37,808 nucleotides of DNA. Origin: Clostridiaceae bacterium. Its GTDB lineage: Bacteria > Bacillota > Clostridia > CAYPLH01 > DUMO01. Under the pieces are notes generated by a model, which saw only the letters and a program-made list of their open reading frames with translations, was not told the origin of the DNA and did no database searches. Each line of letters begins with the position of its first letter. The first letter of the stretch is position 1. Both the position numbers and the translations under genes were made by a program. This document shows positions 1-37,808 of this stretch, in pieces. The stretch covers positions 1-37,808 of the forward strand of contig DUMO01000086.1 of the NCBI GenBank assembly GCA_012839865.1, written 5' to 3'.

Positions 1-54
1 AAAGAGGCGGACTTTTTATTATGGGTCGATATTTTATTTCATTGCCTGGTGTTG

Positions 55-86
55 TATTGCCTGAACAGCTGGTTGTTCAGGCAATA
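55..86 (-). terminator. Stem-loop after argH
   Basis: A perfect 13-bp inverted repeat (55-67 and 74-86) with a 6-nt loop starts 7 nt past the argH stop codon. No clear U-run follows on either strand, so it may be a weak terminator or a 3'-end stabilising hairpin. Confidence 0.5.
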
Positions 87-92
87 ACAAGT

Positions 93-1502
93 TCACAGTA
101 ACTCCTGTTTTGAAGACATGTTGACTGAAAAACTTTTTATTAGAGCCCTGCCTTTTTCAATTGAGCTTTTTACAGCTTCCCTTGCCGGCCCTCCAGGTAC
201 TTTTCTACCTGAAACGCAAGCTTCAAGGCTGATGTATTCATATACATCCTCTCCGATTATTTCCGAAAAGGATTTGAGTTCAGCGGGTGTGAGCTCCTCC
301 AATGTCTTTTTGTTATGGGTGCAATACAATACCATTTTGCCGATGACTTCATGGGCTGTTCTAAAGGGCATTCCTTTTTTAACAAGGTAGTCTGCCATAT
401 CCGTTGCATTGGTGAAGCCGCCGCCGGCAGCCTTGTACATGTTCTCCTTCTTGAACCTGATAGTCTTAAGCATGCCTGTAAATACCGGAAGGCACATCTT
501 GACAGTGTCAATTGCATCAAAGACAGCTTCCTTGTCTTCCTGCATGTCTTTATTGTAGGCAAGGGGCAGCCCCTTCATGACAGTCAGCAAGGCAATCAGG
601 CTTCCGTAAACCCTGCCGGTCTTTCCCCTGACCAGTTCGGCTACATCAGGATTCTTTTTCTGGGGCATGATGCTGCTTCCCGTACTGTAAGCATCGTCCA
701 TTTCAATGAAATCGAATTCACCGGAGGACCAGAGAATAAGCTCTGCACTGAATCTGCTAAGGTGCATCATTATGATTGAAAGACATGATGCAAGTTCAAT
801 TGCAAAATCCCTGTCAGAAACCCCGTCCATGCTGTTTTCGGTAATCTGCGAAAAACCCAGCTCTTTAGCGACCATATACCTGTCAAGGGGGTATGTGGTG
901 CCTGCAAGGGCTCCTGAACCAAGAGGCATTATATCGGTTCTTTTGTAGCAGCCGGCAAGCCTGTCCAAGTCCCTTGCAAACATTTGAAAATATGCCATCA
1001 TATGATGGGCAAGGGTCACAGGCTGGGCCCTTTGAAGATGGGTATACCCGGGCATTATGGTATCCAGGTGACTCTCTGACAAGTCAAGCAGGGTTTCCGA
1101 CAATGTACATATCATTTGCGTAATGTTGCATATTTCATCCTTTACGTACATGCGAAAGTCCAGCACCACCTGGTCATTGCGGCTCCTGCCGGTGTGGAGC
1201 TTTCTTCCGGCATCTCCGATTCGCGAAATCAATATTTTTTCAATATTCATGTGAATATCTTCAGCGTCCGGTTCAAATTCCACTTTTCCATCTTCAATGT
1301 CCTTCAGTATATCAAGGAGGGTGTTCTGTATAAGATTTGAATCCTCAGGGTCAATTATTCCTTGATATCCAAGCATACGGACATGGGCAATGCTTCCTAG
1401 TATGTCCTGCTTATACATGCGGCTGTCAAACCTGATAGATGAGTTGAAATCATCTACAGATTTGTCAGTATTCTTTTCAAATCTTCCACCCCATAATTTC
1501 AT
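93..1502 (-). CDS. argH: Argininosuccinate lyase ArgH
   Basis: Splits argininosuccinate into arginine and fumarate, the last step of arginine synthesis in the cytoplasm. The 469-aa product has the family's usual length. The N-terminus begins MKLWGGRFEK, and the fumarase/lyase superfamily signature GSSIMPQKKNPD is present and carries the catalytic serine loop. The TGRSRNDQ and PGYTHLQRAQP blocks are also intact. ATG at 1502 follows an AGAGGTGA ribosome site. The gene lies 147 bp downstream of argG on the same strand with no strong hairpin between them, so the two are probably cotranscribed from the argG promoter. Confidence 0.97.
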   Translation of the reverse strand: MKLWGGRFEKNTDKSVDDFNSSIRFDSRMYKQDILGSIAHVRMLGYQGIIDPEDSNLIQNTLLDILKDIEDGKVEFEPDAEDIHMNIEKILISRIGDAGRKLHTGRSRNDQVVLDFRMYVKDEICNITQMICTLSETLLDLSESHLDTIMPGYTHLQRAQPVTLAHHMMAYFQMFARDLDRLAGCYKRTDIMPLGSGALAGTTYPLDRYMVAKELGFSQITENSMDGVSDRDFAIELASCLSIIMMHLSRFSAELILWSSGEFDFIEMDDAYSTGSSIMPQKKNPDVAELVRGKTGRVYGSLIALLTVMKGLPLAYNKDMQEDKEAVFDAIDTVKMCLPVFTGMLKTIRFKKENMYKAAGGGFTNATDMADYLVKKGMPFRTAHEVIGKMVLYCTHNKKTLEELTPAELKSFSEIIGEDVYEYISLEACVSGRKVPGGPAREAVKSSIEKGRALIKSFSVNMSSKQELL

Positions 1503-1649
1503 ACAAAATCACCTCTTAATTGCAAGAAGATTGCCCCAAACATAGCATGGCTGCAAAGTCAATGCTTTAATAAAAACAGTTGAACAAATTCAGAGTGATG
1601 TCAACATTATTACCATTCAGACAAGTAGACAGGCTTAGCATACATAGAT

Positions 1650-2864
1650 TTATTTGCCCAGTCTTTTCATCATCATGGCCCGTACTTTCACCGGCAGGCC
1701 AAACAGGTTGATAAAGCCTTCGGCATCCTTCTGGTTGTACACTTCATCTTTTCCAAAGGTGGATAGTGATTCATCGTAAAGGGAGTATTCGGATTTTGCA
1801 CCGGCACTGATAATATTCCCCTTGTACAGCTTCAACCGTACGGTACCCGTAACTGTCTCCTGGGTGACGTCTACAAATGCCGAAATAGCTTCTCTTAAAG
1901 GTGTAAACCATTGCCCGTAGTATACCAGCTCGGCAAACTTCTGGGCCACCAGGTCCTTATAGTGGAGTGTATCCCTGTCAAGGCACAAAAGTTCAAGTTC
2001 CCTGTGGGCATAATACAGTATTTGTCCGCCGGGAGTCTCATAAACACCCCTTGATTTCATCCCAACCAAACGGTTTTCAACTATGTCTGCAATACCGATG
2101 CCGTTTTTGGCTCCCAGGTTGTTCAATTTATCGATAATTTCTACCGGACTTAAGCTTTCACCGTTAATATTCAACGGTATCCCCTTCTCAAAGTAAATCT
2201 CCACATATTCCGGCTTGTCGGGGGCTTTTTCAGGCGGTGTAACGATTTTCAGGAGTTTGTCATACTGCGGCTCGTTCCACGGGTTCTCAAGGTCGGAGCC
2301 TTCATGACTCAAGTGCCACAGGTTTCGATCCATGGAATAATTGTCCTTTTTGGTTACCGGAACGGGAATGTTGCGTTTTGCAGCATAATCTATGGCTTCT
2401 TCCCTGGAGCGGATGTTCCATTCACGCCATGGAGCAATTATTTTTAAGTGAGGTGCCAGGGCTTTGGCTGTAAGTTCAAATCTCACCTGATCATTGCCTT
2501 TGCCTGTGCATCCATGGGCTATGGCGGTTGCTCCCTCCAACTGGGCTATTTCCACCAGCCTTTTTGCTATAATGGGCCTTGCGAAGGATGTACCCAGCAG
2601 GTATTTGCCTTCGTAAACAGCACCTGCCTTTAAAGTAGGGAATATATAGCCGGTTACAAACTCTTCCTTTAAATCTTCTATATATATTTTAGCTGCACCC
2701 GATTTAATTGCTTTTTCTTTAAGCGGCGCAAGCTCTTCTCCCTGTCCTACGTCTGCGGCCATGGCAATTACTTCATAATTATAGTTTTCAATGAGCCATG
2801 GTATGATAATGGAAGTATCCAAGCCACCTGAATAGGCCAGGACAACTTTTTCCTTCTTCTGCAT
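1650..2864 (-). CDS. argG: Argininosuccinate synthase ArgG
   Basis: Condenses citrulline and aspartate using ATP to give argininosuccinate. The 404-aa product opens with the PP-loop nucleotide motif AYSGGLDTS (residues 9-17), diagnostic of this ATP pyrophosphatase family. The conserved blocks [23 protein letters not shown] and [12 protein letters not shown] follow. The length is normal and no frame damage is seen. ATG at 2864 has a strong AAGGAGGA ribosome site. A promoter and an ARG-box-like palindrome lie about 135-165 bp upstream, suggesting arginine/ArgR control of the argG-argH pair. Confidence 0.97.
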
Positions 2865-3227
2865 ATGAACTCCTCCTTAAATGTGCTAAAATAATTAAAA
2901 AAGGAATGTCAACAATTCCTCAAACAAGTATGGTGTTCAGGCTGTCAAATCAAGTCTTCGGTTAATTATAGGCAAATTGGAAACACCAAACTTTTTATTA
3001 TTATACAGTAGGATGTATAATTATGCAACTAATATTTTAAAATGGATTTACTGAAGTTCCAAGAGCTGTTGTTCAGAGGGAATAATGAATCATAAAGGCA
3101 TTTCAATCTGATTGTTTTCCCTGCCGATGCTGCTGTAAACCTGCATCTTTGGCCGATGGTTCATTCAATAAAACCTCTGGACAGTAGAACTGTTGTATGC
3201 GCAAGACATCTTCGTGGAGGTAGGATA
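2865..3227. other. Divergent argG / ruvC intergenic region
   Basis: A 363-bp gap between divergent genes. It holds the argG promoter and ARG-box-like site described separately. No convincing ruvC promoter and no further gene is visible. A 24-codon upstream extension of the ruvC frame runs back to 3156 but has no ribosome site. Confidence 0.6.
3000..3028 (-). promoter_or_regulatory. argG promoter with overlapping ARG-box-like operator
   Basis: On the minus strand a perfect -10 TATAAT (3005-3000) lies 17 bp from a weak -35 TTGCAT (3028-3023). The palindrome TGTATAATTATGCA (3014-3027) covers the -35 and part of the spacer. It fits the general ARG-box pattern TGnATwwwwATnCA known for ArgR/AhrC regulators. 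Such an overlap would suit repression by arginine-bound ArgR. The motif match is seen directly; the regulation is inferred. Confidence 0.6.
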
Positions 3228-3722
3228 ATGATTATCATGGGTATTGATCCTGGATTTGCAATTACAGGTTATGGTATAATAAAATACAGTGGGAACAAAT
3301 TTTCGGTATTGGATTATGGCGCAATAACCACCAGTGCGGATACGGCTTTATGCCAAAGACTTCTCAGCCTTAATACACAGCTTGAGCTTTTGATGGAGAA
3401 ATATAAACCTGATGCAGTTTCAGTGGAGGAGATTTTTTTCAACAAAAACACGAAAACTGCCCTGAATGTAGGCCATGGCCGGGGTGTAGCCCTTTTGTCG
3501 GCAGCAAGGCGCGGTATTGAAATTTTTGAATATACACCTCTTCAGGTAAAACAATCGGTTGTAGGATACGGCAGGGCCGTAAAATCACAGGTGCAGCAAA
3601 TGGTTAAGTTGATTCTTAATCTTGATGAGATTCCAAAACCTGATGATGTGGCGGATGCACTGGCGGTGGCAATTTGCCATGCCCATTCTTCCAAGGTATA
3701 CAGTATAAGGAACAATATATAG
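3228..3722 (+). CDS. ruvC: Holliday junction endodeoxyribonuclease RuvC
   Basis: Resolves Holliday junctions by paired nicking, acting with RuvAB during recombination and repair. The start is set at ATG 3228 (MIIMGIDPG), 7 nt after GGAGG; the frame stays open upstream to 3156 but has no ribosome site there. The resulting 164 aa is the normal length. Acidic catalytic residues expected for the RNase-H-like fold are present: D7 in GIDPG, E67/E68 in VSVEEIFF, and D140/D143 in [10 protein letters not shown]. ruvA begins 14 nt after the stop, giving a ruvCAB operon. Confidence 0.96.
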
Positions 3723-3736
3723 GGGGAACTGACAAG

Positions 3737-4342
3737 GTGTTTGCATATATAAAGGGGATGCTGGATTACAAGGGAACCGACTCAATTGTGGTGGAAGCAA
3801 ACGGTGTAGGATACAGAATTTATACACCTTTTTCAACGCTGGAAAAAATAGGACAAGTGAGGGAGACGGTCAAGGTTTTCACTCATTTGCATGTCCGTGA
3901 AGATGCAATGACCATTTACGGTTTTTTGACCCAGGAAGAGCTTGAGATGTTTGAATTGCTTATTTCGGTGTCCGGAGTTGGTCCTAAAGCAGCACTCTCC
4001 CTTATCTCCACCGTTTCTCCTTCAAGGTTTGGACTGGCGGTAATAACCGGAGACGCCAATACAATTGTAAAAGCCCAGGGGATAGGGAAGAAGATTGCTC
4101 AAAGGATTATTCTTGAACTGAAGGACAAAATAAAGAAAGAGCAGCTGGAATCTTTCGATTCTGATACAGACACAAGCAGCATACCGGCAGAAGGCGATTC
4201 CGCAAGATCAGAAGCAGTGAGCGCCCTTATGGTTCTCGGTTATAATCATGCGGAAGCCCGGAAAGCGGTATCCAGTGTTTATTCAGAAGAAATGGATGTC
4301 GAATTGATTATCAAAAAAGCTCTGCAGGTCATATCAAAATAA
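3737..4342 (+). CDS. ruvA: Holliday junction helicase subunit RuvA
   Basis: Binds the four-way junction as a tetramer and loads RuvB. The best start is GTG at 3737 (MFAYIKGMLDY), preceded by an AGGGGGAA ribosome site. This gives 201 aa, the usual RuvA size; earlier codons overlap ruvC and are unlikely. The N-terminal OB-fold, tandem helix-hairpin-helix segments (VSGVGPKAALSLIS and AQGIGKKIAQRIILELK) and C-terminal RuvB-binding domain III (from about residue 155) are recognisable. ruvB follows after 89 nt. Confidence 0.95.
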   Translation: MFAYIKGMLDYKGTDSIVVEANGVGYRIYTPFSTLEKIGQVRETVKVFTHLHVREDAMTIYGFLTQEELEMFELLISVSGVGPKAALSLISTVSPSRFGLAVITGDANTIVKAQGIGKKIAQRIILELKDKIKKEQLESFDSDTDTSSIPAEGDSARSEAVSALMVLGYNHAEARKAVSSVYSEEMDVELIIKKALQVISK

Positions 4343-4431
4343 AACATAAAATTTGAGAATTGTTTTGCGGCGCTACGCCCGTACCTGCATTGTTATTTAA
4401 AGATTTGCAAAAGAAAATTGGGGGTTTTGAA

Positions 4432-5466
4432 ATGGCGGATAAAAGGCTGATTGAACCTGAGGCAAAAGTTGAAGACATTGATGAAATTTGCCTTCGGCCC
4501 AAGAGGTTGTGTGAATATATAGGACAGGAAAGAGTGAAGGAAAATCTAAGAGTATTTATAGAGGCCACAAAGCAAAGGAAAGAAGCTCTGGATCATGTTC
4601 TTTTATATGGCCCTCCCGGTTTGGGCAAAACGTGCCTTGCGGGTATAATTGCAAATGAACTTGGAGTCAGCATAAGGATTACATCAGGTCCGGCCATTGA
4701 AAAGGCTGGGGATATAGCAGCCATTCTTACAAACCTGGGGGAAAATGATGTCCTGTTTATTGACGAAATTCACAGGCTGAACAGAAGCGTTGAGGAAATC
4801 CTTTATCCGGCGATGGAAGACTATGCCCTTGACATAATAATCGGAAAAGGGCCCAGTGCCAGGTCTATAAGGCTGGATCTTCCGAAGTTTACCTTAATTG
4901 GGGCAACTACCAGGGCAGGCCTTCTGACTTCACCCCTGAGGGACCGCTTTGGAGTAATAAACAGGCTCGAATTGTATTCAGTGGATGAATTGAAACAGAT
5001 TGTAAAAAGATCCGCCGGGATTTTGAACATCGGGATAGATGAAGAGGGCAGTACTGAAATTGCAATGCGTTCCAGGGGAACCCCCAGAATAGCAAATCGT
5101 CTTTTGAAGAGGGTGCGGGACTTTGCACAGGTCAAGGGCGATGGCCACATAACCCTGGATGTTTGCAAAATGGCCCTTGATGCACTTGAAATAGACAACC
5201 TTGGACTTGATAAGGTCGACAGGAATTTATTGCTGTGCATTATAGAAAAGTTCAGTGGAGGGCCTGTGGGTCTGGATACACTGGCTGCCGCCATTAATGA
5301 AGAAGCCGATACCATTGAAGATGTTTACGAACCTTTTTACCTGCAAATGGGGTTTATCAATAAAACGCCAAGAGGCAGGGTCGCTACAAGAAGGGCTTAT
5401 GAGCATTTTGGCATATCTTATAAAAATGAGACACAAAATGCGGTGCAGGCAAGATTCATTCCATAA
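4432..5466 (+). CDS. ruvB: Holliday junction ATP-dependent helicase RuvB
   Basis: AAA+ motor that drives branch migration on RuvA-bound junctions. Starting at ATG 4432 ([10 protein letters not shown]), after a GGGGG-type ribosome site, it gives 344 aa, the normal length. Walker A is GPPGLGKT (residues 60-67) and Walker B is DEIH (111-114). The sensor segment GATTRAG and the C-terminal winged-helix segment ([14 protein letters not shown]) are present. A 24-codon N-terminal extension of the frame is rejected because family members start at MADKR-like sequence. Confidence 0.97.
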
Positions 5467-5519
5467 AATGTCGGAGGACGCCCTTAAAAAGAATAATAAA
5501 ATGAAGGACAGTGTTGTGA

Positions 5520-6062
5520 ATGAAACTTTTATTGCATATATGTTGTGCCCCTTGCGCAGTATATCCTGTAAATGTGCTTATGCAGGAAAATGTTGATTTT
5601 GAAGGGTTTTTCTTTAATCCCAACATACATCCCCTTGATGAATTCAAGAGGAGAATGGAAACATTAAAGGAGTTTGCCGGCCAGAAAGGTTTGACCGTAT
5701 ATTATAAAGACGATTTCATGCAGGATGTATGGGAGAATTTTAAAGGGGAGACTGTCGAAAGATGCGCCATGTGTTATGGCACAAGGCTTGAAAAAACAGC
5801 CCAATTTGCTTCTGAAAAAGGACTTGATGCTTTCACCACAACTTTGCTTGTCAGCCCCTATCAGAAACATGACATGATTAAAGAATTGGGTGAAAAATAT
5901 GCATCAAAATACGGAGTTGAGTTTTACTACCGGGATTTCAGACCCGGTTTCAGACAGGGTCAGAATGAAGCGAGGGAGCTTAAACTTTACAGGCAGAAGT
6001 TCTGTGGCTGCATAGTTTCCTTCAATGAATCAAATATCAGGAAAAAAGAGAAAGGCAAGTGA
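5520..6062 (+). CDS. queH: Epoxyqueuosine reductase QueH (DUF208)
   Basis: Reduces epoxyqueuosine to queuosine in the tRNA wobble base; QueH is the non-QueG, Fe-S-dependent family. The 180-aa product shows the family cysteines: HICCAPC (C8, C9, C12), CAMC (C82, C85) and a C-terminal CGC (C162, C164). These fit a 4Fe-4S cluster plus a second metal site. It starts 53 nt after ruvB and is probably cotranscribed with it. The ribosome site is weak (AAGGA, about 11 nt upstream). Confidence 0.9.
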   Translation: MKLLLHICCAPCAVYPVNVLMQENVDFEGFFFNPNIHPLDEFKRRMETLKEFAGQKGLTVYYKDDFMQDVWENFKGETVERCAMCYGTRLEKTAQFASEKGLDAFTTTLLVSPYQKHDMIKELGEKYASKYGVEFYYRDFRPGFRQGQNEARELKLYRQKFCGCIVSFNESNIRKKEKGK

Positions 6063-6433
6063 CTAAAAGCCTGTTTGAATATTTTATGGTAAAGCCAGGG
6101 GATTGAAGCATGCTTCAATCCCTAAAAATTGTACTTGTCGCTTCAAAATCCCGGTAATATTCACCGGTCCCGTGTTTTTTATTTCTTAATAAAGTTATTC
6201 AATTTTCTTAACATATCAAAAGCCTTCCATAATTTTATATTACATTCCTGTTACATTTCAAAAAACCTGACGAATTTTACACAAAAGCCAAAGGAGTATT
6301 GATATTTTTGTCGAAATATATAATGAAACCCAACAGGATATCTGTTACCGGTCCCACAAGTTTAAAGATGCAAGAAAATGCTTGTGTATTCCGGCTTATA
6401 TTACAAAAGACAAATTTTTTGGAGTGTAATGGA
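6063..6433. other. queH-to-amidase intergenic region
   Basis: A 371-bp gap with one strong palindromic hairpin (6098-6123, listed separately). The amidase frame stays open upstream through TTG 6299, which sits only 2 nt after an AAAGGAG, so that start is unlikely. A TATAAT at 6319-6324 has a TTGATA only 14 bp upstream, too close for a standard promoter. Nothing else is recognised. Confidence 0.45.
6098..6123 (+). terminator. Perfect palindrome downstream of queH
   Basis: A perfect 24-bp palindrome (6099-6122, centre GCATGC), extendable by one G-U pair, lies 36 nt after the queH stop. As RNA it forms a GC-containing hairpin. The following sequence is A-rich, not U-rich, so termination is uncertain. 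It could also be a protein-binding dyad. Confidence 0.4.
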
Positions 6434-9067
6434 ATGAAAAAAAGTATTGTAACTATTATTATTGTTGCATCAATAATTATTTTTGCGTCCCAATCTTTTG
6501 CGGAATCCATTGACCTGTCCCCAAATGACAATTACTATTCCCAGGGCAATTTTACTCTGAAAATTAACGGCATTGTAATGTCTGAAGCTATTCCTGTGCT
6601 AATAATGAACAATAGGGCCTATGTGCCTGCCAGGAGCTTGTTTGAAGGTTTTGGGGCAACTGTTTCCTGGGATGATGTCAATAAAAGGGTGCAGGCGGTC
6701 ATGGAGAATATTAATATAAGTGTCGGAATCAATGATTCAAAAGCGATTGTCAACGGTCTGGAGAAATTTATGGACACTCCTGCCAGAATAATAGAAAATA
6801 CAGCTTTTGTACCTCTTCGATTTGTGAGCGAACAGTTGAACATGAATGTCGGCTGGTATCCTGAAGAGAAGGTTATCACCCTCTCAAGCTGCAAAATGAC
6901 GGGTTTAGGAAACAGTATTATTTCCTCATCCGAGAAGATTGATATAAGAATACAGGTTGAAGGCTGCAATACATATAAATCTTTTTATCTTAAGGAACCT
7001 GACAGGCTTGTTGTAGATCTTCCCAATACCGTACTTATAAGAGATATGGCTGAAATTAAAATCAATACATATCCGGTTAAATCAATCAGGTATGCCCAGT
7101 TTGACAAGAAAACAACACGGGTTGTTTTTGATGTGGAAGGGCAGCCTGATTACAGGATTACCCGGGAAAACGGCCAGATGATTGTTACATTTTCCACCGG
7201 TGGCAGTTTACCGGGAGATCAGAAGCCGACACCTGTTCCTGATTCCACACCAGCACCGGATTATAACGAGCCTGCACCTTCGCCGACACCTGCACCGGAG
7301 GTTGCCGGCCCTGTGCCGACACCGGCGACCGAAGAACCTTCACCCACGCCGGAACCGGAGGTTGTGGCACCCTCTCCAACACCGAAACCGGAGCCGGAGT
7401 TTGTGGAACCTTCTCCGACGCCTGCACAGGAAACGGAGAAAGTGGAGCCTTCGCCTACTCCCACACCAGAACCTTTAAAGGAAAGTGCAAGTACATATGA
7501 AAGAGGCGAAAACAGGGTATTGCTGACCCTTACAAACATAAAACTGGTTAATGAAGACGGCAGCAAGCAATATGAAGAATTGCGGGATTCCAGCGGAAAT
7601 ACGATTATTTTAAAAATACCTGACAACCTTGCAAATATTCAAAGCAAAATATTTGAAATAAAAGATCCCTTGATAGAAAATATCATAATTTTCAGAAATG
7701 AAAATACCGGAGACTATTTTATTGTAATTAATGCCAGGCGCAGGACATTGCTGAATGTAACATACAATAAAGAGATTGATTCCAGTCTGATTGAATTGTA
7801 CGAAACTTCACAGCCCAGTCGTGGAGACAGTGGAGAAACAAGACCTCCCGTTGTGCAAAACGAAATCAAAAACATAACTTACAGTGCAATGGGTGACAGG
7901 GATGCAATCTCAATAGAAGTTCCGGTGTATGAAAACTATAATGTTTTCAGGCTCACAGACCCGGACAGGATCGTGATTGACATACAGGGGGCTAGAATCT
8001 CTTCTTCCCAGCAGTTGGTCAATGTCAACAGCAACCTAATAAAAGGAGTAAGATATGCTCAATATATGGAGAATGTTGTACGTGTCGTAATTGACCTTAA
8101 GCTTCAGGCCTGGTATGAAGTAAGCCAAAAGGAAGGTATGGTGACTGTGGAAGTTTCCAACCCTCAATTTAAAGGTGTGCAATATCACAATGTCTATGAC
8201 AGGGTATATCTGACCATACCGGGGATAAGGCTGACAGGAGGGTATGAAGAAGAAATATGCTATTATAAAGGCAGCTATGATTTTACAGGAAAAGTATATA
8301 CCATTACTTTCGCAACCGGTGCAACCAATCTGGGAAGCGGAAAAATGCCGGTTAACGATGGGATGTTGGAATCCATTGAAATATTACAGGATCCTGCAAA
8401 GGGAGAGACAAGCATAAGGTTTAATGCAAAGTCCGGATATGTTTACAATATTTCAGGAAGAGCTGAAACCAATGATACGGCCATAACCATAATCAGCCCC
8501 GGTACACCGGATGAGAAAATTATAGTTATCGATGCCGGCCATGGCGGAGTTGACCCCGGGGCAGTTGTAGGAAGTATCTACGAGAAGAATTTCAACCTTG
8601 ATATTGCCCTGAGGCTTAACAGGTTGTTGGAAAGCAAAAATATTAAAACGTATATGATTCGAGAGAACGATGTTTTTGTCGGATTGTATGAAAGGGCATA
8701 TATTGCAAATAAACTGAATGCAACTCTGTTTTTGAGCATACATAACAATGCCCTGCCAAACAATAAAAATTATGGCGGCACCGAAACTTTTTACTTTGAG
8801 AATGGTTCAGCTGTGGGCAATATAAACGGAGAAGTCTTTGCCGGATTGGTTCAGCGAAAACTTGTTCAATATCTCAATACAGCCGACAGGCTCATCAAGC
8901 CAAAGAATTATGTGGTAATCAAAGCAACTTCCATGCCTGCGGTGCTGGCGGAGGTAGCCTTTTTGACCAATGAAAAGGACCTTTCCAATCTCCTTGATGA
9001 CGACTTCAGGCAGCGTGCGGCAGAAGCACTTTGCGAAGCAATTTTGGAGGCATTGAACAGTATATAG
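6434..9067 (+). CDS. Secreted N-acetylmuramoyl-L-alanine amidase, multidomain
   Basis: Predicted zinc amidase that cuts the amide bond between MurNAc and the stem peptide of peptidoglycan, acting outside the membrane. The start is ATG 6434, 8 nt after GGAGTG, giving 877 aa. Domains in order: signal peptide (1-23); copper-amine-oxidase-N-like domain (about 30-155); AMIN domain (about 169-254); Pro/Thr-rich linker (about 263-349); an unassigned beta-rich domain (361-460); a second AMIN (481-577); a related beta-rich unit (591-690); Amidase_3 (696-873). Zinc ligands H703 (DAGHGG), E717 and H770 (SIHNN) and catalytic E840 (AEVAFLTN) are present. AMIN domains target such enzymes to envelope sites. 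It is much longer than a minimal amidase (about 200 aa). Confidence 0.92.
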   Translation: MKKSIVTIIIVASIIIFASQSFAESIDLSPNDNYYSQGNFTLKINGIVMSEAIPVLIMNNRAYVPARSLFEGFGATVSWDDVNKRVQAVMENINISVGINDSKAIVNGLEKFMDTPARIIENTAFVPLRFVSEQLNMNVGWYPEEKVITLSSCKMTGLGNSIISSSEKIDIRIQVEGCNTYKSFYLKEPDRLVVDLPNTVLIRDMAEIKINTYPVKSIRYAQFDKKTTRVVFDVEGQPDYRITRENGQMIVTFSTGGSLPGDQKPTPVPDSTPAPDYNEPAPSPTPAPEVAGPVPTPATEEPSPTPEPEVVAPSPTPKPEPEFVEPSPTPAQETEKVEPSPTPTPEPLKESASTYERGENRVLLTLTNIKLVNEDGSKQYEELRDSSGNTIILKIPDNLANIQSKIFEIKDPLIENIIIFRNENTGDYFIVINARRRTLLNVTYNKEIDSSLIELYETSQPSRGDSGETRPPVVQNEIKNITYSAMGDRDAISIEVPVYENYNVFRLTDPDRIVIDIQGARISSSQQLVNVNSNLIKGVRYAQYMENVVRVVIDLKLQAWYEVSQKEGMVTVEVSNPQFKGVQYHNVYDRVYLTIPGIRLTGGYEEEICYYKGSYDFTGKVYTITFATGATNLGSGKMPVNDGMLESIEILQDPAKGETSIRFNAKSGYVYNISGRAETNDTAITIISPGTPDEKIIVIDAGHGGVDPGAVVGSIYEKNFNLDIALRLNRLLESKNIKTYMIRENDVFVGLYERAYIANKLNATLFLSIHNNALPNNKNYGGTETFYFENGSAVGNINGEVFAGLVQRKLVQYLNTADRLIKPKNYVVIKATSMPAVLAEVAFLTNEKDLSNLLDDDFRQRAAEALCEAILEALNSI

Positions 9068-9120
9068 CCGGGCAGGTCATTATGCGCTGACATGGTTTCT
9101 TATTTGGCATATATAATATG

Positions 9121-9156
9121 AAAAAAAGTGCGGTTCACAGGGGAACGCACTTTTTT
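9121..9156. terminator. Bidirectional intrinsic terminator after the amidase gene
   Basis: The stem pairs an A-run plus GTGCG(G)TTC with GAACGCAC plus a T-run (9143-9156), with one bulged G and a short loop. A-run and T-run flanks make it a canonical Rho-independent terminator on both strands. It lies about 55 nt past the amidase stop. Confidence 0.85.
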
Positions 9157-9422
9157 GCTCAATCTTTTGGCGTAATTTGCCAGCTTAAACATGAGGAAAA
9201 GATTTTTCATTATACCTGCTTTGGATGTTGCAGCCATGCAACGCAACTAATAAGTCCCGCCATGGTTTTCATTTGTTCCCGCTTCGATTGCCGCAACTAT
9301 AAACTGCAGCAAACCAGCTTAAAACCATATCAGATACTTTACTACCGAAGATTCACCGGATTTGTCCAAATATTGCTGTTATTCACAATTATTAGCCATA
9401 ATCTTTACAATAATTGAGATAT

Positions 9423-9452
9423 CAAAGGCTTTTTCAAAAAGTCTTTTTTTTT
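9423..9452 (+). terminator. Hairpin with T-run upstream of the GerMN gene
   Basis: AAGGCTTTTT pairs with AAAAAGTCTT around a very small loop, one pair being G-U, followed by a run of nine T. The shape is that of an intrinsic terminator on the plus strand. No gene precedes it closely, so it may end readthrough or an unrecognised short transcript. Confidence 0.45.
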
Positions 9453-9472
9453 GTCCATATTTTTTATTTGCG

Positions 9473-9588
9473 CCGCATATATTTTTATAACAACGTTAAT
9501 TTACCATAACAAGCTGCATAAATTTATGGTAGTTTTGTGAATTAACCTTGTTCGGACCGCATATATTTTATGTAGTTATGTTAATTAA
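9473..9588. repeat. Two-block direct repeat upstream of the GerMN gene
   Basis: The 13-mer CCGCATATATTTT occurs at 9473 and 9557. In each case GTTAATT follows at similar spacing (9495 and 9580), giving two units about 84 bp apart. Between them lie the 12-bp palindrome CATAAATTTATG and the inverted pair TACCATA/TATGGTA. This could be tandem regulator sites or a decayed repeat; no function is assigned. Confidence 0.5.
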
Positions 9589-9631
9589 CTTATGAAAAGC
9601 AAAGGGGTTTGAAGAAAAGGAGGATATGAGC

Positions 9632-10741
9632 ATGAAAAGAATTTTGGCAATAGCAATGATGATACTTATGGTTTGTTCCCTTTCAGGGTGCTGGTTTTGG
9701 GGAAACAAGGATAAAGATGACGATGTGAACTCAGACCTGGTATCAAACCTTGCGTCACCGACTCCCAAGGCAACCATTACACCTTACAACCCGGGAGGTG
9801 CGACCGGTAACACCGGCACCAATGAAACAAGCAAGCCTGCACCAACCCAGAAGCCAAGTCCGACACCTGCAAAGCAAACCATGACAATCACAGTATATTA
9901 TCAGGATTCTGAAGGGTGTGTAATACCTGCCGCAAGGGTTATGGAAAAGCAGATAGGTGTTGCCAGGGCTTCAATTAATGCAACCATCGATAATTCGGTG
10001 AACAGGGAATCAGTATCGTACTACGGCCTTTACCCGATACTGCCGAAGGACACCGAAGTACTTGGAATCAACATTAAAGGCAAGACGGCAATTATAGATT
10101 TTAACAACAAAGTATTAAATTATAGCAGCGAGCAGGAAGAAAGAAACATTATTTCTGCAATAGTCTATTCGTTGACGGAATTTGATACCATCGACGATGT
10201 GAGAATACTTGTTAACGGCTACGAGCAGGGCAAGCTCAAATACGGCACTGATATCTCAGGACTTCTGGACAGAAGCAATTGCATGATTAACAATTTCAAG
10301 GTGAACCTGAGTGAAGGGGTTCAGAAATCTGATATTTATGTGTATAAAAGCGTAAACAACAAGTACAATTACCTTGTGCCGGTTTCAGTGGAGCATACGG
10401 CAATTGATGAGGAAGATGTTCCGGCAAAACTTGTTGCGCTTTTATCCAGCGAATACAGCAACGATGTATTCTTCTCGGAACTTCCTGCATCCTGCAGGCT
10501 GATTGACAGCACTATAAGGGATGACCTGTTGGAACTAGACTTTAACAGCGAGATTAAAAACTACACCGGAAGTACAAGGGAAAAAAGGATTATAAACCAG
10601 ATTTATCACACTATGAAGCAGATAGATGGTGTGAATAAAATTAAAATTTTAATCGAAGGTGCAACAGGCAGGCTGCCGGAGGGCACCAATATTTCACAGA
10701 CGGTATACCTGCCGAAGGATATAAACCTGTTGGATAATTAA
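9632..10741 (+). CDS. Lipoprotein with two GerMN domains
   Basis: Start ATG 9632 sits 8 nt after AAGGAGG; the in-frame ATG at 9626 is too close to it. The 369-aa product has a lipoprotein signal with lipobox LSGC (lipidated C20). A Pro/Thr-rich linker (about 43-80) follows, then two GerMN-type domains at roughly 88-215 and 230-365. Each ends with the pattern ER/KRIINxI...D...I.I...G. GerM of Bacillus subtilis is a membrane-anchored protein needed in sporulation (engulfment and SpoIIQ placement) and germination, so a spore-envelope role is plausible. A promoter cannot be named. Confidence 0.85.
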   Translation: MKRILAIAMMILMVCSLSGCWFWGNKDKDDDVNSDLVSNLASPTPKATITPYNPGGATGNTGTNETSKPAPTQKPSPTPAKQTMTITVYYQDSEGCVIPAARVMEKQIGVARASINATIDNSVNRESVSYYGLYPILPKDTEVLGINIKGKTAIIDFNNKVLNYSSEQEERNIISAIVYSLTEFDTIDDVRILVNGYEQGKLKYGTDISGLLDRSNCMINNFKVNLSEGVQKSDIYVYKSVNNKYNYLVPVSVEHTAIDEEDVPAKLVALLSSEYSNDVFFSELPASCRLIDSTIRDDLLELDFNSEIKNYTGSTREKRIINQIYHTMKQIDGVNKIKILIEGATGRLPEGTNISQTVYLPKDINLLDN

Positions 10742-10790
10742 TAAAAATAATATGATAGTACTTAAGATAATAAATGCAATTATTGCAATA

Positions 10791-11083
10791 CAGTAGGAGA
10801 AAATGAAATGTATGCAAAATAATAACAAATGGCTTTATTTTGTTAGAAAACCAGGTGAGCTGAAGGCAAAAATGCGTGAAAAAAACAGGACGTTTTTTTA
10901 GCTTTTCCGAGCCATGGATGGCGAGTGAAAAGCGGTAGCATTTTTGACTTCAGTGAACCGTCGGTTTCCTCAAAATAAGAGCCTTGTTATTAGAAAAGCT
11001 CGGGGGCATCGAGCCCCGCTTGCTTTTGGCTGGATTTGCTTCGCAAATAGCCCTATTCTGCATACATTTCATTTATGCACTGC
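10791..11083 (+). repeat. Structured interspersed repeat, copy A
   Basis: The 171-bp core (10821-10991) matches copy B (minus strand 30384-30214) at 159 of 171 positions without gaps. Terminal inverted repeats at 10802-10821 and 11054-11073 match at 19/20; weaker pairing extends to about 10791 and 11083. The core has an outer stem (AATAACA with TGTTATT, and TTATTTTG with CAAAATAA). Inside are a 16-bp arm pair with one mismatch (10860-10875 with 10937-10952), an A7C/GT7 hairpin, and a GCTTTTC/GAAAAGC hairpin (10901-10907 with 10927-10933). A 62-bp extension (10992-11053) carries two more small hairpins. No credible ORF is present. Confidence 0.85.
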
Positions 11084-11167
11084 TTTTAAACTTTACTGTA
11101 ATGAGCTGATTGTTCATGATAAATGTCTGAACATTAACAACCTGTGCTAAAGACCATGTAGTGCTGT

Positions 11168-11194
11168 AAAAAAAGTGGCGTTGCCACTTTTTTT
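11168..11194. terminator. Bidirectional terminator before nadD
   Basis: A perfect 12-bp stem, A7GTGGC with GCCACT7, around a 3-nt loop (GTT). A-run and T-run flanks make it functional-looking in both directions. The nadD promoter begins immediately after it. Confidence 0.88.
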
Positions 11195-11195
11195 G

Positions 11196-11204
11196 TGCTA
11201 TAAT
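11196..11204 (+). promoter_or_regulatory. Extended -10 promoter for nadD operon
   Basis: TGCTATAAT is an exact extended -10 (TGn plus TATAAT). No good -35 exists at 16-18 bp because the terminator stem occupies that place; extended -10 promoters can work without one. The start of transcription would be near 11211, giving a short leader before nadD. Confidence 0.6.
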
Positions 11205-11237
11205 GTTTCAAATAGAAACGGAGTTATTGGTTAAGAT

Positions 11238-11864
11238 ATGATAAACGATATGAATGCTGAAAAAATAGGGTTGCTTGGCGGAACCTTTAATCCGATACAT
11301 TGCGGTCACTTGATAATTGCTGAAAGTATAAGGGAATCCTTCGGGCTTGACAAGATAATATTCATTCCGTCAGGTTTGCCTCCCCACAAGGACGTTTCTG
11401 AAGTTTCAGGGGCGGAACACAGAATAAACATGGTGAAACTTGCAATAGAATCAAATACGAAGTTTGAAGTTTCAAGCATGGAGGCTGACAGGAAAGGATA
11501 TACCTACACAATAGACACTCTTACCGAGCTTAAAGCCGGGAGTGACAGTACAAAAAGATTCATATTCATAATCGGTGCGGATAATGTGCCTGAGCTTGTA
11601 ACCTGGAAGAATTACAGGCAGGTGTTGGAAATGTGCGAATTTGTTGCAGCATACCGGCCTGGTATAAACATGGATGAAACCAAAAAATCAGTCGAACAAC
11701 TGGAAAGGGATTGCAATGCAAAAATAACTGTTGCGCCTGTTCCCCTCATTGACATTTCTTCCACTGACATCAGAAGGCGGGTAAAGGAAGGGCGATCCAT
11801 AAAGTATCTGGTGCCTGAAAAAGTAGAGGAATATATTATAAGAAATAATTTGTACAGGGGTTAG
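11238..11864 (+). CDS. nadD: Nicotinate-nucleotide adenylyltransferase NadD
   Basis: Transfers AMP from ATP to nicotinate mononucleotide to form deamido-NAD in NAD synthesis. The nucleotidyltransferase signature GGTFNPIHCGH and the C-terminal SSTDIRRR motif (ISTxxxR type) are both present. The length is 208 aa. The start is uncertain: ATG 11238 lies 14 nt after GGAG, and ATG 11250 is the alternative. yqeK starts 7 nt after its stop, in the order nadD-yqeK-LytR_C-rsfS that is common in Firmicutes. Confidence 0.94.
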   Translation: MINDMNAEKIGLLGGTFNPIHCGHLIIAESIRESFGLDKIIFIPSGLPPHKDVSEVSGAEHRINMVKLAIESNTKFEVSSMEADRKGYTYTIDTLTELKAGSDSTKRFIFIIGADNVPELVTWKNYRQVLEMCEFVAAYRPGINMDETKKSVEQLERDCNAKITVAPVPLIDISSTDIRRRVKEGRSIKYLVPEKVEEYIIRNNLYRG

Positions 11865-11871
11865 CCGTTTT

Positions 11872-12456
11872 ATGAACATAGAGGATATGAAAGAAAAACT
11901 GGAGAAAATTCTTACTCCCAAAAGATATATACATTCTTTAAACGTAATGCACACAGCTGTGATGCTTGCCAAAATTTATCATGAAGATGAGAATAACGCG
12001 GGAACTGCCGGGCTTTTGCACGATTGTGCCAGAGACATTCCTGCTGATGATATAATAAGTCTGTGCGAAAAGTATGATATTAAACCGGATAGCATCTACA
12101 TGGCCCAGCCCAAGCTGTATCACGGTCCTATTGGCGCTATTCTGGCAAGGGATGAGTTTGATGTCCGGGATGAAAACATACTGCATGCTATAAGTTGTCA
12201 TACCATGGGTGCTGAAAATATGAGCCTTCTTGACAAAATAATATTTATAGCAGACTATATTGAGCCCGACAGAAATTTTCCGGGTGCCAACGATATCAGA
12301 GAAATTGCATATACGGATATTGACAGGGCTATGCTTTTGTCACTGGAAAGAACGATTAAGTATTTAATGGTTAAGGGATGCCTTATACACCCGGATACAA
12401 TAATTGCCAGGAATAATCTTTTACTGAAGCATGACCTTGCATATTGCGTTTTTTGA
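11872..12456 (+). CDS. yqeK: HD-domain hydrolase YqeK
   Basis: YqeK-family HD hydrolase, 194 aa. The family splits diadenosine tetraphosphate (Ap4A) symmetrically in Firmicutes. Metal-binding HD motif residues are visible: H21 (RYIHSLNV), H50-D51 (LLHDCARD), histidines in HGPIGA and SCHTMG, and D in IADYIEP. It sits between nadD and the LytR_C gene, matching the known gene order. The ribosome site is modest (AGGGG). Confidence 0.92.
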   Translation: MNIEDMKEKLEKILTPKRYIHSLNVMHTAVMLAKIYHEDENNAGTAGLLHDCARDIPADDIISLCEKYDIKPDSIYMAQPKLYHGPIGAILARDEFDVRDENILHAISCHTMGAENMSLLDKIIFIADYIEPDRNFPGANDIREIAYTDIDRAMLLSLERTIKYLMVKGCLIHPDTIIARNNLLLKHDLAYCVF

Positions 12457-12510
12457 TGCAGGGAAGTAACCGCTCTTTTGGACGGTGGTTGAAAGTGTAG
12501 GTGAGAATTG

Positions 12511-13080
12511 TTGAATTTTAAGAAAAAATTAAGTCTATACTTTAACATAGTTACGTATATATCCGGTACGTTTATTTTAATGACATTGATTGTAATTATG
12601 ACAATAAATTTTTTAAGGGATGCAAGAATTTTTGCAAAGGATACGGGAAACAGCATACAAACAGGCGAAAGCACCGAGTCCCGGAATGATTCCGGGAATA
12701 ATGAAAATGGTAATGGCGACGATCAGCCGATAATTTATAATCCAGGTTTTGAGCTTGTTGACAGCCCAAATGAGAGTGAACCGGGAACTCAAGAAATTGA
12801 GGAGTCTGCTGTCAGAATAGAAGTAGTTGACTATACTGGCGTGGATTTATATTCAGATATGGTTATTTTGTCCCTGAGGGCTTTTGGATACCTGCCGGAA
12901 AGAAAAAACGAAGAAATTTCCGGAAGCCAGGAAACTGTAATAATCGACAGAAGCGGCAAAGGTTACGGAGAAAAAATTAAAAATATCTTGAAACTGGACA
13001 ATTTAGTTATTGAAGAAGACCCGGACAGGGAATATGATATTACTGTTATTATAGGAAACGATTTTATGCCGCCTCCATAA
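12511..13080 (+). CDS. Membrane-anchored LytR C-terminal-domain protein
   Basis: A 189-aa product starting at TTG 12511, 6 nt after AGGTGA; TTG 12508 is one codon earlier. It has an N-terminal membrane anchor (about residues 10-33), a Ser/Asn/Glu-rich low-complexity linker (about 45-95), and a LytR_C-type domain (about 100-185) with the typical opening VRIEVVDYTGV and the end DITVIIGNDF. The catalytic LytR-CpsA-Psr domain is absent, so this is a stand-alone C-terminal domain, probably exposed outside the cell. The exact role is unknown. Confidence 0.8.
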   Translation: MNFKKKLSLYFNIVTYISGTFILMTLIVIMTINFLRDARIFAKDTGNSIQTGESTESRNDSGNNENGNGDDQPIIYNPGFELVDSPNESEPGTQEIEESAVRIEVVDYTGVDLYSDMVILSLRAFGYLPERKNEEISGSQETVIIDRSGKGYGEKIKNILKLDNLVIEEDPDREYDITVIIGNDFMPPP

Positions 13081-13113
13081 TTTGTGCGGCTTAAAAAGAG
13101 GAGGATTATATTT

Positions 13114-13479
13114 TTGGATTCAAAGTCAAAACTTGAAAAAATATTGGAGTTTTTAAATGCTAAAAAAGCAAAGGAAGTTAAAGTAATCGATTTAAAGGAC
13201 ATGTCAATCCTAACCGATTATTTTGTTATTTGCGGCGGTACCTCGACAACACATATAAAAGCCCTGGCAGACGGCCTTGATGAGATGCTTTCCCAGGAGG
13301 GTATAAAATACCTGCACATGGAAGGTTACAATTCCGCCCGGTGGATACTAATGGACTACAGTGATGTGATTGTGCACATCTTCCATGAACAGGAGCGGGA
13401 GTTTTACAGTCTTGAAAGGCTTTGGTCAGCGGGGATTGTATCAGATACTACAGAAAACCTGGGAAAATCCAATATATAA
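13114..13479 (+). CDS. rsfS: Ribosomal silencing factor RsfS
   Basis: Binds ribosomal protein uL14 and blocks subunit joining under starvation. Start TTG 13114 ([10 protein letters not shown]) lies 9 nt after a strong GAGGAGG, giving 121 aa, typical for RsfS/DUF143; the longer frame back to 13084 runs through the ribosome site. Conserved segments include [41 protein letters not shown] and [10 protein letters not shown]. leuS begins 14 nt after the stop. Confidence 0.94.
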
Positions 13480-13493
13480 ACGGAGGTTATTAT

Positions 13494-15977
13494 ATGGTCT
13501 ATGACTTTACGGCTATTGAGAAAAAATGGCAGAAAAAATGGAGCGAAAGCCATGCATTCAAGGTCGGAGAAGACCCTGACAAGAAAAAGTATTATGTCTT
13601 AGAGATGTTCCCATATCCTTCCGGAAATCTTCATATGGGTCATGTCAGAAACTATTCAATAGGTGACGTGGTTGCACGTTTCAAGAAAATGAACGGTTTT
13701 AACGTGCTTCATCCCATGGGTTGGGATTCCTTTGGCCTGCCTGCAGAAAATGCGGCCATTAAGAGGAAAATACACCCTAATGAATGGACATGGTCCAATA
13801 TTGACAATATGCGCCGCCAGCTTATGGAGCTTGGCATCAGCTATGACTGGGAAAGGGAAGTTGCAACATGCCATCCAAATTATTATAAGTGGACTCAATG
13901 GATGTTCCTGCAGCTTTATAAAAACGGGCTGGCATACAAAAAGAAATCCCATGTAAACTGGTGTCCTTCCTGTGCAACCGTTCTTGCCAATGAGCAGGTG
14001 GTAAACGGGAAGTGCGAACGGTGCAAATCCGACGTGGACAAAAAGGACCTGGAACAGTGGTTCTTCAGAATAACCAAGTATGCCCAAAGATTGCTGGATG
14101 ACATTGGCAGGCTGGAGGGCTGGCCTGAAAAAGTGAAGGTCATGCAGCAAAACTGGATTGGCAGGAGTGAAGGAGTTGAAATTGACTTTAAAGTGGACGA
14201 CACGGACGAGAAGTTGACTGTGTTTACCACAAGACCTGATACCATATATGGAGTGACATACATGGTAATTGCTCCTGAGCATCAACTGGTGCCGCATTTG
14301 ATAAAGGGTATGAAAGAGGAGCAAGCGTGCCTTGACTTTATTGCAAGAGTAAAAAGAATAAGCGATATTGACCGTACCGCAACCGATACGGAGAAAGAAG
14401 GCATATTTACAGGAAGATATGTGATAAATCCGTTAAATGGGGATAAAGTGCCTCTTTATCTTGCCAATTACGTGCTTGCGGATTACGGTACCGGAGTTGT
14501 AATGGCGGTTCCGGCTCATGACCAGAGAGACTTTGAATTTGCAAAAAAATATGGTCTTAATATAAAGGTGGTTATTCAAAACCAGGATCATTCACTGGTT
14601 GCTTCCGAAATGACCCAGGCTTATGTTGATGTGGGCTGGCTTGTAAATTCCGGTAAGTTTAACGGTGTTCGCAGTGACGAAGCCATTCCCCAGATTTCCC
14701 TGCATATTGAAGAGAAGGGTTACGGTAAAAGAACAGTTAATTATAAATTGAGGGACTGGTTGATTTCCAGGCAAAGATATTGGGGAGCACCCATTCCCAT
14801 AATATATTGTGAAAAATGCGGCGAGGTTCCCGTACCTGAAGAAGATCTGCCGGTTGTTCTGCCAACTGATGTGGAATTTACCGGGCATGGGGATTCGCCC
14901 CTCAGCGGAAGCAGCGCCTTTATGGATACAACATGTCCCAGATGCGGTGGGAAGGCCAGACGCGAAAAGGATACCATGGATACTTTTGTATGCTCATCCT
15001 GGTACTTCTTAAGATATTGCGACCCGTGCAACGCTGAACGTCCTTTCAAAAAAGAACTTACAGATTACTGGATGCCTGTGGATCAATATATCGGCGGTGT
15101 GGAGCATGCCATCCTTCATCTGTTGTATTCCAGGTTTTTCATGAAGGCATTATATGATATGGGCTACGTTTCCTTTGATGAACCCTTTACCAACCTGCTG
15201 ACACAGGGTATGGTTTTGAAGGACGGTGCAAAGATGTCCAAGTCCCTGGGGAATGTAGTGAGCCCTGAAGAAATAATAAGCAAGTATGGTGCTGATACGG
15301 CAAGGCTGTTCATACTTTTCGCGTCTCCACCGGACAAGGACCTGGAGTGGAGCGATCAGGGAGTGGAAGGCTGCTACAGGTTTATCAACAGGGTATGGAG
15401 AATAGTGGACGAGTTTGCTGATTTAATAAAGAGCAATAGTGATGCCAACATATGCCTGAAGGATATGAGCCCTGATGACCGTGAACTTGCCTATGCATAC
15501 AACTATGCAATAAAGAAGGTAACCGAGGACATCAGCCAGAGGTTCAATTTCAACACTGCAATCAGCGCCATGATGGAACTGGTAAATGCCCTTTACAATT
15601 ACAAGGACAAGGTCCCGGATGACAGGAAGAATGCTTCGGTACTCGGAGGTGCCATAGAAAATCTGATAATCCTGCTTGCTCCCTTTATTCCCCATGTAAC
15701 GGAAGAATTCTGGGAGATAATCGGTAAGGATGGCAGCGTTCATGAAGTAAAGTGGCCTGAATATGACGAAGCAGCCCTTGTCAGGGATGAAGTGGAGATA
15801 GTTGTTCAGATAAACAGCCGCATAAGAGACAAGGTACTGGTTCCAACTGGCTTAAACAAAGAGGAATTGGAAAAGGAAGCCTTGAATAATAATAAGATAG
15901 CCGAGCTTATTGAAGGCAAACAGGTGGTTAAAGTTATAGCCGTACCCGACAGGCTGGTAAATATAGTTGTCAAATAG
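13494..15977 (+). CDS. leuS: Leucyl-tRNA synthetase LeuS
   Basis: Charges tRNA-Leu with leucine. Start ATG 13494 follows GGAGG, giving 827 aa, normal for bacterial LeuRS. The class I motifs are HMGH (residues 47-50) and KMSKS (580-584). Between them lie the zinc-binding insert (CPSC...CERC, about 160-183) and the CP1 editing domain with the TTRPDTIYG motif. The anticodon-binding region and C-terminal domain complete the enzyme. It is the last gene of the nadD-led run. No T-box leader or terminator is visible around it. Confidence 0.97.
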
Positions 15978-16116
15978 AAAGCTGTAAAGTTAGAAGGCTG
16001 GAAGGCTGCTATAAATAATCAGATAAGCATGTAACTTTGAAAAAGAGTAAAAGTATATTACAGACAGAAGAATTATTTAAATTTTGATTTTATTTGGGTA
16101 TGGTAAAGGGTGCATT

Positions 16117-17238
16117 ATGAATAAAAAGCAAAAAGAATTAACTGCGTTAATTTTGATTATAGTTTTGGTAATTGTTGTTGTGATGGCTGTAGTATTAGGG
16201 GTAAGAAATAAAGTAAAGGAAACAGCGGGGGAGAATACGGATGTGTCGGAAAGTATTTCGGAATCGGAAAATACTTCTGAGAGCACAGATCAACCATCTG
16301 TCTCTCCGTCTCCATCTCCTTCACCGACTCCCTCACCGGAGGAGCTTGTAAACAGTGCTTTTGTAGTTCCACAACCTGGAAGCAGGCCTTTGGCGGTTAT
16401 GATAGATAATGAAGGGACAAAAAGCCTTCCCCAGGGCGGACTGTACCAGGCACAGCTGATATACGAGATAATTGTGGAGGGGGGCGAAACCCGGCTGATG
16501 CCGGTGTTTTGGGATGTAAAGCCTGAAATGGTTGGCCCGGTAAGAAGTTCAAGGCATTACTTTTTGGATTATGCTATGGAGCATGATGCAATCTATGTCC
16601 ATATTGGGTGGAGTCCCATGGCGGAAAGAGACATTTCGGTTTTCAATGTAAATAATGTTAATGGCGTCATGGACGGCTGGGTGGTCTTTTATGATATTAC
16701 AACGGATAGGAACAACTGGCAGGATTCCTATACAAACTTTGATAAAATTTTTGATTTTGCGAAAAATAAGAATTACAGGCTGGAGACCGAAGTAACGCCG
16801 CTGTTTGTGTACAATGAAGCAAATGCTGTACCAGCGGAAGGGGAAAAGGCGGAAAAGGTGAGCATAAGGTATTCAAGTACATATACCTGCGGTTTTGAAT
16901 ATGACGAGGTTACCAAAACCTATAAGCGCATCAGAAAAGGGAAGCCCCACATGGAAAGGATTACCGAAGAGCAGCTTACCGCCAAGAATATCATTGTACA
17001 AAAAGTGACGGTATATGATATAAAAGGCGATACAGAAGGCCGTCAGGAGGTCGTAACCACCGGAAGCGGCAAGGCCACATATATTACCTGTGGCAAAGCT
17101 GTATTAATTAATTGGGAAAAGGATGAAAGAACAGGGAGGACGAAGTATACATATCCCAACGGGGACCCGTTGGTTCTAAATCCCGGCCAGACCTGGATTC
17201 AGATTGTACCCAACTATGGTGAGGTTTCAATAGAGTAA
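16117..17238 (+). CDS. DUF3048 (YerB-type) membrane-anchored protein
   Basis: Start ATG 16117 has AAAGGG 6 nt upstream; 373 aa. One N-terminal membrane segment (about 7-28) is followed by a Ser/Glu-rich stretch and a Pro/Ser-repeat linker (about 65-82), then a large extracellular domain. That domain has DUF3048 features: RPLAVMIDN, YEIIVEGGETRLMPVFWD, GPVRSSRHYF, and the C-terminal part ending PGQTWIQIVP. The family (B. subtilis YerB) has no settled biochemical role; cell-surface work is inferred from topology. A canonical terminator follows 25 nt after its stop. Confidence 0.85.
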   Translation: MNKKQKELTALILIIVLVIVVVMAVVLGVRNKVKETAGENTDVSESISESENTSESTDQPSVSPSPSPSPTPSPEELVNSAFVVPQPGSRPLAVMIDNEGTKSLPQGGLYQAQLIYEIIVEGGETRLMPVFWDVKPEMVGPVRSSRHYFLDYAMEHDAIYVHIGWSPMAERDISVFNVNNVNGVMDGWVVFYDITTDRNNWQDSYTNFDKIFDFAKNKNYRLETEVTPLFVYNEANAVPAEGEKAEKVSIRYSSTYTCGFEYDEVTKTYKRIRKGKPHMERITEEQLTAKNIIVQKVTVYDIKGDTEGRQEVVTTGSGKATYITCGKAVLINWEKDERTGRTKYTYPNGDPLVLNPGQTWIQIVPNYGEVSIE

Positions 17239-17263
17239 TTAAGGAAAGATCCAACAAAAGCAA

Positions 17264-17290
17264 GGGGGCGTAAAAGCCCCCATTTATTTT
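17264..17290. terminator. Terminator between convergent genes
   Basis: GGGGGC (17264-17269) pairs with GCCCCC (17276-17281) around a 6-nt loop, followed by ATTTATTTT on the plus strand. It ends the DUF3048 gene. The minus-strand kinase gene stops at 17284, inside the tail, so the same GC stem may also serve the opposite strand. Confidence 0.8.
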
Positions 17291-18390
17291 AATTTTTGCG
17301 TTATTTCCATCATTTCGTCATGCTTCTCTTCCATATCCGCTACCATTTTGAACTGGGTACGGGCCCGGTCAAGGTTATGTCCTTCCCGGTGAATCTTAAA
17401 ATACGTGTCGCCGTTCAAATGGTCTGTAAGGAAACGGATACCGCATTCAAAGGTCATCAACTTCGCGCTGAAGGGCAGGTACTCGATTTCAGTCGGAGTT
17501 AAGAACTCACCCACAGCTTCCAAAAATCCCTTTGCAAAGTGTGTGTATAAATCAAGGTCAATGGTTACTTTTGATAAATCCTTTTCATCTTCTGCAGCAG
17601 GGTTGGCGCCTGAACGGATTGAGTCACCGAAATCATAAAGGGACAGGCCCGGCATTACAGTGTCAAGGTCAATAACACAGATTCCTTCACCGGTTACGTC
17701 ATCAATCATTACATTATTGAATTTTGTATCGTTATGAGTAACCCGAAGAGGAATTTTGCCTTCTTTCAGAAGGTTCATCAAAACAGCAGTGTCTTCCTTC
17801 CTGTTTATGACAAAATCAATTTCCTTTTTAACATCCTTTGCCCTGTTGCATTTATCGTTATTCAGAGCTTCCATAAAATCTTCAAACCTTTTTGGGGTGT
17901 TGTGGAAATTTGGAATTGTTTCATGAAGCTGTTCCGCAGGAAAACCCCTGAGAAGCTTCTGGAACTTGCCGAAGGCTTTGCCGGCATTATAGAAGTGATT
18001 GAGGTTTTCAACCACCTGGTAGGTTTTTGCCCCTTCTATAAATATATAACCCCTCCAGTAATTGCCTTCCTCATCCTTGTAAAAGCTCTTGCCGTCAACA
18101 GTGGGTATTATGTTGAGGGTTTCGCGTTCAGGGTCTCCGTTTGACTCAATTACCTTGCCTCTTAAATAAGTGGTTACCCTTTCAATATTCTCCATAAGTT
18201 TTTCAGGTTCTTTAAATACGTTATGGTTTATTCTTTGAAGTATATAACGGTGAACCTTATTGTCGTTTTTCCGAAAATAAGCTGCATAAGTATCGTTTAT
18301 ATGGCCAAAACCGTAAGGGTTGGCTTCAATAAAGTCACCGGCAAATTTAAAATGTTTTGTTACTTCCATAAAATTATAATTTTTTTTCAT
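17284..18390 (-). CDS. Hexosamine-type sugar 1-kinase (APH fold, NahK-like)
   Basis: A 368-aa phosphotransferase of the aminoglycoside/choline-kinase fold, resembling N-acetylhexosamine 1-kinase (NahK). The catalytic loop HNDTKFNN (H219, D221, N226) matches HxDxxxxN, and D241/D243 in VIDLDTVMPG supply the magnesium site. The N-terminal segment GHINDTY is typical of the hexosamine kinase branch. It starts 3 nt after the stop of the upstream nucleotidyltransferase and is almost surely translated with it. A path from free hexosamine to the 1-phosphate to a nucleotide sugar, with galE for epimerisation, is inferred. The substrate cannot be fixed from sequence. Confidence 0.8.
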   Translation of the reverse strand: MKKNYNFMEVTKHFKFAGDFIEANPYGFGHINDTYAAYFRKNDNKVHRYILQRINHNVFKEPEKLMENIERVTTYLRGKVIESNGDPERETLNIIPTVDGKSFYKDEEGNYWRGYIFIEGAKTYQVVENLNHFYNAGKAFGKFQKLLRGFPAEQLHETIPNFHNTPKRFEDFMEALNNDKCNRAKDVKKEIDFVINRKEDTAVLMNLLKEGKIPLRVTHNDTKFNNVMIDDVTGEGICVIDLDTVMPGLSLYDFGDSIRSGANPAAEDEKDLSKVTIDLDLYTHFAKGFLEAVGEFLTPTEIEYLPFSAKLMTFECGIRFLTDHLNGDTYFKIHREGHNLDRARTQFKMVADMEEKHDEMMEITQKLK

Positions 18391-18393
18391 CTG

Positions 18394-19314
18394 TCAATTC
18401 CCCCATAAATTCTCGGGATAAACACCCTTTTTGATCATTTCCCTGATGGCGTCAACAACAACCGGTTTATCTTCCCGGTAAGTTACGCCATACCATTTAT
18501 CATGTGATTTTAGTACTTTCACCCTGGCAACCTTTTCTTTAATCAAGCTTCCGACAACATCAGGGAGGAAGTATTCCGCCTTCAAAAGGTTGTCCTTGTT
18601 GGCTTTGAAAAATTCAGGGAACTTTTTGCCAAGTTCGCTGAAGAAAGCGGGAGTAAATCCCCATGTATTCAATGAAACGATACTTCCGGCAGGGATGGTG
18701 ATCCAGTTGTCTTCACCCTCCATGTACTTTGTTTCATTGCCGAACTTTTTGATTTTTGTTCTTTCAGTAATCTGAACAAGGTAGCCATCTTCATCCACAA
18801 CACAAACTCCACGGGCTACTGTTCCGTTTTCGGTCAATGTGTTTTCCATGACAAATCCCACCATGCAATAATCGTGGGGGTTCTTGGCAACATCCAGATT
18901 CTTGAGATATTCGGCAAGGACCATGAATGTTGAACGGCCGTAAAAGTCGTCAGCATTAATTACCGCAAAAGGTTCCTTAATGGCATTGCGGCAGCTCAAA
19001 ACCGCATGACCCGTTCCCCAGGGTTTTACTCTTTCGGAAGGTATGCTTATCCCTTCCGGAATATCATCCAGTCTCTGATATACATATTCGGTTTCAATTT
19101 GCTTTTCAATATGGGATCCTACCTTCTCCATAAAAACGTCTTTGATGTCTTCTTTTATGATAAATACAACTTTTTTGAAACCAGCCAAAATTGCGTCATA
19201 AATTGAATAATCCATTATTATTTCGCCATGAGGTCCTACAGGATCAATTTGCTTGAGTCCTCCATACCGGCTTCCCATTCCTGCAGCCATGACGGCCAGA
19301 GTTGGTTTGTTCAT
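18394..19314 (-). CDS. Sugar-1-phosphate nucleotidyltransferase
   Basis: Predicted NDP-sugar pyrophosphorylase, joining a sugar 1-phosphate to a nucleotide. Start ATG 19314 lies 8 nt after AAGGAGG, giving 306 aa; the seven-codon longer frame is rejected because its codons form the ribosome site. The N-terminal signature is AGMGSRYGG (11-19) with K21; GTGHA (100-104) and NADDFYG (120-126) are the nucleotide and metal sites. Spacing after the signature differs from classic GalU/GlmU, so the sugar is unknown. It is coupled to the kinase gene and 167 bp downstream of galE. Confidence 0.85.
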   Translation of the reverse strand: MNKPTLAVMAAGMGSRYGGLKQIDPVGPHGEIIMDYSIYDAILAGFKKVVFIIKEDIKDVFMEKVGSHIEKQIETEYVYQRLDDIPEGISIPSERVKPWGTGHAVLSCRNAIKEPFAVINADDFYGRSTFMVLAEYLKNLDVAKNPHDYCMVGFVMENTLTENGTVARGVCVVDEDGYLVQITERTKIKKFGNETKYMEGEDNWITIPAGSIVSLNTWGFTPAFFSELGKKFPEFFKANKDNLLKAEYFLPDVVGSLIKEKVARVKVLKSHDKWYGVTYREDKPVVVDAIREMIKKGVYPENLWGN

Positions 19315-19392
19315 CAGTTTTTCCTCCTTGGTCAAAAGTGGTCTTTATAATTTTCATGCATAAGCATTAATTTTTATCTTAGTTTGGCATAC

Positions 19393-19472
19393 GCAAAGAA
19401 CACCCGTTGAACAACCCCTAATCATTGAAATATCAGACAGGGGCTGCCAAAAAGATGCGGGGTGTGCTTTGC
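19393..19472 (-). other. Intercistronic stem-loop between galE and the nucleotidyltransferase gene
   Basis: Arms 19393-19405 and 19460-19472 are complementary at 12 of 13 positions; an inner CCCCT/AGGGG pair (19415-19419 with 19439-19443) extends the fold. It begins 10 nt past the galE stop in the transcribed direction. No U-run follows, so a partial terminator or an mRNA-end stabiliser fits better than a full terminator. Confidence 0.5.
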
Positions 19473-19481
19473 AGAGTACTT

Positions 19482-20492
19482 TTATTTATATCCGTTGGGG
19501 TTCATGCTTTGCCATCTCCAGGCGTCGACACACATTTCATCTGTACCCTTTTTGGCCGACCAGTTCAGCTCCAGTTCTGCTTTTGTGGGGTCGGCATAGC
19601 ATGCGGCAATATCCCCGGGCCTTCTTTCGGTAATGACATATGGTATTTTCCTGCCTGAAGCTTTTTCGAAAGCCTTTACCATCTCAAGTACGCTGTATCC
19701 GCGTCCTGTCCCAAGATTATAGGCAACTATGCCGGGATTGGTACTAACCTTTTCAATGGCTTTCAAATGCCCTATTGCCAGGTCCACTACATGAATATAA
19801 TCCCGTACTCCGGTACCGTCAGGCGTTGGGTAATCATTGCCGAATACCTTCAGATAAGGAAGTTTGCCAATTGCCACCTGTGAAATATATGGAACAAGAT
19901 TGTTGGGGATACCGTTCGGATCTTCACCTATAAGACCGCTTTCATGGGCTCCCACAGGGTTGAAATAACGAAGGAGTATCGCATTAAATGAAGGATCCGA
20001 AATATATACGTCCTTTAAAATCTGCTCGATTATTAGTTTGGAACGGCCATATGGATTGGTGGCCGAAAGCGGGAAATCCTCCTTTATTGGTACGGTATGC
20101 GGATCTCCGTAAACAGTTGCAGAAGAGCTGAATACTATCTTGTTTACACCGTACTTTTTCATTGTTTCGCAAAGTATAATAGTTCCTGTAATATTGTTAT
20201 GGTAGTATTTAAGAGGAATGGACACCGATTCACCAACAGCCTTCAGACCTGCGAAGTGTATTATCGAATCTATTTTTTCCTTCTCAAAAATGTTTTCCAA
20301 AGCTTTGCGGTCTAAAAGGTCTGTCTTGTAAAAGGGAAAGTCCTTTCCTGTAATCTGCTTCACACGTTTTAAGGATTCTTCCTTGCTATTGCTTAAATTG
20401 TCAATTACCACAATTTCGTAACCTGCGTTCAAGAGTTCAACACAAGTATGACTTCCAATATAACCGGCACCTCCGGTCACTAAAATTGACAT
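19482..20492 (-). CDS. galE: UDP-glucose/UDP-hexosamine 4-epimerase GalE
   Basis: Interconverts UDP-glucose and UDP-galactose, and in some members UDP-GlcNAc and UDP-GalNAc. The 336-aa product has the NAD-binding GGAGYIGSH at its N-terminus, active-site SSSATVYG, and the YGRSK (YxxxK) catalytic pair. NPVGAHESG and the late [11 protein letters not shown] block are typical of GalE. ATG 20492 follows GGAGG. It leads a minus-strand run with the nucleotidyltransferase and kinase genes. A promoter with good -35 and -10 lies about 70-100 bp upstream. Confidence 0.95.
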
Positions 20493-20561
20493 TGCCCTAC
20501 CTCCATTGGTCGAAATTAGCCATCAAATATAATACATTTTACACCTTTTGGCTTTAGTATT

Positions 20562-20590
20562 AATATAATATCATTCATGTCTAAAATCAA
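20562..20590 (-). promoter_or_regulatory. Promoter of the galE sugar-activation operon
   Basis: On the minus strand, -35 TTGATT (20590-20585) and -10 TATATT (20567-20562) are separated by 17 bp; they match consensus at 4/6 and 5/6. The position just after the upstream gene's terminator and about 70 bp before galE supports it. Confidence 0.55.
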
Positions 20591-20600
20591 TAACAAGTTT

Positions 20601-20629
20601 TCAAAAAAAAGTTGCTGTAACAGCAACTT
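20601..20629 (-). terminator. Intrinsic terminator of the acyl-CoA synthetase gene
   Basis: A 9-bp stem (AAGTTGCTG with CAGCAACTT, 20609-20629), loop of 3. It is followed on the minus strand by a run of eight T before TTGAAAAC... (20610-20603). Canonical Rho-independent form, about 20 nt past the stop codon at 20650. Confidence 0.88.
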
Positions 20630-20649
20630 ATAATAAGAAGTAAGCGCAG

Positions 20650-22377
20650 CTAAACACTCTTGTCTATATCAACACTATATCGTTTAATCTTTTTGGTGGT
20701 TGTTTTTGCAAATTCGTCCTGTCTTATATCAAACTTGCAAATACATTTATATAAAGGCATCTTGTGATTGACTGCCTTAACCTCGCTGCTTATTATCTTC
20801 ATTACTTCATCATCGGCAATGTCTTCTTTTTTCAGCTTCTGTTTAATGGCTTCATAATCTGGTACAATTTGCGCATAAACATAGGTTTCATTATCTTCTT
20901 TACTATCCTTGCCCCATACCAGAGACTCAAAGATATAGGGGCTGTTGTTCAGATAGGCTTCCACTTCCTCAGGAAAAATATTTTTTCCGTTTTTGGTGAC
21001 AATGACATTTTTCTTTCTTCCTGTTATATAATAAAAACCGTCTTTATCCTTGTAACCCAGGTCACCTGTAAAGAACCAGCCATCCTTTAAGACTTTGCTT
21101 GTGGCAGCCTCATTCTGATAATATCCAAGCATTACATTATCGCCTTTTACCACAATTTCTCCAATGCCTTCATTATCTACGTCTTCCAGTTTTACTTCTA
21201 TGCCCGGAAGAGGGAGACCGATGGATGCATCATGGAAAGTCTGCTCGATGTTGACAGTAACAATAGGAGAGCATTCGGTAAGGCCGTATCCCTGCAGTAT
21301 TTTAAATCCCATGCTGCGCATTCCCTTTGACACTTCAGGGTTTATGGCTGCAGCACCGGAAATTATAAGTCTTACACGTCCTCCAACATTTTCATGTATT
21401 TGCTTGAACAGTTTTTTTCTAAGGTCAATATTGAAAGTATTAAGCAGGAAATCTGATACCTTAAGGGCAATTTTAAGTTTCCTTTTCAGCCCGGGTTTTT
21501 TTGCAGCGGAATCCCATATTTTTTTATACATGCTTTCAATAATCAACGGGACCAGCAATAAAATTGTCGGTTTAACCTCCTGTAGATTCTTTGATATATG
21601 CTTCAGACCTTCTATGAATGAAATGCAGCAGCCGTTGTAGATCATAAGAAGAAATCCGCATGTGCATTCATAGGTATGGTGCAGAGGAAGCATGGACAGT
21701 ACCGAATCATTGCAGTCGATGTACAGGGTCTTGCATACTGCCATGAAGTTTGAACATATATTTTTGTGGCTTAACATAACACCCTTTGCAATATCGGTGG
21801 TTCCTGAGGTGAAAAGCAGAATGCTCATTTTTTCAGGGTCGATTTCTGCATTTTTGTAAGTGACATTACCCAAATCAATAAGCTTGCTTCCTTCGCTGAT
21901 AAGCTGCTTGAATGAAAGAGCCCCGTCCCTGGCTTCATCAAGCTCCATATTGATGATGTATTCGAGTGAAGGTGCGTTCTTTGCAATACTTCTTATTTGT
22001 TCGTCCAGCTTGCCGGAATAAATGATGGCGGAAGCCTTGGACCTGTTTAGAAGATTCTCGATTTCATTTTTCGGAAGTTCCTTGTCCAGAGGTATAACAA
22101 CACCGACTCCACATACGACAGCCAGATAGGAAACACACCATTCATAACTGTTTTCACCTATAACTGCAATGTGTTTTCCTTTCAGCCCAAGATTCAGCAA
22201 AGCCGTACCAAGGGAGTCTACATCCTTTTTGAATTCATTGTAGGTGATACCTGTATAGTTGCCATCCCTTTTAATGTAAAAAGCATTTCTGCTCCCGAAC
22301 AGTTCGGAGCTTTTATTCAGCATGTCTTTAAGATCCCTGACATGCCTTACTTTGTACAAATCATTGTTAATGGCCAT
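20650..22377 (-). CDS. AMP-forming acyl-CoA synthetase / long-chain fatty acid ligase
   Basis: ANL-superfamily enzyme that activates a carboxylic (fatty) acid as the acyl-AMP and passes it to CoA. Start ATG 22377 (MAINNDLYKV) has AAGGGGTG upstream, giving 575 aa; the 54-codon longer frame lacks a ribosome site. Motifs: P-loop FTSGTTDIAKG (189-199, where the usual TTGxPKG is altered to TTDIAKG), GYGLTECSP, GWFFTGDLGYKDKDG, the hinge TGRKKNVIV, and a C-terminal lysine cluster (KTTTKKIKR) with the likely catalytic Lys. The altered P-loop does not rule out activity. The terminator and promoter are described separately. Confidence 0.88.
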   Translation of the reverse strand: MAINNDLYKVRHVRDLKDMLNKSSELFGSRNAFYIKRDGNYTGITYNEFKKDVDSLGTALLNLGLKGKHIAVIGENSYEWCVSYLAVVCGVGVVIPLDKELPKNEIENLLNRSKASAIIYSGKLDEQIRSIAKNAPSLEYIINMELDEARDGALSFKQLISEGSKLIDLGNVTYKNAEIDPEKMSILLFTSGTTDIAKGVMLSHKNICSNFMAVCKTLYIDCNDSVLSMLPLHHTYECTCGFLLMIYNGCCISFIEGLKHISKNLQEVKPTILLLVPLIIESMYKKIWDSAAKKPGLKRKLKIALKVSDFLLNTFNIDLRKKLFKQIHENVGGRVRLIISGAAAINPEVSKGMRSMGFKILQGYGLTECSPIVTVNIEQTFHDASIGLPLPGIEVKLEDVDNEGIGEIVVKGDNVMLGYYQNEAATSKVLKDGWFFTGDLGYKDKDGFYYITGRKKNVIVTKNGKNIFPEEVEAYLNNSPYIFESLVWGKDSKEDNETYVYAQIVPDYEAIKQKLKKEDIADDEVMKIISSEVKAVNHKMPLYKCICKFDIRQDEFAKTTTKKIKRYSVDIDKSV

Positions 22378-22466
22378 TCTCCGCACCCCTTTACAAAAAT
22401 AAAGTATGAAATTAAAATAATTCCCCTGAAAATGAGCTGAAACCGTTTTTAAGCAATACGTATCCC

Positions 22467-22491
22467 AGACTGGAACAGTCCCGGAAGGACT
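22467..22491 (-). other. Overlapping alternative hairpins in the acyl-CoA synthetase leader
   Basis: GACTG/CAGTC (22467-22479) and AGTCC/GGACT (22477-22491) share the AGTC segment, so only one can form at a time. Both lie in the roughly 190-nt leader between the predicted promoter and ATG 22377. Stems are short (5 bp), so this may be chance. Confidence 0.25.
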
Positions 22492-22578
22492 TGCGCCGGT
22501 AAAATATATTGCATTTAAAGTTTCAACTTGCAGGTACATTTTTAATAAATAAGTTGTCGACGATATTAGCCTGTCAAT

Positions 22579-22607
22579 ATTATATACCTGATGAACATCA
22601 GATTCAA
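22579..22607 (-). promoter_or_regulatory. Acyl-CoA synthetase promoter with dyad in the spacer
   Basis: On the minus strand -35 TTGAAT (22607-22602) and a perfect -10 TATAAT (22584-22579) are 17 bp apart. The spacer contains the dyad CTGATG-TT-CATCAG (22588-22601), placed where a repressor would block RNA polymerase. The promoter shape is seen directly; the regulator is unknown. Confidence 0.6.
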
Positions 22608-22653
22608 GAAAAATTTATGAGCAGGTACTAACATCAAGTAATTATATGCGGGA

Positions 22654-23949
22654 TTATCTCCAATATATTCTTCTAAATCTTCTGATTCTTCTTTTTCTTA
22701 AGGTTCTGATTAATGCAAAAAGCAAAACTATGACAGCAAGGCAGATTGCAAAGAGTACCACATACCGGCTGTAACCTGTCTGATTATCGGTATTGGTAAT
22801 TTCAATAATGTCTGCTGCCTGTTCTGTAACCTCGGGTATGATTTTGCTGACTGATCTTGAAGCGATCAAATCTGACCTTCCGATTTCACTTCCGTCAGCT
22901 TTGTAAATGACAGAGCCTATTACATCTCCGGCTTTGACGGGAGCATTGACAGGGTTTTTGACGGAGATTTCCTTTTCAATATTCCAGAGACTTTTATCCA
23001 GGGGTAAAAGGGCTTTGATTTCTTTTGATGCAACCAGTTCAAGTTCGGGGCTGCCCTCAGCGTCCAATACATTAACGGTTCTTACAACATGATTGGCTTC
23101 TATGATATTTTGTACTGCAAAATTTTTATAACCATATTCTAAAAGTTCTTTCCCGAATTTAAAGGAATCTTCTCTTGTTTTTGCACCTAGTATGACTGCC
23201 AGAAGCTCAAGATTACTGTTGTCTACAGCCGATGCCACCAGGTTGAAGCCGGCAGGGTCTGTATAACCTGTTTTTATGCCTGTAACACGGGTGAAGCATT
23301 CAGATGTTTCATTCAAAAGCAAATTTGTAGATTCAAGATATATTTTTTCATCTGGATTGCCGGCTGACGGCATGTTATAGTATTTTTGGGATACTACTTC
23401 CCTGAACTTGGGCAGGGTAAGGGCATGCCTTGCAATAATGGAAAGATCCAATGCACTGGAATAATGATTATCATCATGCATGCCGTTGGCATTTTTAAAA
23501 TTTGTATTTGTGCAGCCCAGCTCTTTTGCTCTGGCATTCATCAACTCTATAAATTCTTTCCTGGTAGGAGATATATTTTCAGCAATAATATTTGCTGCTT
23601 CGTTTGCAGACTTTACGAGCATTGCATTCAGCAGAACGTCAAGAGTATATGATTCTCCTGGCTTGATGCCTACATGCATTCCATCGGGACCAATGTCATA
23701 GACTGCTTCCTTGCTGGCTGTCATAACCTGGTCCAGGGAACCTTTTTCAAGGGCTAAAATCGCAGTCATTATTTTGGTTGTACTGGCAGGGTAAAGTTCA
23801 GCTGTAGGGTTTTCTGCGTATAGAATTTTTCCGGTGTTTACTTCAACAAGAATGGCCGCCTTTGCGTCTGTCTTAGGGCTTGCATAAACCTGAAGATTTG
23901 TTGCTGCAAATAAAACTAAAATGAATATTATGAATAATGACTTTCTCAA
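22654..23949 (-). CDS. D-alanyl-D-alanine carboxypeptidase (DacF/PBP5-like)
   Basis: Trims the terminal D-Ala from peptidoglycan stem peptides at the outer membrane face. The start is set at TTG 23949, 6 nt after ACGGAGGA; the upstream ATG codons overlap that site. The 431-aa product has a signal peptide (1-24) and S11-family motifs S56-T-T-K59, S114-A-N116 and K226-T-G228, then a PBP5-C-like beta domain (about 260-360). Unusually it ends with a true transmembrane segment (about 396-415) and a very basic tail, instead of the amphipathic helix known in PBP5. The neighbour is an AMP-ligase on the same strand. Confidence 0.92.
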   Translation of the reverse strand: MRKSLFIIFILVLFAATNLQVYASPKTDAKAAILVEVNTGKILYAENPTAELYPASTTKIMTAILALEKGSLDQVMTASKEAVYDIGPDGMHVGIKPGESYTLDVLLNAMLVKSANEAANIIAENISPTRKEFIELMNARAKELGCTNTNFKNANGMHDDNHYSSALDLSIIARHALTLPKFREVVSQKYYNMPSAGNPDEKIYLESTNLLLNETSECFTRVTGIKTGYTDPAGFNLVASAVDNSNLELLAVILGAKTREDSFKFGKELLEYGYKNFAVQNIIEANHVVRTVNVLDAEGSPELELVASKEIKALLPLDKSLWNIEKEISVKNPVNAPVKAGDVIGSVIYKADGSEIGRSDLIASRSVSKIIPEVTEQAADIIEITNTDNQTGYSRYVVLFAICLAVIVLLFALIRTLRKRRIRRFRRIYWR

Positions 23950-24260
23950 CTTGCATCCTCCGTATGACATTTTGCTGTACATTTAAGTATACCATAATTA
24001 TGCTCCAATAATTCAAGGGATACGTATTACTGTTTTATAAACTGTCAGTTCCAACTCTGGAAAGTGGAAAAAATGGTTTTCATGATAATTGTCGTATTAC
24101 AATCATATTTTTATGACATAATTTATACCAAAAAAAGAGGAGTTTAGCCAAATATGTAGAATAGTATACAATTGCAGTACCAATATGGCAGTATGATCAA
24201 GCATACATACAAATAAAAAATGACCTGAAAGTGTGTAAGACTTTGGGAGGTTATGAACAT
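23950..24260. other. Divergent D,D-carboxypeptidase / ComEA-like intergenic region
   Basis: A 311-bp gap between divergent genes. For the minus strand, an extended -10 TGGTATACT (-10 at 23991-23986) lies 19 bp from TTGAAT (24016-24011). Shifted by one base, the pair also resembles a sigma-G type promoter (TGAATA / CATACTA), which would suit a sporulation carboxypeptidase. No convincing promoter is seen for the plus-strand gene, and no other gene is present. Confidence 0.4.
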
Positions 24261-24965
24261 ATGAAATTCAAGATCCGGGGTATTGAGATAAACATAAAAA
24301 AAGAAACAATTGGCATGGTGGTGGCCATAATTATCTTTACATTGCTGGCTGTTGTCTACGCTTATATGAATGACCGGGGAGAATTGGTCTTCAGTTCGGA
24401 CTATGACGGTAACAGTTTTCAAAAGCTTAATCCGGATAGCAATGAAAATGGGAGCAAAGGTGATGACAAACATCCTGTTGAAAAGATTCAGGTGTATGTA
24501 ACAGGCTGCGTGAAAAACCCGGGAGTTGTAACCCTGGAAAAGGGTCAAATTATTGCAGATGCAATAGAAGCTGCCGGTGGGTTTACAGAAGATGCAGATC
24601 TTGAAAATATAAATCTGGTTTATCAATTGAACCGAAATGTAATGCTGAGAATCAAGTCCAGGATTCAGAATGAAGAAGCAAAGGGCGGAGAAATTTCCGA
24701 GGCAGGTTCGGGCATTGAAATGATTTATGGGAGCGGGGGGGCAGTGGTGGACTACACGGGTAAACAGGAGCCGAACCTCATAAATATCAACACGGCAACT
24801 GTTTTGGAGCTTCAAAGCCTGCCCGGCATTGGAGAACAGACAGCCAAAAGCATAGTTGAATACAGAAACAGGAATGGCAGTTTTGAGAAGATAGAAGATA
24901 TAATGAAAGTTCCCGGAATTAAGGAAAACAAGTTTGAGGATATAAAAGATTTAATTACCGTATAA
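24261..24965 (+). CDS. comEA: ComEA-like membrane DNA-binding protein
   Basis: Start ATG 24261 lies 10 nt after GGGAGG; 234 aa. It has one membrane segment (about 17-36), a hydrophilic linker, an SLBB domain (about 75-131; VTGCVKNPGVVTL) and a C-terminal helix-hairpin-helix pair (about 172-234; ININTATVLELQSLPGIGEQTAKSIVEYR is the conserved region). This is the Gram-positive ComEA architecture, the receptor that binds incoming double-stranded DNA at the membrane. No comEC lies beside it here, so a competence role is only inferred. Confidence 0.88.
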   Translation: MKFKIRGIEINIKKETIGMVVAIIIFTLLAVVYAYMNDRGELVFSSDYDGNSFQKLNPDSNENGSKGDDKHPVEKIQVYVTGCVKNPGVVTLEKGQIIADAIEAAGGFTEDADLENINLVYQLNRNVMLRIKSRIQNEEAKGGEISEAGSGIEMIYGSGGAVVDYTGKQEPNLININTATVLELQSLPGIGEQTAKSIVEYRNRNGSFEKIEDIMKVPGIKENKFEDIKDLITV

Positions 24966-25166
24966 GAATTTTTTATCCCTCAAGCCAACTTGCAATAAAA
25001 ACCTGATCGGTTGAAAATGCTTAACTGAAGGCTATGACTTAAGTAACCGGGATGAAGGCTTACTTTACTTATAAAAAGCGATTACATATTACTTAGGGGT
25101 TCACCTTGCTTTAATTTCTGATTCATGACCAATAAAAGTGATTGCAACCTCCCCAATAGGCAGGTT

Positions 25167-25718
25167 TTACTTAAAAAGGATTACTCCGACATATGATACT
25201 GTATCCTTGCCGTTATAATATGGTATTCCACAGTTGGTTGTGAGTTCCTTTACATCTATCCCGCAGGCTTCAACTGAAGGAAAGGCTTTCTCAGGGAAAC
25301 GGCATTTTTCCCCTATTGCATATGTGCATTCTTTACATATGCTGCATGCGCCTGCTTTTAAAAGAAATAAATCTTTATAACCAAAATCTTTTTTTATTTT
25401 TATTGAAACCTTTTCAAGCACTTCTTCAAGGTCGGATTTTGCTTTCATCATGCCTTCAAAATCAAAAGAATCCTCGAGCTGTCTTACTACCTGAATTAAC
25501 AGTCCGGTATCATACTTCTTAATTTTTCCCTCCAGTTCTTCCAGTGTTCCGACACCTGGTGGGCAAGTCCAATTAGTACCGTACCTGCCGCATGAGTTCA
25601 ACTCGCAAAGATGGCGAAATTCCCTTGAGAAAACCAATTTGTTTACGTCAATGACAGCCGCATTTGTTGCTCCCAATTCTCTGGCGGCAAGAACGAGTCT
25701 TTCCATTTGCTGCTTCAA
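25167..25718 (-). CDS. DUF2284 cysteine-rich metal-binding protein
   Basis: A 183-aa protein starting with TTG 25718, whose TTGA overlaps the TGA stop of the regulator gene; an AAGGGGG ribosome site lies 8 nt upstream. Cysteines cluster at C38, C43, C52 (CELNSCGRYGTNWTCPPG) and at C125, C128, C131, C139, C152 and C163 (CSICKECTYAIGEKC is the core), suggesting an Fe-S or zinc site. DUF2284 proteins often sit near corrinoid and methyltransfer genes. Here the gene is translationally coupled to a PocR-type regulator. The biochemical role is unknown. Confidence 0.82.
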   Translation of the reverse strand: MKQQMERLVLAARELGATNAAVIDVNKLVFSREFRHLCELNSCGRYGTNWTCPPGVGTLEELEGKIKKYDTGLLIQVVRQLEDSFDFEGMMKAKSDLEEVLEKVSIKIKKDFGYKDLFLLKAGACSICKECTYAIGEKCRFPEKAFPSVEACGIDVKELTTNCGIPYYNGKDTVSYVGVILFK

Positions 25719-27004
25719 ATAACCTGCCCCCTTGATTTTCTAAATTTTCCCGGAGTCACACCCGTTATTTTTTTAAACACCCTGGAAAAATAGCTTTGAT
25801 CTTCAAACCCTATAAGAATTGATACATCCACTAATGGTATGGATTCATCCAGTAAAAGCTTTTTACCCATTTCAATACGCACATTGTTTAAATATACATT
25901 GAAATTTTTCCTGGTTTCATCTTTGAACAGCTTGCTGAAATACGGAGGGCTCAAGTGAACATATGAAGCAACATCCTCCAAAGTTATTTTACTCATGTAA
26001 TTTTTGTTTATATATTCAATTGCTTTGTAAATTATATCCGCATGTTTTACATTGGCCAGGTTGAACACACAGTCAGTAAACCTGGTCAATATTTTGGACA
26101 GCCAGAAGCTGATTTCCTCAACTGTTTTAAAGCTGAATATCTGGTTTATATAATGGCAATTGAGCCCAAAAACCTCCTCATTGTCTGCGCCGCCTTCCAG
26201 AGCAGCCCTTGAGAGCAGTACCACAAGCTCAAGGGTACGGGATTTTATCACTTCAAAATCCATTCCCGATGAAAAGAAAATGTGACCCAGTATTTCATTG
26301 AGTATTTTTTGTGCACTCTTTTTATCTCCTATTGAAATGTGCTTCAACAAATCCTTTTCTTTTTCAATGGGGTAACTTTCCACAGGACGCCGGTCACCGC
26401 TCATATTCTTAATATCATGGATATACTGGGATATATCTGACTGCTGCCTGTTATAGTCGGTAGCTTCTTTATATTTCAGGGAAACCGAGTCGGATGCATG
26501 CTCTGCGACAATATACAGCAAATCCGACAGGCTTGTTACTTTGTCAGGCTTTACAACAGGGATGTCCTTCAAATGTTCCTTAAGCTCGGACAATACACTT
26601 TTGTCCTTGATATTGCGCTCAATGATCTCATCAATCAAGAATTCATTGGGGTCCACCATCAATACCGGACCGCCCATTAAGGAGCATCGGGTGATACTAT
26701 CGGAGTGAAGGGGAGATACCCAATGGGTAAAACCCATGGGACAGAAAAATATGTACTTGCCCCCGAAGCGTTCTGCCTGGTAACTGCCATACAAATGAGA
26801 ATCCCTGCAAATGTCGGGGTTGCATAACATCTGGTGCACATTTGCGCAAAAACCCCCTTCATTATTACAGGATGCCCTGTAAATGACCTCCCCGGTGGAA
26901 TCAATAATTGAGCTTTCCACTCCTGTGCATTTGCTGTAAACATCCAGGCACTCTTTAGCTTTTTTCAAATCAAATTCATCATCGAACAATTTTCTGAGGG
27001 ACAT
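25715..27004 (-). CDS. AraC-family regulator with PocR sensor domain
   Basis: A 429-aa transcription regulator. Residues about 9-170 form a PocR-type ligand-sensing domain with many cysteines (C61, C66, C88 and others). Residues about 320-427 are an AraC helix-turn-helix pair (ITLEDVASYVHLSPPYFSKLF and the ending GFEDQSYFSRVFKK...TPGKFR). PocR domains sense small carbon compounds in propanediol, glycerol and one-carbon gene sets. ATG 27004 follows AGGAG. It is the best candidate activator of the neighbouring corrinoid genes. Confidence 0.88.
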   Translation of the reverse strand: MSLRKLFDDEFDLKKAKECLDVYSKCTGVESSIIDSTGEVIYRASCNNEGGFCANVHQMLCNPDICRDSHLYGSYQAERFGGKYIFFCPMGFTHWVSPLHSDSITRCSLMGGPVLMVDPNEFLIDEIIERNIKDKSVLSELKEHLKDIPVVKPDKVTSLSDLLYIVAEHASDSVSLKYKEATDYNRQQSDISQYIHDIKNMSGDRRPVESYPIEKEKDLLKHISIGDKKSAQKILNEILGHIFFSSGMDFEVIKSRTLELVVLLSRAALEGGADNEEVFGLNCHYINQIFSFKTVEEISFWLSKILTRFTDCVFNLANVKHADIIYKAIEYINKNYMSKITLEDVASYVHLSPPYFSKLFKDETRKNFNVYLNNVRIEMGKKLLLDESIPLVDVSILIGFEDQSYFSRVFKKITGVTPGKFRKSRGQVI

Positions 27005-27318
27005 TTTTTCTCCTGTTCAATAACCGGTTTTTCAAGACTCCTGCCGTTAAGGCTTTTGTAGCGAAATTATCACGCCTTTTAATTTTGCGTGAATTCAAAA
27101 GCATCTATTTATATTTTATTAAAACTTTAACCTTATGTAAACTTCCATAATTACAGTTCCGTTGCCAATGTTCAATGGAATACTGCAACTGGTTGTTTCG
27201 AAACGTTGACAATATTGTATGAGCAAAAAGTTCAAAAGATATAATTTGCAGTTGTCAAAGCAGAAAAGGTGTCTGCCTGTTGCAGGTAGTGACAGGCAAT
27301 AAGATAAATATGCAGCTG
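27005..27318. other. Gap between RACo-like gene and PocR regulator gene
   Basis: A 314-bp gap on the transcribed minus strand. It holds a 7-bp stem-loop just past the RACo-like stop (TGCCTGT with ACAGGCA, 27274-27298), possibly a weak terminator, and a 10-bp palindrome GTTTCGAAAC near 27195-27204. No clear promoter or gene is seen. The regulator may therefore have its own unrecognised promoter or depend on readthrough. Confidence 0.4.
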
Positions 27319-29190
27319 TTAATCCCCAAAAAACATACTGTCCACAAATTCATCATGAAATTCGGGCAGGGCAGACAACTCTATATACCGGGAGATATCT
27401 TTAATTTTTCCTGTCTGCACCAACTCGCTGACAGACAAAAGGCACATTTTTGCTCCCGTACCTGCCGCATTCCCCAGCACAGTTATTTTGTCCTTGAATT
27501 CCGCAGGAATTAAGCCAATCTTTATGGCGCTGTCCTTGTTTATGTAACTGCCAAACCCGCCTGCAAGAAATACATTGTCAACATCCTTCATGCTGATTCC
27601 CGCAGAGTTGATCAACACCTTAACACCAGCGCTTATTGCAGCTTTTGCAAGCTGCAACTCCCGGATATCCTTTTGGGTTATGGCTATAATGCTCTTTACT
27701 CCGGCAGGATTCAAAATATCATTTGCTGCTGTATCGGACCAGACAACAAAAGCCGGTTGACCATCAATTTGGGTTAATCTTTTCCGCAAATTTTCACGGG
27801 CACTCAAACCGGCTTCATCCCCGGCGGCAAACCTTCCGGTCTCATCTATTATTCCGTTTTCAAGCATTATTGCGGCAATGTCCAGGACACCGGAACCGCA
27901 AATACCTATTGGAGCATGGTTTAGTATTGTGTTGATTGCAAGCCTGCCATCTTTATACTCTGCTTTGTTAATTGCGCCTTTCACGCCGCCAATTCCGTTT
28001 CTTATATGAGCGCCTTCAAATGCGGGACCTGCAGCCGTTGAACAGCAATATATCCTATTTTTACAGAAAAGGGCAATTTCTCCGTTCGTGCCTATATCTA
28101 TAAGCATTGAGACGGCATTTTTCTGCACCATGCGGCTGGATAAAATGCCTGCAACAATATCAGCGCCTACATATGCTGAAATGCAGGGTAATAAAGTCAC
28201 CATGCAGGATTTGCCCAGATTAAAGCCCAGTTCTTCAGCAGTAAATTCAATTTTTTCCGTAATTACAGGAATAAAAGGGGATAGGGCGATATTTTTCACC
28301 GGGAGCCCCATGAGCAAATGGAGCATGGTTGTATTTCCTGCGATAACCATATGATATATATTATCCAGACTGGCATGATTGTTTGCGGCAATATTCTTTA
28401 TCATATTATCCAGCTGGGTGATTATGCAGCTTCTCAGTTGCTCCGATCCCTCCGGATTCTCCATTGTATGATTGATTCTGGAAATTACATCGGCTCCATA
28501 TGCTTTTTGCCTGTTGAGTTCAGAGAGGACCCCTACCTGTTCACCTGTTGCCAGGTCCATAAGGTATACGGCAATGGTTGTGGTTCCAATGTCTATGGCA
28601 ACACCGTAGCTTGCTTTTTCGGTGTTGCCTGCTTCAACTTTTAAAACATGATTATTGCAGCGAACGATTGTTGTCTTGTAATTACTTTTTTCCAGTATGT
28701 CCGGAAGACTTTTCATGACGTGCAGCGGAAAGTGCAAATCCGGTACACCCGACAAATCCTGTATTCTCTTTACGTCATCTCTCTGGTCACTGATGGAGGG
28801 ACTGCCTGAAACCAGATATTGCTTTATGATTCCAACATCCCGGCTGGTTTCACACTCCCACCCGGAAGTCAATATTTGAGCGGTTTCAACAATACCGGGC
28901 ATTTCAACTTCAATATCCTGTTGGATCATATATGTACATGCGAGCCTGAAACCCTGCTCAAGTTCCATTTTCCCCAAAAGGAGGCTTTCTTCTTCTGTTG
29001 GCAATGTATTCTGCGCCTGCAGCACCTTTACCTTGCATTTTCCGCACAGGCCCTTTCCGCCGCAGGGGGTATCGATGAAAAAACCGTTTTGGGAAAGCAC
29101 GTTTTTCAGGATGCTTCCTTTGGCACATGACAATTCTGTCTTTTCGTTAACAAGACAAACTACAACCTTGCAGTTTTCCATGCTCTCCAT
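27319..29190 (-). CDS. Corrinoid reactivation protein (RACo-type, 2Fe-2S ferredoxin plus ASKHA ATPase)
   Basis: Predicted ATP-dependent reductive activator that returns oxidised Co(II) corrinoid to active Co(I). The 623-aa product starts at ATG 29190, 7 nt after GGAGG. The N-terminal 2Fe-2S ferredoxin domain has C43, C49, C52 and C85 (CGGKGLCGKC). A linker (about 100-195) leads to the ASKHA/DUF4445 domain with the phosphate loops DIGTTTIAVYL, AGNTTMLHLLMG and LIDIGTNGEIALF, and the C-terminal LAGGFGSYIN. It lies 73 bp downstream of the corrinoid protein gene on the same strand, which fits partnership. Confidence 0.92.
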   Translation of the reverse strand: MESMENCKVVVCLVNEKTELSCAKGSILKNVLSQNGFFIDTPCGGKGLCGKCKVKVLQAQNTLPTEEESLLLGKMELEQGFRLACTYMIQQDIEVEMPGIVETAQILTSGWECETSRDVGIIKQYLVSGSPSISDQRDDVKRIQDLSGVPDLHFPLHVMKSLPDILEKSNYKTTIVRCNNHVLKVEAGNTEKASYGVAIDIGTTTIAVYLMDLATGEQVGVLSELNRQKAYGADVISRINHTMENPEGSEQLRSCIITQLDNMIKNIAANNHASLDNIYHMVIAGNTTMLHLLMGLPVKNIALSPFIPVITEKIEFTAEELGFNLGKSCMVTLLPCISAYVGADIVAGILSSRMVQKNAVSMLIDIGTNGEIALFCKNRIYCCSTAAGPAFEGAHIRNGIGGVKGAINKAEYKDGRLAINTILNHAPIGICGSGVLDIAAIMLENGIIDETGRFAAGDEAGLSARENLRKRLTQIDGQPAFVVWSDTAANDILNPAGVKSIIAITQKDIRELQLAKAAISAGVKVLINSAGISMKDVDNVFLAGGFGSYINKDSAIKIGLIPAEFKDKITVLGNAAGTGAKMCLLSVSELVQTGKIKDISRYIELSALPEFHDEFVDSMFFGD

Positions 29191-29263
29191 GAACTGACCT
29201 CCATGTTTTTTACCGATGCAGGTTTACCGATATGTCAATCTGACGGAAATTTTGCCTTCAAAT

Positions 29264-29902
29264 TCAACCCGCCAGGCAGATGTTCAGAGCACACTCGGCT
29301 GCTGATGCGGCATCCGGAGAATAACAATCAGCGCCAATTTTTTTGCAGAAGCTGTCTGTTACCGGAGCTCCGCCAACCATAATCTTTACTTTATCCCGTA
29401 TGCCTGACTTTTCAGCAGTTTTTACTACATTTTCCATTTCTCCCATAGTTGTAGTCAACAGGGCTGAGCAGGCAATGATTTGCGCATTGTGTTCCATTGC
29501 TGCGCTTATAAATTTTTCGGAAGGCACATCCACGCCAAGGTCAATAACTTCCAGTCCTTTTCCTTCCATCATCATTTTAACAAGATTCTTGCCTATATCG
29601 TGAAGGTCGCCTCTTACAGTCCCGATTATAACCTTACCCTTTGCCTTGACACCGCTGGCAACAAGATATGGCTTCAGAACTTCCACTCCTGTATTCATTG
29701 CCCTGGCGGCAATCAATACTTCAGGGACATACACTTCGTTATTTTTGAACTTCTCTCCTATTATATTCATACCGTACAAAAGACCGTTTTCAAGGATTTC
29801 TTTTGGATCAACACCTTCATCCAGAGCTTTCTGCACCAGCTCTTTTACGTTTTTTGCCCTTCCTTGCTGCAGGTTTTGAGATATTTCTTTAAATATACTC
29901 AT
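29264..29902 (-). CDS. Methyltransferase cognate corrinoid protein
   Basis: A 212-aa cobalamin-binding protein of the MtaC/MtbC/MttC type, carrying methyl groups between a substrate-specific methyltransferase and an acceptor. It has an N-terminal helical cap (about 1-85; MNIIGEKFKNNEVYVPEVL) and a Rossmann-like B12 domain with the D99-L-H101-D-I-G104 motif, whose His binds cobalt. The later segments CSALLTTTMGEM and VGGAPVT are typical. ATG 29902 follows AAGGGGTG. It leads the run with the RACo-like gene. No matching methyltransferase gene is in the window, so its substrate is unknown. Confidence 0.92.
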   Translation of the reverse strand: MSIFKEISQNLQQGRAKNVKELVQKALDEGVDPKEILENGLLYGMNIIGEKFKNNEVYVPEVLIAARAMNTGVEVLKPYLVASGVKAKGKVIIGTVRGDLHDIGKNLVKMMMEGKGLEVIDLGVDVPSEKFISAAMEHNAQIIACSALLTTTMGEMENVVKTAEKSGIRDKVKIMVGGAPVTDSFCKKIGADCYSPDAASAAECALNICLAG

Positions 29903-30063
29903 ATCAACACCCCTTGCTAAAATGATTATTCTCCAAAAAGCAAAACATCCGGCTTAACAACATATATGCCATGCCCTGACCCTCCAGCTGCTTGTAAAGC
30001 CAGGTATAATGCTTTTCAGATGGCAGTAATATTTTTGTTTATGTTTATCATACTATGGATACT

Positions 30064-30097
30064 ACAAAAAATATTGAAAAATCGCAACATTTTTTGT
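30064..30097. promoter_or_regulatory. Operator-like inverted repeat upstream of the corrinoid gene
   Basis: Perfect 9-bp arms ACAAAAAAT and ATTTTTTGT separated by 16 bp lie about 160-195 bp upstream of the corrinoid start. It could be a regulator site or an A/T hairpin. The high A+T content makes chance pairing easier. Confidence 0.3.
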
Positions 30098-30185
30098 ATT
30101 TTTTTAAGCTGTTCGGAAAAATGATTGAATGTTCAGAAGATCTTGCAATTTTTCAAAACAATCATTTTTTAATACTGCAGAACAT

Positions 30186-30456
30186 CCTGAAATGGATGGA
30201 ATGCAAGCAGAGCAATAACAAGGCTCTTATTTTGATAAAACCGACGGTTCGCTGAAGGCAAAAATGCTACCGCTTTTTACTCGCCCTCCGTGGCTCGAAA
30301 AAGCTAAAAAAACATCCTGTTTTTTACACGCATTTTTGCCTTCATCTCACCTGGTTTTCTAACAAAATAAAGCCATCTGTTATTGCTCTGCTTACATTCC
30401 ATCACAACAGTGAATTGTACAAATCATTGCTCTGCTTACATTTCATCCATTTCAGG
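30186..30456 (-). repeat. Structured interspersed repeat, copy B
   Basis: The core 30214-30384, read on the minus strand, matches copy A (10821-10991) at 159/171 with no gap. Outer terminal inverted repeats at 30186-30216 and 30426-30456 match at 29 of 31. The inner arms here form a perfect 14-bp stem (GAAGGCAAAAATGC with its complement). On the high-coordinate side the terminal sequence is present twice, at 30382-30402 and 30426-30446 (20/21), separated by 23 bp. No open frame of note is present. This copy is inverted relative to copy A. Confidence 0.88.
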
Positions 30457-30608
30457 CTGCACTGTTGAATTAGAGCTTGCTTTCTATGAAATAATATCTT
30501 TGAGCAGAATGAATTAATTTAATCCGGCACCGGGATGCAATTAAATCACCCATACCGGTGGAAAGGCATAATCTATTATTGCAAGTAGAATATTTTGGAG
30601 GTATTTAT

Positions 30609-31715
30609 ATGGTTCAGGGAAAGGTTAAGCGATTATTCCCCGGTGGCAATACAGCCAGAGGGTTTTTCAGTTATTATGATTACATATTGAGCCAGGAGGA
30701 AGCTGACAGGATTATAGTGATAAAAGGCGGCCCCGGAGTCGGCAAATCCACATTAATGAAAAAGGTTGCCGCAGAAATGATTAAAAAGGGCCTGGATGTT
30801 GAACTCATGCACTGTTCCAGTGATCCTGCCAGTCTTGACGGGGTTGTTATTCATAAAGCGGGTACTGCAATAATTGATGGTACCAAACCACATATAGTGG
30901 ATCCCAAAAATCCGGGGGCGGTTGACGAAATCTTGAATCTTGGAGAATTTTGGGACCATGAGGGTGTCAGGAGCAACCGCATAAAAATTTTAAAATGCAA
31001 TAATGAAATTGCCCGTTTTTTTGAAAGAGCCTACAGGTATATCAGAGCTGCTTACGAGATTTACAAAGATTCTGAAGAAATTTATTCACACGCAATGGAC
31101 CATCAAAAAGTAAATAAAATTGCAAACAATATTATGGATAATCTGTTTGCTGACGACAAACCAGGAGACATTCGGGGAAAATGGAGGAAAATGTTCGCAT
31201 CGGCCATAACACCCCAGGGGCTTGTAAATTACCTGCAAACAGTGCTGACCACATCTAAAATTTATAAAATAAAAGGTTTGCAGGGCACCGGAACTGAAAA
31301 ACTGCTGAACAAAATAGCAGCAGCGGCGGTAGAATGCGGTTGCGATGTGGAGTGCTATTATTGCGCCCTGAATCCCGAAAAGCTTGAACATGTTGTTATA
31401 CCGCAAAAGGATGTTTCCTTTACCACTGCCAACTGTTATCATAACGCTGATATAGAAACTTTCGAAGAAATCAACCTGAATGAGTTTATTGACCTTTCAA
31501 TGCTGGATGTCAATGAATCGGATATCGAGTTTAACAATGACCAATTTGACCATTTGCTTGGCAGGGCAATAGAGACAATAAAGAAAGCAAAGGAAAAGCA
31601 TGATGAGCTGGAGCAGTACTATGTACCCAACATGAAATTTGATGAAATTCATAAAAAGACTGATGAGATTATAAAGAAAATATTAAAGTGTGTTGAGCCT
31701 TCCTTTGAAATTTAA
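30609..31715 (+). CDS. Duplicated P-loop ATPase-like protein (PRK06851 type)
   Basis: Start ATG 30609 lies 7 nt after TTGGAGG; 368 aa. The first half has a sound Walker A, GGPGVGKST (40-48). The second half repeats the same pattern from residue 220: IKGLQGTGTEKLLNKIA aligns with IKGGPGVGKSTLMKKVA, and CALNPEKLEHVVIP with CSSDPASLDGVVIH. The second loop lacks the normal GKS/T. So this is an internally duplicated NTPase with a probably inactive second half. I recognise it as a family common in Firmicutes without known function. It diverges from the corrinoid genes across copy B of the repeat. Confidence 0.75.
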   Translation: MVQGKVKRLFPGGNTARGFFSYYDYILSQEEADRIIVIKGGPGVGKSTLMKKVAAEMIKKGLDVELMHCSSDPASLDGVVIHKAGTAIIDGTKPHIVDPKNPGAVDEILNLGEFWDHEGVRSNRIKILKCNNEIARFFERAYRYIRAAYEIYKDSEEIYSHAMDHQKVNKIANNIMDNLFADDKPGDIRGKWRKMFASAITPQGLVNYLQTVLTTSKIYKIKGLQGTGTEKLLNKIAAAAVECGCDVECYYCALNPEKLEHVVIPQKDVSFTTANCYHNADIETFEEINLNEFIDLSMLDVNESDIEFNNDQFDHLLGRAIETIKKAKEKHDELEQYYVPNMKFDEIHKKTDEIIKKILKCVEPSFEI

Positions 31716-31733
31716 TGAAATGTGATGCTTCAA

Positions 31734-31761
31734 GTCAAGTGGAGCAAAGGCTCCACCTGAC
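31734..31761 (+). terminator. Stem-loop after the duplicated P-loop gene
   Basis: GTGGAGC (31739-31745) pairs with GCTCCAC (31750-31756) around an AAAG loop; a GTCA/TGAC extension beyond one mismatch lengthens it. It lies 18 nt past the stop. The U-run is absent, so termination strength is uncertain. Confidence 0.5.
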
Positions 31762-31867
31762 ATCTAATAGAATATTTGACTTCTCCATAAATATATATTT
31801 TACAATTGTTTTGAAATTTCCATTAGCCCGGGAGATTACAAAAATTCAGCGCTCAACCCTTTTTTGA

Positions 31868-33133
31868 CTAAATTTGTTTTGCATTTTTCAATAAATATTT
31901 CTCAGCTTCCGTACACCAGAGGCCATTGTTGCTCTCTAATATGGAGGCAAGTTCGTGAAACATTTTATTGGTTTTGCCTTTTTCTTTCAGCTCGTTTAAC
32001 GGGGTTAAATCCAGTTCTATGTTTGTATATATTAGTTTTTTACCACCAGGTATATTGGGCAGATTCAAAGTTGTCTCAATAGCACTGTTAAGTCCGCCTA
32101 TGTGTGTTATCATAGAAGACGGATCGATTTGACCTCTCTCCATTAATTGCAGTGACTCAAGCATATCATTGGTATTGCTGCCGCTTGTACCTACTATATG
32201 TGTTGAGTTGTAGTGTACGTTATAGAAATTTAAATTTGCATTAAATTTTGTATTTGTAGGTCCGGCAAAAAAGTTAAGGCATCCGTCTTTTCCCAGTATG
32301 GCATCTGCCTGCTCAACCACCGGTTTAACCGCAGCAAATACAAATACGTCATCATATCCTTTTCCGTCTGTCAATGAAAGCAGATATGCCGTAGGATCCT
32401 CAATAGCGGCCGTATTAACATATATCAGGTTTACGCCGTTCTTTTTTGCTTTTTCCGGGGTATATATTGAAGCAGCCCGGTCAAGTCTTGATTGGTCAAT
32501 GTCAGTTACTATCAACAGGTTTGGTTTTCTGTCGCAATGAATTGCATAATCTATTGCACCAATCCCCATAGGACCTGCTCCGGCTAAAATTGCCATATTG
32601 CCGCCTTCCTTAATGCCCATGCTGTGCACATAGCTGCCGGCAGTTGTATGATAATTTGAGTGGAAGGCTGCTATTATGCATGATGTAGGTTCAGCCAGGG
32701 ATCCGTGGTAATAAGAAACTCCTTCATAATTTAACAGACAGTTCTGTTCCATAACAACGTTTGGTATTATTATGTATGTTGCACAACCTCCGATATATTG
32801 AAAAGAATAGCCCAGAGATGCATAAGGATTGCTCTTTTCGTTTAAGGCCGGTTGTATGGCGAACTTGCTTCCTTCTTTATATTTATCTCTCCATTTCTTT
32901 CCGACTTGGAGTATTTCTCCACAAAATTCATGGCCTACTATGATTGGTTTTCTGTCAATATCATGAGGAACCCTCTTGTGGTTGGGACCCTGTATTGCAG
33001 CTTTGTAAGTTGACATGCAGATGCTGTCAGATACGACTTTTGCCAAGATTTCATCATCTTTTAAAGGTGGAAGCTCAAATTCTTCCAGCCTTAAATCCAG
33101 AACTCCATATAATCTTACTGCTTTTGTCTTCAA
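31868..33133 (-). CDS. Zinc-binding dehydrogenase, SorE-like (L-sorbose-1-phosphate reductase type)
   Basis: A 421-aa medium-chain dehydrogenase/reductase whose start codon is TTG (33133-33131), after AGGTGGGAG. Catalytic zinc ligands C39 (SDSICMSTYK), H68-E69 (VGHEFCGE) and E148 (LAEPTSC) are present. The NAD(P) motif is GAGPMG (185-190). The four-cysteine structural zinc loop of classic alcohol dehydrogenases is missing, as in SorE-type enzymes. It probably interconverts a sugar phosphate or polyol; the substrate is not fixed by sequence. It is divergent from the 2-oxoacid dehydrogenase operon. Confidence 0.8.
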   Translation of the reverse strand: MKTKAVRLYGVLDLRLEEFELPPLKDDEILAKVVSDSICMSTYKAAIQGPNHKRVPHDIDRKPIIVGHEFCGEILQVGKKWRDKYKEGSKFAIQPALNEKSNPYASLGYSFQYIGGCATYIIIPNVVMEQNCLLNYEGVSYYHGSLAEPTSCIIAAFHSNYHTTAGSYVHSMGIKEGGNMAILAGAGPMGIGAIDYAIHCDRKPNLLIVTDIDQSRLDRAASIYTPEKAKKNGVNLIYVNTAAIEDPTAYLLSLTDGKGYDDVFVFAAVKPVVEQADAILGKDGCLNFFAGPTNTKFNANLNFYNVHYNSTHIVGTSGSNTNDMLESLQLMERGQIDPSSMITHIGGLNSAIETTLNLPNIPGGKKLIYTNIELDLTPLNELKEKGKTNKMFHELASILESNNGLWCTEAEKYLLKNAKQI

Positions 33134-33296
33134 TATAATCTCCCACCTTTACTTTATAATTTACCCTTTTGTTAAAAAATAATTATTATAATCTATTATA
33201 CGGTAATTTGCCAAAATAAAATATTGCCTTCGAGCTAGTGCTTTGCATATGAAATTATATAACATACATTTTGTCTGTTATTAAAATTAACAATTA

Positions 33297-33315
33297 TGTG
33301 TTATATTATAACACA
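33297..33315. promoter_or_regulatory. 19-bp operator-like palindrome
   Basis: TGTGTTATA and TATAACACA form perfect 9-bp arms around a single T. It lies about 165 bp upstream of the sorE-like start and 180 bp upstream of the E2 promoter. The shape is typical of a dimeric repressor or activator site. It is only loosely like Rex or CRP/FNR sites, so no regulator is named. Confidence 0.5.
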
Positions 33316-33497
33316 ATATTATTGAAATGCAATATATTTAATTTCCGAGCGATTTGGCTGAAATTCATCCTGAACAATGTAAAGGTTATACCCGCTTATC
33401 CGTTAAATAAGCAGTAATTCAGCACGTTCAATTAATCTGGCTTTCAAGTATTTGCACAAAAAAATAAAAAAAGAGTAAGCTTATTTCGATTTTAGTA

Positions 33498-33527
33498 TTG
33501 ACAATCCGTGTTAAACGATGATAACAT
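33498..33527 (+). promoter_or_regulatory. Promoter of the 2-oxoacid dehydrogenase operon
   Basis: A perfect -35 TTGACA (33498-33503) is followed after 18 bp by TAACAT (33522-33527), which matches the -10 at 4/6. The resulting leader would be about 175 nt before the E2 ATG at 33709. Confidence 0.5.
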
Positions 33528-33618
33528 ATAACATGGATATGAAATAAATTAACATAAACTTATATTTTTATACAAATGATTATCTCCCGAAAACTAATTG
33601 GCTATAAGGGGAACAGAC

Positions 33619-33648
33619 ATGAAAAATATTAACGGCAGAAGTAAATAA
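33619..33648 (+). CDS. Possible 9-codon leader peptide
   Basis: ATG at 33619 follows AAGGGGA at good spacing and opens MKNINGRSK before TAA. It lies inside the predicted leader of the E2 gene. It could be a regulatory leader peptide, or chance. Confidence 0.2.
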   Translation: MKNINGRSK

Positions 33649-33708
33649 CAGAAAGCAATTTGTTATGAAGATGCAATCATAGATTAAGAGCCAAAGGAGA
33701 GATTTTAA

Positions 33709-35106
33709 ATGGCAACACCGGTAATTATGCCCCGCCAGGGACAATCAGTTGAAAGCTGTATTATATCCAAATGGCATGAAAAAATAGGGGATGTTGTTAA
33801 GACAGGAGACCTGTTGTTTTCATATGAAACCGATAAAGCAGCCTTTGATGAAGAAGCACAGGTAGACGGCATACTACTGGATATATTTTTTAAAGAGGAT
33901 GATGATGTTCCTGTCCTGACTAATGTTTGTGTTATAGGAGAAGCCGGGGAGGACACAAAACAGTATAATCCGCATTTAAATAATGAAAATAAAGAGAAAG
34001 ACACAGGAAAGCAAGAGGAGGCATTAAATTCTTCCGAAAACACCGGGGAGGCTAAGCTTGAGGAAAAAACTGAAATTCCTTCAACAGGTCCGGAAAATGA
34101 ATCCCAGAGGATAAAAATTTCTCCACGGGCAAGGAATTATGCCGAAAAATCCTTTGTTGACTACAGGCTTGCAGTGCCTTCAGGTCCTGACGGAAGAATA
34201 ATCGAAAGAGATGTTGTTGCTCTTAGGGAAAAAGGACCTGTAATAACTCCGGCTGCATGGGATGAGTATAAAAACTCCGGCTCTTTTGATTATAGGGGTA
34301 CAGGAATGGGCGGAAGAATTACTCTTGGTGACATGGAAAGAAAACCTGCTTCCCGGGAACCTGATATACATAAAGAAGAGGCAAAACCTGAAGCTGCTGC
34401 AGCTAATAATCTTGAATTCGAGGAAGTCAAGCTTTCAGGAATCAGAAGGGTAATAGCAAAGGCTATGCATGATTCTTTATCAAACACAGCCCAGCTTACC
34501 TTGAATACTTCCTTTGATGCTTCGGCAATTCTTGAATACAGGAGCCAGTTAAAGAAGCTTAAGGATTCTCTTGGAATAGAAAATATTACGCTGAATGATA
34601 TTATCGTTTTTGCTGTTTCAAGGACATTGGTAAAGCATAAGTATTTAAACGCGCACTACAAGGAAGATAAGTTGTTGTTGTTCACCAATGTGCACCTTGG
34701 AGTAGCGGTTGACACTGAAAGGGGATTAATGGTACCGACTGTATATGACGCAAATCTTAAGTCATTGAATAATATATCCTCTGAAATTAAGCTTTTGGTT
34801 GAGAAATGCAAGCAAGGTACCATTAACCCCGACCTTTTAAAGGGAGGAACATTTACCGTCACAAATCTGGGATCCCTTGGAATAGAATCTTTCACTCCTA
34901 TTTTAAATCCACCTCAAACCGGAATACTTGGTGTAAACACCATTACATACAAGACAAGGGAGATTGACGGTTCATTTAAGTACTATCCTTCCATGGGGTT
35001 GTCTCTGACCTTTGACCACAGAGCCCTGGATGGAGCTGTAGCTGCAAGGTTTTTGCAGGACTTGAAGAGCAATCTGGAGAATTTTACGGTTTTGCTTGCA
35101 AAGTAA
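33709..35106 (+). CDS. Dihydrolipoamide acyltransferase (E2) of a 2-oxoacid dehydrogenase complex
   Basis: Core of a pyruvate, acetoin or related dehydrogenase complex, passing the acyl group to CoA. ATG 33709 has AAAGGAGA upstream; 465 aa. The lipoyl domain (1-80) carries the lipoyl lysine K43 in YETDKAA. A Glu/Asn-rich linker leads to an E3/E1-binding domain (about 136-172; KISPRARNYAEK). A second, degenerate copy of that domain seems to lie at about 178-210 (ITPAAWDEYKNSG...GRITLGDME). The catalytic domain ends with DHRALDG, H437 and D441 being the active pair. E3 follows after 198 bp. Confidence 0.92.
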   Translation: MATPVIMPRQGQSVESCIISKWHEKIGDVVKTGDLLFSYETDKAAFDEEAQVDGILLDIFFKEDDDVPVLTNVCVIGEAGEDTKQYNPHLNNENKEKDTGKQEEALNSSENTGEAKLEEKTEIPSTGPENESQRIKISPRARNYAEKSFVDYRLAVPSGPDGRIIERDVVALREKGPVITPAAWDEYKNSGSFDYRGTGMGGRITLGDMERKPASREPDIHKEEAKPEAAAANNLEFEEVKLSGIRRVIAKAMHDSLSNTAQLTLNTSFDASAILEYRSQLKKLKDSLGIENITLNDIIVFAVSRTLVKHKYLNAHYKEDKLLLFTNVHLGVAVDTERGLMVPTVYDANLKSLNNISSEIKLLVEKCKQGTINPDLLKGGTFTVTNLGSLGIESFTPILNPPQTGILGVNTITYKTREIDGSFKYYPSMGLSLTFDHRALDGAVAARFLQDLKSNLENFTVLLAK

Positions 35107-35304
35107 ACTTATGGTAACATGACAATATACAGGTAAGATAAAACCACTACTCAAAAAGTAGATCAGGCAATTTTGAATGAGACATTTACGAAATAATCAA
35201 TCCTGAAAATATATATTGTATATGTTATACAACCGGAATACTTTTTGGGTGGCAATCATGAATTTGTGGCACCGTCTTTTTTAAGCGGTGGGATGGAGGT
35301 TTTT

Positions 35305-36669
35305 ATGAAATACGATTTGATTATAATAGGCGGAGGCCCGGCAGGGTATTTGGCTGCTGAAAGGGCAGGCAGTGCAGGACTTAATGTATTGTTGTTTGAA
35401 AAAAGCCATCTTGGAGGAGTTTGCTTGAATGAAGGGTGCATACCTTCAAAAACACTGCTTCATTCTGCAAAAATATTGGATTATTCAAAGTTTGGCGAAA
35501 AATATGGGGTGGTGAACGAAAACACGGTTTTTAGCCACGAGACAGTAATAAAAAGAAAAAACAAAGTGGTGAAAACCCTTACCGCAGGTATAAATGCACA
35601 ACTTAAAAAAAGCAAGGTGCAGGTTGTTGAAGATACTGCAAGGATAATGGGCAAAGACAGAGATGGATTCATTATTGGCGCCGGAAGCGACACTTACACG
35701 GCAGACAGGTTATTGATTGCGACCGGTTCGGTTCCTGTTGTTCCACCCATACCAGGACTTTCGGAGGGACTCTCAAAGGGTTTTGTTCTTACCAATAAAG
35801 AAATTCTTGACATAGAAAACATTCCGGAATCTCTAGTAATAATCGGAGGCGGAGTTATAGGACTTGAAATGGCTTCCTATTTCAATTCGGGAGGCAGCAA
35901 AGTTACGGTTATAGAAATGCTGGATCATATTGCAGGAAATACCGATAGGGAAATTTCTGAAATACTGCTGAAGAATTATACAAAAAAAGGTGTTGATTTT
36001 AAACTTGGCTGCAAGGTTACAGAAATTGGAGACGGTCTGGTTTACTGTGAAAAAGACGGTCAAAAAGCTGCGGTGGAAGCCAAAAAGGTGCTCCTCAGCA
36101 TTGGGAGAAAGCCTTCAACTGCGGGTCTGGGACTTGAAAACATTGGCGTGGAACTTAACCGGGGATGCATCGTGATTGATGACTGCTGCAGGACAAATAT
36201 TCCGGGAGTATATGCAGCAGGAGATGCAACAGGGAAACTGATGCTTGCCCATGTGGCTTACAGACATGCAGAGGTTTGTGTAAACAACATTTTAGGTAAA
36301 AAAGACCATGTCAGGTACAATGCAATACCTTCAGTGATTTATACAAATCCTGAAGTGGCATGCGTGGGTGAAACCGAAGAAAGCGCTAAAAACAAAGGGA
36401 TAGAATATCTAAAGGCAACTGTACCCCTCAGGTTCAGTGGAAGGTATCTTGCGGAAAATGAGGGCGGAGACGGTATTTGCAAAGTACTGGTGAACAGCAC
36501 ACATCGGAACATTATTGGAGTTCACATGATTGGCAACTATTCATCCGAGATTATTTATGGAGCAGGGTTGATGATTGAAGCCGAGCTTAGGATTGACGAA
36601 TTAAAGGAACTGGTATTCCCGCATCCTACGGTATGTGAAGTAATACGTGAAGCATTATTCATGATGTAA
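35305..36669 (+). CDS. lpdA: Dihydrolipoyl dehydrogenase (E3)
   Basis: Flavoprotein that reoxidises the dihydrolipoyl group of E2 with NAD+. Start ATG 35305 lies 5 nt after GGAGG, giving 454 aa; the 20-codon longer frame includes that ribosome site. It has an FAD motif GGGPAGY, the redox disulfide C40-C45 (CLNEGCIPSK), an NAD motif IGGGVIGLEMA, a second FAD contact TNIPGVYAAGDATG, and the C-terminal catalytic pair H440/E445 (HPTVCE). It lies between E2 and E1 in one operon. Confidence 0.95.
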   Translation: MKYDLIIIGGGPAGYLAAERAGSAGLNVLLFEKSHLGGVCLNEGCIPSKTLLHSAKILDYSKFGEKYGVVNENTVFSHETVIKRKNKVVKTLTAGINAQLKKSKVQVVEDTARIMGKDRDGFIIGAGSDTYTADRLLIATGSVPVVPPIPGLSEGLSKGFVLTNKEILDIENIPESLVIIGGGVIGLEMASYFNSGGSKVTVIEMLDHIAGNTDREISEILLKNYTKKGVDFKLGCKVTEIGDGLVYCEKDGQKAAVEAKKVLLSIGRKPSTAGLGLENIGVELNRGCIVIDDCCRTNIPGVYAAGDATGKLMLAHVAYRHAEVCVNNILGKKDHVRYNAIPSVIYTNPEVACVGETEESAKNKGIEYLKATVPLRFSGRYLAENEGGDGICKVLVNSTHRNIIGVHMIGNYSSEIIYGAGLMIEAELRIDELKELVFPHPTVCEVIREALFMM

Positions 36670-36720
36670 ATTGAGATATAAGTTTCTTATACAAAAGTTG
36701 TTACCCGAAACAAAGCTAAA

Positions 36721-36785
36721 TTAACTTGGCATAAAATATAACTGCGCCAAACCTCCCTGTAACTTCATATTTTATGTCAAGTTAA
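36721..36785 (+). other. Strong hairpin between E3 and E1 genes
   Basis: Arms 36721-36739 and 36767-36785 pair over all 19 positions as RNA (18 Watson-Crick and one G-U) around a 27-nt loop. It lies 51 nt after the lpdA stop and 75 nt before the E1 start. No U-run follows, so it is not a classic terminator. It may set relative expression by mRNA processing or protection, or act as DNA-level dyad. Confidence 0.65.
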
Positions 36786-36860
36786 CTTTCATGCTGTCAA
36801 TGTTAATCATTTGATGAGTTGGTCGGAATATAAACATGCAATACAAGGAGTGTGAAAAGA

Positions 36861-37808
36861 ATGCCAAAATCGCAGTTCGTAGATCCATCAATTGTCAGGA
36901 AGAAAGGTAAAATTGTTTTCAGGGATATACCTGTCAACCAGTATGACAAAACAATTGAAGAGGAAAAACAGAACTTTTCAAAATCTGATTTTCTTAGAAT
37001 TTTCAGGGACATGGCAATAATCCGGGAATTTGAGACAATGCTGAATTTGATTAAGACCACGGGGGAGTATAATGAAATCAAATATAACCACCCCGGACCG
37101 GCACATCTTTCCGTAGGGCAGGAATCCTCTGCAGTCGGCCAGGCATACCTGTTGGACAGAGATGATTTTATTTTTGGTTCACACAGAAGCCATGGTGAAA
37201 TTATTGCAAAAGGCCTGTCTGCCATCTGGAAAACTGATGATTCGAAATTGCTTGAAATAATGAGGGAGTATGACGACGGAAAAATTCTGAACATAATCGA
37301 AAAGGAACAAGGGAACAACAGCGATGTTAAAAACATGGCAGTTGATTTTCTGATATACGGAACACTTGCGGAAATTTTTGCCCGGGTCACAGGCTTCAAC
37401 AAGGGCCTTGGGGGATCAATGCACGCATTTTTCCTGCCCTTTGGTATATATCCCAATAATGCAATTGTCGGAGGTTCAGCCGATATTGCCACCGGTGCGG
37501 CACTTTATAAAAAAATCAACAAGAAAAACGGTATAATTATTGCCAACATTGGTGATGCTTCTTTAGGTTGCGGCCCTGTATGGGAAGCTCTGTGCCTTGC
37601 AACCATGGACCAGTATAAAAAACTGTGGGAAGGTGAATACAATGGTGGTTTGCCAATTATATTCAACTTCTTCAATAATCAATATGGCATGGGTGGTCAG
37701 ACAGACGGAGAGACAATGGGATATGGCATGCTTGCCAGGCTGGGTGCCGGCATAAACCCCGAACAAATGCATGCAGAAAGGATAGATGGATACAATCCTC
37801 TTGCAGTA
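36861..37808 (+). CDS. 2-oxoacid dehydrogenase E1 component, 3'-truncated by the window end
   Basis: Thiamine-diphosphate enzyme that decarboxylates the 2-oxoacid (or acetoin) and loads the lipoyl group of E2. ATG 36861 follows AAGGAGTG; 316 codons are visible and the frame is open at the edge. E1-alpha features: [35 protein letters not shown], and the ThDP site from GDASLGCGP (from residue 231) to NN (272-273). The GDxx-to-NN spacing and the insertion before GGSMH (about residues 117-185) are longer than in ordinary E1-alpha. This hints at the long E1 type in which alpha and beta are fused, but the missing 3' part must show that. Confidence 0.85.

What the first reader, a model, noticed from the sequence alone, without database searches (positions are those of the whole stretch)
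10802..11073. A 171-bp structured repeat present twice in the window, inverted and 19 kb apart
The cores at 10821-10991 (+) and 30214-30384 (-) have identical length, no gaps, and 159/171 identity, although neither is in a gene. Conservation without an ORF points to a mobile palindromic element or a structured RNA family. I cannot name a known family that it belongs to.
Basis: seen in the sequence. Interest (0 to 1): 0.8.

Follow-up and report, generated by a model that had tools for sequence, protein, structure and literature searches.

The report
Dispersed palindromic TwoAYGGAY RNA repeat
The twin sequences are two of about 40 scattered copies of a small palindromic repeat whose core matches a known bacterial RNA family of unknown function (TwoAYGGAY, proposed to bind the regulator CsrA), so a candidate regulatory RNA has spread through this genome like a miniature mobile element.

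Summary
In detail: two 171-bp intergenic cores, gap-free, 159/171 identical, inverted. They are not the only copies. The 2.74-Mb source genome holds about 40 full or partial cores and at least 129 copies of an 18-bp terminal arm, ATGAAATGTATGCAGAAC. Each unit is arm, 171-nt hairpin core, optional 66-nt module, inverted arm. One-ended and internally deleted derivatives are common.

The core is not an unnamed family. It matches Rfam RF01731 (TwoAYGGAY RNA) on one strand only. Nine of 20 sibling copies exceed the gathering score; the two window copies fall just below it (42.1 and 41.6 bits against 43). Two apical hairpins carry GGA loops, the feature from which others proposed CsrA binding. The genome has an intact flgL-fliW-csrA-flagellin locus.

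Among 291 genomes of the same class, 27 match RF01731. Several hold genome-specific multicopy families. 23 of the 27 encode CsrA, but they equally encode flagellin, so the link is confounded with motility. The outer arms covary strikingly within copies.

Verdict: a MITE-like dispersed repeat that carries a TwoAYGGAY RNA. Transcription, CsrA binding and the mobiliser are untested or unknown.

The parts
10803..10820 (+). copy 1, left terminal arm ATGAAATGTATGCAAAAT
10821..10991 (+). copy 1, 171-nt core: long hairpin opening into a three-way junction; Rfam RF01731 match at 10828-10985, 42.1 bits, E 1.8e-5
10992..11054 (+). copy 1, optional 3' module, with a G+C hairpin at about 11001-11018 followed by a T-rich tail (terminator-like). 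32 matches to this module plus arm in the genome
11055..11072 (-). copy 1, right terminal arm (inverted ATGAAATGTATGCAGAAT)
30214..30384 (-). copy 2, 171-nt core (short form, no module); RF01731 match 41.6 bits
30385..30402 (-). copy 2, 5' terminal arm in element orientation, ATGGAATGTAAGCAGAGC
30196..30213 (+). copy 2, 3' terminal arm, ATGGAATGCAAGCAGAGC read on +
30429..30446 (-). copy 2, second copy of the arm, ATGAAATGTAAGCAGAGC. Outside it, 30447-30456 is the perfect inverted partner of 30186-30195 (CCTGAAATGG)

Best explanation
This is a non-autonomous, MITE-like dispersed palindromic repeat that carries a TwoAYGGAY-type structured RNA. SHOWN: about 40 full or partial cores and at least 129 terminal arms scattered through one genome; a fixed order of arm, core, optional module, inverted arm; deletion derivatives; an RF01731 match on a single strand; two conserved apical hairpins with GGA loops; and a csrA-fliW-flagellin locus in the same genome. 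INFERRED: when transcribed from the matching strand, each copy folds into a long hairpin that presents two GGA hairpins. A CsrA dimer binds the pair and is thereby titrated by a free transcript, or recruited to a host transcript. Spread would depend on an unidentified transposase acting on the terminal arms, or on hairpin-based replication events. My estimates: about 0.9 for a dispersed repeat family with a TwoAYGGAY-type core, about 0.6 for spread by transposition, about 0.4 for CsrA binding as the function.
For: Copy number and dispersal. The reversed-pattern control for the arm gives 4 hits against 129. Unit anatomy and derivatives. RF01731: 9 of 20 copies at or above 43 bits, best 54.6, one strand only. 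Consensus structure holds in 97.8% of cells, with 19 pairs changed on both sides against 5.3 in shuffles. The first apical hairpin (A..ACAGGAYGU..U) is the best conserved region, with 17 of 25 columns invariant. CsrA with flgL, fliW and flagellin in the same genome. Published proposal that TwoAYGGAY RNAs bind CsrA through two GGA hairpins (PMC4333381). Multicopy, genome-specific TwoAYGGAY families in other Clostridia: about 17 near-complete copies in the complete genome G036, about 14 long copies in G019, and others.
Against: No target-site duplication was found. No transposase gene flanked by these arms was found, and no empty site could be shown. The first loop lacks one base of the AYGGAY consensus, and some copies have lost GGA in the second loop. 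The CsrA association cannot be separated from motility: within flagellin-positive genomes it is 23/94 against 2/15, p = 0.28. No convincing promoter was found in the element. Flanking genes tend to lie antisense to the RNA strand: 25 of 34 downstream genes, p = 0.009. Simple read-through from the upstream gene is therefore not the usual source of the RNA.
Confidence: 0.6

Rival explanations
1. It is a purely selfish MITE- or REP/ERIC-like palindrome. The hairpin matters only as DNA, for example as a transposase substrate, and the RF01731 score reflects shared descent or shape rather than RNA function.
For: Terminal inverted arms, many one-ended and internally deleted derivatives, and a large copy number. 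Arm double changes are as often transversions as transitions (11 against 10 distinct types counted), as expected of DNA-level correction rather than of G-U intermediates in RNA. The excess of G-U over A-C mismatches in the core is not significant (18 to 9).
Against: Only the GGA strand matches RF01731, although both strands are palindromic. The core keeps specific internal loops and mismatches while the arms are kept complementary. TwoAYGGAY cores recur in unrelated genomes of the class.
Confidence: 0.35
2. The copies act in cis as transcription terminators, mRNA stabilisers or RNase substrates at gene ends, like REP/BIME elements.
For: Intergenic placement, very stable hairpins, and a terminator-like hairpin in the long-form module.
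Against: There is no consistent gene arrangement: 15 copies have both flanking genes antisense, 8 lie between convergent genes, 5 between divergent genes, 4 between sense genes. Short-form copies lack a T-run. Divergent promoter regions, such as that of window copy 2, also hold copies.
Confidence: 0.15
3. The covarying outer arms are held complementary by selection on an RNA stem rather than by DNA template switching.
For: 15 of 17 arm pairs show changes on both sides, and 98% of arm cells pair.
Against: Many double changes are transversions that would pass through a mismatch, and single-arm differences are about as common as shared ones (51 against 52). Inner stems, which should be under the same RNA constraint, seldom show double changes.
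Confidence: 0.35

Closest known systems
TwoAYGGAY RNA (Rfam RF01731)
   Same: Two neighbouring apical hairpins with GGA loops on a long multi-stem base; Clostridia; above the gathering score in 9 of 20 copies tested.
   Different: The first loop is one base short of AYGGAY. The core is enclosed by conserved, covarying terminal arms and repeated about 40 times in one genome. The Rfam entry is typed as cis-regulatory and, in the papers read, is not described as a dispersed repeat.
CsrA-sequestering sRNAs (CsrB, RsmY, RsmZ)
   Same: Paired GGA-loop hairpins, proposed for TwoAYGGAY by Gardner and Eldai 2014 (PMC4333381).
   Different: Known examples come from Gammaproteobacteria and are few loci with many GGA sites each. 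Here there are many loci with two sites each. CsrA binding is untested.
ERIC/MITE-type bacterial palindromic repeats
   Same: Short, intergenic, palindromic, multicopy, with internal deletions and module variants (ERIC and MITE features recalled from general knowledge).
   Different: No target duplication, no identified partner transposase, and the core is a recognisable RNA family.
REP/RAYT systems
   Same: Dispersed hairpins; the genome has one Y1 transposase gene.
   Different: That gene is flanked by GGGACGGTT repeats and not by these arms.

Membership tests
TwoAYGGAY RNA (RF01731) | Covariance-model score at or above the curated cut-off of 43 bits | tested here: met
   Met by 9 of 20 copies, best 54.6 bits. 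The two window copies score 42.1 and 41.6, just below.
TwoAYGGAY RNA (RF01731) | Two apical hairpins whose loops read AYGGAY | tested here: inconclusive
   Second loop AYGGAY or AYGGAG in most copies (AUGGAU in window copy 1, ACGGAG in window copy 2). First loop A-GGAY, one base short, with GGA kept.
TwoAYGGAY RNA (RF01731) | Strand-specific match | tested here: met
   Both strands were scanned; only the GGA strand matches.
CsrA-binding (sponge) RNA | A CsrA protein is encoded in the same genome | tested here: met
   CsrA (91 bits, L4 and R44 present) directly after FliW.
CsrA-binding (sponge) RNA | Binds CsrA and relieves repression of its targets | not testable with these tools
   Needs binding and expression assays.
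CsrA-binding (sponge) RNA | Occurrence tracks CsrA across genomes independently of motility | tested here: inconclusive
   23/27 genomes and 19/19 genera with TwoAYGGAY have CsrA (p below 1e-8), but 25/27 have flagellin, and within flagellin-positive genomes p = 0.28.
MITE (non-autonomous DNA transposon) | Terminal inverted repeats and many dispersed copies | tested here: met
   18-bp arms, 129 hits in the genome against 4 for the control.
MITE (non-autonomous DNA transposon) | Target-site duplication | tested here: not met
   No excess of flanking direct repeats over shuffled pairings, at the boundaries used.
MITE (non-autonomous DNA transposon) | Autonomous element with the same ends | tested here: inconclusive
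   None among the arm pairs checked. The genome is a draft of 89 contigs and not every transposase family was searched.

The most novel reading that the evidence does not exclude
A mobile, multicopy CsrA decoy. In many motile Clostridia, a selfish palindromic element has captured or evolved a paired CsrA-binding hairpin. It has scattered tens of copies per genome, which together form a distributed CsrA sponge or place new transcripts under CsrA control.
Probability: 0.3. Interest if true: 0.82.

Novelty: new variant of a known kind. Interest (0 to 1): 0.6.

Why it matters
TwoAYGGAY was listed in 2010 as a probable RNA of unknown function and in 2014 proposed, without test, as a CsrA-binding sRNA of Clostridia. 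Finding it as genome-specific dispersed families, nearly always in genomes with csrA and flagellin, makes the proposal testable. It also suggests that a regulatory RNA can spread as a repeat. The within-copy covariation of the outer arms is a warning: in palindromic repeats, arm covariation alone may reflect DNA-level correction and need not prove RNA structure.

Tried and rejected
Segmental duplication: rejected, flanks not homologous. Only two copies: rejected. Gathering-threshold Rfam scan of the window: empty, because both copies are marginal; lower-threshold and sibling-copy scans resolved it. Matches in plasmids and phages: none. The other genomes of the class searched by DNA: none. Arm pattern in other genomes: only two chance hits, one inside a coding region. 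Target-site duplication: none. Empty sites among paralogous flanks: none. Autonomous transposon between distant arm pairs: those regions hold ordinary genes. RAYT as mobiliser: its gene has other flanking repeats. G-U excess as proof of RNA strand: not significant once one conserved G-U pair is dropped. CsrA co-occurrence as proof of function: confounded with flagella.

Full report
OBSERVATION. The two cores are as described: 171 bp each, no gaps, 159/171 identical, inverted, 19 kb apart and intergenic. Each folds into a very stable hairpin (-111.5 and -103.8 kcal/mol for the stretches folded; z -9.1 and -12.6).

THE REAL UNIT. A search of the source genome (2.74 Mb, 89 contigs, about 100% complete) gives about 40 full or partial cores at 78-95% identity, on many contigs and in both orientations. 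Nearly every full-length copy is bounded by an inverted arm, consensus ATGAAATGTATGCAGAAC. The arm alone occurs 129 times with up to 3 mismatches, against 4 for the reversed pattern. Long copies carry a further 66-nt module between the core and the right arm; the module with its arm gives 32 matches. Window copy 1 (10803-11072) is a long form. Window copy 2 (30196-30402) is a short form whose arm is repeated at 30429-30446, with a further outer palindrome 30186-30195/30447-30456. Around these lie one-ended fragments and internally deleted palindromes of 47-140 bp that keep both arms. The flanks of the two window copies are unrelated.

STRUCTURE AND CONSERVATION. On 24 short-form copies the consensus is a long interrupted stem opening into a three-way junction with two apical hairpins. 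97.8% of pair cells form a standard pair; 19 pairs show changes on both sides against 5.3 in shuffles. The covariation is concentrated in the outer arms: 15 of 17 arm pairs vary on both sides, against 4 of the 51 inner pairs. Over 43 elements, 52 arm variants are shared by both arms of a copy against 7 expected by shuffling, and 51 occur in one arm only. The distinct double changes in the arms include as many transversions as transitions (counted). The same pattern, arms alike within a copy but different between copies, occurs in two other genomes with TwoAYGGAY families. My inference is that arm-to-arm correction at the DNA level (quasipalindrome template switching, known from general knowledge) is at least as likely a cause as RNA selection.

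IDENTITY OF THE CORE. A gathering-threshold Rfam scan of the window is empty. A permissive scan gives one family, RF01731 TwoAYGGAY, clan CL00106, on the + strand of the element: 42.1 bits for window copy 1 (cut-off 43; E 1.8e-5 for 501 bases) and 41.6 for copy 2. Of the 20 best copies, 9 reach the cut-off, up to 54.6 bits, and none matches this family on the other strand. The second apical loop reads AUGGAU in window copy 1 and ACGGAG in copy 2. The first reads CAGGAY, one base short of the consensus but with GGA kept.

DISTRIBUTION. In 291 genomes sampled from the class, 27 match RF01731 at E <= 0.001 and 19 reach the cut-off. The tool scored at most nine candidates per genome, so copy numbers are lower bounds. 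Genome-specific, nearly identical families occur in several genomes: about 17 near-complete copies in the complete genome G036 and about 14 long copies in G019. By DNA similarity this particular family was found in none of the other genomes of the class sampled, nor in plasmids or phages. A scan for its arm in the genome collection gave only two chance hits.

LINK TO CsrA. Gardner and Eldai (PMC4333381) proposed that TwoAYGGAY RNAs bind CsrA in Clostridia through two GGA hairpins; Weinberg et al. list the motif as a probable RNA, probably not cis-regulatory and not a riboswitch (PMC2864571). The source genome encodes FlgL-FliW-CsrA in a row, followed by a flagellin hit, with the RNA-binding residues L4 and R44 of CsrA present (the residue roles are from general knowledge). 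In the 291 genomes, CsrA occurs in 23 of 27 TwoAYGGAY genomes against 94 overall, and in 19 of 19 TwoAYGGAY genera against 63 of 180 (p about 4e-9 and 3e-10). Flagellin gives an equally strong association (25/27), and among flagellin-positive genomes CsrA adds nothing significant (23/94 against 2/15, p = 0.28). The four TwoAYGGAY genomes without CsrA are 80-95% complete drafts of one family in which other members have CsrA. The correlation fits the proposal but does not prove it.

GENE CONTEXT. By rough ORF calling, the downstream gene is antisense to the RNA strand in 25 of 34 copies (p = 0.009), and both neighbours are antisense in 15 copies against both sense in 4 (p = 0.019). Read-through from the upstream gene is therefore not the usual source of the RNA. 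Either copies have their own promoters, which simple scans do not show, or sense insertions are selected against because they would place CsrA sites in mRNAs. This is speculative.

MOBILITY. Sharp ends at unrelated loci, high copy number and deletion derivatives point to spread as a repeat. No target duplication, empty site or partner transposase was found. The only Y1-type transposase gene belongs to a different repeat (GGGACGGTT). The mechanism of spread is open.

CONCLUSION. The feature is real and already has a name at the level of its core: TwoAYGGAY RNA. What appears new, in the papers that could be searched, is that this RNA occurs as a dispersed, arm-bounded palindromic repeat with tens of copies per genome in motile Clostridia. 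The additional files of the 2010 paper were not readable here, so earlier notice of multicopy occurrence cannot be excluded. CsrA titration is the leading functional reading, at roughly 0.4.

Noticed in passing
L160 (G000:C67), gene 1081-1869 (-): A single REP-type Y1 transposase gene is flanked on both sides by AACCGTCCC/GGGACGGTT repeats. The same 9-mer recurs beside some elements (L006, L053, L059, L060, L061).
   Followed up: partly
L136-L143 (genome G112): TwoAYGGAY copies with similar cores have much more divergent outer arms that remain near-perfect palindromes within each copy.
   Followed up: partly
L074/L075 and L051/L054/L075: Other dispersed repeats of this genome: 192 bp at 86% identity and about 76 bp at 78-84%.
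   Followed up: no
L031 left flank and L038 about 80-131: A 52-bp stretch, 98% identical, adjoins two different copies.
   Followed up: no
L032, L039, L040, L052, L061: The 10-mer CTGTTCAGAC recurs close to elements (6 against about 0.5 expected) and is inverted around L039; it may be an outer arm of an older or larger element.
   Followed up: partly
L014:1854-1937 and L019:1885-2282: A NiCo riboswitch and a T-box leader (T-box just under its cut-off) lie next to two of the copies.
   Followed up: no
window 30558-31715: A gene with an nSTAND3-type ATPase domain starts about 155 bp from window copy 2.
   Followed up: no
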